NCBI RefSeq assembly: GCF_000522985.1
Contig: NZ_CP007130.1
Coordinates: forward strand, 372,001-436,000
Origin: Gemmatirosa kalamazoonensis
GTDB taxonomy: Bacteria > Gemmatimonadota > Gemmatimonadetes > Gemmatimonadales > Gemmatimonadaceae
Length of the DNA: 64,000 bases
Reading direction: 5' to 3'
Of this stretch, positions 1 through 64,000 are shown in pieces. Numbering within the stretch: the stretch's first letter is position 1; each line of letters opens with the position of its first letter. Both the position numbers and the translations under genes were made by a program. The notes below the pieces were generated by a model. It did no database searches and was not told the origin of the DNA. It worked only from the letters and a program-made list of their open reading frames with translations.

Positions 1-1038
1 CCCGCGCATGGCGAGCCGCCCGCGCGCGTCTGCGAGCACGCGCACGTCGAGCGGCGCGCGCCCCATCGGGCCCCAGCCGGAGTAGGTGCCCACGTACGCC
101 GCGGTCGCCCCCGTGAACAGCGGCGGCGGCGCGGTGCCGAGCCGCTCGGCGAGCCACTGCTGGTGGTCCTCGCCCGACGCCGGCGGGAGCGCATGCCCGG
201 CCGCGTACCAGATCGAATCGCGCGTCGCGGCCGGCGCCGCGCGCCAGAGCGCGAGCGCGTGCTCCGGCGGCACGAACGTGTCCTCCCGGCCCCAGAGGAA
301 CAGCAGCCGCGCCGGCGCCGCGCGTCCGACGAACCGGAGCGCCGCGACCGGCGCCATCGCGTCGTTCCACGCGCGCCACTGTGCCTCCGACATCCCGGGC
401 GGCGCGGGGCGGCGGCGTCCCGCGAGATCGGTGAAGTGCTCCGCGGGCCCGCCGTCGGCCACGGCGAGGACGTACGCCGTGAGGCGCCGCTCCACGCCGG
501 CGAGCAGCGCGCCCATGGTGCCGCCATAGCTGATGCCCACCGCGCCCAGGCGCGCCGGGTCGACGTCGGGACGCGCGGCGAGCACGTCGACCGCGCGCTG
601 GAGGTCGACGACGTACTGCACCACGTCGGCGCTGTCCTGCGGCGTGAAGCTGAGCGGGCGGCCGGGATCGCGGCGCGCGAACGGCGCGTCGATCGTGAGC
701 ACGACGGCACCGGTGCGCGCGACGGGCTCGGAGACGAAACCCATCCCCGCCGCGTCGCCGGGCGCGCCGTGCAGCACGACGACGCCCGCGTAGCGCCCGC
801 CGGCGCCGCGCGCGGCCAGCGTCGGCACGTACAGCCACCCGGTCGCGCGCCCACCCTTCGGGCTCGCGAAGCTCACGCGATGGATCACGAGCGAGTCGGT
901 GGTGCGCGCCACCGAGTCGCGGAGGTCGAGCGGCGCGCTCCGGTCGTACGCGAACAGCGCCGCCGGCGCCGGCTGCGCCGACGCGCTCGCGACGGAGAGA
1001 GCCGTTAGGCAGACGAGCCTGCGCGATGAGCGAATCAT
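1..1038 (-). CDS. Secreted alpha/beta hydrolase (C-terminus beyond the left edge)
   Basis: My own reverse-strand translation from the ATG at 1038 gives an open frame running off the left end. Residues 1-21 look like a Sec signal peptide (Arg-rich start, then LVCLTALSVASASA). The hydrolase triad is visible: Ser170 in the elbow GISYGGTMG, Asp253 in WGREDTFVPP and His282 in AAGHALPP, with an oxyanion-type VVLHGAPGD near residue 88. The layout resembles dienelactone-hydrolase or acyl-peptide-hydrolase-like esterases; the substrate cannot be read from sequence. The start codon overlaps the stop of the DUF1203 gene (ATGA), so the two are probably co-translated. A residue stretch after about 300 (YVGTYSGWGPMGRAPLDV) suggests an extra C-terminal domain cut by the window edge. 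Confidence 0.85.
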   Translation of the reverse strand, partial: MIRSSRRLVCLTALSVASASAQPAPAALFAYDRSAPLDLRDSVARTTDSLVIHRVSFASPKGGRATGWLYVPTLAARGAGGRYAGVVVLHGAPGDAAGMGFVSEPVARTGAVVLTIDAPFARRDPGRPLSFTPQDSADVVQYVVDLQRAVDVLAARPDVDPARLGAVGISYGGTMGALLAGVERRLTAYVLAVADGGPAEHFTDLAGRRRPAPPGMSEAQWRAWNDAMAPVAALRFVGRAAPARLLFLWGREDTFVPPEHALALWRAAPAATRDSIWYAAGHALPPASGEDHQQWLAERLGTAPPPLFTGATAAYVGTYSGWGPMGRAPLDVRVLADARGRLAMRG

Positions 1039-1529
1039 GTCGTGTCCCCTGGCGAAGGAGGCTGGAGCCGGTCGACGCGCGCCGCGTAGCAGCCCGGCTT
1101 CGCGTTGTGGAGGTGCAGGTACGCGACGCGCGGATCGTCGAAGAACCGGTCGATGAGGGGCGCGAGATCGTTGCCGTCGACGACCTCGGCGCCGAGCATC
1201 ATCGCCGTGTCGTCGAACGCGCGCACCGACAGCAGGCGGCGCCGCAGCACGTCCGGCACCTCGCCGACGGCGGGCCTCGCTTCCGCGGCGCCGGCGCGCA
1301 CGTAGATCGCGTGGCCCGCGCGGTACGGGCTATCGGCCGGCTGATGCTCGTAGTGCACGAGCAGCACGGTCTCCCCTGGCTCGGCGTCGCGCAGACTCAC
1401 GCGGCAGGGAAACCCGGGCGTTCGATCGACGACGCGGCGCACGGCGCGACGCGCGCGAAGCTCCTCGTCCGAGAGGGCGAACAGTGGGGCGAACGGCTCG
1501 AATGGGAGGGCACGGATCTGAAACGGCAC
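1035..1529 (-). CDS. DUF1203 family protein
   Basis: A 164-residue protein beginning VPFQIRALPFEPFAPLF and containing PGFPCRVSLRDAEPGE and VLLVHYEHQPADSPYRAGHA, the recognisable pattern of DUF1203, a family of small cytosolic proteins without assigned function. I chose the GTG at 1529 because the family begins at this point and GAGGA lies about seven bases upstream; the frame stays open further upstream but is not family-like there. It ends in LQPPSPGDTT, and its TGA overlaps the ATG of the hydrolase gene downstream. The pairing with a secreted hydrolase says little about function. Confidence 0.85.
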   Translation of the reverse strand: MPFQIRALPFEPFAPLFALSDEELRARRAVRRVVDRTPGFPCRVSLRDAEPGETVLLVHYEHQPADSPYRAGHAIYVRAGAAEARPAVGEVPDVLRRRLLSVRAFDDTAMMLGAEVVDGNDLAPLIDRFFDDPRVAYLHLHNAKPGCYAARVDRLQPPSPGDTT

Positions 1530-1636
1530 GTGGAGGTCCTCGGTTTCCGGTGGCGTGTGTCGGGCCTGCACGGTGCGCCGCGGCGTGAAGCCGCGCTTCC
1601 CGCGCCTTGCGCGCGAAGTTCGCGTAGCGTCACGCG

Positions 1637-2734
1637 CTACCGGCTTCCCGCGAGCAGCTGCCGGATCGCCCCCGAGCGGGCCGCTGCCGCCGGCGTGACG
1701 AAGTCGACGCGGGCGTGCTCGGGATGCGCCAGCACCACCTTGCCGATCCGCTCCGCGCTCGCCGCGCGCCGGTGTGCGGCGGCGACGTCGTCGAACGTGA
1801 AGCGCGCCTCGTCCAGCAGCGGGCACAGGCAGCCGGCATCGACCGTCGCCGCGAGCTCGCGCAGCATCGCACCGTGCCGCTCGCGCCCCTCGCCCGTGAG
1901 GAGCGGCAGGAGCGTGGACACGGCGTGCAGCGACAGTCCCTTGCGCAGCATCGGCCCGAGGTCCACGGCGCCGCGGGTCGCGACGGTGACCACCGTTCCG
2001 TTAGGCCGCGCGGCGGCGAGCGATTCGGCGAGCGCCGCGCCGCCCGACGCGTCGACGACGAGATCGAAGCCGCGCCCGTCGGTGTACCGCGCGACGTAGC
2101 GCGCGGTCGGCTCGTCGCGATGGTTCACCACGTGCGTGGCGCCGAGCTCCCGCGCGACGCGCAGCTTCGCGTCGGACGACGCCGTGGCGGTGACCTCCGC
2201 GCCGTCGAGCGCCGCGAGCTGCACCGCGAGGTGTCCGACGCCGCCGGTCGCGCCGTGCACGAGCACCCGGTCGCCGCGTCGCACGCGCGCCTTGCGTCGC
2301 AATGCGTCCCACGCCGTGAGCCCGGCGAGCGGCAGCGCCGCGGCCTCGCCGAGCGACAGCGAGTCCGGCTTGCGCGCGACGAGCCGCGCGTCGGCGAGCA
2401 TGTAGTCGGCGAGCGCGCCGGGCGCGTCGCGCAGGCCGCCCGCGCAGCCATACACCTCGTCGCCGACGTCGACGTTCACCACGTCGTCGGCCGCGGCCAC
2501 CACCGTGCCGGCGACGTCCATGTGCAGCACCATCGGCGCGGGAGGGGCGAGCACCGCGGCGCGGCCGTCGCGGATCTCGAGGTCCGCGGGGTTCACGCTC
2601 GTCGCTGCCACGCGGATCAGCACGTGGCCGCGGCGCACCGTGGGCAGCGGCGCGTCGGTGCGCTCGAATCGCTCCGGCGCGCCGAACTCGCGGAGCGTCC
2701 ACGCCGACATGCGGCCGGACGAGACGGCGCGCAC
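1637..2734 (-). CDS. MDR-superfamily NAD(P)-dependent oxidoreductase (quinone reductase-like)
   Basis: A 365-residue medium-chain dehydrogenase/reductase. The N-terminal GroES-like domain (TSVNPADLEIRDG, HMDVAGTVVAAADDV) is followed by a Rossmann domain with the nucleotide-binding loop GATGGVG at residues 161-167. The structural-zinc Cys cluster of alcohol dehydrogenases is absent, which fits the zinc-independent quinone oxidoreductase/enoyl reductase branch. The GTG at 2734 is preferred as start because GGAGG sits seven bases upstream; the internal ATG at 2710 has no ribosome site. The start lies one base after the beta-lactamase-family stop codon, so the two are probably one transcript. A genome-wide motif copy supplies the Pro-Asn of ARPNGTV. 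Confidence 0.9.
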   Translation of the reverse strand: MRAVSSGRMSAWTLREFGAPERFERTDAPLPTVRRGHVLIRVAATSVNPADLEIRDGRAAVLAPPAPMVLHMDVAGTVVAAADDVVNVDVGDEVYGCAGGLRDAPGALADYMLADARLVARKPDSLSLGEAAALPLAGLTAWDALRRKARVRRGDRVLVHGATGGVGHLAVQLAALDGAEVTATASSDAKLRVARELGATHVVNHRDEPTARYVARYTDGRGFDLVVDASGGAALAESLAAARPNGTVVTVATRGAVDLGPMLRKGLSLHAVSTLLPLLTGEGRERHGAMLRELAATVDAGCLCPLLDEARFTFDDVAAAHRRAASAERIGKVVLAHPEHARVDFVTPAAAARSGAIRQLLAGSR

Positions 2735-2735
2735 G

Positions 2736-4274
2736 TCACTTCCTCCCCGCCAGCAGCCGCTGGATCGCGCCCGACAGCTCCATCCCCGCCGGCGCGTCGT
2801 AGTTCGACAGCACGACGACCGTCCAGTCGCCGTCCCACAGCATCTCGACGTCGGCGTCGAGCCCCGTGTCGGGGTTACTCCCGGAGTGGCCGACGACGCG
2901 CTGACCGCCGCGGTCGACGTCGAAGAAGCCGTACGCGTAGCGCGCCGGCCCGCCGTCGCCTAACGGAGCGACGCCCTTCGTGACGAGCGCCGTGGTCTCG
3001 GGACGCAGCAGCTTCCCGGTCCGCAGCGCCCGCGTGAACCGGAACAGATCCTCGGCCGTGTAGCTGCCCCCGCCGAACGCGGCGAGCATGGGACCGTGCC
3101 CGACGTCGCCGAACACGCCGACGTTCGGGCGCCGCGGCTCGACGCCGAGTGGATCCGTCTCGCTGAAGCGCGCGTAGCCGATCGCGCGCCCCGGGCCGCG
3201 GCCGACGCCCGCGTGGTCGGTGCGGCGCATCCCGGCGGGCGCCCACACGTGGTCGCGCAGGTAGTCCTCGTAACGCTGCCCGCTCAGCCGCTCGACGATC
3301 GCGCCGAGCACCGCGTAGCCGCCGTTGCTGTACTCGAAGCGCGTGCCGGGCGCGAACGCCAGCGGCGCGTCGGCGAACGTCGGCAGCATCTCGGCGTGGG
3401 TCCGGAAGTCGTGGCGCGCGGTGAAGCGCGGCGCGAGGAACACGTCGGGGACGCCGGCGGTGTGCGTGAGCAGGTCGCGCACGACGATGCGGCGCGCCGC
3501 GTCGCGGTTCGGGTACTCGGGGAGCACGTTCGCGAGCGTGTCGTCGAAGCGCAGCTTCCCCTGCTCCACGAGCTGCGCGACGGCGACGCCGGTGAACATC
3601 TTGCCGACCGACGTCGTGCCGAAGCGCGTGTCGCGCGTGTTAGGCACCGCGTGCTCGCGGTCCGCCATGCCGACCGCCTCGTGCACGACGACGCTGTCCC
3701 CCTTCGCGACGAGCACGACGCCCGAGAAGCGGTCGGCCGCGGCGGCCTGCCGCACGCGGTCGCGGATCGCGCCGGAGAGCTCGGCGAGCGTCGTGAGCCC
3801 CGTCGGCCACGGCGCGGGCGGCTTCGTCGGGTCGTCGAGGGCGATCGTCATCGCGCTCTCGATGCGGTCGGCCGCCGGCGTCGCCGTCACGAGCTCGATG
3901 CCGAGCCACCGCTCGCCGCGGTGCGCGCGGGTGAGGATGCGCAGCGTGCGGTCGTCGGGCATCGCGTGCGCCCGCATCACGTCGAGCCCATCGCTCTCCG
4001 CGTGCACCTTCATGAGCGTGCGCGCGAACCACGCCGGCGTGCGCCCGCGGTCGAGCTGCGTGACGCCGCCGCGCGCGAAGAACGCGTCGATCGCGGTCGA
4101 GTCGCCCCGATTCACCAGCTCGATGAGCTCGCGCCCGAGCCGGCCGAGGGGCGTGTCGGGGAACGTGGGCGGCGCGGGCGTGGGCGCGTCCGCGGGACCG
4201 GTCGCCTGCGCCACGAGCGGCGCGCGGGCGGCGACCAGCATGAGGAAGATCATCGCGGCGAGGAGGCGTCGCAT
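2736..4274 (-). CDS. Secreted serine beta-lactamase-family hydrolase (class C/esterase type)
   Basis: A 512-residue protein with an N-terminal signal peptide (AAMIFLMLVAARAPLVAQA). Residues about 40-160 form a small alpha/beta region of the kind seen ahead of class C-like domains. The catalytic domain shows the SxxK motif TSVGK (Ser222, Lys225), YSN at 315-317 and HSG at 463-465, all intact. Family members include class C beta-lactamases, D-alanyl-D-alanine carboxypeptidases and esterases; the sequence does not decide the substrate. It is the first gene of a leftward group with the oxidoreductase and lies divergent from the ECF sigma factor, with a 126-bp shared upstream region. Confidence 0.9.
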   Translation of the reverse strand: MRRLLAAMIFLMLVAARAPLVAQATGPADAPTPAPPTFPDTPLGRLGRELIELVNRGDSTAIDAFFARGGVTQLDRGRTPAWFARTLMKVHAESDGLDVMRAHAMPDDRTLRILTRAHRGERWLGIELVTATPAADRIESAMTIALDDPTKPPAPWPTGLTTLAELSGAIRDRVRQAAAADRFSGVVLVAKGDSVVVHEAVGMADREHAVPNTRDTRFGTTSVGKMFTGVAVAQLVEQGKLRFDDTLANVLPEYPNRDAARRIVVRDLLTHTAGVPDVFLAPRFTARHDFRTHAEMLPTFADAPLAFAPGTRFEYSNGGYAVLGAIVERLSGQRYEDYLRDHVWAPAGMRRTDHAGVGRGPGRAIGYARFSETDPLGVEPRRPNVGVFGDVGHGPMLAAFGGGSYTAEDLFRFTRALRTGKLLRPETTALVTKGVAPLGDGGPARYAYGFFDVDRGGQRVVGHSGSNPDTGLDADVEMLWDGDWTVVVLSNYDAPAGMELSGAIQRLLAGRK

Positions 4275-4400
4275 GGGCTATGGTTCCGTGGTCCGATGGT
4301 GTGTGAGATCGAGCCGTCACTCTCACAACACCGGCCGGCGCGGTTCTGCTTGAACGGCATCTTCAGAAACCGTGGCCGACCGCTTCGCGTACGCCGCAGC

Positions 4401-4967
4401 GTGACCGCCGTGTCTCACGCCGACCCCCCCGCGCTCTCCGACGCCGTCGTCGCCATCACCGGCAGCCACGTCGCCACGGACCGCTCCGCGCGGCTCGAGC
4501 GACTGTATCGCGCGCACGCCGCGCGCGTGTTCGGCGTCTGCCTGCGCATGAGCGGCGACCGCGTGCGCGCGACGGAGCTGGCGCAGGACGTGTTCGTGCG
4601 CGCATGGGAGAAGCTCGACCTGCTGCGCGACGAGACCGAGGCCGGCGCGTGGCTCGCGCGCCTCGCGACGAACGTCGTGCTCAACGCGCGGCGCGGCGAG
4701 CGGCGGCGGTGGGCGCGCGTCGAGCCGGTGGAGGATCTCGCGCCGCTCGCGCCGGTGAGCGCGCACACGCCGGCGGCGGTGCGGCGGATGGATCTCGACG
4801 CCGCGATGCGCCGCCTGCCCGAGCGGGCGCGGATGGTCTACGTGCTGCACGACGTGGAGGGCTACGCGCACGACGAGATCGCGGCGATGATGGGCGTCGC
4901 GGCGGGCACGGTGCGCGCGCAGCTGCATCGCGCGCGGCAGCTGATGCGCGAGGCGCTGCGCGCATGA
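4401..4967 (+). CDS. ECF-family RNA polymerase sigma factor
   Basis: A protein of about 188 residues. Region 2 is visible as LERLYRAHAARVFGVCLRM through ATELAQDVFVRAWEKL, and region 4 as MRRLPERARMVYVLHDVEG followed by the helix-turn-helix HDEIAAMMGVAAGTVRAQL. The start is GTG at 4401 or 4410; neither has a strong ribosome site. The stop overlaps the ATG of the next gene (ATGA), and that gene encodes a zinc-finger anti-sigma factor, the standard sigma/anti-sigma arrangement. The divergent upstream region may carry its own ECF-type promoter, but I could not identify a clear pair of boxes. Confidence 0.93.
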   Translation: MTAVSHADPPALSDAVVAITGSHVATDRSARLERLYRAHAARVFGVCLRMSGDRVRATELAQDVFVRAWEKLDLLRDETEAGAWLARLATNVVLNARRGERRRWARVEPVEDLAPLAPVSAHTPAAVRRMDLDAAMRRLPERARMVYVLHDVEGYAHDEIAAMMGVAAGTVRAQLHRARQLMREALRA

Positions 4968-5602
4968 CGGCCTCCACAGCCTCGCCGCACCTCGCCGACG
5001 AGCGGCTCGACGATCTCGTCGACGGCCTGCTCGACGAGCCGGCGAGCGACGCGGCACGCGCGCATCTCGCGGAGTGCGCGAGCTGCGCCGCGCGTCTCGA
5101 GGAGCTGCGCGCGCTGCTCGCGCTCTCCGCGGCGGCGCGCCGCCCCGTGGAGCCGCCGGCGGAGCTGTGGCCGCTCGTCGTCGCGTCCACGGCGGCGCAG
5201 CATCGGACGCGGCAGCTGGTGCTGCGCTCGTTGCGTCGCCCGCTCGTGACGTTCGCCGTCGTCCTCGTCGCGCTGTCTTGCGTGACGACGGCATGGGTCG
5301 TGACGCGCGTGGCGCACGTGATGGCGAGGGGCGCCGAGGCGCCACCCGTCGTGCCGTTCCTCGACGAGGACGCCACGCTCGACCGCGCCCTCGCGGCGTA
5401 CGACCACGACGGCGGCCCCATCCCGCGGCCGCGGGTCGCCACGCTGCGCGCTCGCCTCGCCGCGACCGACGCCGCGCTCCGTCACGCGTCGACCGACGAG
5501 GCGTTCTACCAGTCGCTCGCGGAGCGCGAGCGCGTGCTGCGCGAGATCCGCGCCGTGTTAGGCAGGGGGCCGCGGCCGCCGCGGCCGCCCGTGCCGCCCT
5601 GA
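4964..5602 (+). CDS. Membrane-anchored zinc-finger anti-sigma factor
   Basis: A 212-residue protein. The N-terminal anti-sigma zinc-binding pattern is HLAECASC (His34, Cys38, Cys41), with His9 as a possible fourth ligand. One membrane segment at about residues 88-110 (LVTFAVVLVALSCVTTAWVV) is followed by an extracytoplasmic tail of about 100 residues ending in a Pro/Arg-rich stretch. The expected role is to hold the preceding ECF sigma factor at the membrane until a signal arrives. The tail shows the EREKVL-like helical pattern of periplasmic sensor regions (YQSLAERERVLREIRAVL). The C-terminus contains one copy of the dispersed motif as Leu-Gly. Confidence 0.88.
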   Translation: MTASTASPHLADERLDDLVDGLLDEPASDAARAHLAECASCAARLEELRALLALSAAARRPVEPPAELWPLVVASTAAQHRTRQLVLRSLRRPLVTFAVVLVALSCVTTAWVVTRVAHVMARGAEAPPVVPFLDEDATLDRALAAYDHDGGPIPRPRVATLRARLAATDAALRHASTDEAFYQSLAERERVLREIRAVLGRGPRPPRPPVPP

Positions 5603-5633
5603 TCCGACGTCGCCCACACCACGGACATCGAAC

Positions 5634-6140
5634 ATGTCGACTCATCGATTCGCGCTCGCGTTGCTGGCCGTCTTGGTTGCCGCGGGCCGTGCGCACGCGC
5701 AGCCGCACGTGCAACCTTCGCCCGCGGGCGCGCTCGACACGGCCGCCGTGATCGCGAGCGCGCGGGCGGACATCGACGCCGCGAACGCCGCGTGGATCCC
5801 CGGGCTCCGGCAGCGCGACGCGGCGAGGATCGTGGCCGCCTACGCCGACAGCGGCCTGTTCATCGCCGCCGACGGCAGCGTCACGCGCGGGCGCGACGCG
5901 GTGGCGCGGATGTACGCGGCCACCTTCCCGCGCCTGCGCGAGATCGTCGACGGTGGGGTGGTGCAGGATGGGCTGACGGTCGCGAGCGCGGACCGTCTCT
6001 ACGAGTGGGGGCACGCGTGGCTCGCGATGGCTGCGGCGACGCCGGGTGCGCCGCCCACGCGGGGCGGCGGCGCGTACCTCACCGTGTGGCAGCGCGGCGC
6101 CGACGGGCACTGGCGCATCGCCCGCAACCTCGCCTGGTAG
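5634..6140 (+). CDS. Secreted DUF4440/SnoaL-like protein
   Basis: A 168-residue protein with signal peptide LALLAVLVAAGRAHAQ. The mature part has the NTF2-like fold signature of DUF4440: SARADIDAANAAWIPGLRQ, DAARIVAAYADSGLFI, a G-rich turn TRGRDAVARMY and a C-terminal strand YLTVWQRGADGHWRIARN. Such proteins bind small molecules or act as isomerase-like or secreted accessory proteins; no catalytic residue can be assigned. It lies 31 bases after the anti-sigma gene in the same direction and may be part of that operon or regulon. Confidence 0.85.
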   Translation: MSTHRFALALLAVLVAAGRAHAQPHVQPSPAGALDTAAVIASARADIDAANAAWIPGLRQRDAARIVAAYADSGLFIAADGSVTRGRDAVARMYAATFPRLREIVDGGVVQDGLTVASADRLYEWGHAWLAMAAATPGAPPTRGGGAYLTVWQRGADGHWRIARNLAW

Positions 6141-6224
6141 CCGTTAGGCGCCATGCGCTGCAAACCGTCGCCGCGCGTTCGGTGTCGGAGGGTGCGATTC
6201 CCACATCCCATCAACCGAGAGCCC

Positions 6225-7463
6225 ATGTCGAAGACGCTGCTGACCTGGACGGCCACCGCGCTGCTGCTCGCGACGCCGCTGGCGGCGCACGCCGGTCACG
6301 CGACGGCCGCGATTGCGCCGCGCGCGCCGCGCGCGCCGCGTGCGCCGCGTGCGCCGCACGATCCCGTCGTCATCCCGCTCCACCACCTCGGCGGCGGGCA
6401 TCTCCGCACGGTGCGGGTGCGCGTGGGCGACGACACGCTCGACTTCCTGTTCGACACGGGGAACGGCACCACGCTGCTCGCGCGCGACCTCGCCACGCGC
6501 GCCGGATGCCGGCCGGGCGGCCACACCGTCGGCTTCCGCATGACCGGCGAGAAGGTCGGCGGCGAGACGTGCGCCGGCGTGCGGCTCGACGTGGCGAGCA
6601 TCCCCGTCGAGGCCACCGCCGGCGTGGTCGACATGGCCGCGCTGCTCGACATGCCGTCGCCGACCGTGCACGGCGTCGTGTCGCTGCGGGCGTTCGCCGG
6701 GCGCGCGGTCACGCTCGACCTCGCGCACGACCAGCTCGTCGTCGAGACGCCGGAGAGCCTCGCCCGGCGCACGCGCGCGATGCGCGAGCTGCCCGCGCGC
6801 CTCGCCACGGGCATGAGCGGCGCCGACCTCGATCTGTTCGTCGGCGTCCGCGTCGGCGACGTGCCGCTGTGGCTCGAGTGGGACTCCGGGCATCAGGCGA
6901 CCACGTTCGTCGCACCGCATGCCGCGCGGCTGCTCGGCATCCCCGACTCCGTGACGCGCGCCGACGCGGCGCTGCCGCTGCTGCCTAACGACACCGTGAC
7001 GACGCCGGTCGTCGTGAAGGACATCATCTACGACGGCGTCCTGAGCGCGGGATTCCTCGAGCGCGCGGTGTGGACGGTCGACCTCGCGCACGGCCGCGCG
7101 TGGGTCGGGCCGGTCGCGCCGATCGCCACGCTGCCGACGGCGAGCGCGCCCGCCCCGACGCCGCCGACCGTGGACCCGGTGGGCACCTACGAGACGTGGG
7201 CGAACGTCGGCGGCCGCACGCAGCACGGCATCGTCACCATCGTCCGCGACGGCGGAGTGCTGCGCGGCACCGTGCGCGGCGTGGGCGAGGAGGCCGCGCT
7301 GCCGCTGCGCGACGTGACGATGCAGGGGACCGAGCTGCACTACCTGCTGCCGCTGCGCGACCCGACGCCGGCGCGCATCACGTTCGACGGCCTCGCCGGC
7401 ACCGGCACGTGGGGCGACCCGTCCGGCCGCGGCGGCTCGCTCCGGGTCGTCAAGCGCCGCTGA
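6225..7463 (+). CDS. Secreted two-lobed retropepsin-like aspartic protease
   Basis: A 412-residue protein with signal peptide LLTWTATALLLATPLAAHAG, then an Ala-Pro-Arg repeat linker (residues about 31-45). The first lobe carries FLFDTGNGTTLL (Asp77) and the second carries LEWDSGHQATTF (Asp220). Both have the D-[TS]-G catalytic signature, so the chain appears to hold two retropepsin-like halves that could form an intramolecular active site. A beta-rich C-terminal domain (about 330-412) begins DPVGTYETWANVGG. The ATG at 6225 is chosen because the signal peptide starts there. Protease activity is inference from the motifs; clan AA family members also include inactive forms. Confidence 0.82.
   Translation: MSKTLLTWTATALLLATPLAAHAGHATAAIAPRAPRAPRAPRAPHDPVVIPLHHLGGGHLRTVRVRVGDDTLDFLFDTGNGTTLLARDLATRAGCRPGGHTVGFRMTGEKVGGETCAGVRLDVASIPVEATAGVVDMAALLDMPSPTVHGVVSLRAFAGRAVTLDLAHDQLVVETPESLARRTRAMRELPARLATGMSGADLDLFVGVRVGDVPLWLEWDSGHQATTFVAPHAARLLGIPDSVTRADAALPLLPNDTVTTPVVVKDIIYDGVLSAGFLERAVWTVDLAHGRAWVGPVAPIATLPTASAPAPTPPTVDPVGTYETWANVGGRTQHGIVTIVRDGGVLRGTVRGVGEEAALPLRDVTMQGTELHYLLPLRDPTPARITFDGLAGTGTWGDPSGRGGSLRVVKRR
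6315..6359. repeat. Five tandem 9-bp units encoding Ala-Pro-Arg
   Basis: Five head-to-tail copies of GCGCCGCGC or GCGCCGCGT (the last ends CAC) encode APR four times and then APH, inside the linker after the signal peptide of the retropepsin-like protein. Unit number is likely to vary between strains by slippage without breaking the frame. Confidence 0.9.
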
Positions 7464-7527
7464 GTGAGAAACGCGCGCCCATCGCCTCGTGTCGCGTGGA
7501 GTGCACCCTTCCACGACAGGAGCTCCG

Positions 7528-8814
7528 ATGCGCGCGCTGCTTGGCCTTCGTTGCGTCGCCGTTCTGCTCCCGGCCATCGCCGGGCCGCTGTTCGCGCAGG
7601 ATCGAGTGCTGGTGCCCGGCAACCCACCGCTGACCGAGGCGGCGGTGGGGACCGCCGCGCAGCTCTACGAGTGGGCGCTCGACGTTCGACTGAACGAGCC
7701 GCAGTACCACGAGTTCGAGCGGCTGCTCGTCGACCGCTGGAAGCAGCCGGGCGGCGCCGCGAGGGCGGAGATCGTCGCGACCGGCGCGCGGTGGGGAGAC
7801 GTCGCGCGCATGCGCGTCACCGAGCGCGGCGCGATCCAGCCGCGCGTGCAGGACTCGTTGCTCGCGCGACTCCGCGCGGGCGCGCGCGGCGACGACGCGG
7901 ACCGCTGGCTGCTCGCGCGCTACGCCGAGGGGCACCGGGTGCTCGCCGGCGGCAGCCCGCCGCTCACGCAGGCGCTCGCCGATCGGATGGCCGACTACTG
8001 GGAGTGGGTGCTCGACGTGCGCTTCAGCGACCGGGAGCGGTGGGAGCTGCAGCAGCTCGAGGTGTCGATGTGGGGGCAGCGCGACGCCGCGTGGAAGCAG
8101 AACTGGGTGACGTTCATCCCGGGCTGGTGGACGACGATGACCAGCCTCGGCCCGGTCGAGCGCACGGTGCTTCGCGTGCAGGCGCGGACGAACGTCCTCG
8201 CGGAGATCCGGCAGACCCCTGGGGATCCCTTCGATCGGTGGCGTCTCGCGCGCTACGAGGCCGCCCATCGTCCCGGCGGCGACATGAACCCCGTCCTGGT
8301 GGCCGGCGCCGTGCCGCTCACCCAGGACATGGTGACGCAGTACTGCGCGTTCGTCGAATGGCGCCGGCGGCTGCAGCTCACGGGGCTCGGCGCACAGCAG
8401 CGGCAGCAGCTGCAGCAGCTCGTCGTCGCCGACTGGAAGTCGGGGGACGCGGCGGCGCGCCAGGCGCTGCTCGCCGACCTCGGGTGGTGGCTCCAGGTCT
8501 TCCCCGGGCTGACGGATGCGCAGCGGCAGGACGTGATCTACAAGAACGAGCACACGGGCGCGTACCTCGAGCGGCTGCACCAGTCGCCCGACGCGAACGC
8601 CCGCGGCTGGTACCTGTCGCTCGAGGCGCTCACGCTGGAGACGTTCCGCTATCGCGCGGTGATGCAGAACATGTACATCCAGACGTGGCGCTCGATGATC
8701 GAGAGCAACCGCGCGACGATGACGCAGATCGCTCGCAACCTGGCCCCGTCGGGCCGATACGAGTACGACGCCCGCACCGGGGCCTACGATCGCTACACAC
8801 CCTACGTCCCGTAG
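7528..8814 (+). CDS. Secreted protein made of three related repeats, function unknown
   Basis: A 428-residue protein with signal peptide LLGLRCVAVLLPAIAGPLFAQ; AGGAG lies six bases before the ATG at 7528, which decides the start. The mature part contains three copies of a repeat of about 115-125 residues. Each begins VLVPGNPPLT, VLAGGSPPLT or VLVAGAVPLT, followed by YEWALDVRL, WEWVLDVRF or FVEWRRRLQL and a Gln/Leu-rich helix ending in RWKQ, SMWGQ or DWKSG. No catalytic motif is evident. I do not recognise a named family. The same-direction neighbours are all secreted proteins downstream of the ECF sigma pair. Confidence 0.85.
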   Translation: MRALLGLRCVAVLLPAIAGPLFAQDRVLVPGNPPLTEAAVGTAAQLYEWALDVRLNEPQYHEFERLLVDRWKQPGGAARAEIVATGARWGDVARMRVTERGAIQPRVQDSLLARLRAGARGDDADRWLLARYAEGHRVLAGGSPPLTQALADRMADYWEWVLDVRFSDRERWELQQLEVSMWGQRDAAWKQNWVTFIPGWWTTMTSLGPVERTVLRVQARTNVLAEIRQTPGDPFDRWRLARYEAAHRPGGDMNPVLVAGAVPLTQDMVTQYCAFVEWRRRLQLTGLGAQQRQQLQQLVVADWKSGDAAARQALLADLGWWLQVFPGLTDAQRQDVIYKNEHTGAYLERLHQSPDANARGWYLSLEALTLETFRYRAVMQNMYIQTWRSMIESNRATMTQIARNLAPSGRYEYDARTGAYDRYTPYVP

Positions 8815-8832
8815 CGACGTCCGCCTCCTGGC

Positions 8833-8862
8833 GTTCCACGGCCCCGCGCGCGACTGTGGAAC
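8833..8862. terminator. Possible hairpin after the triple-repeat gene
   Basis: The arms GTTCCAC (8833-8839) and GTGGAAC (8856-8862) are exact inverted repeats around a GC-rich 16-base loop, in the gap between the stop at 8814 and the next gene at 8921. There is no T-run, so termination is only a suggestion. Confidence 0.3.
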
Positions 8863-8920
8863 CGGACGTGCTACTGTGTCGGGCCGACTGCCTGACCACT
8901 GCCTGACGAGGGAGGATGTG

Positions 8921-9193
8921 ATGTCGCGCGCATTCCTGCGGGACGATGCCGAAGGCGAGATGCCGTTCCGCGATTACGGGCTGCCGCCACGCGACGACCC
9001 CGAGTTCGACCGGGTCGCGGCGCGCGCGCTGCTCGAGGCCGCGCGCGTCGGCGAGACGCAGCTCGCCGAGCGCGCGACCGGCTACTACTGGGGCGAGCCC
9101 GCGCTGCGCCCGCACGTCGAGGCGATCCTCGCCGAGGCCGAGCGCGCCCGCGACGACCGCCTCGAGACGCTCGCGCGGCGGTTCCTGCGCTGA
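8921..9193 (+). CDS. Small acidic/basic helical protein, unknown
   Basis: A 90-residue protein without signal peptide or membrane segment. GGGAGG lies six bases before the ATG at 8921, a strong ribosome site. It is rich in Arg, Glu and Ala, with predicted helices (VAARALLEAARVGETQLAER, AILAEAERARDDRLETLAR). Codon use matches its neighbours. I do not recognise a family. It converges on the first ADOP permease, whose stop is eight bases away. Confidence 0.75.
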   Translation: MSRAFLRDDAEGEMPFRDYGLPPRDDPEFDRVAARALLEAARVGETQLAERATGYYWGEPALRPHVEAILAEAERARDDRLETLARRFLR

Positions 9194-9200
9194 GCGGCCT

Positions 9201-11702
9201 TCACTCGTACCGCAGCGCGCGGATCGGCTCGACCTTCGACGCGCGCAGCGCGGGGACGTAGCCGGCGCCGCGCGCGACGACCGCGAGCAGCAGCGCCGCG
9301 AGGCCGATGGCGAGCGGGTCCCACCCGGCGAGGCCGAACAGGAGCGACTTCGCCGCCTGGCCGAGTCCGATCGCCGCCGCGACGCCGATCGCGCCGCCGA
9401 TGGCGGTCATCGTCGCGACCTGGCGCAGCACGAGGCCGCGCACCTGCCGCGCGTCCGCGCCTAACGCCATGCGCACGCCGATCTCGCGCGTACGCTGCGC
9501 GACGGTGTACGCGAGCACGCCGTAGAGCCCCACCGCCGCGAGCAGCGTCGCGAGCACGGCGAACGACGCCGAGAGCACGCTGATCATGCGGTCGAGGAAC
9601 GTGTTGTCCTTCACCTGCTGCGGCATCGTCTTCAGGTCCTCGAGCGGCAGCGTCGGATCGATGCGCTTCATGACGACCGGGATGGTGCGCAGCAGCTGCT
9701 CCGGCGCGAGCGCCGAGCGGACGTAGAAGTTCGCCGCGCCGGTCGTGCTGTCCTGCTTGTACGGGCGGAAGAACACCGGCGGCACCCGGTCGCGCACCTT
9801 CGCGTACTTCGAGTCCTGCATCACGCCGACGATCTCGATGTCGAGCTGCGCCTGGAGGCCGCCCGTGCCGATGTGCTTGCCCACGGCGTCGCGGCCGAGC
9901 CCGAACTTCTTCACGAAGGCCTCGTTGACGATCGCGACCTTCGGCGAGCCGACGACGTCGGCGTTCGTGAACTCGCGGCCGGCGAGCAGCGGCACGCCCA
10001 ACGTGCGGAAGTAGCCCGGCCCCACCTCGTTGTACTGCGCGTCGGCGTCGGTGTCCGGGCCGCGCTTGAACCCCTCCACCGACACGCTGCTGCCCCAGTC
10101 GCTGTTCGCGAGGAGCGGCACGAGCGACGCCGTCACCCCGTTCACGCCGGGCACCGCCGCGAGCTCCTGCTCCACGCGCTCGAACAGCGCCGCCGAGCGC
10201 GCGTTCGAGTAGCCGTTGCGCTCCGGCGAGATGCCGAACGTGACGACGTGCTCGATCCTGATGCCGAGGTCCTCGCGGCTGACGTTCACGAGGCTCCGCA
10301 GGAAGAGCCCCGCGCACGTGAGCAGCGTCATCGACAGCGCGATCTGCGCCGTGACGAGCGAGGTGCGGAAGCGCGCCGCGGACTTCGCGCCGCCGGCGAC
10401 CTGTCCGGCGCTCGAGCGGATGGTGCCGATGAGCCCCGGCCGCGTGCTGTGCAGCGCCGGGAACATGCCGAACGCGATCCCCGTGACGAGCGCGACGCCG
10501 AACGCGAACAGCACGACCGACAGGTCGACGGTCGGGTGGAGGATGGCCGCCGCGTCGGCCTTGAGCAGGGCGCTGATCCCCTTCTGCGTCCACAGCGCGA
10601 CGACGAGGCTCACCGCGCCGCCGAGGGCGGCGAGCAGCACCGACTCCACGAGCAGCTGCCGCACGAGCTGGCCGCGCCCCGCGCCTAACGACAGGCGCAC
10701 CGCCATCTCGCCCGCGCGGTTCGCGCCGCGCGCCAGCAGCAGGTTCGCGATGTTCGCGCACGCGATCAGCAGCACGATGCCGGTGATCGCGAACAGCAGC
10801 GTGAGCGGCGTCTTCGCCTCGCGGTGGATGGAGCTCTGGCCGCGCTGTCCCGGCTCGACGGTGATCTCCTTCGCCTTGAAGCGCGCCATCGTCTGATCGC
10901 TCTGCCCCTTCTGCAGCGGCGCCTCGACCTCGGTGATGATCGGATGGTACACCGCGTTGATGGCGCGCTTCGCCTGCGCGAGCGTCACGCCCGGCTGGAG
11001 GCGCGCGAACAGGTAGACCCAGTAGTACTGCCGGTCGGTGTACCCGTCGAACCGCGGGTTGAGCGCCTTGTACATCGTGATCGGCACGAACACCTGCGGC
11101 CGCTGGCCGAGCGTCGTGCCGTCGAAGCCGCGCGGGGTGACGCCGACGATGGTCATCGGCTGCCCGTTCACGAGGAGCGTCTTGTCGAGCACCGCGGGGT
11201 CGTGGCCGAGCTTCGTGTCCCAGTACGTGTAGCTCACGACCGCGACGAAGTGGCCGCCGATGGTCCCGTCGTCGGCGGGGCCGAGCAGGCGGCCGAGGGC
11301 GGGCGTGAGGCCCAGCGTCGGGAAGTACGAGCCCGAGACGAGCGCGCCCTCGCCGTTCAGCGTCTGCCCGTCGTAGGCGAGGTTCACGCCGATGGCGCGG
11401 TGCGCGGCGATCGCGGTGAACGACGTCTGCGCGCGCTGGAGGTCGCGGAACATCGGGTAGCTGAAGACCTGCTCGCAGTTCCCCGCGTCGTTGCACGTCG
11501 TCGAGCCGGACTTCGGCCCCGGCGCCCCGAGGTTCACGAGCCGCTCCGGGTCGCGCACCGGCAGCGGCCGCAGGAGGATCTGGTCGAACAGCGAGAAGAT
11601 CGCCGCGTTCGCGCCGATGCCGAGTGCGAGGGACAGCACGGCGACGGCCGTGACGAACGGCGTCTTGGCCAGCGTGCGGAACGCGCGCGTCAGATTGGTC
11701 AT
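9201..11702 (-). CDS. ADOP-type ABC permease (MacB core/FtsX), copy 1
   Basis: An 833-residue permease starting TNLTRAFRTLAKTPFVTAVA. It has the duplicated architecture of acidobacterial duplicated orphan permeases: a first membrane segment (VAVLSLALGIGANAAIFSLF), a MacB-type periplasmic domain, a block of three helices (LLFAITGIVLLIACANIANL onward), then a second periplasmic domain and a second FtsX block ending VEPIRALRYE. Hallmark repeats such as RTREIGVRMALGA and GEMAVRLSLGA are present, two of them encoded with the dispersed motif (TTA GGC). No ATPase partner or PadR gene is adjacent, and the N-terminal prefix domain seen in copies 2 and 3 is missing. Role: probably mechanotransmission or export with an ATPase encoded elsewhere. 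Confidence 0.92.
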   Translation of the reverse strand: MTNLTRAFRTLAKTPFVTAVAVLSLALGIGANAAIFSLFDQILLRPLPVRDPERLVNLGAPGPKSGSTTCNDAGNCEQVFSYPMFRDLQRAQTSFTAIAAHRAIGVNLAYDGQTLNGEGALVSGSYFPTLGLTPALGRLLGPADDGTIGGHFVAVVSYTYWDTKLGHDPAVLDKTLLVNGQPMTIVGVTPRGFDGTTLGQRPQVFVPITMYKALNPRFDGYTDRQYYWVYLFARLQPGVTLAQAKRAINAVYHPIITEVEAPLQKGQSDQTMARFKAKEITVEPGQRGQSSIHREAKTPLTLLFAITGIVLLIACANIANLLLARGANRAGEMAVRLSLGAGRGQLVRQLLVESVLLAALGGAVSLVVALWTQKGISALLKADAAAILHPTVDLSVVLFAFGVALVTGIAFGMFPALHSTRPGLIGTIRSSAGQVAGGAKSAARFRTSLVTAQIALSMTLLTCAGLFLRSLVNVSREDLGIRIEHVVTFGISPERNGYSNARSAALFERVEQELAAVPGVNGVTASLVPLLANSDWGSSVSVEGFKRGPDTDADAQYNEVGPGYFRTLGVPLLAGREFTNADVVGSPKVAIVNEAFVKKFGLGRDAVGKHIGTGGLQAQLDIEIVGVMQDSKYAKVRDRVPPVFFRPYKQDSTTGAANFYVRSALAPEQLLRTIPVVMKRIDPTLPLEDLKTMPQQVKDNTFLDRMISVLSASFAVLATLLAAVGLYGVLAYTVAQRTREIGVRMALGADARQVRGLVLRQVATMTAIGGAIGVAAAIGLGQAAKSLLFGLAGWDPLAIGLAALLLAVVARGAGYVPALRASKVEPIRALRYE

Positions 11703-11791
11703 GGGGCCCCCGGGGTTCCAGCCCGCTACGGGCCGGCCGTGTCGCGGGTTTCGACAGTCGCCGGCGGGGCAGCGTTTCCTCGGCCGGCCGG

Positions 11792-12478
11792 TCAGCGCGC
11801 GCGGACCGTCACCTTCCGGATGCGATCGAGCTTCGGGTACTTCGCGTCCAGGAACGCGTTCGCCTGCCCGTACAGGCGCGCCGTGTTGGCCGCCGCCATC
11901 GGCCGCTCGCCGTAGCCCGCGTAGAGGCGGTCGGCGACCGCCATGCCCTTGATCACGCGCCCGATCGGCGCGAACCCGAGCGCGTCGAGCCGCGGGTTGT
12001 CGCTCAGGTTGATGAACAGGTTCGTCGTCCGGTCGTCGGGCTTGAACTGCGCGAAGGTGACCGTGCCGCGCACGTTCGACGTGCGCCGCGGGTCCGGCGG
12101 CAGCGGCTGCTCGCTCCACAGGCGGGCGATCGTCGGATCGCCGGCGAGCCCGAACTGCGCGACGAAGCCGTCGACGACGCGGTAGAAGCGCGAGTCGTCG
12201 AAGTAGCCGGCGCGCGCCAGGTTGTACGCGCGATCGACGCCGCGCGGCGCCCACGCGCGCCGCAGCACGACGGTGATGGGGCCGCGCGTCGTCTCGATGT
12301 CGACGACGACCGTGTCGGGGGCGCGCGTCGCCCAGAACGGGTCGGTCGGCCAGTACAGCGCCGGTGTGGCCGCCGGACGGCGCGCGGGCGTCTGCGCGGG
12401 CACGGCGGGCGCGGTGAGCGCGGTGAGCGCGCCGGCCGCGAGGAGACCGACCAGCAGGAGCATGCGACGGAGGGACAT
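11792..12478 (-). CDS. Secreted cyclophilin-type peptidyl-prolyl isomerase
   Basis: A 228-residue protein with signal sequence MLLLVGLLAAGALTALTAPAVPAQ and a cyclophilin domain: VVVDIETTRGPITVVLRR, FYRVVDGFVAQFG (the catalytic Arg region FxRVV), RGTVTFAQ, TTNLFINLSDNPRLDALGF and FAPIGRVIKGMAVADRLY. It catalyses Xaa-Pro isomerisation, here in the cell envelope. It is divergent from the thioesterase gene, with a 54-bp shared upstream region containing TACACGAT as a possible -10 box for the plus-strand gene. Confidence 0.9.
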   Translation of the reverse strand: MSLRRMLLLVGLLAAGALTALTAPAVPAQTPARRPAATPALYWPTDPFWATRAPDTVVVDIETTRGPITVVLRRAWAPRGVDRAYNLARAGYFDDSRFYRVVDGFVAQFGLAGDPTIARLWSEQPLPPDPRRTSNVRGTVTFAQFKPDDRTTNLFINLSDNPRLDALGFAPIGRVIKGMAVADRLYAGYGERPMAAANTARLYGQANAFLDAKYPKLDRIRKVTVRAR

Positions 12479-12532
12479 GCGGCTGAACTTACCAGCTGGC
12501 ACGCGCGTGGAGTACACGATACCCTCCGCCGC

Positions 12533-12946
12533 ATGCGCGACCTCACCGAGCTCCAGCACCGTGTCGCGGCCGGCCTGCCCGCGTACCTCGGCATCCGCAT
12601 CACGCACGTGGCCGAGGGCGAGCTGCACGCCGAGCTTACGCTGCGGCCCGAGCTGATGGCGGTGAACGGCTACCTGCACGCCGGCACCGTGGTGAGCCTG
12701 GCCGACACCGCGGCGGGCTTCGGCTGCGTCGCGCACCTGCCCGACGGCGCCGACAACTTCACGACGATCGAGCTGAAGTCGAACCACGTGGGCACGGCAC
12801 GCGCGGGCACCGTCGCGTGCGTGGCGCGCCTCGTCCACGGCGGCCGCACGACGCAGGTGTGGGACGCGACGGTGTCGCACGTGGAGACGGGCAAGGTGAT
12901 CGCGCACTATCGCGCGACGCAGCTGATCCTGTACCCGCGCGGCTGA
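12533..12946 (+). CDS. PaaI-family hotdog thioesterase
   Basis: A 137-residue single hotdog domain: LGIRITHVAEGELHAELTL, then MAVNGYLHAGTVVSLADTAA (the catalytic region with Asn-Gly-x-x-His-Ala-Gly and Asp of LADTA), TIELKSNHVGTARAGTV and a C-terminal strand. It should hydrolyse acyl-CoA thioesters, probably aromatic or medium-chain as in the PaaI/YigI group. No ribosome site is evident before the ATG at 12533; initiation may be nearly leaderless. Its 3' end lies 20 bases from the attC site of the cassette insertion. Confidence 0.9.
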   Translation: MRDLTELQHRVAAGLPAYLGIRITHVAEGELHAELTLRPELMAVNGYLHAGTVVSLADTAAGFGCVAHLPDGADNFTTIELKSNHVGTARAGTVACVARLVHGGRTTQVWDATVSHVETGKVIAHYRATQLILYPRG

Positions 12947-12965
12947 CTGGCGTCGGCCGCACGCT

Positions 12966-13060
12966 GCCTAACGCCAGAGTTCAACTGCAAGCGTTCGGGT
13001 TGGAGCATGCACGCTGGCGGACTGCTGCGCGCCTCCGTCAGCTGCAACGATTCGTTAGTC
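12966..13060 (-). mobile_element. Integron attC recombination site (95 bp)
   Basis: Read on the minus strand the site begins GACTAACGAATCG and ends TTGAACTCTGGCGTTAGGC. The right-hand core GTTAGGC (12966-12972) fits the R' consensus GTTRRRY; the left core GACTAAC (13054-13060) is one base off RYYYAAC. The inner L boxes TTGCAGCTG and TTCAACTG pair with one extra base (the G after TT) unpaired, exactly where attC sites carry an extrahelical base. The central part is a variable, weakly self-complementary stretch. The position just after a small ORF on the same strand is the standard cassette layout. No integrase gene is in the window. Confidence 0.78.
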
Positions 13061-13105
13061 GGCCGTGTCCGCCCGGAGGCGTGGTGCACGCGGCGGGCGG
13101 CTGCC

Positions 13106-13306
13106 TCAGATCGGCCGCGAGCGCCCCGCGCGATGCTCGGCCAGCGCCTCGTCGGCGAACCGGTCCAGGGCCCCCGCCGCCACGTCGGCCGCGAGTCGGC
13201 GGTCCCACACCGCGGCGTCGAACTCGGCGTACCACCGGCGGAACTCGGCGAGCTCGGTCTCGGAGAGCGCAGCGACGTCGCGCTCGAGTTTCTCGACCTT
13301 AGTCAT
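13106..13306 (-). CDS. Antitoxin-like small protein carried on an integron cassette
   Basis: A 66-residue protein (MTKVEKLERDVAALSETELA, then FRRWYAEFDAAVWDRRL and ending EALAEHRAGRSRPI). I recognise the pattern of a widespread family annotated as antitoxins of RelE/ParE-type toxins (AALSxxELAEFRRWFAEFDAA-W-D...EHRAGR); this recognition is from memory. No toxin gene follows: between its stop and the attC site there are about 45 bases. The region just upstream (TACTCTCATAATAGTG on the plus strand) is AT-richer than the surroundings and could hold its own promoter, as is usual for toxin-antitoxin cassettes. The gene lies between two attC-type cores. Confidence 0.75.
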   Translation of the reverse strand: MTKVEKLERDVAALSETELAEFRRWYAEFDAAVWDRRLAADVAAGALDRFADEALAEHRAGRSRPI

Positions 13307-13338
13307 ACTCTCATAATAGTGCCTGCCGGGCAGTCCGG

Positions 13339-13356
13339 CTAACGAATGTTAGGCGG
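13339..13356 (-). mobile_element. Collapsed attC-like core pair at the cassette entry
   Basis: On the minus strand GCCTAAC, four bases ATTC and GTTAGCC stand side by side. This is the arrangement of an attC R'' core and R' core with everything between them deleted. It lies 33 bases before the antitoxin-like start codon, where the R' of a preceding attC would sit in a cassette array. The plus-strand GTTAGGC is also one of the dispersed motif copies. Confidence 0.5.
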
Positions 13357-13540
13357 CGTTCCGGGTGCGCCGGGAAGGCCCCGTGGAGCACCGCCAGCCC
13401 CTCGAGAATGCCGGCGTTTTCCGTGAGCTGCGCCAGCGCCAGGCCGCGTCGACGACGATCTCGCGACGTTCCCGACTCGGCCCGCGCGCGGACCGACCGG
13501 GCCTGCCGGCCTTCGCGGAGTGCGACGTCTTCGACGCCAT

Positions 13541-16156
13541 CTACGGCCGCACCTGCACCTCGCCGCGCAGCCGGATGTCGCGCGACGACGCGCCGACGAG
13601 CAGCCGGTACATCCCGGGCTCCACGATCCAGCGCCCGCGCGCGTCGACCGCACGCAGCGCGCGCGCGTCGAGCGGGATCGTGACCGTGCGCGCCTCGCCC
13701 GCCGCGAGCGACACCCGAGCGAACCCCTGCAGCGCCAGCACCGGCCGCGCGACCGACGACACCACCGCGCGCACGTAGAGCTGCGGCACCTCGTCGCCCG
13801 CGCGCCGGCCGGTGTTCCGCACGCGGAACGACACCGCCACGCGTCCCTCGTTAGGCACCGCCGTCGGCTCGATGCGCAGGCTGTCGTACGCGAACGTCGT
13901 GTAGCTCGTGCCGAACCCGAACGGGAACGCGGGCGCGCCGGTGAGATCCACGTAGTCGTCGCCGCGTCCCGTCGGCTCGTGGTAGTACGAGAGCGGCAGC
14001 TGCCCTTCGGCGATGGGAAACGTCACCGGCAGCCGGCCGCCTGGCGCGGCGTCCCCCAGCAGCACGTCGGCGACGGCGTGGCCGCCCTCGGCGCCGGGAT
14101 ACCACGCCATGAGCACCGCGCCCACCGAGTCGATCCACCGCGACATCGTGATCGCGCTTCCGCCCACGAGCACGACCGCCGTCGGCGTCCCCGTCGCCGC
14201 CACGCGGCGGATCAGCTCCTCCTGCCGACCGGGCAGCGCGAGCGACGCGCGGTCGCGGAACTCGCCCTCCTCGATGCCGGCGACCACCACCGCGACCGCG
14301 CTGCGGCGCGCGAGCGCCACGGCCGAATCGATCCGCGCGTCCCGATCGTTAGGCACCCCGGCGTCCCACACGAGCCGCACGCGCGCGTTCCCCGCGCCCT
14401 CGTGGAACTCGAGCCGCACGTCGTGCGTCGTGCCCGCCGCGAGCACCGCCGGCACGAGCGTCGCGCGGGACGACTGCTTCCGCCAGTCGTCGATGACGAG
14501 CGCGCCGTCGACCCACAGCCGGTAGCCGTCGCTCCCCTCGACGCCGAGGCGCCTGACGCCGCCGGCCGGCGCGCGCAGCCGGCCGGTCCAGCGCACCGAG
14601 TACCAGTCGTTCGCGATGCCCGGTGCCGGCGCGTTGAACGTCCACCGGAAGTCGATCTGCGCGTCGCGGCGCACGACGCGCGGCGTGCCGGCGAGCGCGA
14701 TGTTGTCGAAGTACTCGCCCTGCAGCGTGTCGAACGCCTCGCGGCCGACCACGACGAACGTCTCGCTCGTCCGGCCGGGCCCCGGCGCGTAGCGCACGCG
14801 ATCGCCGAGCCGCGCCCGCAGCCCGTCGAGGATCGAGACCCCGCGCGCCGAGTCGATCGTGTAGCCGCCGAGCCGCGGTTCGGACGCGTCGATGCCCACC
14901 ACCGCGACGTCAGGCACGTCGGGGCGCAGCGGCAGCGTCGCGTGCTCGTTGCGCAGCAGCACCAGCGACGCGCGCGCGGCGTCGCGGGCGAGCGCGCGCG
15001 CGGCGTCGTCGGGCATCCGCGCGCTGTCCGGATCGACGTACGGCCGCTCGAACAGCCCGAGCGCGAATTTCGCGCGAAGCACCCGCGCGACCGCGCTGTC
15101 GATCGCCGCGGCGGCGATCGTGCCCCCGCGCACCGCGGCGAGATACGGGCGGTGCTCCGGGTACGACGACTGGAAGATCACGTCGAGCCCCGCCTCGAGC
15201 GCATGCCGGGTGGCGGTCGCGGTGCTCGCCTCCGTGCGGTGCAGCGCCACCGCGCCGCCCACCGCCGACTGGTCGGAGATCACGAACCCGCGGAAGCCCC
15301 AGTCGCGCCGCAGCGTGCCGTTCAGCAGCGCGCCGTTCTGCGACGCGGGCACGCCGTCCACCGAGTTGTACGCGGTCATGACCGAGCCGGCACCCGCGTC
15401 CTGGATCGCGGCGCGGAACGGCGGGAAGTGCAGGCCGCCTAACGCCCGCGGGCTCGCGTCGATCGGATAGCTGTCGCGCCCTCCCGCGCCGACGTTGGCG
15501 ACGAAGTGCTTCGGCGTCGCGATCACGCCGTGCCGCTCGAGCGCGCGCACGTAGGTGCGCCCCATGACGGACGTGAGATACGGGTCCTCGCCGTACGTCT
15601 CCTCGACGCGGCCCCAGCGCACATCGGTCGCGATGTTGATCACCGGCGCGAGCAGCTGCCGGATGCCGCGCGACCGCGCCTCGCCGGCGATCGCCGCGGC
15701 GACGGCGCCGACGCGCGCCGTGTCGAACGTGGCGGCGAGCGCGATCGCCGCGGGAAACACCGTCGCGCCGCGCCGCATCACGCCGTGCACGCCCTCCTCG
15801 AACGCGAGCATGGGGATGCCGAGCCGCGTCGAGTCGACGAAGTAGTGCTGCAGCGCGTCGTACGCGATCGCGTCGCGCCGCGGGTCGGCGGCGCGGCGGT
15901 CCTGGAGGCCGAAGACGCCGTGCGAGTAGTCGTGTGTCGGGTCGGCGCGGCTGCCGGGGAGCATGAACAGCTGCCAGAACTTCTCCTCGACGGTCATGCG
16001 GCCGAGCAGGTCGCGCACGCGCGCCTCGACGGGGAGCGCGGCGTTCCGGTAGGGCGCCTGCGCCGCCGCGCCGCGGGCGCCAGCGAGGAGCAGCGCCGCG
16101 GCGGTCGCCCGCGCGGCGACTGGAACTCCGAGGGTGCGGACCACGTAGGTATTCAC
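13541..16156 (-). CDS. Secreted glycoside hydrolase family 3 beta-glucosidase-like enzyme with PA14 domain
   Basis: An 871-residue protein with a signal peptide (about residues 13-33, ATAAALLLAGARGAAAQ). The N-terminal TIM-barrel domain of GH3 ends with the nucleophile region FRGFVISDQS (Asp295 by my count). The second alpha/beta domain follows, interrupted by a PA14 domain at about 475-600 (LQGEYFDNIALAG, SDGYRLWVDGALVIDDW), and the C-terminus is a fibronectin-III-like domain (VRNTGRRAGDEVPQLYVR). Family members release terminal glucose, xylose or related sugars; PA14 inserts contribute to substrate specificity. The start is taken as GTG at 16156; the GTG at 16144 is possible. It is divergent from the small membrane protein gene. 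Confidence 0.92.
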   Translation of the reverse strand: MNTYVVRTLGVPVAARATAAALLLAGARGAAAQAPYRNAALPVEARVRDLLGRMTVEEKFWQLFMLPGSRADPTHDYSHGVFGLQDRRAADPRRDAIAYDALQHYFVDSTRLGIPMLAFEEGVHGVMRRGATVFPAAIALAATFDTARVGAVAAAIAGEARSRGIRQLLAPVINIATDVRWGRVEETYGEDPYLTSVMGRTYVRALERHGVIATPKHFVANVGAGGRDSYPIDASPRALGGLHFPPFRAAIQDAGAGSVMTAYNSVDGVPASQNGALLNGTLRRDWGFRGFVISDQSAVGGAVALHRTEASTATATRHALEAGLDVIFQSSYPEHRPYLAAVRGGTIAAAAIDSAVARVLRAKFALGLFERPYVDPDSARMPDDAARALARDAARASLVLLRNEHATLPLRPDVPDVAVVGIDASEPRLGGYTIDSARGVSILDGLRARLGDRVRYAPGPGRTSETFVVVGREAFDTLQGEYFDNIALAGTPRVVRRDAQIDFRWTFNAPAPGIANDWYSVRWTGRLRAPAGGVRRLGVEGSDGYRLWVDGALVIDDWRKQSSRATLVPAVLAAGTTHDVRLEFHEGAGNARVRLVWDAGVPNDRDARIDSAVALARRSAVAVVVAGIEEGEFRDRASLALPGRQEELIRRVAATGTPTAVVLVGGSAITMSRWIDSVGAVLMAWYPGAEGGHAVADVLLGDAAPGGRLPVTFPIAEGQLPLSYYHEPTGRGDDYVDLTGAPAFPFGFGTSYTTFAYDSLRIEPTAVPNEGRVAVSFRVRNTGRRAGDEVPQLYVRAVVSSVARPVLALQGFARVSLAAGEARTVTIPLDARALRAVDARGRWIVEPGMYRLLVGASSRDIRLRGEVQVRP

Positions 16157-16174
16157 GACTCACCAGGAGGGTCG

Positions 16175-16492
16175 ATGCGCGTGCTGTGGACGCTGCTCAA
16201 GATCGTCATCGGGCTCGCGATCGCGATCCCGCTCGGGATGCTCGCGCTCGCGCTGACGCTGGGCGTGCTGGGCACGCTGTTCGGGCTGGCGATGCTCGCG
16301 CTCAAGCTCGCATGCATCGCGCTGGTCGGATACGGCGCCTTCCGCATCCTGCGGCGCGTCGTCGGACGCTCGCCGCGACACCGTTCGCCGCGCGACCGCG
16401 AGCCGCTCGTGCGCGAGCTGCCGGCGCCCGATCCCTACTACCGGGCCGCCATGCGCGAGCTCGACGCGGAGCTCGGGCACTCGGTGCGCTGA
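16175..16492 (+). CDS. Small two-helix membrane protein
   Basis: A 105-residue protein; AGGAGG lies four bases upstream of the ATG at 16175. Two hydrophobic segments (LLKIVIGLAIAIPLGMLALA and a second rich in LFGLAMLALKLACIALVGYG) are followed by a basic cytoplasmic tail ending DPYYRAAMRELDAELGHSVR. The family is not recognised. It is followed nine bases later by the DinB-like gene. Confidence 0.75.
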   Translation: MRVLWTLLKIVIGLAIAIPLGMLALALTLGVLGTLFGLAMLALKLACIALVGYGAFRILRRVVGRSPRHRSPRDREPLVRELPAPDPYYRAAMRELDAELGHSVR

Positions 16493-16501
16493 CGGCGTCT
16501 C

Positions 16502-16996
16502 GTGCCGGACTTCGGCTGCGCCGAGGCGCGCGCGGTGTGGGCGGCGCTCGAGTTCCGAAGCCCGGCGCTGCTGCGCTACGTGGCGCCGCTCGACGACGGC
16601 GAGCTGCGGTGGCGGCCGCCCGGCGGCGGCAACTCCGTCGCGTGGCAGCTCTGGCACATCGCCGAGGTGGAGGACAACTGGGTCCGGGAGCTCCTGCTCG
16701 GCGAGCCGCGGCGCTACCCGTTCGGCGCGTCGGTCCGCGATGCCGCCGACGACGCGTATCCGCCGAAGCCGGCGCTCCTCGCGTACCTCGCCGAAGCGCG
16801 GCGGCTCTCGCGCGAGCGGCTCGCGGCGTTAGGCGCCGGCGACTTCGAGCGGCCGCTGGAGGACGCGCACTTCGGCGCGATCACGGTGCGCCAGATGTGG
16901 GCCGGCGTCGTCACGAGCTTCGCCTGGCACGCCGGCCAGGTGCCGCTCACGATCCGGCTGCTGCGGGCGCTGCGCGACGGGCGCGCCGCGACGTGA
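16502..16996 (+). CDS. DinB superfamily metal-dependent protein
   Basis: A 164-residue four-helix-bundle protein of the DinB type. The metal-binding histidine positions are visible as WQLWHIAEVEDNW (helix 2) and TSFAWHAGQV (helix 4). Known relatives include bacillithiol and mycothiol S-transferases and stress-induced proteins of unknown activity. The start is GTG at 16502, since the frame closes just upstream and no ATG is available near the family start. One dispersed motif copy encodes Leu-Gly in AALGAGD. Confidence 0.85.
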   Translation: MPDFGCAEARAVWAALEFRSPALLRYVAPLDDGELRWRPPGGGNSVAWQLWHIAEVEDNWVRELLLGEPRRYPFGASVRDAADDAYPPKPALLAYLAEARRLSRERLAALGAGDFERPLEDAHFGAITVRQMWAGVVTSFAWHAGQVPLTIRLLRALRDGRAAT

Positions 16997-17020
16997 ACGC
17001 GGCGCTCCGTCGCGTGAGCG

Positions 17021-17260
17021 CTACCGCACCGTGATCACGCCGGACATGGCGGTGCCGTGGATCGTGCAGTGGTACGAGTACGAGCCCGCGGCCGAGAAGG
17101 CGCGCTGAAACGTGCCGGCGGACTGCGTCGCCGACTTCGCGCCGTCGTCGAACGTCACGTTGTGCTGGTTCACACCGCTCCACGTCCATGTCACCGTCGT
17201 GCCCGCAGTGACGGTGGTCGCGTTCGGCGCCGCCGCGCGAATACGCGGGACACACCTCGA
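17021..17260 (-). pseudogene. Plastocyanin-like cupredoxin domain without a start (probable gene remnant)
   Basis: Reverse-strand translation gives [49 protein letters not shown] and TIHGTAMSGVITVR followed by TAG. The copper ligands of a type I site are present (His in QHNV, Cys and His in YHCTIH, Met in GTAM). Upstream the frame is open but has no plausible start codon, and the first beta strand and signal peptide are missing. The 3' end of the preceding lipoprotein gene lies immediately upstream, so this may be the severed C-terminal half of a former lipoprotein-cupredoxin gene, or a real gene with an unrecognised start. Confidence 0.6.
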
Positions 17261-17298
17261 GAGACGCCGCGTCGCCGGCGTGTGTTCCCGGCGATCGC

Positions 17299-17550
17299 TC
17301 AGTGGTGGTTCGCCGGGTCGTCCGCGGCGCCGCCGTGGCCGCCCCGGTCGTCGTTCGGCTGCGCCTCGCCCTTGCCGCCCTTGTCGTCGCGGGGCTGCGC
17401 GTGGCCGCGGCGGTCGTCGTTAGGCTCGATCTGGCCGCGGCGCGCGGAGATCGCCGAGGGCGCGAGCGCGGTGGGCTCGGTCGTGCCGCGGTCGCAGGCG
17501 GCGAGGGCGACGAGCGAGAGGACGGCGGCGGAGATGCGGAGCGTCGACAT
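17299..17550 (-). CDS. Small repeat-containing lipoprotein
   Basis: An 83-residue protein from the ATG at 17548-17550, with GAGG eight bases upstream. It has a lipoprotein signal ([17 protein letters not shown]), with Cys as first mature residue. The mature chain carries three similar units of about eleven residues, [23 protein letters not shown] and [10 protein letters not shown], and ends PANHH. The His/Asp-rich units suggest metal binding or simply a charged extracellular spacer; this is inference. The dispersed motif encodes the first Pro-Asn. The adjacent cupredoxin remnant points to a former copper-protein context. Confidence 0.78.
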
Positions 17551-17907
17551 GGTGATTGCCTCAAGCTGGAAGTGGAATGTGCCGAGCCTTCGGAACGCGA
17601 GCCCCTCCAGGGCACACGGCACGCCCGTGCCGCGTCGCCGTGTGCACGGGCCCCAACTCCTTGTGAGGCTTGCGCTTACGGATCCGCGATCGGGTGCGTG
17701 GCGCGACGGGCCGTCGTGTCGAAACGTGGCAGCTGCCTAACGAATCGTGACAGGCGCGGCATGACCGCGCCGAGACGTGGTGGCCGCCGCACCGCGAGCC
17801 GTGACGCGCACGATTCGCGGCTCGTCCTCGCGCAGGGTGTTCGACACGGCCGGGCGCTCTGCACACCGCGCCGCGAGGCCATCATCGTCAGCGCCGTTCG
17901 CCCGCCC
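17551..17907. other. Intergenic region between the lipoprotein and the hybrid kinase (357 bp)
   Basis: No gene is visible. The stretch must hold divergent promoters for the leftward lipoprotein gene and the rightward kinase gene. It contains one dispersed motif copy (17735-17742), a 7-bp GC hairpin (17753-17771) and GCTTGCGCTTAC near 17670-17681. No convincing sigma-70 box pair was found. Confidence 0.6.
17753..17771. other. Short GC hairpin
   Basis: GGCGCGG (17753-17759) and CCGCGCC (17765-17771) are perfect inverted repeats around the loop CATGA. It sits 11 bases after a dispersed motif copy in the intergenic region; it may be an operator or a leader hairpin of the kinase gene. No T-run follows on either strand. 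Confidence 0.4.
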
Positions 17908-20900
17908 ATGTCCTCCCCCTCCCTCCGGTACGCCGCCGGCGTCGCGCCGTCGCGCGACGCAGAGCTCGACGAGCTCCGCGCGCTGATCGGCCTCACGAAC
18001 GACATCGTCCACGTCTACGACGCGGACGGGCACTACCGGAAGGTGTTCGAGACGCCCACGCAGCGGCTGATCCGCCCCGCCGTCGAGCTGCTCGGCCGCA
18101 CCGTCGCCGAGATCCTGCCGGCGGAGCAGCAGCGCTACGTGCGCGACCGGCTCCGCGAGGCGCTCGCCACGCAGCAGCCGGTGCCGGTGGAGTACGAGCT
18201 GCGCGTCGGTGCGGGAACGATGTGGCTGCGCGGCGTCGCGTCGCCCATCTCGACGGACGCGGTGCTGTGGGTCGCGCGCGACGTCACGGAGCGCAAGCGC
18301 GCCGAGGACCGGCTGCGGCGCCGCGAGCAGCAGCTCGCCGAGGCACAGCAGATCGCGCATCTCGGCAGCTGGGAGCACGACCTCGGCACGTACACGCTCA
18401 CGTGGTCCGACGAGACGTACCGCATCCTCGGCGTGGCGCCGCAGTGGTTCGTCCCGACGCTCCGCTCGTTCATGGCGCGCGTGCACCCGGACGACCGCGC
18501 GCGCGTGCGCCGCGGCATGGTGGAGGCGCGCAGGCGTACCGACGGCGTGTCGGTCGAGCATCGCGTCGTGCGGCCCGACGGGCAGGTGCGCGTCGTGCTC
18601 GCGCAGAGCCGACTCGAGCACGAGGACGGCCGCCCCGTGCGCGTCGTCGGTACGCTGCACGACATCACCGAGCGCACGGCGAGCCGCGACGCGCTCCGCG
18701 AGCAGCAGGAGTTCCTGCGGCAGGTGATCGACACGATCCCCAACCTCGTCTTCGCCAAGCATCGCGACGGCCGGTTCACGCTCGTGAACAAGGCGACCGC
18801 CGACGCGTACGGCGTCACGCCCGAGGAGCTGCTCGGCAAGACCGACGCGGACGTGAACGCCGACGCGGCGGAGGTCGAGCATTTCCGGCGCGACGATCTC
18901 GCGGTGATGGACAGCCTCACGGAGCGCTTCATCGCCGAGGAGCCGGTGACCGATCCGTCCGGGCGCACGCGCTGGCTGCAGACGGTGAAGCGACCGATCG
19001 TGAGCGCGGACGGCCGCGCCGATCAGCTGCTCGGCGTCTCCACCGACATCACGCAGCGCAAGCACGCGGAGGCGACGCTCGCGCAGTTCGCGGCGATCGT
19101 CGCGTCGTCCACGTACGCCATCGTCAGCACCGACGCCGCAGGGACGATCCTGAGCTGGAACCCGGGCGCCGAGCGGCTGTTCGGGTATACGGACGAGGAG
19201 ATCATCGGCCGGTCCGTGGCGGTGCTGCGTCCGGTGGCGGAGCGTGCCGGGCTCGCCGAGCGCCTCGACCGGATGCGTCTCGAGGCACCGGTGTACCAGC
19301 GCGAGGAGGTCCGCATCCGCAAGGACGGCGCGCCGGTGGACGTGGCCGTCAGCCGCGCGCCGATCCGCGACGAGGCCGGCCGGTTCGTCGGTGTGTCGGC
19401 CATCTACCACGACATCACCGAGCGCCTCACCGCCGAGCAGCGGCTGCTGGCCGCGCGCGAGGCGGCCGAGGCGGCGAGCGCGGCGAAGAGCGAGTTCCTC
19501 GCCAACATGAGCCATGAGATCCGCACGCCGATGAACGGCGTGTTGGGCATGCTCGAGCTCGCGCTCGACGTCGCGGCCTCGCCGGAGCAGCGCGACTACC
19601 TCGGCGTGGCGAGAGCGTCGGCCGAGTCGCTCCTCGACATCATCAACGACATCCTCGACTTCTCGAAGATCGAGGCCGGGAAGCTGGAGCTCGACGTCGC
19701 CCCGTTCCGACTCGGCGAGGCGGTGGCCGACACCGTCGTCGCGCTCGCGGTGCAGGCGCACGAGAAGGGACTCGAGCTCACCGTCGACGTCGCGCCCGAC
19801 GTGCCGGTCACCGTCACCGGCGACGTCGGCCGTCTGCGGCAGATCGTCGTGAACCTCGTCGGCAACGCCATCAAGTTCACGCACGAGGGCGAGGTCTCGG
19901 TCCGCGTCGCGCTCCTCGCGGAGACGACGCGCGACGTCACGGTGCAGCTCTCGGTGTCGGACACCGGCATCGGCATCGCCGCCGAGCAGCAGCGCGCCGT
20001 GTTCGAGGCGTTCGCGCAGGCCGACGCGTCGACCACGCGCGAGTACGGCGGCACGGGGCTCGGGCTCGCGATCACCGAGCGCATCGCCGCGCTGATGGGC
20101 GGCCGCGTGCGCGTGGAGAGCGAGCCGGGACGCGGCAGCACGTTCCACGTCACCATGACGTTAGGCAGGGGCGACCGCGACACCGCGGAGCACGCGGCGC
20201 TCGCGCCCGCGGAGCTGGCGGAGCTCGCCGTGCTGGTCGTCGACGACAACGCCACGAACCGCCACATCCTCGAGCGCACCGTCGCCGGCTGGGGCATGCG
20301 CCCGACGGCCGTCGCGGACGCGACGAGCGCGCTCGCCGCGCTCGAGGACGGCGTCGCGCGCGGCGCGCCGTTCGACGTGATCCTGCTCGACGCGCAGATG
20401 CCCGACGTGGACGGCTTCGCGCTGGCCGAGCGCGTGCGCGAGAATCCGCGCCTGACCGGCGCGACGATCATGATGCTCAGCTCCGCGCAGCAGCGCGACG
20501 CCGCCGCGCGGTGCCGCGCGCTCGGCATCGCGCGCTACCTCGTGAAGCCCGTCGTGCGCGCATCGCTGCTCGACGCGCTGGTGGCGAGCCTCGGTGGACG
20601 CCAGGCGCCGACCGCCGGGCCGCCGCGCGGGCCGTCGCCCACGGGCGTGCCCCCGCGCGAGGCGGCGCACGCGGAACGGCCGCTCCGCGTGCTGCTCGCC
20701 GAGGACAACCCGGTGAACCAGCGGCTGGCGACGGTGGTGCTGCAGCAGCGCGGGCACGCGGTGACCGCGGTGCCTAACGGACGCCTCGCCGTCGAGGCGT
20801 GGCAGCGCGCGAGCGAGTCCACGCCGTTCGACGTGGTGCTCATGGACGTGCAGATGCCCGAGATGGGCGGCTTCGACGCGACGGCGGAGATCCGACGGCG

Positions 20901-21441
20901 CGAGGCCGAGCGCCGCGACGCGGGACGCGGCGGGACGCGCACCCCGATCGTCGCGCTCACCGCGCGCGCGATGAAGGGCGATCGCGAGGCGTGCCTCGCC
21001 GCGGGGATGGACGCGTACCTCTCCAAGCCGCTGCGCTCGCACGAGCTGCTCGCGGTGCTCGACGCGGTGCGGCCGGTGCGCGACGATGAGCCGGCCGTCG
21101 ACCGCGTGGCGCTGCTCGCCACGGTCGGCGGCAATCGCGTGCTGCTCGTGGAGCTGGTGGACCTCTTCCTCGAGCAGTCGCCGTCGCTCATGGCGCTCAT
21201 CGACGCTGCGATCGCCGACGGCAGCGCCGACGCCCTCCGACGCGCGGCACACACGCTCAAGGGCTCGCTCATCACGTTCGCGGCGCAGCGCGCCGTGGCC
21301 GCCGCGCGCGCACTCGAGCTCCTCGGCGACGGCGATCTCGCCGATCCGCGGGTCCGCGCCGAGGCGAGCGCGGCGCGTGCGGTGCTGGCCGCCGAGATCG
21401 AGCGGGTGCGGGAGCGGCTCGTCGCGGAGGCGCGCGCATGA
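17908..21441 (+). CDS. Hybrid sensor histidine kinase (4 PAS, HisKA, HATPase, 2 receiver, HPt)
   Basis: A 1177-residue cytoplasmic phosphorelay protein without membrane segments. Four PAS domains lie at about 20-133, 146-261, 275-391 and 394-512, each closed by a D[VI]T-[EQ]-R linker. They are followed by the dimerisation/phosphoacceptor helix [16 protein letters not shown] (His536) and an ATPase domain with N (NLVGNAIKF), G1 (SDTGIGI) and G2 (GGTGLGL) boxes. Two receivers follow with Asp828 (LLDAQMPD) and Asp980 (LMDVQMPE), and a C-terminal HPt with His1115 (AAHTLKGS). The ATG at 17908 is used because upstream sequence in frame is not protein-like. The stop overlaps the ATG of a GGDEF response regulator, the likely phosphorelay partner. 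Confidence 0.95.
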
Positions 21442-22352
21442 ACGCGCTCTCCATCCTGCTCGTCGAGGACAACCCGATCCACGCGCGACTGGCGCGTGCC
21501 GCGGTGGAGACGGCCGACCAGTCGTGGCGGCTGACGTGCGTGACGACGCTCGGCGCCGCGTGCGCGATGCCCGCGCCGCCGGATCTCGTGCTGCTCGACC
21601 TCACGCTCCCCGACAGCAGCGGGCTCGAGACGCTCGCCCGCGTGCGCGAGCGGTTCGGCGGCACGCCGGTGGTCCTGCTCACGGCGTCCGACGACCGCGC
21701 GATCGAGGAGCAGGCGCTCGCGGCCGGCGCCCAGGACTTTCTCGGCAAGGACGAGCTGACGCCGCGCACGCTGCGGCGCGCGATCCGATACGCCGTCGAG
21801 CGGCACCGCGTGCAGCAGGAGCTGCTGCAGCTGTCGACGCGCGACGAGCTGACGGAGCTCTACAACCGGCGTGGATTCTTCGCCGCGGCCGAGCGGCTCA
21901 CGTGCACCGCGGAGCGCCGACAGAGCGGCGCGGACCGGTCGTTCGTCGTCGTCTACGCCGACATGGACGGGCTGAAGGAGATCAACGACACGTTCGGGCA
22001 CGCGGCCGGCGATCAGGCCATCCAGGAGGCGGCGTGGGTGCTGCGCCACGCGTTCCGCGCCGCGGACGTCATCGCGCGCCTCGGCGGCGACGAGTTCGCC
22101 GTGCTCGTGGCCGACGCGGGACCGGAGTGCATCCCGATCCTGCTCGACCGCCTCGCCACCGCGCAGGCGCGGAAGAACGGCGAGGCCGGCCGCCGCTTCC
22201 GCATCTCGCTGAGCGTCGGCGCGGCGTCCGCCGCCACGTCGACCGACGCGTCGCTCGACACCCTGCTCGCGGAGGCCGACGCGGCCGCGTATCTGCGCAA
22301 GTCGGAGCGGCGCCGGTCGGTCATCCGCGCCGCGACGGGCACCGCCGCCTAA
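21438..22352 (+). CDS. Response regulator with GGDEF diguanylate cyclase domain
   Basis: A 304-residue protein: receiver domain 1-120 with phosphoacceptor Asp54 (LLDLTLPDS) and Lys104 (GKDE), then a GGDEF domain with intact LGGDEF at 215-220. The inhibitory I-site RxxD is present as RAAD (207-210), exactly five residues upstream of GGDEF, so product inhibition by cyclic-di-GMP is expected. The start overlaps the stop of the hybrid kinase (ATGA), making translational coupling and phosphotransfer from that kinase likely. The stop codon TAA is itself supplied by a copy of the dispersed motif (GCC TAA CG). Confidence 0.95.
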
Positions 22353-22358
22353 CGGGTC

Positions 22359-23075
22359 TCAGCGCCAGACCGACGACGCCGAGGCCGCGGCCATCGCGTG
22401 CCATCGCCGCTCGTCGACGCCACGCACGAGCAGCCAGCCGATCGTCACCGCGCAGCCGAGCAGCGCGACGAGCGCGATCGGCACGAACAGACTGCCCCCG
22501 AGAGGCGGGTAGATGAACGCGAGCCAGCCCGCTCCGCCGACGAGGCCGAGCACACCGAGCGCGCGCGGCAGGAAAGTCGATCGCAGCATGAGCCAGCCGG
22601 TCAGCATCGTGGAGAGGCCGAGGAAGATGCAGGCCATGCCCGCACCCTGGCTGTTGATGCGAATCAGCAGGTACGCGATCGTCTCGAGCTGCTTCTGGCT
22701 GAACGCGGCGAGATACGACGAGCCGCCGAGCACGAACAGCGGCGCGTAGAAGAACAGGCGCGACAGGATCTTGATGCCGCTGCCGACGTAGCCGAACGCG
22801 GCCGCCATCCTCGCCAGGCCGCGGTCGACGGGCTTCAGCAGCTCGTACATGACCGCCGTCGTCGCCGTCTGACACGCCATCTCGAGCATGAAGATGGTGA
22901 ACGCCGCGCGAACGACGGACGGATTCGCGACGATGTTGCGCGCGGTGGCGGCCGCATCGCCCGTGACGACGAGCCGGTCGGCGAGCACGCCCTGCGCGAC
23001 GACGCCGCCGACGATCGTGGCGAGGAACAGCGCGCCGCTCCACCGGGCCATGGTTCTTGGCGACATGTCGGTCAT
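22359..23075 (-). CDS. DUF4386 family membrane protein
   Basis: A 238-residue protein with about six hydrophobic segments (WSGALFLATIVGGVVAQGVL, IFMLEMACQTATTAVMYELL, LFFYAPLFVLGGSSYLAAF, GMACIFLGLSTMLTGWLML, ALGVLGLVGGAGWLAFIY, LFVPIALVALLGCAVTIGWL). The opening MSPRTMARWSGALFLATIVGG and the region around KPVDRGLARMAAAFGYVG match DUF4386. Function is unknown. It overlaps the XRE regulator gene by ATGA and is the last gene of a three-gene operon. Confidence 0.85.
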   Translation of the reverse strand: MTDMSPRTMARWSGALFLATIVGGVVAQGVLADRLVVTGDAAATARNIVANPSVVRAAFTIFMLEMACQTATTAVMYELLKPVDRGLARMAAAFGYVGSGIKILSRLFFYAPLFVLGGSSYLAAFSQKQLETIAYLLIRINSQGAGMACIFLGLSTMLTGWLMLRSTFLPRALGVLGLVGGAGWLAFIYPPLGGSLFVPIALVALLGCAVTIGWLLVRGVDERRWHAMAAASASSVWR

Positions 23076-23275
23076 GGACGGAACTCCAGGAGGTCTCCCG
23101 GCTGGCAGTCGAGCGCCGCGCAGATCGCCTCCAGCGTGGAGAAGCGGATCGCGCGCGCCTTGCCGGTCTTCAGCACGGACAGGTTCGCGAGCGTGATGTC
23201 GACGCGCTCGGACAGCTCGGTGAGCGTCATGCGGCGCGCGTGCAGCAGGTCGTCGAGTCGCACGAGGATCGGCAT
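23072..23275 (-). CDS. XRE/YozG-type helix-turn-helix regulator
   Basis: A 67-residue single-domain regulator: MPILVRLDDLLHARRMTLTE, then the recognition region SERVDITLANLSVLKTGKAR and FSTLEAICAALDCQPGDLLEF. This compact Cro/C1-type form regularly accompanies DUF2975 genes, as here. It starts one base after the DUF2975 stop and overlaps the DUF4386 start. It probably binds the inverted repeat at 23840-23870 and represses its own operon. Confidence 0.92.
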   Translation of the reverse strand: MPILVRLDDLLHARRMTLTELSERVDITLANLSVLKTGKARAIRFSTLEAICAALDCQPGDLLEFRP

Positions 23276-23276
23276 G

Positions 23277-23801
23277 TCAGACCGTGCCCTCGAGATCGTC
23301 GCGCATCCGCGTGCCGTGCTCGAAGACGCGCGCGAGCACGAACAGCAGCAGCACGGTGACCCAGCGCGACACGTCGAAGCGCCACTTGATGTCGATCGGA
23401 AAGCTCGGCGACGATATCGACGTCGCGATCGACATCACGGCGACGTTCAGCAGCGTCAGGCCGAGGACCGACCACGCGATGCGCTGCAGCCGCGCGGCGT
23501 TCTCGACGACGAACGGATCGCCCGCGCGCACCGTGTCGACGATCGCGAGCAGTCGCGAGAGCACCACGTGCGTGAGCGGAACCGCCGCGATCCCGATCAG
23601 CATGATCCCGCGCATGCCGAGGAGGATGGCCGCCCCGCCGTCCGACAGGCGCCCGCCGAGCGCCGTCGTGAGCCAGCTCGGGGCGACGAGGCTCATGACG
23701 AACAGCGCGAGGATCAGGACGCCCGCCGCGAGGTTCAGCGCGATAAGCACGTGGAGCACTCGGCGCGACAGGGACAGGGCATCCGGGTACGGCAGGGTCA
23801 T
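23277..23801 (-). CDS. DUF2975 family membrane protein
   Basis: A 174-residue protein with four hydrophobic segments (VLHVLIALNLAAGVLILALF, MRGIMLIGIAAVPLTHVVL, WSVLGLTLLNVAVMSIATS, WVTVLLLFVLARVFEHGTRM) and the DUF2975 centre TVRAGDPFVVENAARLQRIA. GGAGG lies seven bases before the ATG at 23801, so that start is preferred over an upstream ATG at 23861 that would overlap the operator. It is the first gene of the DUF2975-XRE-DUF4386 operon. Confidence 0.9.
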   Translation of the reverse strand: MTLPYPDALSLSRRVLHVLIALNLAAGVLILALFVMSLVAPSWLTTALGGRLSDGGAAILLGMRGIMLIGIAAVPLTHVVLSRLLAIVDTVRAGDPFVVENAARLQRIAWSVLGLTLLNVAVMSIATSISSPSFPIDIKWRFDVSRWVTVLLLFVLARVFEHGTRMRDDLEGTV

Positions 23802-23839
23802 GACGCGTCCTCCGAAGGGCGACCAGGGCTGGACCATCT

Positions 23840-23870
23840 CGATTATCGATATGTACGGCATCGATAATCG
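23840..23870. promoter_or_regulatory. Operator-like inverted repeat upstream of the DUF2975/XRE operon
   Basis: Perfect 11-bp arms CGATTATCGAT (23840-23850) and ATCGATAATCG (23860-23870) flank nine bases. The element is strikingly AT-rich for this genome and lies 39-69 bases before the DUF2975 start codon, overlapping where a promoter would be (the minus strand reads TACATATCGATAATCG). It is the likely binding site of the operon's XRE regulator. Confidence 0.7.
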
Positions 23871-23897
23871 TGAGGTTTCAGGGCACGCCCCGGAAGC

Positions 23898-24638
23898 TCA
23901 CCAGACGCCGGGCACGAGCCGGTGCCGGACGCGCGCCGCGTACGCCGTATACCCGGGCAGCTCGCGGCGCAGCAGGCGCTCCTCGAGGACGAGCCGGACG
24001 ACGACCAGCGCCGTCGGGGCCACGGCGAGCGCCGCCGCGGTCCACGACCCGAGCCACAGCGCCTGGCCGACGAAGATCAGCGGGTCCGCGGCGTAGAACG
24101 GGTGCCGCACCACGCCGTACACGCCCGACGTCACGACTGCGTGCCGCTCGCGCTGCACCCGCACCTCGGCGACGGCGAACGCGTTCGCGCGCAGCGCGAG
24201 CCCCTTGATGACCCATCCCGCCGCGAACGCCGTGAGACCGACGACGGCGACGCCCGCCGGCACCGGAGCGAGCAGCCGCCACCGCGCGGCGTCCGCGGCG
24301 GCGACCGCCGGCAGGGCGAGGAACCCGAGCGCGAGGACGGCCGCGACGAGCAGGCGGTCGGCGCGCGGCTGGTCGCGATGGATCGGCAGCCGCGCGCGCT
24401 CGCGGAGCAGCGTCGGGTGCGCGAGGCGCACGGCGGCGACGCTCCACGCGCGCACGACGAGCATGACGGCGAGCAGCGTCCATGCGCGCGGCCACGCCAC
24501 GGTCCGCGCGCCTGCGCCGATGCACGCGCCGATGAGGACCGCGTCCGCCACGACGCGGGCGAGCGCCTTCGACGTCACCGGATGATCGGGCGCACGGAGT
24601 CCACGGCCTCCCGTTGCGAGATGATCCGCCTGCCTCAT
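23898..24638 (-). CDS. Isoprenylcysteine carboxyl methyltransferase-like membrane protein
   Basis: About 246 residues with five to six hydrophobic segments. The C-terminal half has the ICMT/phospholipid-methyltransferase pattern: VTSGVYGVVRHPFYAADPLI, then FVGQALWLGSWTAAAL and EERLLRRELPGYTAYAARVR. These enzymes transfer methyl from S-adenosylmethionine at the membrane; the bacterial substrates are mostly unknown. The start is uncertain: ATG at 24638 or GTG at 24578 (VTSKALARVV), neither with a good ribosome site. It is separated from the DUF2975 operon by the operator region. Confidence 0.82.
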   Translation of the reverse strand: MRQADHLATGGRGLRAPDHPVTSKALARVVADAVLIGACIGAGARTVAWPRAWTLLAVMLVVRAWSVAAVRLAHPTLLRERARLPIHRDQPRADRLLVAAVLALGFLALPAVAAADAARWRLLAPVPAGVAVVGLTAFAAGWVIKGLALRANAFAVAEVRVQRERHAVVTSGVYGVVRHPFYAADPLIFVGQALWLGSWTAAALAVAPTALVVVRLVLEERLLRRELPGYTAYAARVRHRLVPGVW

Positions 24639-24742
24639 CGTCGCAACCACGGACGGAGGTCCATGGTCACCGTATCGCGGCTTCCCCGAGCGGGGCTGGA
24701 TCAACTCGGCGGCGCTGCGGCTGCTTCCGTGAGCGCCCCGCG

Positions 24743-27460
24743 TCACTCGGTGCGGAGCGCCACGATCGGATCGACCGCGCTCGCCCGCCGCGCGGGGATC
24801 CACACCGCGGCCGCCGCCACCGCGAGCACCACGAGGCCGATCGCGACGCCGAGCACCGGCGTGCGCGTCGGCGACCAGTGGAGCGCGCCGACGGCGTAGC
24901 GCGCCGCGAGCACGCTGAGCGGCAGCCCGACGACGAGGCCTGACGCACTCAACGCGAGCCCGCGCGCGAAGAACATGCGCACGACCTGGCCGCGCCCGGC
25001 GCCGAGCGCGGTGCGGATCCCGATCTCCGCCGTCCGCTGCGCGACGGCGAACGAGACCACCGCGTAGAGCCCCATCGCCGAGAGCAGCAGCGCGAGCAGG
25101 CCGCCGCCCGCGGCCGCGCCGCCGGCGCGCAGCACGTCGCGACGGAACGCCGCCTCGCGCTCGGCCATCGTCTGCGCGCGCACGATCGGGAGCTGCGGCG
25201 CCTCGGCCGCCACGGCGCGGCGCAGCGCGTCGAGCATCGGCGCCGCCGGTCCCGTCGTGCGCGCGAGCACGCCGGTGTTCATCGTCGCGTAGGGCACGTA
25301 CACGCGGACCCGCGCGGCGTCGTCGTTCGGGCCGGCGGGGGCGGCCGCATCCACCACGCCGACCACCGTCATCGCGGTGCCCTGCCCGTCGTCCGATCCC
25401 GCGATGACGAGACGCCGGCCTAACGGATCCGCGGCGCCCCACAGCCGGCGCGCGATGTCGCTCGCGACGATCACGACGTCGTACGACAGCGGTCGCGCGG
25501 GGTCGTGCGTCGCGGGCGCGCGCTCGCCGTCCGTGAAGTCGCGCCCCCGTACCACGTGCACACCGAACGCGGCGAAGTAGCCGCGCGGCGCCGCCGTCAG
25601 CTGCGCGTCGAGCGCGCCGACCGCCGCGACGCCCGGCACGCGATCGTGGGGATGCACGACGAGCGGCGCGCCGATGGTTCCCATCTGCATCGGCACGGCG
25701 GCGACGACGCCCGGCACCGCGCCGACACGCGCCACGACGGCGTCGATGCGCGCCGCCAGCACGTCGGGCGACACGCGGCCGGCCCACGGGTCGAGCTCCA
25801 CCTCGGCGATCCGGTCCGACACCGCGGACGGGGTGCGGTCGGCGGCGCCGGCGAGCATCGTCACGATCACGACGCCGAGCCCCACGAGCAGCGGCTGGGT
25901 GAGCGCGATCTGCACGACCACCAGGGCGCTCTGCAGCCGCGAGCGCGCCGCCGAGGTGGTGCGCGCCACGCCCTTCATCACCTCGCCGACGGACACGCGC
26001 GTCGCGTGCAGCGCCGGCGAGAGCCCGAACAGGACCCCCGTGACGAGGGCGACGGCGCACGTCGCGGCGGTCACGCGCCAGTCGACGACGAGCTGCACGT
26101 CCTCGAGCGCCGCGCCCGCGACGCGGATGCCGAGCGCCGTCACGGCGAGGCCGACGGCCGCCGCGGCGAGCGACAGCAGCACGCTCTCCGTGAGGAGCTG
26201 CCGGATCAGCCGCGTGCGTGGCGCGCCCAACGCGAGGCGCACGCCGATCTCGCGCCGGCGCGCGACGGCCAGGCCGACCATGAGCGCGCTCACGTTCGTG
26301 CAGGTGACGAGCAGCACGAGCAGCGCGAACCCGCCCGCCAGCGCGGCCGACACGATCTGGTCCGCCTGCTGGCTCACGCGGCTGTTCGCGGCGCGCATCG
26401 GCACGACGTCGGCGCCGATCGAGTCCGCACGCGCGCGCGCCGCGATGGCCGCGACGACCGGCGCGGCGGCCGCCGTCGTCACGCCGGGCCGCAGCCGCGC
26501 GAACGCGGACAGGAACAGGCTGTCGGCACCGGCGAACACCGCGGCGGTGCGCTTCTGCAGCAGCGGGTACGCGGCGAGCGGCACCCACATCGTCATGGCG
26601 CCGCTCCCCGGCGCACCGCCGCCAGTGCCGACGAAGCGCGGCGGCGCGACGCCGACGATCTCCACCGGCACCTCGTTGATGCGCACGACGCGGCCGATCA
26701 CGTCGCGCGCGCCGCCGAACCGCCGCCGCCACATCGCGTCGCTGATCACGGCGGTGGGCGACGTCGTCAGCCGCGTGACGTCCGGCTCCGCGGGCGGCAC
26801 GGTGCCTAACGCGGGCCTGACGCCGAGCACGTCGAAGTAGTTCGGCGTCACGAAGACGACGCGCGCGGCGACCGGATCGGACGGCGCGCCGGCAAGGTCG
26901 ACGAGCGCCGTCTCGTTCGCGTGCGCGGCGACGCGGTCGAACAGCTCGGTGCGGGCGGCGTACGCCTGCACCTCGGGCCACGAGAGCAGGCGCGCCTGCG
27001 CGCTCGTCGTGCGTGTGGCGCGCACGGATCCGCGCACGCGCACGAGCGCCGCGTCGCGCGCGATCCCCGGCGCGGGGAGCGTGGCGAGCGAGTTCATGAC
27101 CGTGAACAGCACCACGTTCGTGCCGAGGCCCAGCGACAGCACGAGCAGCATCGTGACGGTCGCCATCGGCGTGTGCCGGAAGTGGCGCACCGCGTAGCTC
27201 GCGTCGGCGGCGAGGCGCTCGATCCACGGCAGGCCGCGCTGCGCGTGCACGAGCCGCGCGGCCTGCGTGAGCCCGCCCGACTCGACGAGCGCTCGGCGGC
27301 GGGCCTCGTCGGGCGGCAGGCCGCGGCGGACGTACTCCTCGGTCGCCATCGCGAGATGCGCTTCCATCTCCGCGCGCAGCTCGTCGTCGGCGCGGTCGTG
27401 GCCGCGGAGCGTCGCGCGCAGCCGCGACAGCGTTCCCCGGACGATGCCGACGACGCTCAC
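24743..27460 (-). CDS. ADOP-type ABC permease (MacB core/FtsX), copy 2
   Basis: A 905-residue permease that begins with a cytoplasmic prefix domain (DDELRAEMEAHLAMATEEYV, then RRGLPPDEARRRALVESGG) typical of PadR-linked members. It then has the duplicated MacB/FtsX architecture: ATVTMLLVLSLGLGTNVVLF, GFALLVLLVTCTNVSALMVG, RREIGVRLALGAPRTRLIRQ and a second copy ending RTAEIGIRTALGAGRGQVVR and IVALRTE. The GTG start overlaps the PadR stop (GTGA). Two dispersed motif copies encode Leu-Gly. Function: probably part of an envelope efflux or transenvelope signalling complex; no ATPase is adjacent. Confidence 0.92.
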   Translation of the reverse strand: MSVVGIVRGTLSRLRATLRGHDRADDELRAEMEAHLAMATEEYVRRGLPPDEARRRALVESGGLTQAARLVHAQRGLPWIERLAADASYAVRHFRHTPMATVTMLLVLSLGLGTNVVLFTVMNSLATLPAPGIARDAALVRVRGSVRATRTTSAQARLLSWPEVQAYAARTELFDRVAAHANETALVDLAGAPSDPVAARVVFVTPNYFDVLGVRPALGTVPPAEPDVTRLTTSPTAVISDAMWRRRFGGARDVIGRVVRINEVPVEIVGVAPPRFVGTGGGAPGSGAMTMWVPLAAYPLLQKRTAAVFAGADSLFLSAFARLRPGVTTAAAAPVVAAIAARARADSIGADVVPMRAANSRVSQQADQIVSAALAGGFALLVLLVTCTNVSALMVGLAVARRREIGVRLALGAPRTRLIRQLLTESVLLSLAAAAVGLAVTALGIRVAGAALEDVQLVVDWRVTAATCAVALVTGVLFGLSPALHATRVSVGEVMKGVARTTSAARSRLQSALVVVQIALTQPLLVGLGVVIVTMLAGAADRTPSAVSDRIAEVELDPWAGRVSPDVLAARIDAVVARVGAVPGVVAAVPMQMGTIGAPLVVHPHDRVPGVAAVGALDAQLTAAPRGYFAAFGVHVVRGRDFTDGERAPATHDPARPLSYDVVIVASDIARRLWGAADPLGRRLVIAGSDDGQGTAMTVVGVVDAAAPAGPNDDAARVRVYVPYATMNTGVLARTTGPAAPMLDALRRAVAAEAPQLPIVRAQTMAEREAAFRRDVLRAGGAAAGGGLLALLLSAMGLYAVVSFAVAQRTAEIGIRTALGAGRGQVVRMFFARGLALSASGLVVGLPLSVLAARYAVGALHWSPTRTPVLGVAIGLVVLAVAAAAVWIPARRASAVDPIVALRTE

Positions 27461-27801
27461 GAGGCCTCCGGCTTCAGCGCGAAGAACGCCGCGATGAGGT
27501 CGGAGGTCCGCTGCCACTCCTGCGCCTCGCGCGCGAGCGCGCGCCGCCCCGCGGGCGTGAGCGCGTAGAACTTCGCGCGGCGGTTGTTCTCCGACTGGCC
27601 CCACGACGCCGCGACGAACCCCTCCTGCTCCAGCTTGAGGAGCGCGGGATAGAGCGTGCCGTAGTTGAGCGTGAGCTGGCCGCGGCTCGTCTCCTCGATG
27701 CGACGCGCGATGCCGTAGCCGTGGAGCGGCCCGAGCACGTCGAGCGTCTTCAGGATCATGAGCGCCAGCGTCCCGGGCTGAACGTCGAGCTTCGCCGCCA
27801 T
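27457..27801 (-). CDS. PadR-family transcriptional regulator 1
   Basis: A 114-residue winged-helix protein: LDVQPGTLALMILKTLDVLG, LHGYGIARRIEE, then LTLNYGTLYPALLKLEQEGF and the wing WGQSENNRRAKFYALTPAG. AGGAG lies five bases before the ATG at 27801. It is translationally coupled (GTGA) to ADOP copy 2, which it should control. The palindrome ATGGGTTTCCCAT just upstream is a likely operator. Confidence 0.95.
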   Translation of the reverse strand: MAAKLDVQPGTLALMILKTLDVLGPLHGYGIARRIEETSRGQLTLNYGTLYPALLKLEQEGFVAASWGQSENNRRAKFYALTPAGRRALAREAQEWQRTSDLIAAFFALKPEAS

Positions 27802-27810
27802 GCGTCTCCT

Positions 27811-27823
27811 ATGGGTTTCCCAT
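27811..27823. promoter_or_regulatory. Palindrome upstream of PadR regulator 1
   Basis: ATGGG-TTT-CCCAT is a perfect short palindrome, 10 bases before the PadR start codon and immediately next to CATATG. This AT-rich patch is the probable promoter/operator, placed for autoregulation by PadR. Confidence 0.5.
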
Positions 27824-27866
27824 ATGAAAGTGCGACGGCCCCTCGAATCGCGCAAGCGTGCACGCT

Positions 27867-28916
27867 TCACTCGCAGGCCGCCTCGAGACGCGCGGCCCAC
27901 CACGCCCACTCGCCGTCGGCGCCGGGGCGCCCGGCCGCGGCGGCGAGCGCCTTCGACCAGAGGAGCATCCGCGCACCGACGACGAGGCCCGCCCGCACGA
28001 GCCGCTCCCAGAGCGCGTCCGACAGCGGCGCGGCGAGTCGCGCCGTGAGCAGCGCGCGATATCGCGCGAGCGTCGCCTCTCGCGTGCGGGCGAGGCGGGT
28101 CGCGTTGACGGCGAGATACCATCCCACGTCGAGCGACGCCGGGCCGGCGCCGAGCAGCGCCCAGTCGAACGCGGCGACGCGCCCGTCGGGCAGCACCGCG
28201 AAGTTCGCGACCTTCGCGTCGCCGTGCAGCAGCGTGCGCGGCAATCCGTCCCACAGCCACGCCGCCTCGGCCGCCGGAGCGGTCAGCACGCTCGCGACGC
28301 GCGGCGGGAGTCGCTGCAGCGCGGCCGCCCATCCATCGGTGACGCTGGCGCGCAGCGCATCCGGGAGCACGGCACGCGCGTCGGGGTCGGCCGCGCAGCG
28401 CGCATCGAGCACGCCGGCGAGGTGTTCCGGGCGCGCCAGCCACGGCAGCGCGAGCGTGGGGGACGACCAGAAGCGCGCGTGGAGCGCGGCGAGCGCGCCG
28501 AGCAGCCGCTCTTCCGCGGCCTCGTCGAGCGGCGCGCGCACGTCCGGGAACAGGTGCGCCGAGAGGTCGTCCATCACGAGCGCGATCTCGCCGCCGGCGC
28601 TGGCGAAGGCGACGTACGGGCACGCGAAGGCCTCCCAGATCGGGCCGAGCGCCGGCTCCGCGAGCATCGCCGCCTCGCGGCCGACCGTGTCGTCGGTTCG
28701 CCGTGCCGTCCAGTCGGTGGACGGTCTGGTGCGCTTCACCACCAGCGAGCGGCGGGCGCCCGATTCGAGCGTGAGCTCCAGCCGCTCGTGTCGCGCCTCC
28801 GTGAAGCCGACGGTGTGGAGCGGCGCCCGCGCGATCGCGCGCACCGGCCCCGCGAGCGCGGCGAGCGCGTCGGGGTCGGTCGTCTGGTCGGGCGTGGCGA
28901 AGCGGAGCGGCGCCAT
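27867..28916 (-). CDS. Aminoglycoside phosphotransferase-like (APH/choline kinase fold) protein
   Basis: A 349-residue protein. The kinase-like C-lobe shows the catalytic loop LLHGDAKVANFAVLP (His-Gly-Asp-x4-Asn) and the metal-binding Asp of VAAFDWALLG; an N-lobe Lys is seen in SLVVKRTRPS. The start at 28916 is chosen because GGAGG lies six bases upstream. A longer frame would begin at 28970 with a dispersed motif copy. APH-fold proteins phosphorylate aminoglycosides, sugars, choline or other small hydroxyl compounds; resistance should not be assumed here. It stands alone, divergent from nothing and followed by the PadR-ADOP pair. Confidence 0.85.
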   Translation of the reverse strand: MAPLRFATPDQTTDPDALAALAGPVRAIARAPLHTVGFTEARHERLELTLESGARRSLVVKRTRPSTDWTARRTDDTVGREAAMLAEPALGPIWEAFACPYVAFASAGGEIALVMDDLSAHLFPDVRAPLDEAAEERLLGALAALHARFWSSPTLALPWLARPEHLAGVLDARCAADPDARAVLPDALRASVTDGWAAALQRLPPRVASVLTAPAAEAAWLWDGLPRTLLHGDAKVANFAVLPDGRVAAFDWALLGAGPASLDVGWYLAVNATRLARTREATLARYRALLTARLAAPLSDALWERLVRAGLVVGARMLLWSKALAAAAGRPGADGEWAWWAARLEAACE

Positions 28917-28978
28917 CGGGCCCTCCGTGCTCTCGGTGCCCCGCCGGGCGGGGTGGCGTGTGCCTAACATAACGACCG

Positions 28979-29015
28979 CGACGCCCGGGACGCGATCTCC
29001 GCGTCCCGGGCGTCG
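28979..29015 (-). terminator. Strong hairpin downstream of the Exordium-like gene
   Basis: Perfect 16-bp arms CGACGCCCGGGACGCG (28979-28994) and its complement (29000-29015) flank a 5-base loop. It is located 33 bases past the stop of the leftward Exordium-like gene. On the minus strand it is followed by GGTCGTTATGTTAG, mildly T-rich for this genome, consistent with intrinsic termination. Confidence 0.65.
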
Positions 29016-29047
29016 TCATGCGAGCCGGATCGGGTGCCGGCCGCGCG

Positions 29048-30106
29048 TCACGGGAAGTGGCGCGTGCACCCCTGCGGCGACGCGGCCTGCCAGTTCCGCT
29101 GCACGAGATAGTTCTTCCCGCCCAGCGTCATGTTCGCGATGGCGCCGTTAGGCGTCACGAACGTCTGGCCGAACGTCCACGCGCACTTGTCGGCGTTCTC
29201 CTGCGCCGGGTTGGCGCCGTCGTACCATCCATCGAAGTTGGGATCCGTCACGGCCTCGTCGAGCTCGTGCGCGAGCGCGTTCACCTCGATGTCCGCCGGC
29301 GTGTCGTTGTTCGGCGAGCCGCTGAGCGCGGAGCAGTGACTCGGCGCGTCGGCGAGGTACGGCATCACGACGTACTTCAGCGTGTTGTTGGTGTTGGGGT
29401 ACGTGAACTTGCTGTGGTACGCGCAGTAGTCGCTCGGGAACCCGCCGCCGAGGTTGACGCCCGGCCCGGTGAACACCGCGTAGATCATCGACGGGTCGAA
29501 CGCGATGTGATGGTTCTGGAGCGCGGTGACGATCTGGTCGCGCAGCACGAAGTCCGGGAGGACCGGGAGCGGCGCGATGTTCCACGCGAGAAAACCACTG
29601 TACTGCAGCTGGTTGGGCACCGGCCCGCCGAAGTCGTAGTACGTGGTCTCGATGTTCCAGTACGGCGTCCCGCCGAGGTTGCGCAGGAAGTGGCCGATGA
29701 GCGATCCGTCGAACGTGCCGGAACCCGACGTGCCCGGCACCGGGCCGTTCCGGTAGATCCGGCTCTGCGACATGTAGATCACGAACACCTTCGGCGAGTT
29801 CATCACCTGGCCGAGGTGCCAGACGATCGGGCTCGTGGAGAGCGTGCCGACGATGGACGGGCGCCCTGGCGCGTCGGTCGTGTCGCCGACCGCGAAGCCC
29901 GTGCGTGGGCGCGGCCGGTAGAGCCGCTGTGGGCCCGCGGCGGACTGGGGCTGGCTCGTTTCCGCGACGGTGGGCGGCGTCGTGCGCGGTGCGCCGCGCG
30001 GCTGCGTGGGGTGATCGGAGCACGCGATCGCCGCGGCGGCGACGGTGAGCGGGACGCACGAGGAGGCGAACGAGCGCGCGATCGTGCGCAGGGTCGGGCG
30101 GGACAT
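29048..30106 (-). CDS. Exordium/PHI-1-like secreted lipoprotein
   Basis: A 352-residue protein with lipoprotein signal (VPLTVAAAAIACS) and GGAG upstream of the ATG at 30106. The mature domain matches the EXORDIUM/phosphate-induced protein 1 family known mainly from plants and fungi-associated bacteria. The matching segments are VFVIYMSQSRIYRNGPVPGT, YWNIETTYYDF, FPSDYCAYHSKF, MPYLADAPSHCSAL, VNALAHELDEAVTDPNFDGW and ENADKCAWTFG. The HELDEAVTDP segment with nearby Asp and Glu resembles a zinc-protease-like site, but activity is not established. It has conserved Cys residues suited to disulfides. A bacterial copy as a surface lipoprotein is notable. It is flanked by a strong terminator-like hairpin. 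Confidence 0.8.
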   Translation of the reverse strand: MSRPTLRTIARSFASSCVPLTVAAAAIACSDHPTQPRGAPRTTPPTVAETSQPQSAAGPQRLYRPRPRTGFAVGDTTDAPGRPSIVGTLSTSPIVWHLGQVMNSPKVFVIYMSQSRIYRNGPVPGTSGSGTFDGSLIGHFLRNLGGTPYWNIETTYYDFGGPVPNQLQYSGFLAWNIAPLPVLPDFVLRDQIVTALQNHHIAFDPSMIYAVFTGPGVNLGGGFPSDYCAYHSKFTYPNTNNTLKYVVMPYLADAPSHCSALSGSPNNDTPADIEVNALAHELDEAVTDPNFDGWYDGANPAQENADKCAWTFGQTFVTPNGAIANMTLGGKNYLVQRNWQAASPQGCTRHFP

Positions 30107-30362
30107 GATGGGTCTCCGTGGTGGGGCGGAGAGGGCGTGATGGGGGGCGTCACGGCGCACGCGGGACGTGCCTCGAGGGTCTTCCGACCGGCGTCCTCTC
30201 CGCGTTCATGGGCTGTATGGAGGGACGCGACGTCATGCCCGCGAAGCGGACATCGCCGCCGCACACTCGACTCCATCACCGCGCCCGTACCGGTGGATGT
30301 GACGAGCCGTGCGCCCCGCGTCTTGTGCGCACCACGTCTTGATACGAGACTCTTATACCAGG

Positions 30363-30692
30363 ATGCCGGATACGCTCCCGTTCCTCAAAGGCACGCTCGA
30401 CGTGCTCGCGCTGAAGGCGCTCGCCTGGGCGCCGATGCACGGCTTCGAGCTCACGCGGTGGATCGAGGAGCGCTCGGGCGCCGCGTTCGTGCTCGACGAG
30501 GCGGCCGTGTACCAGGCGCTCTACCGCATGGAGACGCGCGGCCTCGTCGCCGCCGATTGGGGGACGAGCGAGAAGGGACGCCGCGCGCGCTACTACCGCC
30601 TCACCGCCGCCGGCCGCGCGCACCTGCGCCGCGAGGCGGCGCTGTGGCGGCGCTACGCCGAGGTCGTCGCCGCGATCCTCGAGGGCGCGTGA
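30363..30692 (+). CDS. PadR-family transcriptional regulator 2
   Basis: A 109-residue winged-helix regulator: LPFLKGTLDVLALKALAWAP, MHGFELTRWIEERSG, LDEAAVYQALYRMETRGLVA and the wing WGTSEKGRRARYYRLTAAGR. It starts at ATG 30363 with AGG close upstream; the AT-rich sequence CTTGATACGAGACTCTTATA just before it probably holds promoter and operator. Its stop overlaps the GTG start of ADOP copy 3 (GTGA), the same coupling as PadR 1 and copy 2. Confidence 0.95.
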   Translation: MPDTLPFLKGTLDVLALKALAWAPMHGFELTRWIEERSGAAFVLDEAAVYQALYRMETRGLVAADWGTSEKGRRARYYRLTAAGRAHLRREAALWRRYAEVVAAILEGA

Positions 30693-33463
30693 GCCGCGGC
30701 CGCCTAACGATCCGCCCCGGCATCCGGCGCGCGTTCCACCTCGCGGTGCGGCGCCGCGCGCGGGTCGAGCGCGACGTGCGCGAGGAGATCGAGCACCACG
30801 TCGCGCTCACCACCGAGCTGCTCGTCGCGCGCGGCCTCGCGCCCGAGGCCGCGCGCCGCGAGGCGCTGCGCCGGCTCGGCCGCGCCGACTCGGTCGACGA
30901 CGTCCACCAGCGGCTCGTCGCCGCGGCACGCGAACGGGAGGCCCGCATGCGGATCCGCGAGTGGCTCGACGACGCCGTCACCGACCTGCGCTACGCCCTG
31001 CGCCAGCTCCGCCGCACGCCGGGATTCGCCGGCGCGGTGATCGCGACGTTCGCGCTCGGCATCGGCGCGAACGCCACCGTGTTCGGCCTCGTCGACCGGC
31101 TGCTGCTGCGCATGCCGGCGCACGTCGCGGCGCCGGAGCGCGTCTACCAGCTCGCGTCGCGCATGGTGTGGCACGCCGACACGAACATGCAGACGACGTT
31201 TCCGTACGCCACGTTCGCGGCGTTCCGCGACCGGCTCGCCGGCCCCGGGCGCGACGTGCAGCGCGTCGCCGCCGTGTCGTACGGCGTGGACGAGATGCCG
31301 ATCGGGCGCGGCGAGCGTGCGCGCAGCGCCCGCGGCTCGCTCGTGAGCGCGGGCTACTTCGCGCTGCTCGGCGTGCAGCCCGCGCTCGGCCGCTTCTTCC
31401 GCGAGGACGAGGACGTGCCGCCGGTCGGCGCGCCGGTGGTCGTGGTGAGCGAGGGCTTCTGGCGGCGTGCGCTCGGCGCCGACCCCGCCGCGATCGGACG
31501 CGAGCTGGAGATCGGCCAGCGGCGCTACGCGATCGTCGGCGTCGCGCCGCGCGGGTTCACCGGCGTGAACCTCGGCAGCGTCGACCTGTGGCTGCCGATC
31601 GCGTCGGCCGAGGGACTGCGGTTCGGCGGCGCCGACTGGGCGACGACGCGACAGAGCACGTGGCTGCGCGTGTTCGTGCGCCTCGCGCCGGGCGCGACGC
31701 CGGAGCGCGTCGGCGCGCGCGCGACACCCGTGAACCTCGACGCGGGGGAGCCGCGCATGGCGCGGCTCGGCGGCGCGATCGTCCCGGTGCCGCTGCTCGC
31801 CGCGCTTCACGGCACGTCCGCCGGCGCGTCGGCGACGGCGGAGCTGCTCACCGGGCGCGTGGCGGCGCTGCTCGGCGCGGTGTCGGGGCTCGTGCTGCTC
31901 ATCGCCTGCGCGAACGTGGCGAACCTGCTGCTCGCCCGCGCGCTGCGGCGGCGCGGCGAGATCGCCGTGCGGCTCGCGTTAGGCACGCGGACGTCGCGGC
32001 TCGTCCGGCAGCTCCTCGCGGAGAGCGTGCTGCTGTCGCTCGTCGGCGGCGCGGTCGCGCTGCTGCTCGCGACGTGGGGCGCGTCGGCGCTGCGCGCGCT
32101 GCTGTTCGGCGACCTCGCGTGGGACGACGCGCCGGTCGACGGCCGGGTGCTCGCGTTCACCGCGGCCGCGACGGTGATCACCGGGCTGCTGGCCGGCATC
32201 GTGCCCGCGCTGCAGGCGAGCCGGCCGGCGCTCGCCGCCACGCTCGTCGGCGGGAGCGGCCGCGGCGGCGTCGGCGTCCAGCGCTCGCGCTCGCGCACGG
32301 CGCTGCTCGCGCTGCAGGCGGCGCTCGCCGTCGTGCTGCTCGTCGGGACGGGCCTGTTCGTGCGCAGCCTGCGCAACCTGTACGACCTGCGGCTCGGGAT
32401 GGAGCCCGCCCGGACGCTGCTCGCGACGATGGACCTCGAGTCGTTAGGCATGCCGCCGCGCGACGTCGACGCGCTCTACCGCCGCATGGAGGAGCGCGTG
32501 CGCGCGCTGCCCGGCGTGCAGAGCGCCGCCGTCGCGTGGACGGTGCCGGGCCGCGGATCGTGGGGCGACCGTGCGGTGGTGCCGGGGCGCGATTCGGTCC
32601 CGCTGCCGCCCGGCGGCGGCACGTACGTCAACGCGGTGCGCCCGGGCTTCTTCCGCGCGATGGGCACGCACATCCTGCGCGGCCGCGACTTCACCGACGC
32701 CGACGACGCGTCGTCGGCGCTCGTCGCGATCGTCAACGAGAGCCTCGCGCGGCGCGCGTGGCCGGGGCAGGACCCGATCGGGAAGTGCCTGAAGCTGGGC
32801 AGCGACACGATGCCGTGCCGCGTCGTGGTGGGCGTGTCGGAGAACTCGCGGCGGCAGGACTGGATCGAGGAGGAGATCCTGCACGTGCACCTGCCCCTGT
32901 CGCAGGCGCTGCGTGGGATGACGGGCCGCGTGCTCGTCGTGCGTCCCGCGGCGGGCGACCCACGGGCGGTGGCCGGGGCGGTGCGGCACGCGATGCAGAC
33001 CGCCGCGCCCGCCCTTCCCTACGCCGACGTGCGGCCGCTCGACACGGTGTTCGCGTCGGAGCTGCGGCCGTGGCGCCTCGGCGCGGCGCTGTTCGGCGCG
33101 TTCGGCGTGCTCGCGGTGCTACTCGCCGGCGTCGGGCTGCACGGCGTGCTCGCGTTCAGCGTTGGCCAGCGGACGCGCGAGCTGGGCGTGCGCATGGCGC
33201 TCGGCGCGCGGCGCACGGTCGTCGTGCGCTCGGTCGTGCGGCAGGGGCTCGCGCTCGCTGGCCTGGGCGGCGTCGCCGGGCTCGCGCTGGCGTTAGGCGC
33301 GGCGCATCTCGTCGAGCCGCTGCTGTTCCGCGTGCCGGCGCTCGACCCCGGCGTGTTCGCGGGCGTGGCGGTGGTGCTGCTCGTCGTGGCGACGGCGGCC
33401 ACGCTGCTCCCGGCGTGGCGCGCGACGCGCGTGGATCCGGCGGTGGTGCTGCGCGAGGAGTAG
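30689..33463 (+). CDS. ADOP-type ABC permease (MacB core/FtsX), copy 3
   Basis: A 924-residue permease with the PadR-associated prefix domain (ERDVREEIEHHVALTTELLV, then RGLAPEAARREALRRLGRAD). Two MacB/FtsX halves follow: TPGFAGAVIATFALGIGANA, GLVLLIACANVANLLLARAL, RRGEIAVRLALGTRTSRLVR, ESVLLSLVGGAVALLLATWG, and the second half ending QRTRELGVRMALGARR and VDPAVVLREE. Three motif copies encode Leu-Gly; a fourth lies in a different frame (CTA ACG) at residues 6-7. Regulation is expected from the coupled PadR 2. The partner ATPase is not in the window. Confidence 0.92.
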   Translation: MSRGRLTIRPGIRRAFHLAVRRRARVERDVREEIEHHVALTTELLVARGLAPEAARREALRRLGRADSVDDVHQRLVAAAREREARMRIREWLDDAVTDLRYALRQLRRTPGFAGAVIATFALGIGANATVFGLVDRLLLRMPAHVAAPERVYQLASRMVWHADTNMQTTFPYATFAAFRDRLAGPGRDVQRVAAVSYGVDEMPIGRGERARSARGSLVSAGYFALLGVQPALGRFFREDEDVPPVGAPVVVVSEGFWRRALGADPAAIGRELEIGQRRYAIVGVAPRGFTGVNLGSVDLWLPIASAEGLRFGGADWATTRQSTWLRVFVRLAPGATPERVGARATPVNLDAGEPRMARLGGAIVPVPLLAALHGTSAGASATAELLTGRVAALLGAVSGLVLLIACANVANLLLARALRRRGEIAVRLALGTRTSRLVRQLLAESVLLSLVGGAVALLLATWGASALRALLFGDLAWDDAPVDGRVLAFTAAATVITGLLAGIVPALQASRPALAATLVGGSGRGGVGVQRSRSRTALLALQAALAVVLLVGTGLFVRSLRNLYDLRLGMEPARTLLATMDLESLGMPPRDVDALYRRMEERVRALPGVQSAAVAWTVPGRGSWGDRAVVPGRDSVPLPPGGGTYVNAVRPGFFRAMGTHILRGRDFTDADDASSALVAIVNESLARRAWPGQDPIGKCLKLGSDTMPCRVVVGVSENSRRQDWIEEEILHVHLPLSQALRGMTGRVLVVRPAAGDPRAVAGAVRHAMQTAAPALPYADVRPLDTVFASELRPWRLGAALFGAFGVLAVLLAGVGLHGVLAFSVGQRTRELGVRMALGARRTVVVRSVVRQGLALAGLGGVAGLALALGAAHLVEPLLFRVPALDPGVFAGVAVVLLVVATAATLLPAWRATRVDPAVVLREE

Positions 33464-33550
33464 CGCGTCGTCGCGAGCGGCTTGCGCACCCGCGGCCCGC
33501 CACTAGCGTTCCCCGCCCACGCACTCGGCTGGGACGCGATGGGAGAGCCC

Positions 33551-35950
33551 ATGCAGCGATTCGCGCACGACGTCCGCCTCGCGCTCCGGGGCTTCCGCCG
33601 CGCGCCGGCGTTCGCCGCGGGGACCGTCGCGATCCTCGCGTTAGGCATCGGCGTGGCGTCGGCCATGGCCGCGATCACCGACGCGGTGCTGCGCCGGCCG
33701 CTCCCGGTGACGGCGCCCGGGCGCATCGCCACCGTGTGGCCGACGCGCGCCGGCGTCGAGATCTCGCTCGTATCGGAGGATCTCGACGCGCTGCGGCACT
33801 CGACCCGAACGATGCGCGCCGTCGCCGGCTTCGTGCACTGGGGCGCGTTCCCGTTCGCACTCGTCGACGGGGACCGGCCGATGGTCCTGCCGCAGGGGCG
33901 CGTCACGGGCAATTTCTTCGACGTCCTCGACGCGAAGCCGGTGTTGGGCAGGCTGCTGCGCCCGGCGGACGACGTGGCCGGCGCGACGCCCGTGATCGTC
34001 CTGAGCTACGGCACGTGGCGCCGGCACTTCGGTGGGGATCCCGCGGTCCTCGGCCGCAAGCTGCACCTGACGTCGTTCGGCGTGGACGTGTCGATCGTCG
34101 GCGTGGCGCCGCCGGGGCTGGACTACCCTGCCGGGTCGGCCTACTGGTCGCCGTGCGCGACGACCGGCGGCTGCGTCGTCGATCTCGTGGCGCGCCTGAT
34201 GCCCGGCGCGACCCCCGCCGCGGCCGGCGCGGAGGTTCTCGCGCTCATGCAGCGACGCGATCCCGAGCTGCGCGTGGACGGCGCCGAGACGCACGCGCTC
34301 ACGGACGCGGTGGTGGGTCGCGTGCGCCCGGCGCTCGTCGTGCTCACCGTGGCCGCGGCGCTGCTGCTCCTCATCACCTGCGTGAACGTCGGCAGTCTGC
34401 TGCTCGTGCGCGGCGCGGGACGAACCCGGGAGCTCGCCGTGCGGCGCGCGATCGGCGCGAGCACCGGCGACGTCGCTCGACAGCTCGTGGTGGAGAGCGC
34501 GGTGCTCGGGGTCGCGGGCGGCGTCGCCGGCGCCGCGATGGCGACGGGGCTGCTCCGGCTGCTGCTCCTGATCGCGGCGGACCGTCTGCCGCGCGCCGAC
34601 CTCGTGGGGCGAACGGGCGTGCCGATCGCGGTGTGCGTCGCCGTCACCGTGCTCACCGTGCTGCTCGCCGGGGCGCTGCCGGCGCTGGCGACCGCGCGCG
34701 CCGCGCCGGCCTCGCCGTTGCGGCTCGACGCCCGCGCTGGGCGCGAGAGCCGCGCCCGGCGCCGCGCTCGCGGTGGGCTCGTCGCCGTGCAGATGGCGCT
34801 CGCGATCCTCATGCTCGCCGGCGCGGGGCTGTTGAGCCGGAGCCTCGCGCGGCTGGAGCGGTTGGATCTCGGCTACCGGCCCGACGGCCTCGCGTTCGGG
34901 CAGATCGTCTTTCACGTGCCCGAGCGGGGCGCGTCCGGGGCGGAGTACATGACGTACTACGGGCCGCGCTTCGAGCAGGTGTTCGCGCGCATCCGGGCCA
35001 TCCCGGGCGTCGTCGCCGTGACCCCGGTGCTGATCCCGCCGTTTCTCGGGCCTAACGTCTGGACGTGGAAGCCGGAGCTGCCGGGCCGGTCGGCCGCCGA
35101 CGCCGAGGCGACGCCGATGATCCCCGTGGAGCTGGCCGGCGCGGAGTACTTCCGCACGTTAGGCATCCCCATCGTGCGCGGCCGCGGCTTCCTGGAGAGC
35201 GACCGCGAGGGCGCGCCGCGCGTCGCCGTCGTGAGCGAGGCGGCGGCGCGGCGGCTGTGGCCTAACGAGAGCCCCATCGGCAAGCGCCTCCGCTACGCGT
35301 CCCTCGACAGCACCGCGTGGCGCACCGTCGTCGGCGTCGTGGGCGACATCCACTATCGCAGCCTGCGCGAGGCGAGCCCCACGATCTTCCTGCCGTGGCG
35401 TCAGTCGCTGAACCAGGGGATGTTCGCGTTCCGCACGATCGGAGATCCGGCGGCGGTCTTTTCCGCGATCCGCCGCGCCGTGCACGACGTGAATCCCGAC
35501 TTCGCGCTCTGGCAGCCGCAGACGATGGACGCGTACCTCGCGGCGCCCATGGCCCAGCCGCGAACGAGCGCCCTGCTCCTCTCCGGCTTCGCCGCGGTCG
35601 CGCTGCTGCTCGCGGCGGTCGGTCTGTACGGCGTCCTGGCGTCCACGGTCGGCGAGCGGACGCGCGAGCTCGGCGTGCGCTCCGCGCTCGGCGCGACGCC
35701 CGCCCGTCTGCGACGCGACGTCCTCGGCCACGCGCTCGTGGTGTGCGGCATCGGCGCGCTCGTCGGCCTCGGTGCCGCGCTCGTGTCGTCGCGCGTGCTC
35801 GCGTCGCTGCTGTTCGAGGTGAGCCCGGTCGATCCGGTGGCGATCGTGGGCGCCGCCGCGCTGCTGTTCGCCGTCGCGATCGTCGCCGCGTGGCTCCCGG
35901 CGCGGCGGGCGACGCGCATCGACCCCGCGCGAGCGCTGCGCGCGGACTGA
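33551..35950 (+). CDS. ADOP-type ABC permease (MacB core/FtsX), copy 4
   Basis: A 799-residue permease beginning MQRFAHDVRLALRGFRRAPA with GGAG six bases upstream; the prefix domain is absent. The architecture is the same as the other copies: VAILALGIGVASAMAAITD, LTVAAALLLLITCVNVGSLL, RTRELAVRRAIGASTGDVAR and the second half ERTRELGVRSALGATPARLR and IDPARALRAD. Four motif copies lie inside it (two Leu-Gly, two Pro-Asn). It follows copy 3 by 87 bases in the same direction and is probably co-transcribed; it is more diverged from copy 3 than a recent tandem duplicate would be. Confidence 0.92.
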   Translation: MQRFAHDVRLALRGFRRAPAFAAGTVAILALGIGVASAMAAITDAVLRRPLPVTAPGRIATVWPTRAGVEISLVSEDLDALRHSTRTMRAVAGFVHWGAFPFALVDGDRPMVLPQGRVTGNFFDVLDAKPVLGRLLRPADDVAGATPVIVLSYGTWRRHFGGDPAVLGRKLHLTSFGVDVSIVGVAPPGLDYPAGSAYWSPCATTGGCVVDLVARLMPGATPAAAGAEVLALMQRRDPELRVDGAETHALTDAVVGRVRPALVVLTVAAALLLLITCVNVGSLLLVRGAGRTRELAVRRAIGASTGDVARQLVVESAVLGVAGGVAGAAMATGLLRLLLLIAADRLPRADLVGRTGVPIAVCVAVTVLTVLLAGALPALATARAAPASPLRLDARAGRESRARRRARGGLVAVQMALAILMLAGAGLLSRSLARLERLDLGYRPDGLAFGQIVFHVPERGASGAEYMTYYGPRFEQVFARIRAIPGVVAVTPVLIPPFLGPNVWTWKPELPGRSAADAEATPMIPVELAGAEYFRTLGIPIVRGRGFLESDREGAPRVAVVSEAAARRLWPNESPIGKRLRYASLDSTAWRTVVGVVGDIHYRSLREASPTIFLPWRQSLNQGMFAFRTIGDPAAVFSAIRRAVHDVNPDFALWQPQTMDAYLAAPMAQPRTSALLLSGFAAVALLLAAVGLYGVLASTVGERTRELGVRSALGATPARLRRDVLGHALVVCGIGALVGLGAALVSSRVLASLLFEVSPVDPVAIVGAAALLFAVAIVAAWLPARRATRIDPARALRAD

Positions 35951-35963
35951 CGGAGGCAGCGAC

Positions 35964-36518
35964 ATGCCGATCGGGGTGCTCGTGGTGCACGGGATGGGCG
36001 AGCAGAGCGAGACGAGGTGACGTTCGAGCGCGGCTACTGGGCCGACCTGCTGAACGACCGCGGGCGCGAGCTGCTCGAGCAGATGCGCGTACTACGAGAT
36101 CCACCGCCGGATCCTCGAGCGGTTGCGCGTGCTCCGCGCAAACCTCGGCGGCGTCGACGCGCCGCTCGTCGTCGTCGCGCACTCGCTCGGCAGCGTGATC
36201 GTGTCCGACTACGCGTGGGACGCGCAGCACCCCGAGACCGGCCGCTCGAAGGGCGACGACGACTTCGTGTGCATGCGCACGCTCGCGGGGCTGGTCACGT
36301 TCGGCAGCAACATCCCGCTGTTCACGCTCGCGCTCCCGCGCGTGATCGCGATCGCGCCGCCGAGGTCGAGCCCCCGGCTGTCGGATGCCGTGCGGGCGGT
36401 GGCGCGGTGGGAGAACTTCTACGTGTCGCACACCGCGTACTGGAGCGACCGCGACTTCCTGGGGCCGGCGGCGCGGCTCATCGGCGCGGTGGCACTCGCC
36501 GCGCGTCGGGGCGCGTGA
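35964..36518 (+). pseudogene. Decayed alpha/beta hydrolase (lipase-like) gene
   Basis: Fragments of one protein are spread over shifted frames. MPIGVLVVHGMGEQSETR at 35964 is stopped after 18 residues. FERGYWADLLNDRGRELLEQ follows in a second frame, and YYEIHRRILE continuing to the 131-residue segment MRVLRANLGGVDAPLVVVAH and SLGSVIVSDYAWD lies in a third frame (36123-36518). HGMG and the nucleophile elbow AHSLGS belong to a known family of lipase-like hydrolases of about 250-300 residues. Total preserved length is clearly shorter, so internal deletions and frameshifts are both likely. Sequencing error could explain one shift but not the missing middle. Confidence 0.72.
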
Positions 36519-38171
36519 TCAGACGGCGAACCGCTCCTGCCGGTCGCGCGCCACATCCATCAGCCGCACGAACCGCGGCTCGCGCCGAAGGCTCTCGAAC
36601 GACGGATCCACGCGCGCGAGGAAGTGATGGTTCACGAAGCCGCGGTCGACGGCGACCTCGAGCCAGCGCAGCGCGGACGCCGCATCCCCGGCGCGCGCGT
36701 AGCCGCCGGCCACGAACCGCGCGAACACGTCGGTCGCGTCGGCCGCCGCCTGCACCTCGGGCGAGAGCGGCGGGATCGGGAGCCCGTCGCGCACCCGCCT
36801 AACGGAACCGGCCAGGAAGCGCGCCACCTGCGCCGGCACCGTGTCGCGCACCTCCGGCGGGAACGAGGCGATCAGCCCGGGGATCGCGTCCTCCCGCTCG
36901 TTCAGCAGCAGCACCCAGACGTAGAACAGCCGCGCCATCGGGTTGCCGGGGTCCATCTCGAACATCTGTCCGTACGCGCCGAGCGCCGCGGCGCGGTCTC
37001 CCTCGAGCAGCGACGCCCACGCCGGCATGCAGCGGGTGAGCGGCGTCAGCGGGTCGATCGCCGCCACGCGCTCGAGCAGCGGCCGCGCCGCCGCGACGTG
37101 CCCGGAGATGAGATAGCAGTTGCTCAGCAGCAGCAGCGTGTCCGCGTCGTTCGGCTCCAGGTCGAGCGCCGACTTGAGATCGTGCACCGCGTGCTGCACG
37201 CGTGAGCGCGCGTAGTGGATCCATCCGCGGAGCTGCAGCGCCGCCGCCGACGCCGGCCCCATCGCGAAGATCTTCAGCGCGCACGCCTCGGCCTCCGCGA
37301 GGGGCGCCTCGCCGAAGTCGATCCCCGCCTCGCGGTACTGGAGGTGCGCGACGCCGAGCGCGGCGTACAGTCGCGCGTTCTCGCCGACGATCGCGAGGCC
37401 GTTGCGCAGGAGCTGGATCGCCTGGTCGATGGCATCCCTGCGCCACCGCCATCCCTGCTGCCGCGCGCGCAGGTAGCACGTGTACGCGTGCACGTCGTCG
37501 ATCCCGCGGTCGAGCAGTCGCCGCTCCTCGTCGCTCGTCAGGCGCAGCTCGAGCGCGCCGACCACCACGCGCGCGACGCGCTCCTGGATCGCGAACACGT
37601 CCTCGACGCCGCCGTCGAACGTCTCCGCCCACAGGTAGCTGTCGGCGTCCGCGTCGATCAGCCGCGCGGCGACGCGCAGCCGGCCGCCCGCGCGTCGCAC
37701 GCTGCCCTCGAGCAGGTAGCGCGCGCCGAGCGCACGGCCGATCGCCCGCGCGTCCTTCGCGGCGCCGCGAAACGTCGCCGACGACGTGCGCGAGATCACG
37801 CGCAGCGCGCGGATCCGGGAGAGGTCGGCGGTGATCTCGTCCGCGAGGCCGTCGGCGAAGTACGCGTTCTCGGGATCGGCGCTCAGGTTCGCGAACGAGA
37901 GCACCGCGATCGACGGTACGCGTGCCGGGCCCTCGGCGGCGCGCGGGGACGGGCGCGGGCGATCGAGGTCGCGGTGCCAGCGCTGCCACGCGTCGATCTC
38001 CGGCCGATACGCGTACACGCTGCCGAGCACGCGGTGCACGTGGCGGTGCACGGGGAGCCCCTCCTCGCGCTCCCAGCGTCGCACGGTGCGCACGCCGCGC
38101 TGCAGGTAGACGGCGATCTGCTTCCAGCCGTCGAGGCGGTCGGCGCGGTCCGCGTCCGCCGCGGGCGTCAT
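36519..38171 (-). CDS. HTH and TPR-repeat regulator (CadC/FlgO-like)
   Basis: A 550-residue protein. Residues about 12-57 (DGWKQIAVYLQRGVRTVRRW and the following YRPEIDAWQ) form a MerR/excisionase-like DNA-binding domain. Residues about 83-215 match the FlgO-like domain often found in adenylate-cyclase-type and CadC-type proteins (VPSIAVLSFANLSADPENAY, YLLEGSVRRAGGRLRVAARL). TPR-like helices fill 225-540. No membrane segment is obvious, unlike CadC. It probably senses a protein or metabolite through the TPR part and regulates nearby genes. The start is ATG at 38171; no ribosome site is visible. One motif copy lies in the rare GTT AGG frame. Confidence 0.82.
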   Translation of the reverse strand: MTPAADADRADRLDGWKQIAVYLQRGVRTVRRWEREEGLPVHRHVHRVLGSVYAYRPEIDAWQRWHRDLDRPRPSPRAAEGPARVPSIAVLSFANLSADPENAYFADGLADEITADLSRIRALRVISRTSSATFRGAAKDARAIGRALGARYLLEGSVRRAGGRLRVAARLIDADADSYLWAETFDGGVEDVFAIQERVARVVVGALELRLTSDEERRLLDRGIDDVHAYTCYLRARQQGWRWRRDAIDQAIQLLRNGLAIVGENARLYAALGVAHLQYREAGIDFGEAPLAEAEACALKIFAMGPASAAALQLRGWIHYARSRVQHAVHDLKSALDLEPNDADTLLLLSNCYLISGHVAAARPLLERVAAIDPLTPLTRCMPAWASLLEGDRAAALGAYGQMFEMDPGNPMARLFYVWVLLLNEREDAIPGLIASFPPEVRDTVPAQVARFLAGSVRRVRDGLPIPPLSPEVQAAADATDVFARFVAGGYARAGDAASALRWLEVAVDRGFVNHHFLARVDPSFESLRREPRFVRLMDVARDRQERFAV

Positions 38172-38311
38172 CGCGACGTCACGCGGTGGGCCGCACGCGG
38201 CCGAAGTGGGCCATCGGCGCGGCGGCCCACCATGTCGTCTATGCCGTCCGACCGGCCTCCATACGTTCGGCGGAGATCCCACGCGCGACCGACTCTCACC
38301 AGGTACCGCTC

Positions 38312-38902
38312 ATGATCTCCGCCCGCTCCGCCATCGCCGTCTTCGGCAGCATCGGCGCCGCCGTCCTGCACGACTGCAGCGCGCTCCTGCCGACCGAGTT
38401 CGGCACGACCGCGCCGTACGCGCCTCGGAGCGCCTCGGCCCAACGAGCCGCGAGCGTCGCGGGCGCGCGCTCCATCACCGTGAGCGGCGTCGGGACCGAC
38501 GGCCTCACCACCGCCGTCGTTCATTCGACGAAGGCGACGCCGACCGGGATGATCCGGACGAGCACGGAGATCATCGAGCTGTCGGGAGATCTCAAGGGAC
38601 GCGTCCTGTATCACGTCACGACGGTGCTGGACACGGTGCGCGGCACGCTCGTGAACACGGGCGACCAGGTCTACTCGGGCACGGTCGCCGGATCGGCGCC
38701 GGTGATGCTCCACGACGATCGGTTCCACTTCGAGGTCGACCTCAAGACCGGGCAGGAGCGGGGGCGCGTGTACCTGCTCGATCGCATCGCGGGGCCGAAC
38801 GTCCGCTGCACGCTCGACGTGGTCGGCACCGGCCTGAACGCGCAGGGGAACCCCACCTTCACGTACCGCGGTGCATGCACGTTCGCCGAGGGCCGCCCGT
38901 GA
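38312..38902 (+). CDS. Secreted protein, unknown
   Basis: A 196-residue protein with a signal-like N-terminus (AIAVFGSIGAAVLHDCSALL; the Cys could be a lipidation site although the lipobox is not canonical). The mature part is beta-rich with a repeated pattern of Gly and Thr (TVSGVGTDGLTTAVVHST, GRVLYHVTTVLDTVRG) and two C-terminal cysteines (NVRCTLDV, RGACTFAEGRP). The family is not recognised. Start ATG at 38312. Confidence 0.7.
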   Translation: MISARSAIAVFGSIGAAVLHDCSALLPTEFGTTAPYAPRSASAQRAASVAGARSITVSGVGTDGLTTAVVHSTKATPTGMIRTSTEIIELSGDLKGRVLYHVTTVLDTVRGTLVNTGDQVYSGTVAGSAPVMLHDDRFHFEVDLKTGQERGRVYLLDRIAGPNVRCTLDVVGTGLNAQGNPTFTYRGACTFAEGRP

Positions 38903-39052
38903 AACCATGGCCCCTCGGTCGGCGACGGTCAAGCGACGTCGTCTCCGAGCGTGCACGCGCACGTGTAAGCGTGCCGGCAAGCGGCGGTGCCTAACGTCAC
39001 GGCGTGCTCACCGCCCGCCTCGCGGGCTCCACCATCCGCCGCCGTGACCGCC

Positions 39053-39877
39053 ATGCGCACCCCGACACGCCGCTTCCACCTCGCCCGCACCGCATCCGTC
39101 TTCGCCGCCGCGGGGATCCTCGCCGCGTGCGCCGCCTCCGCCGACGCGAGCGCCCCGACCGATCCGCCGGGCGAGACGCCGCCGCCGACGACGTCGGGAC
39201 AGCCGAACCCGAGCAGCGGGATCGTGACCGGAACCATCGTCGACGCGGCGGGGCGCCCGCTCGCCGGCGTGCGCGTCGTCGCCGACAACACGCTGTTCTA
39301 CGACCCGAACGTGACCGGCACGACCGACGCGCAGGGCCGCTACAAGCTCGATCTCAGCCGGATCGCCGCGACGTGGCACATGACCGCGCAGGTCACGCGC
39401 ACGTACAACGGCCAGGAGTACGTGTTCGACCTGCACCCCGACACCGACGCGTCGTTCTCGGGGCTCGACGGCGCCGTGCGCAACTTCGACTGGCGGCTCA
39501 CCGGCAAGCGGCCGGAGCTCACCGACGGCTACTACGGCGGCACCGTCTACGCGCACATCGACATCTTCCACTGGCCCGACGGCGCCGACGCGCGCGACAT
39601 CGAGTTCACGTTCACGCCCATCGGACCGCTCGTCGACGGCAGCGCGGCGCGCCCGCTGACGCTGCGCGCGCCCGACGGCTCGCGGATCGCGGACGTGCCG
39701 GTCGGCAAGTACACCATCACCGCGCGGCTCGCGCCGCAGGGCAAGACCGCCCGTCCGCTCACGATCCGCCTCACGACCGGCGGCTCCTTCGCCGACGCCG
39801 TCACCGCCGTCTGGCCGCGCGACCTCACCGGCCGCACGGGCCCGATCGATCTGCAGGTCTCGGCGCCGGATCGGTGA
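39053..39877 (+). CDS. Lipoprotein with carboxypeptidase-regulatory-like domain
   Basis: A 274-residue protein. The lipoprotein signal is TASVFAAAGILAACAAS. After a Pro/Thr linker comes a carboxypeptidase regulatory-like (transthyretin-fold) domain: GIVTGTIVDAAGRPLAGVRV, then VTGTTDAQGRYKLDLSR and YVFDLHPDTDASFSG. A second beta domain (GGTVYAHIDIFHWPDGADAR onward) ends IDLQVSAPDR. Such domains bind carbohydrate or peptide or stabilise surface proteins. It lies upstream of the hairpin-rich region; one motif copy lies in its 5' region. Confidence 0.78.
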   Translation: MRTPTRRFHLARTASVFAAAGILAACAASADASAPTDPPGETPPPTTSGQPNPSSGIVTGTIVDAAGRPLAGVRVVADNTLFYDPNVTGTTDAQGRYKLDLSRIAATWHMTAQVTRTYNGQEYVFDLHPDTDASFSGLDGAVRNFDWRLTGKRPELTDGYYGGTVYAHIDIFHWPDGADARDIEFTFTPIGPLVDGSAARPLTLRAPDGSRIADVPVGKYTITARLAPQGKTARPLTIRLTTGGSFADAVTAVWPRDLTGRTGPIDLQVSAPDR

Positions 39878-39897
39878 TCGCGGAAAGGCGGCAGGAA

Positions 39898-39941
39898 AAT
39901 GGGGTCGGAGTCGATCGATCACGATCGACTCCGACCCCATT
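39898..39941. repeat. REP-like perfect hairpin
   Basis: Arms AATGGGGTCGGAGTCGATCG (39898-39917) and their exact complement (39922-39941) flank the loop ATCA. The GGGGTCGGAGTCG core resembles palindromes that accompany REP-associated (RAYT/IS200-type) transposases; that resemblance is from memory. It sits 21 bases after the preceding stop codon. Confidence 0.75.
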
Positions 39942-39994
39942 GCTGGCACTGGCGCTTCCCCCGGAATCGAACCACGGACGGCACGGAGGTGCTG

Positions 39995-40076
39995 GGCGAC
40001 TACTCTGGGGATCCGACGGCGATGAAAAGGATCTCGAGATCCTTTCGATCGCACGTGGATCCCCAGAGTACTCGCC
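39995..40076. repeat. Nested long inverted repeat
   Basis: The outer arms GGCGACTACTCTGGGGATCC (39995-40014) and the complement at 40057-40076 match at 19 of 20 positions. The centre is a perfect 20-bp palindrome, AAAGGATCTCGAGATCCTTT (40026-40045), with weaker pairing between. Total about 82 bp, non-coding and AT-richer than surroundings, resembling a small non-autonomous insertion element or cruciform-forming site. Confidence 0.75.
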
Positions 40077-40100
40077 TGTCACCTCGCCCCAGATGCAGAC

Positions 40101-40134
40101 GAGCGACGCCTCGCAAGCACGCGAAGCGTCGCTC
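40101..40134. terminator. Hairpin downstream of the PEP-CTERM gene
   Basis: The arms GAGCGACGCCTCGC and GCGAAGCGTCGCTC pair at 13 of 14 positions around a 6-base loop. It is 23 bases beyond the stop of the leftward PEP-CTERM gene and could terminate its transcript; no clear T-run is present. It may also be part of the same palindrome cluster as the two hairpins to its left. Confidence 0.5.
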
Positions 40135-40156
40135 TGTCCTGCTCCCTCGATCGCCG

Positions 40157-41011
40157 TCAGACGCGGCGCCGACGCGCGACCGCGCCTAACGCGAGCAACC
40201 CCGTGCCGAGCAGCGCGATCGTCATCGGCTCCGGCGTCGTGGTGGAGGACGGGTCGACCTCGTAGTCGACGCGCTCGTCCTGCGCCCACGCCGGGCGCGC
40301 CTGCTGCGTGAGCACGCCCGCGTCGGCCGACCACGCGATGCCGTTCACCGTCGGGAAGAAGATCCGCGCCGTGTTCTGGAAGTCGGCCTCCCAGCCGGCG
40401 TCGGCGGCCACGGTGTACGACCAGTCGATGCGGAACGTCGTCGCGCCGCCGACGATCGCTGGACGCGGCAGCAGCAGCGCGTCCCACGCGTGCTGCGCCG
40501 GGGTCGCGTCGTCGCCGAACAGCCACAGGTCCACCGACGACACGAGCCGACCCGAGTTGATGTCCCACGCGCGGCCGATCACGTTCGCGTACGGCGTCCC
40601 GTCGGTCGAGCCGGGGATCGTCTGCCGGAAGATGCCGTCGAGGAAGAGCTGCATCGGCGCGACCGTCGCGGGACCGCCGGTGTTCGTCAGCGTCACGTGG
40701 TAGCCGAACGCGGCCGACGCCGTGGCGCTGTGCGTCGAGCCCGACGTCCCGGCGTACAGGTGCGCGGCGCCGCCCGCCACGTCGATCGCCGCCGCCGCCG
40801 ACGCGCCGGGCAGCGCCGCGTGCGTCGTGAGGCTCGCGGCGCCGAGCAGCGCCTGGAGATCCTGCGCGCCGGTCGCGGCGTCGACCACCTGGCCGCTCAC
40901 GTACGTCGTGGTCTGGGCGGCGGCGGGCACGGCGACGGCGCTCGCCGCGAGCAGGAAGCCCGCGACGCGGCAGGCGTGGACGGGGCGTGGAAGTGTCGTG
41001 CGGAACGTCAT
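40157..41011 (-). CDS. PEP-CTERM sorting-signal secreted protein
   Basis: A 284-residue protein with signal peptide (GFLLAASAVAVPAAAQ). The body is beta-rich with a C-terminal sorting signal: TTPEPMTIALLGTGLLALGA followed by VARRRRV, that is, PEP motif, membrane segment and basic tail. PEP-CTERM proteins are recognised by an exosortase/EpsH-type enzyme and are commonly linked to exopolysaccharide; no exosortase is in the window. GGAGACC precedes the ATG at 41011. One motif copy encodes Leu-Gly inside the sorting helix. Confidence 0.88.
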   Translation of the reverse strand: MTFRTTLPRPVHACRVAGFLLAASAVAVPAAAQTTTYVSGQVVDAATGAQDLQALLGAASLTTHAALPGASAAAAIDVAGGAAHLYAGTSGSTHSATASAAFGYHVTLTNTGGPATVAPMQLFLDGIFRQTIPGSTDGTPYANVIGRAWDINSGRLVSSVDLWLFGDDATPAQHAWDALLLPRPAIVGGATTFRIDWSYTVAADAGWEADFQNTARIFFPTVNGIAWSADAGVLTQQARPAWAQDERVDYEVDPSSTTTPEPMTIALLGTGLLALGAVARRRRV

Positions 41012-41170
41012 GGCGTCGGTCTCCGGTCGGGGTCGTGTTGGAACGGCGCCCGAACGTCGCGCCCCGCGCTTGCGCCGTCGCTTAGGTGCCCGGTGTAAGC
41101 GCCGCCGTAAGCAGGGAGGACCATCGTACGCTCGCCGTATCGCTCCCCCTCCCCTTCAGCTCCCCCGCCG

Positions 41171-41662
41171 GTGTTCGTCGTCGAATCGTCCGCGCTCGTC
41201 CCGCACCCGCCACGCACCGCGTTCGCCGCCGCGGCCAGCCTCGAGGGCGCCGTGCGCTGGCAGAGCGGCGTCGAAGGGGTGCGCCGGCCGCGCGGCCGGG
41301 GGCTCCGCACCTCGCCGCTCGTCCTCCTCTACCGCGCACTCGGCGAGCGCCACCGCCTCGCCGTCCGGGTGACCGAGTTCGACCCGCCCGCCCGCTTCGC
41401 CTACCGGGCCGAGGGCGACGCGTTCGCGCTGGAGACGACGCTGGCGTTCGAGCCGGCGCCCGACGGCACGCGCGTGCTGCAGCACGTCGCGCTCGACACG
41501 GCCGTCGGCGCGGCGCCCGACGCGGCCGCGCTCCGCCGTCTGCTCGCGCGTCGCACGGCGGGCGACCTCGCACGGCTCACCGCGTGGGTCGCCGCGTGGA
41601 GCCGGATGATGCGGGCGCCGAGGGCCGAGGCCCCCGCCGTGCTGGCGCGAATGGCGGACTGA
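41171..41662 (+). CDS. SRPBCC (START-like) family protein
   Basis: A 163-residue protein beginning FVVESSALVPHPPRTAFAAA, with the helix-grip pattern of SRPBCC proteins: the middle strands VTEFDPPARFAYRAEGDAFA and LAFEPAPDGTRVLQHVALDT, and a long C-terminal helix. Such proteins bind hydrophobic ligands or act as cyclases; the ligand is unknown. The start is GTG at 41171 without a strong ribosome site. It precedes the large SARP/NB-ARC regulator by 44 bases. Confidence 0.75.
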   Translation: MFVVESSALVPHPPRTAFAAAASLEGAVRWQSGVEGVRRPRGRGLRTSPLVLLYRALGERHRLAVRVTEFDPPARFAYRAEGDAFALETTLAFEPAPDGTRVLQHVALDTAVGAAPDAAALRRLLARRTAGDLARLTAWVAAWSRMMRAPRAEAPAVLARMAD

Positions 41663-41706
41663 CCAGTAGCGTTCCTGGAGTCTTCACGTCCTCGTTTCGC
41701 CTCTCC

Positions 41707-44700
41707 GTGTCCGACGCCGCCGCCGCTACACCCTCCGCGCCGACCGCGCCCGCCGTCCCGCACAACGTTCCGCCCGCCCTCTCGTCGTTCGTCGGACGCG
41801 CCCGCGAGCGCGCCGACCTCGCCCGCGCGCTCGGCGGCGCGGGTGGCACGCGGCTGGTGACCATCACGGGGCCCGGCGGCGCCGGGAAGACCCGGCTGGC
41901 GCGCGAGGTGGCCGCGGCCGGCGCGGCGTCGCGCGACGACGGGCGGCCGCCGTTTCCCGGCGGCGTCTGGTGGGTGGAGCTCGCGCCGGTCTCCGACCCA
42001 TCGGCCGTGGCGCCGGCCATCGGTGACGCGCTCGGCGTGCGTCCCGCGCCCGGGCGCGACGTGCTCGACGCGGTGGCCGAGGTGCTGCGCGGCGTCGGCC
42101 CGGCGTCGAGCGGCGACGACGGCCCGCGCACGCTGCTCGTGCTCGACAACTGCGAGCACGTGGTGGAGGCGGCGGCCATGCTCGTCGAGCGGCTGCTGCG
42201 CGCGGTGCCGTCGCTCGCCATGCTGGCGACGAGCCGCGAGGCGCTCGCGGTGGAGGGCGAGCAGGTGCGGGTGCTGCCGCCGCTCGCCTCGCCGCCGACG
42301 ACGACGCCCACCGCGGCGGCGATCGCGCACTACGAGGCGGTGCGGCTGTTCGTCGAGCGCGCGCAGGCGGCGAGCCCCGCGTTCGCGCTCAGCGACGCGA
42401 GCGCCCCCGCCGTCGCCACGATCACGGCGCGGCTCGACGGCCTGCCGCTCGCGCTCGAGCTGGCGGCGGCGAGCGTCGGCGCGTTAGGCGTGGAGCAGGT
42501 CGCGGCGCGGCTCGACGACGCCTTCCGACTGCTCACGCGCGGCCGCCGCACCGCGCTGCCGCGCCACCGCACGCTGCAGGCGCTGCTCGACTGGAGCTAC
42601 GAGCTGCTGCGGCCGGCGGAGCGCGCGCTGCTGGCGCGGCTCGCCGTGTTCCGCGGGCCGTTCACCGCGGACGCGGTGGAGGCCGTGGGCGCCGCCGGCC
42701 ACGGCGACGCGATCCCCGACGGCGCGGCGGCGGTGGCCGCGTTGGGCCGGCTCGTCGAGCAGTCGCTCGTCGAGGCGCGCGACCACCACGGCGAGACGCG
42801 CTTTCGCCTGCTCGAGACGGTGAAGCAGTACGGCCTCGATCGACTCGGCGCCGACCCGGACGAGGCGCGGCGCACGCACGCCCGCCACGCGCGCTGGGTG
42901 GAGGCGCTCGCCTCCGCCGCCGCGCCGGCGACGTGGAGCGCTGCGCGCGGTCGAACGGTCGCGCGTCTCGCCCGCGACGTCGACGAGATCCGCGGGGCGC
43001 TCGACTGGGCGTTAGGCGCGGAGCCGATGCTCGCCGCGCGCATCGTCGGTGCGCTCGCGTGGTTCTGGATCTCCGGCGTGTCGTGGCAGGACGCGCGCGG
43101 CCGCGTGGAGGCGGCGCTCGCCGCCGCCGACGCCGAAGGCGTGTCCGACGCGGCGCGTTCCCCGGCCGATCAGCGCGCGCTCGCCGAGCTGCTGTTCCCG
43201 CTCTCCGCGCTGCAATGGTTCGCCGGCGAGAGCGCGCCGATGCTGCGCACCGCCGAGCGCGCCGAGACGCTGTGGAGCGCCGTCGCTGCCGGCGGCACCG
43301 ACGACGCGCTGCGCGCTGCCCGCGGGCGCGCGATGATGCGCCAGCAGAGGGGGCTCGCGCTCGCCGCGCTCGGCCGCGTGGACGAGAGCCGGCGCGCCGC
43401 GGACGACGCGGTGTGCATCGCCGGCGAGTCGGGCGACGCGTGGCTCGACGCCGTGATGCGCTGCCGCCGTCCGTACATCGGCCGGCTCGGCGGCGCGTAC
43501 GATCGCGCGCCGGCCGAGTACGCGGACGCGATCGCGCGGCTGCGCGCGGTCGGCGAGACGTGGCTGCTCTCGCGCAGCCTCTACGAGAAGGGAGAGATGG
43601 AGCTCGCCGCGGAGGATCTCGCCGCCGCCGCCGCGTCGATGCGCGAGAGCGTCGCCGTGCTGCACGACGAGCCCGATGCATGGTTCCTGTCGTGCGCGCT
43701 CGACACGCTGGCGACGATCGCCGTGACCTCGTCGAGCGCCGCGCGCGGCAACGCGGCGGCCGCCCGTCTCCTCGGCGCGGCCGCGGAGCTGCGCGCGCGC
43801 TGCGGCGCCGAGGTGATCGAGGCCGAGCGCGGGCGGCACGCCGCGACCGTCGCCCAGGTGCGCGCGACGCTGCCGCGCGCGACGTTCGATGCGGAGTGGG
43901 CCGCCGGCGCCGCGCTCGACCTCGACGGGCTGTTCGCCCTCGCGCGCGATGCCGACGTGCTCGATGCCGACGTGACCGGCGCCGAGCGGAGCGTGCGCGC
44001 GCCGGAGGCCGCGCCGCCCGCCGCGTCAGGCCCCGCGTCGCCGGCCGTCGCGCCGCTCGCCGTCCGGGTGCTCGGCCCGCTCGTCGTGGCGCGCGACGGC
44101 GTGCCGTTAGGCGCCGGCGAGCTGCCCGGCGGCAAGGTGAGCGAGCTGCTGCTGTACCTCGTGTGCCACCCCGAGGGACGCACGAAGGAGGAGATCGGCC
44201 TCGCGCTGTGGCCCGACGCCTCCGCGGCGCAGGTGCGCGGCGTCTTCCACGTCACGCTGCACCGCCTGCGGCGCGCGATCGGCGGCGAGCGCGGATGGGT
44301 GACGGTCGTCGACGGCCGGTACGCGCTCGCACGCGAGCCCGCGCCCGGCGTCCGCCTCGCGTGCGACGTCGACGACCTGCTCGCCGCCGCCGACGCGCTC
44401 GCCCGCGCCGAGCGTCGGCAGCAGGCGCTCGACGCGGCGGCGCTCGCCGACGCGGAGCGCGCGCTCGGCGTCGGCGCGGACGGCGGCCCGCGCGGCGATC
44501 TCGCGCCCGGTCTCGCGCTCGGCGACTGGATCGTCGAGCACCAGGACCGCGTGCGAGCGGCGTGGGCCGACGGCGTGCAGGCGCTCGGACGGCAGCACGC
44601 ACGCGTCGGGCGGGCCGCCGAGGGCGCGCGCGTGCTCGGCGCGCTCGTGACGCGTGAGCCGCTGCGCGAGAGCGCGCACCGGGAGCTGATGGTGCTGTGG

Positions 44701-44829
44701 GCGGCGTCGGGCGAGCGGGCGCGCGCGCTCGCGCACTACGACGCGCTCGTCACGCTGCTGCGGCGCGAGGTCGGCGTGCCGCCGTCGCGCGACACGCAGG
44801 GGATCGCGGAGCGCATCCGGCTCGGGTAG
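41707..44829 (+). CDS. NB-ARC/TPR regulator with C-terminal SARP (OmpR wing plus BTAD) domain
   Basis: A 1040-residue protein. N-terminal STAND ATPase: P-loop TITGPGGAGKTRL (55-62), Walker B-like LLVLDNCEH, sensor ATSREAL and the GLPLALELAAA motif. A helical repeat region (about 330-740) follows. The C-terminal section (about 783-1040) is an OmpR-type winged helix (LPGGKVSELLLYLVCHPEGR, ALWPDASAAQVRGVFHVTLH) followed by a bacterial transcriptional activator domain (QDRVRAAWADGVQALGRQHA, ending LRREVGVPPSRDTQ). In AfsR/SARP proteins the DNA-binding part is normally N-terminal; here it is C-terminal. Start GTG at 41707. Four motif copies are inside. Confidence 0.88.
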   Translation: MSDAAAATPSAPTAPAVPHNVPPALSSFVGRARERADLARALGGAGGTRLVTITGPGGAGKTRLAREVAAAGAASRDDGRPPFPGGVWWVELAPVSDPSAVAPAIGDALGVRPAPGRDVLDAVAEVLRGVGPASSGDDGPRTLLVLDNCEHVVEAAAMLVERLLRAVPSLAMLATSREALAVEGEQVRVLPPLASPPTTTPTAAAIAHYEAVRLFVERAQAASPAFALSDASAPAVATITARLDGLPLALELAAASVGALGVEQVAARLDDAFRLLTRGRRTALPRHRTLQALLDWSYELLRPAERALLARLAVFRGPFTADAVEAVGAAGHGDAIPDGAAAVAALGRLVEQSLVEARDHHGETRFRLLETVKQYGLDRLGADPDEARRTHARHARWVEALASAAAPATWSAARGRTVARLARDVDEIRGALDWALGAEPMLAARIVGALAWFWISGVSWQDARGRVEAALAAADAEGVSDAARSPADQRALAELLFPLSALQWFAGESAPMLRTAERAETLWSAVAAGGTDDALRAARGRAMMRQQRGLALAALGRVDESRRAADDAVCIAGESGDAWLDAVMRCRRPYIGRLGGAYDRAPAEYADAIARLRAVGETWLLSRSLYEKGEMELAAEDLAAAAASMRESVAVLHDEPDAWFLSCALDTLATIAVTSSSAARGNAAAARLLGAAAELRARCGAEVIEAERGRHAATVAQVRATLPRATFDAEWAAGAALDLDGLFALARDADVLDADVTGAERSVRAPEAAPPAASGPASPAVAPLAVRVLGPLVVARDGVPLGAGELPGGKVSELLLYLVCHPEGRTKEEIGLALWPDASAAQVRGVFHVTLHRLRRAIGGERGWVTVVDGRYALAREPAPGVRLACDVDDLLAAADALARAERRQQALDAAALADAERALGVGADGGPRGDLAPGLALGDWIVEHQDRVRAAWADGVQALGRQHARVGRAAEGARVLGALVTREPLRESAHRELMVLWAASGERARALAHYDALVTLLRREVGVPPSRDTQGIAERIRLG

Positions 44830-44834
44830 GACGG

Positions 44835-45557
44835 TCACCGCACCATCCACGCGGCGACGCGGTGCCACCACGCGCTCGTGCCGATCGCGACGCGGAGCGG
44901 CAGCGACAGGAACACGAGCGGCGCGCCCCACCGGTAGACGCGGTGCACTCGACCCATGACCAGCCGATCGTGGATCGGTCCCGCGGCGAGGAGCGCCGCC
45001 AGCAGCAGGAATCCCAGCGGGATGTGCCGCTGCACGACCGGGATGCGTACGATCCCCGGCCACGTGAGGCTGATCGTGCCGAGCAGCATCAGCCGCTTGT
45101 GCGTCTCGCGCCGGTAGCGGAAGTGGAGCGCCGCCGCGGTGAACCCGCCGAACAGCGCGATGTCCCCGAGCGGCACGATCATGAACGCGAGCCCGTCGGG
45201 GAACGCGCCGAACGTACGGTTGCGCCGCGCGCCGTCGAGCGACGCGAGCACGCCGAGCACGAGCATCGCCGCGGCGAGCGCGCCGCCGGCGACGCCGAGC
45301 CGGCGGTGCAGGTCCACCCGATGCGCGGCGACGAGCGACGTCTGGGCGAGCAGCAGCACCAGCCACCCGGTGAACACCGCGCCGTGCACGTGCGCGATGG
45401 TCGGGATCGGTGGTGCGGCGGTGAGCGCCCGCAGGTAATAGCTCGGCGCGAACCCGACGAAGACGACGACCATCGCCGCCGCCGTCATGCCGACGTAGAA
45501 TCGTCGCGTGCGTCGCGCCTCGGCCGGCGCCGCGACCCGCATCGTGTCCGTCGTCAT
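44835..45557 (-). CDS. Multi-pass membrane protein (DUF2306-like layout), unknown
   Basis: A 240-residue protein with about seven hydrophobic segments (FYVGMTAAAMVVVFVGFAPS, AHVHGAVFTGWLVLLLAQTS, RLGVAGGALAAAMLVLGVLA, FMIVPLGDIALFGGFTAAAL, LGFLLLAALLAAGPIHD and others). Conserved-looking His residues lie in IAHVHGAVF, RVDLHRRLG and RRETHKRLML, which recalls heme- or metal-binding membrane proteins. GGAG precedes the ATG at 45557. It is convergent with the SARP gene (5-bp gap) and divergent from the PD40 gene. Confidence 0.75.
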   Translation of the reverse strand: MTTDTMRVAAPAEARRTRRFYVGMTAAAMVVVFVGFAPSYYLRALTAAPPIPTIAHVHGAVFTGWLVLLLAQTSLVAAHRVDLHRRLGVAGGALAAAMLVLGVLASLDGARRNRTFGAFPDGLAFMIVPLGDIALFGGFTAAALHFRYRRETHKRLMLLGTISLTWPGIVRIPVVQRHIPLGFLLLAALLAAGPIHDRLVMGRVHRVYRWGAPLVFLSLPLRVAIGTSAWWHRVAAWMVR

Positions 45558-45654
45558 CGCTGGCTCCATGTTCGTGTCGCGCACAGCGTCGGCCGGCGAC
45601 GCGGGTGCGACAAGCACCGAACCGCACGCGTACCGCACCACGCAGGTACCGCAC

Positions 45655-47847
45655 GTGCCCGACACGCCCGCACCCGACCGCGAGGAGATCCTGGCGCAGC
45701 TCGACCGCGTCCTGGCGAGCGCGGGCTTCCGCCGCGCCGACCGGTCGAGCGCGCTGCTGCGCTTCGTCGTGGAGCGCGCGCTCGACGGCGACGACGAGCG
45801 GCTGAAGGAGTACACGCTCGGCGCCGAGGCGCTCGGCCGCGGCGTCGCGTTCGACCCGCGCACCGACCCGATCGTGCGCGCGGAGGCGTCGCGGCTGCGC
45901 GAGCGCCTGGCCCGCTACTACGCCGCCGACGGCGCCGACGACCCGGTCGTGATCGCGCTGCCGAAGGGGAGCTACGTGCCCCGCTTCGCCCCGCGCGGCG
46001 ACGCGATGACCACGACGACGGCGGGGAGACGCGTCGGGCCGCCGGACCGCGTGGTGTGGGGCGTGGCCGGCGCGGCGCTCGCGTTGAGCATCGTGGCCGC
46101 CGTCGCGTGGACGCGCGCGACGCGAGTGCGCGACATGGACGGCACACCTCTGCGGCTGGAGGTCGAGCTCCGTTCCGACGGCGTGCTCGGATCCGAGGTC
46201 GGCCCCGACGTCGCGGTCGCGCGCGACGGCACGCGACTCGTGTTCGTGGCGCGCGACAGCGCGGGGCTCGCGCACCTGTACACGCGGCGGCTCGACGAGA
46301 GCGCCGTCGCCAGGCTGGCGGGCACCGACGGCGCGCGCGTGCCGTTCCTGTCGCCCGACGGCCGGTGGGTGGGGTTCTTCGCCGACGGCGCGCTGAAGAA
46401 GACGCCGACCGACGGCGGCTCGCCGGTGGTGCTGTGCGAGGCGACCGACGTGCTGGGCGCCGCGTGGGGCGACGACGGCACGATCGTGGCCGCGCTCAAC
46501 CCCACGGGCGGGCTGTGGCGGGTCCCCGAAGCGGGCGGCGCACCACGCGTGCTCGTCGACCTCTCGGCGGAGCACGCGCAGCCCGTGTGGCCGCAGATCC
46601 TGCCCGGCGGCGCGGTGCTCTACACGCGCCACACGCGCATCGACACCGACCGCGCCGACGTGGAGGTGTACGACCCGCGCACCGGCACTCGGCGGCGCGT
46701 GGTCCGCGGCGGCACGTACGCGCGCTGGCTGCCTAACGGCTATCTCGCGTACGTGAACCAGGGCACGCTGTACGCCGCGTCGTTCGACGTCGCCCGCCTT
46801 GCCGTCACCGGCACGGCGGTGCCAGTGCTCGACGACGTGGCATACTCGCGCGCGTTCGGCTATGCGCAGCTCGACGTGTCGCCGGCGGGCGGCGGCACGC
46901 TCGTCTACCGGCGCAGCGCGGCGAGCGGGCGGTTCGTCGTCGCGTGGATCGACCGCGCGGGACGCGTGTCGCCGCTGCTCGACCGGCCGGGGCGCTACGC
47001 GTGGCCGGCGCTGTCGCGCGACGGCCGGCGGCTCGCGGTGACCTCGATGGACGCGGGCCAGGGGGCGATCCTCGTGCACGACGCGGCGAGCGGCGAGACC
47101 CGGCGCCTCACGGGAGCGGCCGCGGAGCACGGCGGCCTGCTGTGGTGGTCCGACGCGACGCTGCTCGTGGGCGGCCGCGGCGGCATCGCGTCGCTGCGCG
47201 TCGACCGCGCGGAAGCGCCTCGTGTGCTGCTGCCGGTGAGCGACGTCGCCGTCCCGTGGTCCGTCGCGCCGGGCGGCAGGCTGCTCGCGTACTACGCACT
47301 GCATCCCGGCACGGGCTTCGACCTGTGGACGGCGCCGCTCGGCGGCGACTCGGCGCGCGCCGCGTTAGGCACCCCGACCTCGCTCCTGCGCACGTCGGCA
47401 TTCGAGGTGTACCCGGCGATCTCGCCCGACGGCCGGTGGCTCGCCTACGGCTCGAACGAGTCGGGCGCGTGGGAGATCCACGTGCGGCGGATGGGCGGCG
47501 GGGCCTCGGTGCGCGTGTCGCCGACCGGCGGACGCGTTCCGCGCTGGTCGCCGAACGGCCGCGAGCTGCTCTACCAGACCGAGGACCAGCGTGTGTTCGT
47601 GACTACGTTCCATGTGCGCGGCGCCACGTTCACCGTCGACCCGCCGCGGCCGTGGGGCGGCTCGGGCGCGCCGCCGTTAGGCGACACGGGCGTGCTGCCA
47701 GGCTTCGACGTCGCGCCCGACGGCGAGCGCATCGCCGCGCTGCTGCCGGCCGCGGCCCCCGCGGAGCGGCAGTCGCCCGACCACGTGACGATGGTGCTGA
47801 ACTTCCTCGGTGCGGTGCGGCGCCGTGTCGACGGCGCCCGTCGGTAG
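45655..47847 (+). CDS. Membrane-anchored PD40/TolB-like beta-propeller protein with an acidobacterial-type N-terminal domain
   Basis: About 730 residues. Residues about 9-110 form a compact domain (EEILAQLDRVLASAGFRRAD, LLRFVVERALDGDDERLKEY, then AFDPRTDPIVRAEASRLRER and VVIALPKGSYVPRF) that in related genomes precedes TPR or PD40 regions. A membrane segment follows at about 130-152 (VWGVAGAALALSIVAAVAWT), then WD40-like/PD40 repeats (FLSPDGRWVGFF, AISPDGRWLAYGSNESG, DVAPDGERIAAL). The start is uncertain: GTG at 45655 or ATG at 45568; the longer form leaves almost no promoter for the divergent neighbour. Three motif copies are inside. Confidence 0.8.
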   Translation: MPDTPAPDREEILAQLDRVLASAGFRRADRSSALLRFVVERALDGDDERLKEYTLGAEALGRGVAFDPRTDPIVRAEASRLRERLARYYAADGADDPVVIALPKGSYVPRFAPRGDAMTTTTAGRRVGPPDRVVWGVAGAALALSIVAAVAWTRATRVRDMDGTPLRLEVELRSDGVLGSEVGPDVAVARDGTRLVFVARDSAGLAHLYTRRLDESAVARLAGTDGARVPFLSPDGRWVGFFADGALKKTPTDGGSPVVLCEATDVLGAAWGDDGTIVAALNPTGGLWRVPEAGGAPRVLVDLSAEHAQPVWPQILPGGAVLYTRHTRIDTDRADVEVYDPRTGTRRRVVRGGTYARWLPNGYLAYVNQGTLYAASFDVARLAVTGTAVPVLDDVAYSRAFGYAQLDVSPAGGGTLVYRRSAASGRFVVAWIDRAGRVSPLLDRPGRYAWPALSRDGRRLAVTSMDAGQGAILVHDAASGETRRLTGAAAEHGGLLWWSDATLLVGGRGGIASLRVDRAEAPRVLLPVSDVAVPWSVAPGGRLLAYYALHPGTGFDLWTAPLGGDSARAALGTPTSLLRTSAFEVYPAISPDGRWLAYGSNESGAWEIHVRRMGGGASVRVSPTGGRVPRWSPNGRELLYQTEDQRVFVTTFHVRGATFTVDPPRPWGGSGAPPLGDTGVLPGFDVAPDGERIAALLPAAAPAERQSPDHVTMVLNFLGAVRRRVDGARR

Positions 47848-47863
47848 ATCCAGGGAGGACGAG

Positions 47864-49132
47864 ATGCACAACATACTGGTGCTCGGCGGCGGCTTCGGCG
47901 GCGTGACGGCGGCGCGCCACCTCGAGCGCCTCCTCGGCGCGCGCGACGACGTCACGATCACGCTCGTGAGCCGCGAGAACTACTTCGTGCTCACGCCGCT
48001 CCTGTTCGAGGCGTGCTCCGGCACGCTCGAGCTGCGGCACTGCGCGCAGCCCATCCGCCCCGCCCTGCGCCGCGCGCGCTTCGTCGAGGCGACCGTCGAG
48101 GAGGTCGACGTGGAGCGGCGGGTGGTGCGCGCGACCGCGGCGGGCGGCGCCATGCACGAATTCCCGTACGACGACCTCGTGGTCGCGTTGGGCGGCACGA
48201 CGAACATGTCGCTGATCCCCGGCTCCGCGCACGCGCTCACGTTCAAGTCCATGGCGGACGCGCTCGTGCTGCGGAATCATCTCATCGAGCGGTTCGAGCG
48301 GGCCGACGCGGCGGCCGATCCCACCGACCGACGACGGTGCCTGACCGTCGTCGTCATCGGCGGAGGGCTCGTCGGCGTCGAGCTGCTCGGCGAGCTGACG
48401 GCGTTCGCCGACGAGGTGCTCCGCTACTACCCGCGCATCCCGCGCGACGACGTGCGGTTCCACCTGTACGAGGCGGGGCCGCGCATCCTCCCCGAGCTCG
48501 ACGCGAAGCTCGCCGACGTCGCCGTGCGCGTGCTGCGGAAGCGCGGCGCCGAGCTGCGGAGCGGGACACCCGTGCGCGCGATCGAGCCGGGCCGCGTGCT
48601 GCTCGCGGACGGGCCGATCGACGCCGGCACCGTGGTACTCGCGGCGGGCATCGTGCCTAACGGCGCGGCGCTCGGCATCCCGGTCGACCACGACGCGCGC
48701 GGGCGGATCGCGGTCGAGGCGACGATGCGGAGTCGGAGCCACCCGAACGTGTGGGCGCTCGGCGACTGCGCCGCGATCACCGGGCCCGACGGCCGCCCGT
48801 ACCCGCAGCTCGCACAGTTCGCGACGCGCGAGGCGAAGCAGCTCGCCCGCAACGTGGTCGCCGCCATCGACGGACGGGCACCCATGCCGTTCCACTTCCG
48901 GTCGCTCGGGACGATGGCGTCGTTAGGCGGCACGCGCGCCGTCGCGCAGCTCATGGGCGTGCGGCTCACCGGCTTTCCCGCGTGGTGGTTCCGGCGGACG
49001 TACTACCTGTTCCAGATGCCGCGCTGGGACCGCCGCCTGCGCATGATCCTCGACTGGACGATCGCGCTGTTCTTCCGGCCCGACGTCACGCGGGTCGACG
49101 TCGCGCCGCTCGGGTCGGCGGCGACGGTGTAG
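47864..49132 (+). CDS. Type II NADH dehydrogenase-like FAD/NAD oxidoreductase
   Basis: A 422-residue flavoprotein: FAD-binding ILVLGGGFGGVTAARHLE at 4-21, catalytic-region ENYFVLTPLLFEACSGTLEL, NADH-binding VVVIGGGLVGVELLGEL near 163, the second FAD contact HPNVWALGDCAAI and a hydrophobic/basic C-terminal tail (FPAWWFRRTYYLFQMPRWDR) suited to peripheral membrane binding. It should pass electrons from NADH to quinone without proton pumping. GGGAGG precedes the ATG at 47864, 16 bases after the PD40 gene. Two motif copies lie inside. Confidence 0.9.
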   Translation: MHNILVLGGGFGGVTAARHLERLLGARDDVTITLVSRENYFVLTPLLFEACSGTLELRHCAQPIRPALRRARFVEATVEEVDVERRVVRATAAGGAMHEFPYDDLVVALGGTTNMSLIPGSAHALTFKSMADALVLRNHLIERFERADAAADPTDRRRCLTVVVIGGGLVGVELLGELTAFADEVLRYYPRIPRDDVRFHLYEAGPRILPELDAKLADVAVRVLRKRGAELRSGTPVRAIEPGRVLLADGPIDAGTVVLAAGIVPNGAALGIPVDHDARGRIAVEATMRSRSHPNVWALGDCAAITGPDGRPYPQLAQFATREAKQLARNVVAAIDGRAPMPFHFRSLGTMASLGGTRAVAQLMGVRLTGFPAWWFRRTYYLFQMPRWDRRLRMILDWTIALFFRPDVTRVDVAPLGSAATV

Positions 49133-49174
49133 ACTTAGGCAGCACCACACCACCACAACCGTCTGCAATCGAGC

Positions 49175-49657
49175 ATGGAGTCGATGATGAACCGTCCGGA
49201 GATGAGCTCCGAGACCGGGATGGCGATCCCCACCGTCCGCGGCATGCTGCGCCTGTTCGGGCGCGCGTTCCTGCTGCGGTGCCCCCACTGCGGCAAGGGG
49301 CCGGTGCTCCAGAGCTGGATGAAGCTGCGCGTGAAGTGCGGCACGTGCGGGCTCAGGCTTCAGCGCGGCGAGCACGACACCGTGATGGGCTTCGCGTTCA
49401 TCCTGTTCGCGCTCGTCGGGCTGTTCTCGTACGCCGTCCTCGTGGTCACGCTGCTCGTGACGCGCACGACCCCCTGGGACCTGCTGCAGAACGGGCTCCC
49501 GGTGCTGGTGATCGTGGAGCTGTTCGCGTTCTTCCCGTTCGCGAAGCTGCTGTGGCTCGCGTTCGACCTCGCGCTGCGGCCGGTCACGCCGTCGGAGCTC
49601 GAGTGGCACCGCAGCGCCACGCAGCAGTTCGAGACCGAGCGCGACGCGCCGCGCTGA
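49175..49657 (+). CDS. DUF983 zinc-ribbon membrane protein
   Basis: A 160-residue protein. An N-terminal zinc ribbon, CPHCGKG and CGTCGLRL, is followed by two hydrophobic segments (FAFILFALVGLFSYAVLVVT and LVIVELFAFFPFAKLLWLAF), the layout of DUF983, a family sometimes linked to cytochrome oxidase loci. The start is ATG at 49175; ATGs at 49184 and 49187 are alternatives. It converges on the chemosensory operon with a 17-bp gap. Confidence 0.87.
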   Translation: MESMMNRPEMSSETGMAIPTVRGMLRLFGRAFLLRCPHCGKGPVLQSWMKLRVKCGTCGLRLQRGEHDTVMGFAFILFALVGLFSYAVLVVTLLVTRTTPWDLLQNGLPVLVIVELFAFFPFAKLLWLAFDLALRPVTPSELEWHRSATQQFETERDAPR

Positions 49658-49674
49658 GCGCTCGCCGAGCGGCG

Positions 49675-50853
49675 CTATCCCTCCGCCGCCCGCACGCCGA
49701 CGTTCCGCGGCAGCCACAGCGTGAACGTCGTGCCCTGCCCCGCGGCACTCTCGACACTGAGGTCGCCGTCGAGCAGACGCGCGAGCCGCCGGCTCACCGG
49801 CAGCCCCAGCCCGGTGCCGCCCTTCACGCGCGTGAGCGACTGATCGATCTGCGTGAACGGATCGAAGATGCGCTCGAGGTTCTCGCGAACGATGCCGGGG
49901 CCCGTGTCGCGCACGCGGAACACGACGCGGTCGCTCGTCGCCTCGACGTCGAGCGTGACCTGGCCGGCGTCCGTGAACTTCAGCGCGTTGCCGAGCAGGT
50001 TGATCAGGATCTGCCGCAGCTTCGTCGGATCGGTGCCGAGCGTGACCCCCTCGGCGGCCTGGTTCACGACGAGCGCGAGCCCCTTCTGCAGCGCCTGCGG
50101 CACGAACAGCTCGCCCACGCTCTCGACGAGCGGCGCGACGTCCACGACCACCGGGTGGATCTCCTCCTTGCCCGCGTCGACGCGCGAGAACGTGAGGATC
50201 TCCTCGATGATGCTGATGAGGTGCCGCGCGGCCGCCTTCACCCGGCTGAGATAGGTCTTCTGGAGCGGCTCGACCGGGCCGACCATCTCGCCCTCGAGCA
50301 GCTCCATGTACCCGACCACCGCGGAGAGGGGCGTGCGCAGCTCGTGGCTCATCGACGCGAGGAACTCGCTCTTCGCGCGGCTCGCCGTCTCCGCCCGCTG
50401 CAGCGCGTCGCGCAGCTCCTCCTCGCGCGCCACGCGCTCCGTGACGTCCTGCACGAGCACGAACACGCCGTCGACGCGCGCATCGCGCAGCAGCGGCACG
50501 ATGCGCGCGCTCTGCTGCATGTGCTCGAAGTCGTGGTGGCCCGGCGGCGACGGCAGCGGCAGGAAGTAGCGGTGGAACCGGTGCGCCCAGACGGTCGTCA
50601 CGCCGACGAGCGCTCGGCGCAGCGCGGCCTCCGCGGGCGTGTCGCGCAACCCCGGGAACACGTCGAGCAGCGGCCGGTCGACGACGTCCGCCGCGACCGC
50701 ACCGCTGGCCGCGGCGAGCCAGCGATTCCACCCGCGGACGACGAGGTCGCAGTCGAGCGTGAGGATCCCGAGCTCGAGCACCTCGCCCAGCTCGGAGAGC
50801 AGCGGGAGTGCTTCGGCGCCTAACGATGTGAGCGGCGACTCCTGCAGCGGCAC
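49675..50853 (-). CDS. PAS-domain sensor histidine kinase, last gene of the chemosensory operon
   Basis: A 392-residue cytoplasmic kinase. PAS domain about 25-143 (LGILTLDCDLVVRGWNRWLA, FHRYFLPLPSPPGHHDFEHM, VFVLVQDVTERV), HisKA with His170 (SMSHELRTPLSAVVGY) and ATPase with NLLGNALKF, RDTGPGIV and GGTGLGLPVS. The start is GTG at 50853 because GGAGG lies seven bases upstream; GTG at 50859 overlaps the cheC stop but is too close to that site. The PAS domain is clearly related to the one in the HEAT-repeat protein of the same operon. No receiver of its own: the operon's CheY proteins are possible partners. Confidence 0.93.
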   Translation of the reverse strand: MPLQESPLTSLGAEALPLLSELGEVLELGILTLDCDLVVRGWNRWLAAASGAVAADVVDRPLLDVFPGLRDTPAEAALRRALVGVTTVWAHRFHRYFLPLPSPPGHHDFEHMQQSARIVPLLRDARVDGVFVLVQDVTERVAREEELRDALQRAETASRAKSEFLASMSHELRTPLSAVVGYMELLEGEMVGPVEPLQKTYLSRVKAAARHLISIIEEILTFSRVDAGKEEIHPVVVDVAPLVESVGELFVPQALQKGLALVVNQAAEGVTLGTDPTKLRQILINLLGNALKFTDAGQVTLDVEATSDRVVFRVRDTGPGIVRENLERIFDPFTQIDQSLTRVKGGTGLGLPVSRRLARLLDGDLSVESAAGQGTTFTLWLPRNVGVRAAEG

Positions 50854-50855
50854 CG

Positions 50856-51464
50856 TCACTCCTCCCGCGCCGCGAGCGCGCGGGCGATGAGCGCCAGGGA
50901 GTGCATGCCGACGGCGATCATGAGATAGCCGCCGACCTCGCCTTCGCTGAGGCGGAACCGCGTCGCCGCGAGCAGCGTGTAGTTCAGCTCCTCGCTGTCG
51001 ACCTGCAGCGAGCGCAGCAGCCCCTCGAGCGACTCCACGTGCATGCGCGGCACCGAGAACGTCACCGCGACGTGGAGCATGTCGCCGAACGAGCTGAGAC
51101 ACGAGCTGAGGATGACGTTGCCGACTTCCGCGAGCACCTCGCGCGCCGACTGGTCGAGCCGCCCGCCGACGGCCACGCCGCCGTCGGTCATGAGGCCAGT
51201 GAGCCGCGTCGCGCTCGCGTAGTCGAGCACGAGCACGGCGTCGCCGGTGACGCTGCCCTTGAAGATCTGGTGCACCGTGGCCAGATCGCCGTCGAGGAAC
51301 TCCACGAGCCGTGTGTACGTCTCGTCGATCGGGCAGATCCACAGTCGTGGCAGCTCGACGAGGATGCGTTGACCGGTGAGCTCCGACAGCGAGGACGCGG
51401 CGCGGTGCAGCCCGATGTTGAACAACTCGGTCAGCGCGTCCTTGTCGAGCTGCTCGACGTTCAC
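50856..51464 (-). CDS. cheC: CheC-family CheY-P phosphatase-like protein
   Basis: A 202-residue protein beginning MNVEQLDKDALTELFNIGLH. The first CheC signature Dx3Ex2N is present as DALTELFN; the second is seen as EVLAEVGNVI with Glu and Asn kept. Two symmetrical halves are visible, as in CheC rather than CheX. Expected function: hydrolysis of phospho-CheY. No cheD partner is encoded nearby. It overlaps the preceding cheY gene by ATGA. Confidence 0.85.
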   Translation of the reverse strand: MNVEQLDKDALTELFNIGLHRAASSLSELTGQRILVELPRLWICPIDETYTRLVEFLDGDLATVHQIFKGSVTGDAVLVLDYASATRLTGLMTDGGVAVGGRLDQSAREVLAEVGNVILSSCLSSFGDMLHVAVTFSVPRMHVESLEGLLRSLQVDSEELNYTLLAATRFRLSEGEVGGYLMIAVGMHSLALIARALAAREE

Positions 51465-51829
51465 GGCGCCCCCGCGCCGAGCGCGTCGCGCACGGCCTGG
51501 CGGAGTCCTTCGGCGGAGACGGGCTTGCCGAGAAACGCGAGCGCGCCCGATTCGGCGACGAGCTTCGCGGTCGAGCGCTGCACGTCCGCGCTCACCACGA
51601 TGACGCGCGCGCCGGCGTCGAGCTCGCGCAGCCGCTCGAGCACCTCCATGCCGCCCATGTCCTCCATCGTGAGGTCGAGCAGCACGAGGTCGGGACGGTG
51701 CACGAAGAACCCCTCGATCGCGGCCATGCCGGTGGCGGCTTCGTGCACGACGTGCCCGTCGTCCTCCATCATCCGCCGGTGGGTGCGGCGGGTGTAGTTG
51801 GAGTCGTCCACGATCATGATCGTCGCCAT
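51461..51829 (-). CDS. cheY: CheY-like single-domain response regulator 2
   Basis: A 122-residue receiver: acidic pair VDDS (8-9), phosphoacceptor Asp52 (LLDLTMEDMGG), Ser80 (IVVSAD) and Lys102 (LGKPVS). It lies between cheB and cheC, so it is probably the CheY species controlled by the CheC phosphatase. It overlaps cheC by 4 bp and lies one base after cheB. Confidence 0.93.
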   Translation of the reverse strand: MATIMIVDDSNYTRRTHRRMMEDDGHVVHEAATGMAAIEGFFVHRPDLVLLDLTMEDMGGMEVLERLRELDAGARVIVVSADVQRSTAKLVAESGALAFLGKPVSAEGLRQAVRDALGAGAP

Positions 51830-51830
51830 C

Positions 51831-52895
51831 TCAGATCAGCTCCGCGATCGTGCCCGCCATCTCCTCGAGCGTCGCGCTGCGGTCACTCAGCGACGCCTCG
51901 GCCACCGCGCGCGGCATCCCGTACACGACGCACGACGACTCCGCCTCGGTGACGATCCGGCCGCCCTGCGCCTTGATGTGCGCCGCGCCCAACAGTCCGT
52001 CGTTCCCCATGCCCGTCATCACGACGCCGAGCACGCGCGGCCCGAACACCGCGGCGGCGGACTGGAACAGGACGTCGACGGCGGGGCGGTGCGGGGTGTC
52101 GAGCGGGCGCAGGTCGAGGTGCGCGCGGATCACGGTGTCGGGGTCTCGGACGAAGGTGAGGTGCCGGCCGGCCGGCGCCAGCCAGACGACGCCCGGCCGC
52201 AGCACGTCGCCGTCCGCTGCCTCGACGACCTCGAGCGGCGAGATGTCGTTCAGGCGTTCAGCGTACATCGCAGTGTATCCCACCGGCATGTGCAGCACCA
52301 TGGCGACCGGGACCGGAAAGCTCGCCGGCAACCGCGGGATGAGATAACGCAGCGCCTGCGGTCCGCCAGTCGAGATGCCAAGCACGACCAGGTCGGCCGC
52401 GGTCGCTCCGGCGCGTCGCGCGAGCACCGGCCCGTGGACGTCGGTTCCCGGCACTTGGGCGTCGGGATGGGCGTCGGCGGGCGCGCGGCCGACCGATGCG
52501 CGCGACGCCGCCTCCACCTTCGCGATCAGCTCGTCGGCGATCTCGTAGACGCGGTCGCTCGCCAGCGCGGTCGGCTTCTGCACGAACTCCACGGCCCCCG
52601 CCTCGAACGCCTCGAGCGCCATCGCGCCCGACTCGCCGGCGATGCTGCAGATCACCACCGGCACGACGCGCCGCTTCGCCTGCGCGCGCAGGAACTCGAC
52701 GCCGTTCATGCGCGGCATCATGAGGTCCAGCGTGACGACGTCGGGCTCGAGTCGAGCCGTGAGATCGAGCGCATCCTCGCCGTCGCGCGCGGTGCCCACG
52801 ACCTCGATCGACGCGCTGCGGGCGAGCATCTGCGAGACGACCTTGCGCACGAAGGCGGAATCGTCGACGACCAGCACACGGATCCGCTTCGGCAT
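51831..52895 (-). CDS. cheB: CheB receptor methylesterase/deamidase
   Basis: A 354-residue protein: receiver domain with Asp57 (TLDLMMP) and Lys107, a linker at about 125-165, then the esterase domain with the catalytic triad Ser175 (LGISTGGPQAL), His202 (VLHMPVGYT) and Asp299 (TGMGNDGLLG), all intact. It removes receptor methyl groups. The ATG shares one base with the TGA of cheR (TGATG), so the two antagonistic enzymes are translated together. Confidence 0.95.
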   Translation of the reverse strand: MPKRIRVLVVDDSAFVRKVVSQMLARSASIEVVGTARDGEDALDLTARLEPDVVTLDLMMPRMNGVEFLRAQAKRRVVPVVICSIAGESGAMALEAFEAGAVEFVQKPTALASDRVYEIADELIAKVEAASRASVGRAPADAHPDAQVPGTDVHGPVLARRAGATAADLVVLGISTGGPQALRYLIPRLPASFPVPVAMVLHMPVGYTAMYAERLNDISPLEVVEAADGDVLRPGVVWLAPAGRHLTFVRDPDTVIRAHLDLRPLDTPHRPAVDVLFQSAAAVFGPRVLGVVMTGMGNDGLLGAAHIKAQGGRIVTEAESSCVVYGMPRAVAEASLSDRSATLEEMAGTIAELI

Positions 52896-53782
52896 CAATT
52901 CCTCTGAACTCGTCCCTTCACGTACGCGAACGCGCCGGCGACGTCCGCCAGCTCGAAGTCGGTCTCCAGCCGGGTCAGCGACTCCGACGCGCCGAGGAAG
53001 AGATGCCCGTCGTCGGCGAGCCCCTCCGCGAACTGCCGTGCGACACGCGTGATCGTCTCGTCGGAGAAGTAGATCAGCACGTTGCGGCAGAAGATGACGT
53101 CGGCCCGCGCGAGCGGCCGCACCTCCTCCGGCGCGACGAGATTCGCCGTCGTCCAGCGAATCCGTCCATGCAGGTGCGGGTCCACCCGCCACGCCGCACC
53201 CTCGCGACGGAAGTAGCGGTCGCGCAGCGCCACCGGCAGGTTGCGGAACGAGCGTTCGCCGTAGAGTCCCGCGCGCGCGCGGTCGACCATCGCGCGGCTC
53301 GCGTCGCTGGCGACGATCTCCACGGGGCGTCGGTGCAGCAGCCCCGCCTCGGCGAGCGCGATGGCGATGCTGAGCGGCTCCTCGCCCGTGCAGCACGCCG
53401 CGCTCCAGATGCGCAGCGGCGCGCTGCCGCGCCGCTCGAAGTGCCGCGGGGCGACGACGTCGGCGAGCGCGAGGAACTGCTCCGGCTGTCGCCAGAAGAA
53501 CGTTTCCGGCACCGAGAGCCGGTCGGTGAGCTCGGCCCAGTGGCGGTCGGCACCGGCGTCGTACCGCAGCAGAAAGTAGTAGTCGAGGTACGACGTCATG
53601 CCGCGCGCCGCGAGCAGATCGGACAGCTTGTCGGCCAGCAGGTCGCGCTTGTCGTCCCCGAAGTGGACGCCGATGCGCTGCGCGATGAGGTCCCGCAGCA
53701 GCACGAACGCCGAGTCCGAGATGCCGAGGACCTCGGGGCCGTAGCCGGATCCGCCGCGTCGCCCCTCATCGAAGTCGCGCAC
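52895..53782 (-). CDS. cheR: CheR receptor methyltransferase
   Basis: A 295-residue protein: N-terminal helical domain (FVLLRDLIAQRIGVHFGDDK) and a SAM-dependent methyltransferase domain (IWSAACCTGEEPLSIAIAL, VEIVASDASRAMVDRARAG, DVIFCRNVLIYFSDE, LGASESLTRL). It methylates receptor glutamates. The receptor of this operon has no C-terminal pentapeptide tether, so CheR must bind directly. The start is GTG at 53782, four bases after the HEAT-protein stop. Confidence 0.95.
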   Translation of the reverse strand: MRDFDEGRRGGSGYGPEVLGISDSAFVLLRDLIAQRIGVHFGDDKRDLLADKLSDLLAARGMTSYLDYYFLLRYDAGADRHWAELTDRLSVPETFFWRQPEQFLALADVVAPRHFERRGSAPLRIWSAACCTGEEPLSIAIALAEAGLLHRRPVEIVASDASRAMVDRARAGLYGERSFRNLPVALRDRYFRREGAAWRVDPHLHGRIRWTTANLVAPEEVRPLARADVIFCRNVLIYFSDETITRVARQFAEGLADDGHLFLGASESLTRLETDFELADVAGAFAYVKGRVQRN

Positions 53783-53786
53783 GCGG

Positions 53787-56465
53787 TCAGCCGCTCACCG
53801 AACGCGCGTCCGTCGTCCGGGCCGAGCGCAGGTCGCGCTGGGCGAGCGCGTGAGCGGCCGCGGTGCGCACGGCGGGAGACTCGTCGTGCAGCGCGGCGGC
53901 GAGCAGCGGCGCGGCGGCCGCGTGCGGGCTGCGGCCTAACGCCTCCACCACCGCGCACCGCACGTGGACGTCGGCGTCATCGAGCCCGCGCGCCACCCAC
54001 GCCGCGTCGCGCTCCCCCACGCCGGCGAGCGCCTCCACCGCCGCCGCGGTGCGCACCGGATCGGCCGCGATCCCGACGAGCGCCGCGATCGCGTCGACGC
54101 CGCCCATCCGCTCGAGCGCGTGCAGCGCGCGCGTCCACACGTCGGGCACGTCGCTCGCCCGCGCGAACGACGCGACCGCCGACGCGGCGCGCGGATCGGC
54201 GCGCCGGACGAGCGCGTCCAGCGCCGCCACGGCCGTCGCGCGATCGTCTCCGTCGAGCGCGGCCACGAGCGGCGCGAGCGTGGCCGGGTCGCTGGACCCG
54301 CCGAGCGCGAGCAGCGCCGCCCGCGCGACGAGCGGCTCGGGATCGGCGGCGAGCGGTACCAACTTCCGTAGCTCGTCCTCGGATCCGATCTCGCCGAGCG
54401 CGTCCACCGCGGCGATGCGGACCGGCGGAGCGTCGTCGCCGACCGCGAGCCGCAGCAGCTCCGGAAGCGCCTGGTCGGTCCGCAGCCGGCCCGCGGAGCG
54501 GGCGGCGTAGTAGCGCACCCACGGGTCGGGATCGCGCAGCGCCGCGAGCAGGCCGGGCACCGCGTCGGCCGGCGCGACGTGCGACAGCGCGCGGGCCGCG
54601 GCCGCGCGCGTGCTCGGCGTGTCGTCGGCGAGCGCCTCGCCGAGCGCCTCGCGGGCGCGCGGGTCGTCGAACTGCACGAGCTGCTCGACGGCGGCGCGCC
54701 GCACGGCCTCGTCGTCGTCGTGGCGCAGCGACAGCAGCGGCTCGACGCAGGCCGCGAACGCGAAGTAGCCGGCCATCCGCGCCGCCGCCTCGCGCACGCG
54801 CGGCGACGGGTCGGCGAGCAGCACGACGACCCGGGCCGACGACTCCGGATGCCCGAGGGAGTGGAGCGCCCCGACCGCGGCCTGGCGAACCGCCGCGTGC
54901 GGGTCGTCCAGCCGCGCGATCAACGGCTCGAACGCGCGCCGGTCGCCGATGCTCCCGAGCGCGCCCGCCGCGACGACCGCGACCTCCGGTGCGTCGTCCA
55001 GCAGCGCGACGAGCGCCGGCACCGCGGCCGCCGATCCGATCCGGCCGAGCGCCGCGGCGGCCGCCTTCCGCACCCCGTCGTCGTCCTGCGTCAGCGCGTC
55101 GAGCAGCGGGTCCACGGCGGCCGCGCCCCGCTGCACCAGCACGTCGACCACGGCGCGGCACGCGTCGGGGTGGGCGAGGAGCGCGGCGAGGGTCGTCTCC
55201 ATCCCCTCGACGGAGAGCCAGCCGAGGACCGTCACCGCCGCGGCGCGCTCCGCCTCGCCCGCGGTGGGCAGCGCGCCGAGCAGCGATCGCGACGCGCCGG
55301 CCGGCGCGACCGCGCGCACGAACTCGGCGATTCCTCCGGTGCTCGCGCCGGTTGCGTCGAGACGCGCGTGCAGCGTCGCGAGCGCCACCGCGACGGCGAG
55401 CGTGGGCGACCCTGGCTGGTCGAGCAGCGCCGTGAGCGGGGCGACCGCATCCTCGCCGCCGAGCCGCGCGAGCGCGTCGACCACCGCCGGCTGCAGCAGC
55501 TCGTCGTCGAGCAGCGGCAGGAGACGCGGGGCGACCGAGGGCTCGCCGATCGCCGCCAGCGTGTCGAGCGCCGCGAACGCCACCGAGAAGTCGCGCGACT
55601 CCGCCACCTCGGCCACCGGGAGCGCCGCGGCACGCGAGCGGATGCGTCCGAGCGCCTCGATCGCGTGGAACCGCACGTTCGCGTCGACATCGGCGAGCGC
55701 GCGGATCAGCACCGGCACGGCCCGCACGTCCTGCAGGAGCCCGAGGGCCAGGATGACGTACGTCCGGAGCTCGGCGTCCGACCCGGCGGCGTCGAGCAGC
55801 TGCACCAGCGGCGGCACGACGTCGTGGTGGGCGCGGGCCAGCGCCGTGAGCGCGGCGTTGAGGACGCCCGGATCCCGGTGCCGCTCGCGCAGCGCGGACA
55901 GCAGCAGGTCGACGACGCCGTCGTCCGGCACCCGCGCGAGCCCTTCGGCCGCGGCGCGCCGGACGCGCCAGCTGCTGTCGCCGAGCGCGCCGGCGAGCGG
56001 CTCCGGCGCGGCCGCCTCGGTGTCGAGCGCGCGCACGGCGCGCAGACGCACCAGATCGTCCGGGCTCCGGAGCTCCTCGGCCAGCTCGCGCTCGCGGTCG
56101 CGGCGCGCGGTCACGTCCTCGACGGTGACGGTCACGCCCACGATCGTCTCGCCGTCGCGCAGTGGAGCGATCGTCACGTGCTGCTGCATGCGCGCGAAGC
56201 GCGCGGACGCCGTGCGCGGCGGGCAGGCGAGCAGATACTCGTGGAACGCGGGCGCGAGCACCTGCACGACGCCCGAGTCGGCGACGCGGCGGAGACGCGC
56301 GAGATGCCCGCGCGCGTCGAGGTCGGGGAACAGCTCCGCGAGCGGCCGACCGTAGGCCTCGGATTCGTCGACCCCCGTGGCCGCAGCGAGCCACGCGTCC
56401 CACGACCGCACGACGAGCGCGAGGTCGGTCGTGAAGACGCCGACCGATCCGGTGGCGACGCTCAC
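53787..56465 (-). CDS. PAS plus HEAT-repeat protein embedded in the chemosensory operon
   Basis: An 892-residue cytoplasmic protein. Residues about 5-125 are a PAS domain ([53 protein letters not shown]). The rest (about 133-885) is an uninterrupted run of roughly two dozen HEAT/PBS-lyase-like repeats, for example [53 protein letters not shown] and [18 protein letters not shown]. Such solenoids bind proteins or phycobilin-like partners. The GTG start overlaps the mcp stop (GTGA). It has no known counterpart in canonical chemotaxis operons; it may be a scaffold or a signal-dependent adaptor between the receptor array and the enzymes downstream. Confidence 0.9.
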
Positions 56466-58528
56466 CGGCGAGCGGTGGGAGGCCCGTCGGGCGGACCGCC
56501 CGCCCGCGCGCGGTCGGCCAGCTGCCTGACGCCGGTCTCGCCGATCGACTCGGCCGCGCGGTCGCTCAGGCGCCGGAGCTCGTGCAGCGTCTCGAGCGAC
56601 GCGGCCGCGGCGTCCGACTGCTCGCGGTTCGCGCGCACGATGAGACCGATCTGCTTCGACACGTTGTGCGTCGCGCTGGCGATGTCCGCCGCGGCGCGCC
56701 CCTGCTCGGCGAGCCCCTTCGTCGTCTGCTCCGACTGCCGCCGCATGTCCTGCGCGGCCTGCGCGATCTGTCCGACGGCGGCCGCCTGCTCCGCCATCGC
56801 CGTGCTCACCCGCTCGCTCGTGCGGCGGAACCGCTCGGCCTCGCGCGACACCATCTCGCCGGCGGCGGACTGCTCGGCGAGCGCGCGCGACGTGTTCGTC
56901 GCCACGCGGCGGACGCTCTCCACCGCCTGCGACGCCTCCACCACCGCCCGCGCCTGCTCCACCATCGCGCGCCTCACCTGCGTCGCGAGCGAGGCGCTGC
57001 CCTGCGCGGCCTGCACGATCTCGGCGGACGATCGCTCCTGATCCTTCATGGCCTGCGTCACCTCGCGCGCGGCGACGCGCATCTGCCCAGTCGTGCGCAC
57101 GAGGCCCTGGAGCACGCCGGCCTGCTCGGCGGTCGCGACCGAGACCTGACGCACCTGGGTGGTCGCGGTGCTCACCACCGCCACGAGGTTCTGCGTCGCG
57201 CCGAGCTGCTCCTGCGTGGCACGCTCGATCTGCGCGACGCGCGCGGAGCTCTGCTCGATGCCGCTGATGATGCGCTTCAGCCCCGCCGCTCCCTCCTCGG
57301 CGAGCCGGCCGCTCTCGTCCGCGACGCGCTGCCCTTCGGTGGTCGACGACACCGCTTCCTGGACGACCGCCTGCAGCCCGCGGATGATCGACGCGATGTC
57401 GGCGGTCGCCTTCGCCGACCGGTCGGCGAGATTGCGGATCTCCTCGGCCACCACGGCGAAGCCGCGCCCCGCCTCGCCGGCGCGCGCCGCCTCGATGGAC
57501 GCGTTGAGCGAGAGCAGGTTCGTGCGCTCGGCGATCAGGTTGATCGTGTCGACGATGGAGCTGATGTCCGCCGTGCGGCGCCCGACCTCCTTCACGACCG
57601 ACGCCGACTCCACCATCGCGGAGCGCACGCGCGTCATCCCCTCCATCGAGCGCTGCACCGCCGTCCCGCCCTCCTCCGCGTCGCGCGTGGCGCGGCGCGA
57701 GATCTCCGTGGCCTCGGCCGTCAGCGACGCCACGCTGCGCATCGAGCGGTCGAGCTGCGTGGCGCTCGTGGCGGCGCTCTCCGCGGCGCGCGTGATCGCC
57801 TCGGCGTTGCGGGCGACGCCCTCGACCGACCGCGCGCTCTCCTCCACCGATGTCGCGACCTGCTCGGCGAGCCCGGTCATGTGCTCGGCGCTCGCCGTCA
57901 CCTGCTCGACCGACGACGCCATCGACGCCATGGAGCGCGACGTCTGCTCGGCCGCCGCCGCGAGGTCGTCGGCGTTGCCGCGCACGCCCTCGACCGAGCG
58001 CGTCGTCTCCTCCATGGACGCGGCGATCTGCGCCACCGACGACGCCAGCCCCTCGGTGTCCGTGGTGACCGACTTCACCGACGCGGCCATCTCCGTCATG
58101 CCGCCGGCCACCGCGGTCGCGATCGTCGTCATCTCGGTGGCCGTCGCGGCGACGGCGGCGATCGAGCGGCTCGTCTGCTCCACCGAGGCGCCCGTCTCGG
58201 CGACCGACGCCGCGAGGCTCGCGGCGCCCGCCGTCATCTCCTCGATCGACGCCGCGAACTCGTTCGCCGACGAGGCCAGCTCCTCGCCCGACGTCGCGAT
58301 CGACTCGGCCTGCGCGGCGGTCTGGCGGAGCGATTCCGCCACCTCCGTCGCGCCGGTGACGGCGCCGTCGACGAGACGCGCCTGCGCCTCGCCCGCCTGC
58401 CAGAGGATCACCGCGGCGCGCAGCGCGTCGTTCGTGACGACGGGCGGCGCCGACGAGGGACCGCCTAACGGGCTGCCGCCGTTCGCGGCGCCGGTCGGGT
58501 GCTGGGGGTCGCGTGTCCAGAATGCCAT
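56462..58528 (-). CDS. Cytoplasmic methyl-accepting chemotaxis protein
   Basis: A 688-residue receptor without signal peptide, membrane segment or ligand-binding domain. Nearly the whole chain is heptad-patterned coiled coil (repeats such as [12 protein letters not shown] and [17 protein letters not shown]). The hairpin tip that contacts CheA and CheW lies at about 325-375 ([40 protein letters not shown]). The N-terminus is a short Pro/Gly-rich segment and the C-terminus ends [10 protein letters not shown] without a CheR-tethering pentapeptide. Soluble receptors of this kind form cytoplasmic arrays. A GAGAG ribosome site precedes the ATG at 58528. Confidence 0.95.
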
Positions 58529-58544
58529 CGGTCTCTCTCCCCTC

Positions 58545-59030
58545 TCACGTGGACGCCGCGTCGTCCGCGGCGGGAGCGTCTGTGGGCTCGATGTCGACGG
58601 CGAGCAGCTCGGTGACGTCGACGATGAGCATGAGGCGGTCGCCCTGCTGGGCGATGCCGCGCAGGTACCGGCCGGTGGTGCCGGCGATGCCCTCGGGCAG
58701 CGGCTTCACGAGCTCCGGATCGATGCTCGCGAACTCGCGTGCGCTGTCGACGAGCAGCCCCACCGTGCGTCCTTGCGCGTGCACGACGACGAGCCGGCTG
58801 CGGAGGTCGTGCGCCACGCGCGGGAACCCGAACCGCGCGCGCAGGCTCACCGCGGGAATGACCTGCCCGCGCACGGACACGACGCCGTCGACGTACGCCG
58901 GCGCGTTGGGCACCGGCGTCGGCGTGCCGGCCATCTCCAGCTGCAGCACGTCGTCGCTGCGCAGCGCGTAGGTGGCGCCGGCGAGCTCGAAGAGCACGTA
59001 CGACTCGCTGCCGCTCGGATGGATCGTCAT
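58545..59030 (-). CDS. cheW: CheW coupling protein
   Basis: A 161-residue SH3-like coupling protein: [60 protein letters not shown] and [16 protein letters not shown]. It connects the receptor tip to CheA. GAGG lies eight bases before the ATG at 59030, 15 bases after the cheA stop. The acidic, Ala-rich C-terminal tail is not part of the fold. Confidence 0.95.
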
Positions 59031-59045
59031 GCGTCGGACCTCGGG

Positions 59046-61001
59046 CTACGAGACGAGACGTCGCTCGCGCGGGCGATGCGCACGTCGCGCCTCCGCCTCG
59101 CGCAGCAGCGCGGCCGCGTCGAGGATCAGGCTGACGCGGCCGTCGCCGAGCTCCGTGGCGCCGGCGACGCCGGGCACCGACACGAGCGGATCGGTGACCG
59201 ACTGCACGACGATCTCGCGGAGGCCGAGCAGGCGGTCGACCGTCAGGCCCATCGGCACCGCGTCGCTGCCGACGACGAGCACGTAGACGTCGGTGCCGCG
59301 CGCATCGTGCAGCCCGAACAGCCGCGACAGGCTCACGATCGGGAGCACCCCGCCGCGGTACGCGATCACGTCGTTGTTCTCGAACGGCACGATCGACGTG
59401 CGCTCCACGCGGAGGATCTCGCGCAGCGCGGGCTGCGGCACGGCCATCTGCTGGCCCCCGATCTCGACGAGCAGCGCGTCGAGGATCATCAGCGTGAGCG
59501 GGAGGTCGACGGCGAACCGGGTGCCGCGGCCCGGCGTCGACTCGAGCGTGAGCTCGCCGGAGAGCGCGCGCACCGCGGACCGCACGACGTCCATGCCCAC
59601 GCCACGCCCGCTCGTCATGTCCGCCTCGTCGCGCGTCGAGAAGCCGGGCGCGCACAGCACGTCGAGCAGACGATCCGACGACAGCGTCTCCCCGGCCGCG
59701 AGCAGCCCGCGTGCGTGCGCGCGGGCGGCCACGCGCTCGACGTCGATGCCCGCGCCGTCGTCCTCGACCTCGATGCGGATGCGGTCGCCGGCCGCGGCGG
59801 CGCGGAGCGTCAGGCGCCCCTCCGGCGGCTTGCCCCGCGCGCGGCGCTCCTCCGGCGGCTCGATGCCGTGGCTCACCGCGTTGCGCACGAGGTGCAGCAA
59901 CGGCTCCAGCATCCGGTCGACGACGACCTTGTCGATCTCCGTGCTCTGTCCGTGGAACTCGAGCGCGACGCGCTTGCCCGACTCGCGAATCGCGTCGCGC
60001 GCCGCGAACCGGAGCCGCTCGAACACCTCGCCGACCGGCACGAGCCGGATGCGCGTCACGCTCTCGCGCAGCCGTCGGAGCTGGCGCTCCATCACCGCGT
60101 TGGTCTCCTCGAGCGCGTCGCGCACGCTCGCGAGATCGCCGCCGGCCGCCTGCCGCAGCACGTCGTCGAGCCGCGAGCGGCTGACCACCAGCTCGCCGAC
60201 GAGCCGCATGACGCCGTCCAGCCGCGCGAGGTCGACGCGGACGACGCTCGCCGCGGACGGCGCGGGCATCGGCGCCTCCGACCCCACGACCGGCGGCGGT
60301 GGTGCGTGCGTCACGCCGACGGTCCACCGCAGTCCGTCCGCGGACCACGCCTCGTCCGGCGCGCTCGCCGACGGCACCTCGACCCAGAAGTCGAACACCA
60401 GGCCCCCATCGACCATGCGCGGCTTCGCGTCGAGCAGCGCGCCGAGCGACCGCAGGCGCGCGCGCACGGCGTCCACGCCGATGCCGCGCTGGGCGAGATC
60501 GACGCTCGGCACGAACTCGAAGTGGTACACGGTGCCGTCGACGTCGCCATCGACCGGCTCATCGATGCCGGGCGGCCGAGGCTCGTCGGTCGGGGCGCGT
60601 GCGAGCGGCGCGATCCGCGCGAGCGCGGCGACGGCCGCGGTCACGTCCGGCACGCCCGCTCCGGTGCGGCGCGCGGCGATGCACTGCTCGAGCAGCTCCG
60701 CCCCCGCGAACAGCGCGTCCACGAACCCCGGCGCCGGCGGCGACGCACCGTGCTCCGCGGAGCGCAGGGCGCCCTCGAGCGCGTGCGCGACGCGCTCCGC
60801 GCTAACGTCGCCGACCATGCCGGAGAGGCCCTTCAGCGTGTGCAGGCTCCGGAACAGGTCGCGCAGGATCCGCGGATCCGGCGCGTGCGCCGGCGCGGTC
60901 GCCTCGAGGTCGAGCAGGGAGCGCCTAACGACCGCGAGGTGCTCGTCGCACTCGGCGTAGTAGTCCTCGATGAACTGATCGAAGAACGCGCCGCCGGTCA
61001 C
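59046..61001 (-). CDS. cheA: CheA chemosensory histidine kinase
   Basis: A 651-residue protein with the P1-P5 layout: HPt P1 with His54 (LFRSLHTLKGLSGMVG), a P2-like region about 155-225, dimerisation P3 (LDGVMRLVGELVVSRSRLDD), ATPase P4 (LHLVRNAVSHGIEPPEERRA, VEDDGAGIDVERV, TSGRGVGMDVVRSAV) and CheW-like P5 (ENNDVIAYRGGVLPIVSLSR). All kinase boxes are intact. The GTG start at 61001 overlaps the cheY stop (TGA in GTGA). A motif copy sits in the unusual GTT AGG frame near residue 26. Confidence 0.96.
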   Translation of the reverse strand: MTGGAFFDQFIEDYYAECDEHLAVVRRSLLDLEATAPAHAPDPRILRDLFRSLHTLKGLSGMVGDVSAERVAHALEGALRSAEHGASPPAPGFVDALFAGAELLEQCIAARRTGAGVPDVTAAVAALARIAPLARAPTDEPRPPGIDEPVDGDVDGTVYHFEFVPSVDLAQRGIGVDAVRARLRSLGALLDAKPRMVDGGLVFDFWVEVPSASAPDEAWSADGLRWTVGVTHAPPPPVVGSEAPMPAPSAASVVRVDLARLDGVMRLVGELVVSRSRLDDVLRQAAGGDLASVRDALEETNAVMERQLRRLRESVTRIRLVPVGEVFERLRFAARDAIRESGKRVALEFHGQSTEIDKVVVDRMLEPLLHLVRNAVSHGIEPPEERRARGKPPEGRLTLRAAAAGDRIRIEVEDDGAGIDVERVAARAHARGLLAAGETLSSDRLLDVLCAPGFSTRDEADMTSGRGVGMDVVRSAVRALSGELTLESTPGRGTRFAVDLPLTLMILDALLVEIGGQQMAVPQPALREILRVERTSIVPFENNDVIAYRGGVLPIVSLSRLFGLHDARGTDVYVLVVGSDAVPMGLTVDRLLGLREIVVQSVTDPLVSVPGVAGATELGDGRVSLILDAAALLREAEARRAHRPRERRLVS

Positions 61002-61378
61002 GCGCGGCTACCCGCGTCCAGCAGCGCGCGGATCTCGGGCGCGAACGTGGCCGGCTGGAACGGCTTCGTGAGATAGCGCGTCGCGCCCTCGCGCAGGGCG
61101 CTGGCGCGGCTCTCGTCGTCACCGCGCGTCGTGACGACGACCACCGGCAGCGCGCGGAAGCGCTCGTTCGTGCGCATGAAGCGCAGCACCTCGAGCCCGT
61201 GCACGTCCGGCATGTTCAGGTCGAGCACCACGAGGTCGACCGGCACGAGCGCCAGCCGCTCGATGGCCTCGAGCCCGCTCGCGGCCTGGTCGAACGTGAC
61301 GTCGCCGAGCTCCCGCAGCGACGCCATGATCATGCGCCGCATGGTGGGCGAGTCGTCCACGACCAGGATCGTTCGCAT
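60998..61378 (-). CDS. cheY: CheY-like response regulator 1, first gene of the chemosensory operon
   Basis: A 126-residue receiver: VVDDS (acidic pair at 8-9), phosphoacceptor Asp53 (VLDLNMPD), Thr84 and Lys105 (LTKPF), all conserved. It is the promoter-proximal gene, with a 113-bp upstream gap to the next gene. It overlaps cheA by 4 bp. Two CheY proteins in one operon suggest an output regulator and a phosphate sink; the assignment of each cannot be read from sequence. Confidence 0.94.
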   Translation of the reverse strand: MRTILVVDDSPTMRRMIMASLRELGDVTFDQAASGLEAIERLALVPVDLVVLDLNMPDVHGLEVLRFMRTNERFRALPVVVVTTRGDDESRASALREGATRYLTKPFQPATFAPEIRALLDAGSRA

Positions 61379-61491
61379 GCGGGCATGGACGGCGACGGGG
61401 AGAAACGGACGAAGCTGTCGCCACAAGCTACAGCGCGCCCCTACCCGCGACTACCGGTGCCCCGCTCTCCCTCCGGCGCGGCGCGAGCGGC

Positions 61492-62046
61492 TCAGCGCCG
61501 CACGCCGAAGCGCAGGCGGAGGTAGCTCGCCCCCTCGACGCGCCGCGCCGTCGCGAACGAGCCTGAGTCGCTCGCCGCCAGGCGCTCGGAGATCGCGTAC
61601 TGCAGCACGATCGCCCCGACCGAGTCCTGCGGCAGCACGTTCGGGTTGGCCACGAACCGGCTCGGGCCGTCGCAGCAGAGCGGCAGCGGCGCCGCCACGT
61701 CGAACCGGGTCCGCGTTCCCACGCGCAGGACCGCGCGCCGCTGCGGGTCGACGTCCAGGGTGAGGGGCACCCACTTCGCCCCCGACGGCAGTGGGGCCTC
61801 GGCGAGGACCTGCGGGTCCGACCCGACGCGCTCCAGCGCGACGTACGTCTCGCCGGCGCGCGGCGTCGTGACGCGGAAGGCCCACGGCAGGAACCCGCCG
61901 GGGTGCGCGGGCGGCTGGTGCCACACCACGATGTCGTGCCCGACGCGATACGTCGCGCCGCCGGCCATCCAGCGGTCGCAGGCGGCGCCCGCCGCGAGCA
62001 CGAGCAGCACGCGGAGCGCCGTCGTCGTGAGCGTGGAGTGTCTCAT
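61492..62046 (-). CDS. Lipoprotein, unknown
   Basis: A 184-residue protein with lipobox LRVLLVLAAGAAC. Mature chain: HDIVVWHQPPAHPGGFLPWA, PRAGETYVALERVGSDPQVL, an outer strand-rich region and the C-terminus YLRLRFGVRR. The pair CC at LPLCCDGPS may form a metal or disulfide site. No family recognised. The ATG at 62046 overlaps the stop of the small gene upstream (ATGA). Confidence 0.72.
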   Translation of the reverse strand: MRHSTLTTTALRVLLVLAAGAACDRWMAGGATYRVGHDIVVWHQPPAHPGGFLPWAFRVTTPRAGETYVALERVGSDPQVLAEAPLPSGAKWVPLTLDVDPQRRAVLRVGTRTRFDVAAPLPLCCDGPSRFVANPNVLPQDSVGAIVLQYAISERLAASDSGSFATARRVEGASYLRLRFGVRR

Positions 62047-62258
62047 CCTCGCGCCTCCGTCACGAACGTCCACCGTCGTCGCGGAGGATCCCGCGACGGC
62101 AGCTCGTCGGCCGGATTCGACGCGGAATGGTCGAGCGCGCGGCGGCGCGCGGCGACCAGCTCGAGGATGAGGGCGCGGCGGTCCTCCGCGCTCAGCGGCT
62201 GATTATCGAGCAGTGCGAGGATGAGGCGCTCGCAGTCGGCGGCGGTGAGAATGATCAT
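62043..62258 (-). CDS. Small helical protein, unknown
   Basis: A 71-residue protein from the ATG at 62258 (MIILTAADCERLILALLDNQ, then PLSAEDRRALILELVAARRR). The start at 62285 (MTGPAHRDG) would be an alternative but is less likely. It is soluble, with two helices and a basic tail. It overlaps the lipoprotein gene by 4 bp, so a two-gene unit is likely. Confidence 0.6.
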   Translation of the reverse strand: MIILTAADCERLILALLDNQPLSAEDRRALILELVAARRRALDHSASNPADELPSRDPPRRRWTFVTEARG

Positions 62259-62303
62259 GCCGTCACGATGCGCGGGGCCCGTCACTGGCCCGTCAACAGG
62301 GCG

Positions 62304-63008
62304 TCACGCGGGCCCCCTCACGGCTGCTGGAAGCCGAGCGGCACCTCGGGGCTCATGAGCGAGGCGCCGCCGTCCGCGTCGGATGATCCACTCCGCGACG
62401 ACGACGTTGATCACCCAGCCGGCGCCCATCATCACCGCACGCGGCAGCTCGCTCGGCTTGCCGTGCGCGAGCAGCGCCCACGGGAGGTGCGTCAGCACCT
62501 GCGTGCCGGCGCCCATGCCGATCGCGTAGGCGCGCGTCATCCACGCCCCGTGCGCCGCGAAGTCGCGGCGGCGCACCGCGTCGAGCGCGAGCACCATCGA
62601 CGCCACCATGGCCGAGCCGAACACGAGGCGCTCGAGGTAGACGCCCACGCCGTCGCCGGCGGGCCACGGATAGAACTGCGCCATCCACAGCCCCGTGAGC
62701 GCGGCCACCAGCCCGCACACGCCGAGCACGCGCCCGGCCGCGCGGTGCCAGCCGCGATGCCGCCGACGGAAGGCGGGCGCGAACTGGAACGCGCCGAGGA
62801 TGCTGAACGGGATCACGGCGAACACGTGGAGCACGACCGGCAGCGGGTGCGCGAAGAACCGCGCGTTCTCGACGGTGACGGCCGCACCGCGCGCCAGCTC
62901 GACGAGCCTGGCCGTGCCGGCCGCAGCCGGCACGAGGCTCAACACCACCAGCAGCGCCGGCACGCGCCACGCGGCGCGGTTGGAGACCGGCATGGCGCGC
63001 GCGCTCAT
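62304..63008 (-). CDS. DUF2306-like membrane protein
   Basis: A 234-residue protein with about seven hydrophobic segments, including VLHVFAVIPFSILGAFQFAP, AGRVLGVCGLVAALTGLWMA, VFGSAMVASMVLALDAVRRR and MGAGWVINVVVAEWIIRRGR. His residues in FAHPLPVVLHVF, RRRHRGWHRAAGRV and RDFAAHGAWMTR match the DUF2306 pattern of possible metal- or heme-linked membrane proteins. The ATG at 63008 overlaps the stop of the beta-barrel gene (ATGA). Confidence 0.8.
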   Translation of the reverse strand: MSARAMPVSNRAAWRVPALLVVLSLVPAAAGTARLVELARGAAVTVENARFFAHPLPVVLHVFAVIPFSILGAFQFAPAFRRRHRGWHRAAGRVLGVCGLVAALTGLWMAQFYPWPAGDGVGVYLERLVFGSAMVASMVLALDAVRRRDFAAHGAWMTRAYAIGMGAGTQVLTHLPWALLAHGKPSELPRAVMMGAGWVINVVVAEWIIRRGRRRLAHEPRGAARLPAAVRGPA

Positions 63009-63595
63009 CGCCGCACCAGGCGCAGCCCGGCCATCACGACGAGGTCGTTGCGCGCGTCCGCGGCGCCGGGACCGTTCAACGGCTTGAAGCCGGTCACGTA
63101 GTCGCGCGTCTCGAGGCGCAGCCGGATGCGGCGCACGCCGATCTCGCCGCCGACGGCGCCGTACGCCGCGACGTCGTGCCGCGCGTCGACGTCCAGGCTG
63201 CGATAGTCGTAGCTCCGCGCGCCCGCGCCGATGCCCGCGAACGGCGCGAACGTCACGCCGTGGCCCGCGATCCACCGCGGGGCGCGCGCTTCGGCGCCGA
63301 CGTCATAGGTGAACACGTCGAGCTTCGGCTGCGAGGCGGCGGCGACGTCGCGGCTGCGCGCCCAGCCGACGGTGGCCGTCACGGCGAGCGTCGGGCGCAC
63401 GACGTAGGAGAGCTGGACGGCGTTCATGTTGCCGCGCTTGATCGCGTCCCGCTGGGCACCGGTCGGCAGCATGGTCCCGGTGGGCACGAGAAGCTCCCAC
63501 CGCGACTGCTTGGCGTGCGACTCGGCGGTCTGCGCGGCGAGGGGGCTGACGATCGTGCAGGCCAGCGCGGCGGTGAACAGCGAGCGAGCGGTCAT
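63005..63595 (-). CDS. Outer-membrane beta-barrel-like protein
   Basis: A 196-residue protein with signal peptide (SLFTAALACTIVSPLAAQ). The mature part alternates polar and hydrophobic residues with aromatic strand ends: WELLVPTGTMLPTGAQRDA, AVQLSYVVRPTLAVTATVGW, VTFAPFAGIGAGARSYDYRS and IRLRLETRDYVTGF, ending in RLVRR. Small OmpA/OmpW-type barrels have this layout. It starts at ATG 63595. Confidence 0.8.
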   Translation of the reverse strand: MTARSLFTAALACTIVSPLAAQTAESHAKQSRWELLVPTGTMLPTGAQRDAIKRGNMNAVQLSYVVRPTLAVTATVGWARSRDVAAASQPKLDVFTYDVGAEARAPRWIAGHGVTFAPFAGIGAGARSYDYRSLDVDARHDVAAYGAVGGEIGVRRIRLRLETRDYVTGFKPLNGPGAADARNDLVVMAGLRLVRR

Positions 63596-63722
63596 GGCGG
63601 CGGCTCCCGTGTTGGCGTGGTGTGTGGTCCCGACGCCAGCCAAGCTGCGGGAGTCGCCCGCCCGTCGAATCGACCGAAAGGTGCAGAGGGGGGTGTAGTC
63701 GGGGGGTGTAGACCCGCCGCGG

Positions 63723-64000
63723 CTACAGCAGCCGCAGCTCCTTCGCCCGCGCGAGCGCCTCCGTCCGGTGCCCCACGCCGAGCTTGGCGTACGCGTTCGC
63801 GACGTGACGCTTCACCGTCGCCTGGCTGATGGAGAGCTGATTTGCGATCTCCTGGTTGCGCAGCCCCGCCGCGATGAGACGCAGGACCTCGAGCTCGCGC
63901 GTCGTGAGCGCCTGGCCGGGCCCGACGTCCGCGATCGGTGCGGGAGCCGCTTCGGACGGCGCCGGCGCGTCGAACGCGGCGAGCAGCCGCCGAGTGTACT
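63723..64000 (-). CDS. LuxR-type HTH regulator, C-terminal part (5' end beyond the right edge)
   Basis: Reverse-strand translation from the right edge gives [20 protein letters not shown], then [20 protein letters not shown] and [20 protein letters not shown], ending [21 protein letters not shown] and TAG. This is a complete LuxR/GerE DNA-binding domain with the [10 protein letters not shown] start and the recognition helix [10 protein letters not shown]. The preceding YTRRLLAAF segment is typical of large MalT/LAL-type ATP-binding regulators, so the missing part is probably a P-loop and TPR region rather than a receiver. Confidence 0.85.

Follow-up and report, generated by a model that had tools for sequence, protein, structure and literature searches.

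At positions 39898-39941 of the window, i.e., the whole stretch of 64,000 nucleotides that was analysed, lies a perfect inverted repeat, AATGGGGTCGGAGTCGATCG-ATCA-CGATCGACTCCGACCCCATT, with 20-nt arms that are 100% complementary and 4 nt apart. The hairpin sits on the 1.04-Mb replicon, in the non-coding spacer of two convergent genes, and the stop codon of the upstream gene is located 20 bp ahead of it (Table 1). The RNA fold of 39880-39960 has an energy of -53.7 kcal/mol (z = -7.75), which none of 200 shuffled sequences equalled, and the hairpin is the longest perfect one of the window, its arms of 20 exceeding the maximum of 14 reached in 40 simulated order-2 Markov windows of 64 kb (perfect arms, loop 3-10). 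Sequence, fold and simulations thus confirm what the first-pass annotation had claimed about the structure, namely perfect 20-bp arms around a four-base loop in non-coding DNA. Rfam contains no family that matches the hairpin at gathering score, the only matches being sub-threshold ones to microRNA-type hairpins, and plasmid records gave no match to it. Two other GC-rich hairpins are found in the window, one with perfect 16-bp arms at 28979-29015 and one with 14-bp arms at 93% at 40101-40134, just past the 3' end of the PEP-CTERM gene.

Table 1. Features of the hairpin locus, hairpin copies in the genome and GxxExxY loci considered (positions refer to the window unless a contig is given)
Feature	Position	Strand	Remarks
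Left arm, AATGGGGTCGGAGTCGATCG	39898..39917	+	One TIR-like unit; core GGGGTCGGAGTC at 39901-39912
Loop, ATCA, 4 nt	39918..39921	none
Right arm	39922..39941	-	The unit in inverted orientation, without mismatch; its core at 39927-39938, - strand
Upstream gene, carboxypeptidase-regulatory-like domain (PF13620)	39053..39877	+	Context, outside the element
Convergent downstream gene, PEP-CTERM protein (TIGR02595)	40157..41011	-	Context only; 3' end faces the hairpin
Hairpin copy	C4:411898		The window copy; only one with perfect arms
Hairpin copy	C4:708233		Covariance model
Hairpin copy	C2:777350		Covariance model
Hairpin copy	C2:5162503		Covariance model
Hairpin copy	C2:172975		Covariance model
Hairpin copy	C2:1745368		Covariance model
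GxxExxY loci looked at			Flanks of L071, L073, L074, L077, L079; L156-L183; L222-L225

Hairpin copies in the genome

The genome was searched as four contigs with 7,479,215 bases, three of which comprise 5,311,527, 1,106,233 and 1,040,503 bases; the replicons published for Gemmatirosa kalamazoonensis KBS708 measure 5,312, 1,106, 1,041 and 21 kb (PMC3974934). The hairpin had been taken for a single copy, which the search of the whole genome disproved: a covariance model identified six copies, one perfect and five degenerate, on the chromosome and the 1.04-Mb replicon, a count that excludes one additional match with E = 0.2. Because the model was built from those six copies, independent support comes from the visible hairpins and from the exact 13-mer GGGGTCGGAGTCG, which occurs seven times in the genome as opposed to zero occurrences of the reversed control pattern. 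Five of the six copies lie outside coding sequence, three of these 6-20 bp past a stop codon, and the most degenerate copy lies within the 884-codon frame of a BTAD/TPR protein. Covariation among the copies is weak, with two of 17 pairs changed on both sides and 39 of 500 shuffles as good. The hairpin family in this genome is small and mostly decayed.

No Y1/REP transposase gene, which RAYT-driven mobility had called for, was detected here: the Pfam Y1_Tnp profile had no match in this genome and the Y1 transposase of a Gemmatimonadota relative retrieved no remnant (best E = 4.8), thus the six copies are orphans. The recent arrival proposed in the first-pass annotation did not gain support either, since no clean orthologous empty site for the hairpin was found among the genomes compared, though five homologues of the upstream gene are not followed by it. 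A paralogue 46 kb away offered a suggestive empty site (left, TGATNGCGG..AGGCGGC; right, GCTGGCGCTTC); 18 of 500 shuffles scored equally, therefore an empty site is not claimed.

Association of the arm core with Y1 transposases

Among 59 genomes, this one included alongside its relatives, Y1_Tnp is present in 22. In related Gemmatimonadota as well as in Proteobacteria, the arm core GGGGTC(A/G)GAGTC forms the repeat that flanks a defined group of RAYT-like Y1 transposases. GGGGTC-like repeats, mostly in inverted pairs, adjoin several long Y1 genes (about 240-290 aa) in genomes of the same taxonomic family as this one, L022-L025 and L033, and most Y1 genes from neighbouring families have no such repeats alongside. 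Hairpins of this kind occur at dispersed sites in the genomes G027 (e.g., AAATGGGGTCAGAGTCGAATTTC...GAAATTCGACTCTGACCCCATTT), G008, G011, G002, G005 and G029, and the dispersed CAAGGGGTCAGAGTCCTTGAA units of G008 are identical to the units beside its own Y1 gene. G002 and G005, both draft genomes, have hairpins and no detected Y1 gene. The cognate Y1 proteins carry long C-terminal extensions, and their one credible Pfam match is Y1_Tnp. Two of the Y1 proteins scored 74.5 and 71.7 with the NCBIfam REP-transposase model, just under its cut-off of 80, as is expected for relatives of classical RAYTs.

Beyond the relatives, 84,980 species genomes were scanned with the pattern TGGGGTCRGAGTCG-(2-32)-CGACTCYGACCCCA, which revealed 47 exact hairpin loci, mainly in Roseateles, Collimonas, Massilia, Pelomonas and other Proteobacteria, with many of them inside the genome of Collimonas humicola. 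Y1_Tnp is encoded in all 22 sampled genomes with an exact hairpin, a count that has no matched hairpin-free Proteobacteria as its background. The exact core was present in 13 of 30 fetched Y1 loci. Other loci, 234 kb in total, contained four cores, every one of which stems from the window hairpin, covered by two overlapping loci. In one locus of Alteromonadales alter-6D02 (L119), inverted cores flank the transposase gene on its two sides, at distances of about 10 and 75 bp, with a complete hairpin at a distance of about 1.1 kb. When the bases around the core were compared between hairpins and transposase flanks, they agreed better within genomes (0.75) than between genomes (0.64; permutation p = 0.002, 13 genomes). 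Pelomonas sp. UHG3 carries the GGGGTCGGAGTCGA variant of the window both in its hairpin and in the flanks of its own Y1 gene.

The neighbouring palindrome and GxxExxY genes

A 100-bp palindrome at 39986-40085, 45 bp downstream of the hairpin, is a member of a second, larger repeat family. This family has GTACYCTGGGGATCC arms at an exact spacing of 57 bp, and its members, at least 17 paired elements plus further single arms, are spread over the three large replicons. The palindrome contains four RGATCY sites, a sequence that a reported active methyltransferase of Gemmatirosa kalamazoonensis recognises (PMC3974934), and it matches both flanks of the GxxExxY gene L074, whose repeats belong to the same family. 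Yet another palindrome (GGGCAGGAGGGCAGGAGGGC...) follows the stop codon at 2248 of a homologue of the upstream gene (L218), thus spacers of this genome contain several unrelated palindrome families.

In this genome and in relatives, GxxExxY genes (TIGR04256/PF13366, PD-(D/E)XK-like) often have gene-specific palindromic or inverted repeats on both sides. Sequence common to both flanks was detected at 16 of 31 GxxExxY loci versus 3 of 45 control stretch pairs, and four of the six plasmid-borne GxxExxY genes examined had repeats on both sides (Bacteroides, Sphingomonas, Bernardetia and a Fusobacterium). On two of the plasmids the gene looks inserted between operon neighbours, fabD and fabG in Sphingomonas parapaucimobilis (L223) and radA and a gene for an FAD-dependent protein in Bacteroides finegoldii (L225), and in either case short inverted repeats mark its two ends. 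GxxExxY flanks are told apart from controls by the ungapped-palindrome score and by the shared-flank test; the folding-energy test disagrees, with no overall difference between GxxExxY flanks and far flanks (p = 0.38), and beside the GxxExxY genes of many relatives no strong palindrome was seen. The GxxExxY genes with their bracketing repeats look like an undescribed mobile arrangement, and no description of the association was found in the literature searched. We tentatively propose, at somewhat less than even odds, that the spacer holds two unrelated mobile palindromes, the TIRYT-type hairpin and a non-autonomous copy of an undescribed GxxExxY-enzyme element with gene-specific palindromic ends.

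Discussion

Y1 genes with flanking terminal inverted repeats of the consensus GGGGWSAS have been named TIRYT (PMC3733652); most TIRYTs were placed in subclass 2.1, and no REP-like sequences were seen beside that subclass (PMC6006769). The sequence GGGGTCAG, carried by many relatives and Proteobacteria, fits this consensus, and GGGGTCGG of the window is one base off; five of the six copies in this genome lack the A of GGGGWSAS and read GGGGTCGG or similar. Given the fit of GGGGTCAG and the sub-cut-off scores with the REP-transposase model, the hairpin is classed as a repeat doublet of the published TIR/TIRYT type, distinct from GTAG-type REPINs. The earlier suggestion of a RAYT-mobilised palindrome holds in so far as the arm core flanks RAYT-like Y1 genes elsewhere, and can be made more precise as to the repeat class, which is not that of the classical GTAG REPs. 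Since no credible Pfam match to a C-terminal HTH (Bac_DnaA_C, HTH_23, HTH_28), a trait of subclass 2.1, was obtained for the cognate Y1 proteins, we only infer that these transposases belong to subclass 2.1.

With the TIRs of TIRYTs (TIRtrons, PMC3733652; mostly TnpA-Y1 subclass 2.1 / RAYT group 1, PMC6006769) the hairpin shares the GGGGTC core, the inverted flanking of a long Y1/HUH gene, found in other genomes and not in this one, and the dispersal as single and dimeric copies (six dimeric ones here, over 20 in G027), whereas the lack of a transposase in this genome and the G for A at one position of the GGGGTCGG core set it apart. Gemmatimonadota are absent from the text of both TIRYT papers (PMC3733652, PMC6006769). 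As a short, inverted, intergenic and non-autonomous doublet, with a trans-acting Y1 transposase as its presumed mover, it is also similar to the REPINs (REP doublets) that accompany RAYTs in Pseudomonas (PMC3116915), but no GTAG or GTGG tetranucleotide stands at the foot of the hairpins, the copy number is low and the cognate RAYT is absent from this genome. The CGTC-tagged REPs (PMC3733652) are likewise palindromic repeats that have no dedicated transposase in their own genome; unlike them, the copies described here bear no CGTC tag and their cognate transposase is identifiable in other genomes. The exact core was not found described as a named bacterial repeat in the literature searched.

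The position between convergent 3' ends, 20 bp past a stop codon, and the very stable fold would suit an ordinary terminator or a 3'-end stabilising hairpin without any mobile origin. However, a terminator scan was negative, with no qualifying T-run on either strand: the stem is followed by GCTGG on the plus strand and by TTCCTG on the minus strand (four T in a row, counting the last two paired T), so the GC-rich stem is not continued by the immediate T run of an intrinsic terminator. The sequence recurs at five more sites of the genome and across phyla, and it is missing behind five homologues of the upstream gene, which indicates that it is not a conserved terminator. We consider an ordinary terminator or stabilising hairpin of non-mobile origin improbable, while a secondary role as a 3' hairpin, passively affecting the convergent transcripts at their 3' ends, is possible.

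Six similar dyad sites in one genome could also represent a regulator binding site that is kept as a regulon motif, but three of them lie just past genes and one within a coding frame, the arms, at 17-20 bp and with variable loops, would make an unusually long operator, and in other genomes transposase genes are bracketed by the core, which together leave this reading very improbable. Mobilisation by another enzyme of this genome, e.g., the GxxExxY proteins, is suggested by the several GxxExxY genes present and by the GxxExxY-type palindrome close to the hairpin. We regard it as the least probable of these alternatives, given that at none of the GxxExxY loci examined did a GGGGTC hairpin rank as the best adjacent palindrome and that G002 has hairpins but no PF13366 match.

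The explanation that we favour, with a probability of about 0.8, is that the hairpin is a non-autonomous mobile repeat, now probably immobile, which consists of two inverted TIRYT-type terminal repeats arranged as a REPIN-like doublet. From what is established for RAYTs and IS200/IS605, we infer that a Y1 transposase would act in trans on the GGGGTC(A/G)GAGTC ends when these are single-stranded (e.g., during replication), cutting and rejoining them, and that the 44-base doublet would then be excised or copied and inserted elsewhere, usually into intergenic DNA. The transposase gene would have resided formerly in the Gemmatirosa lineage and been lost later. As the enzyme is missing from this genome, present activity is unlikely, and the hairpin is now most likely a relic whose influence would at most extend to the 3' ends of both convergent transcripts.

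The hairpins with a shared core that are dispersed in Gemmatimonadota and Proteobacteria would tie such repeats to a transposase group for which a survey saw no REP-like partner (subclass 2.1, PMC6006769), and the orphan set in a closed genome allows the decay of the repeats without their enzyme to be traced. The GxxExxY association is possibly a more interesting lead than the hairpin. If true, it would represent a class of transposable palindromes that is not based on HUH transposases, and the palindromes, should they prove to be what they resemble, would offer a first clue to the function of a protein family that is widespread and has no known role.
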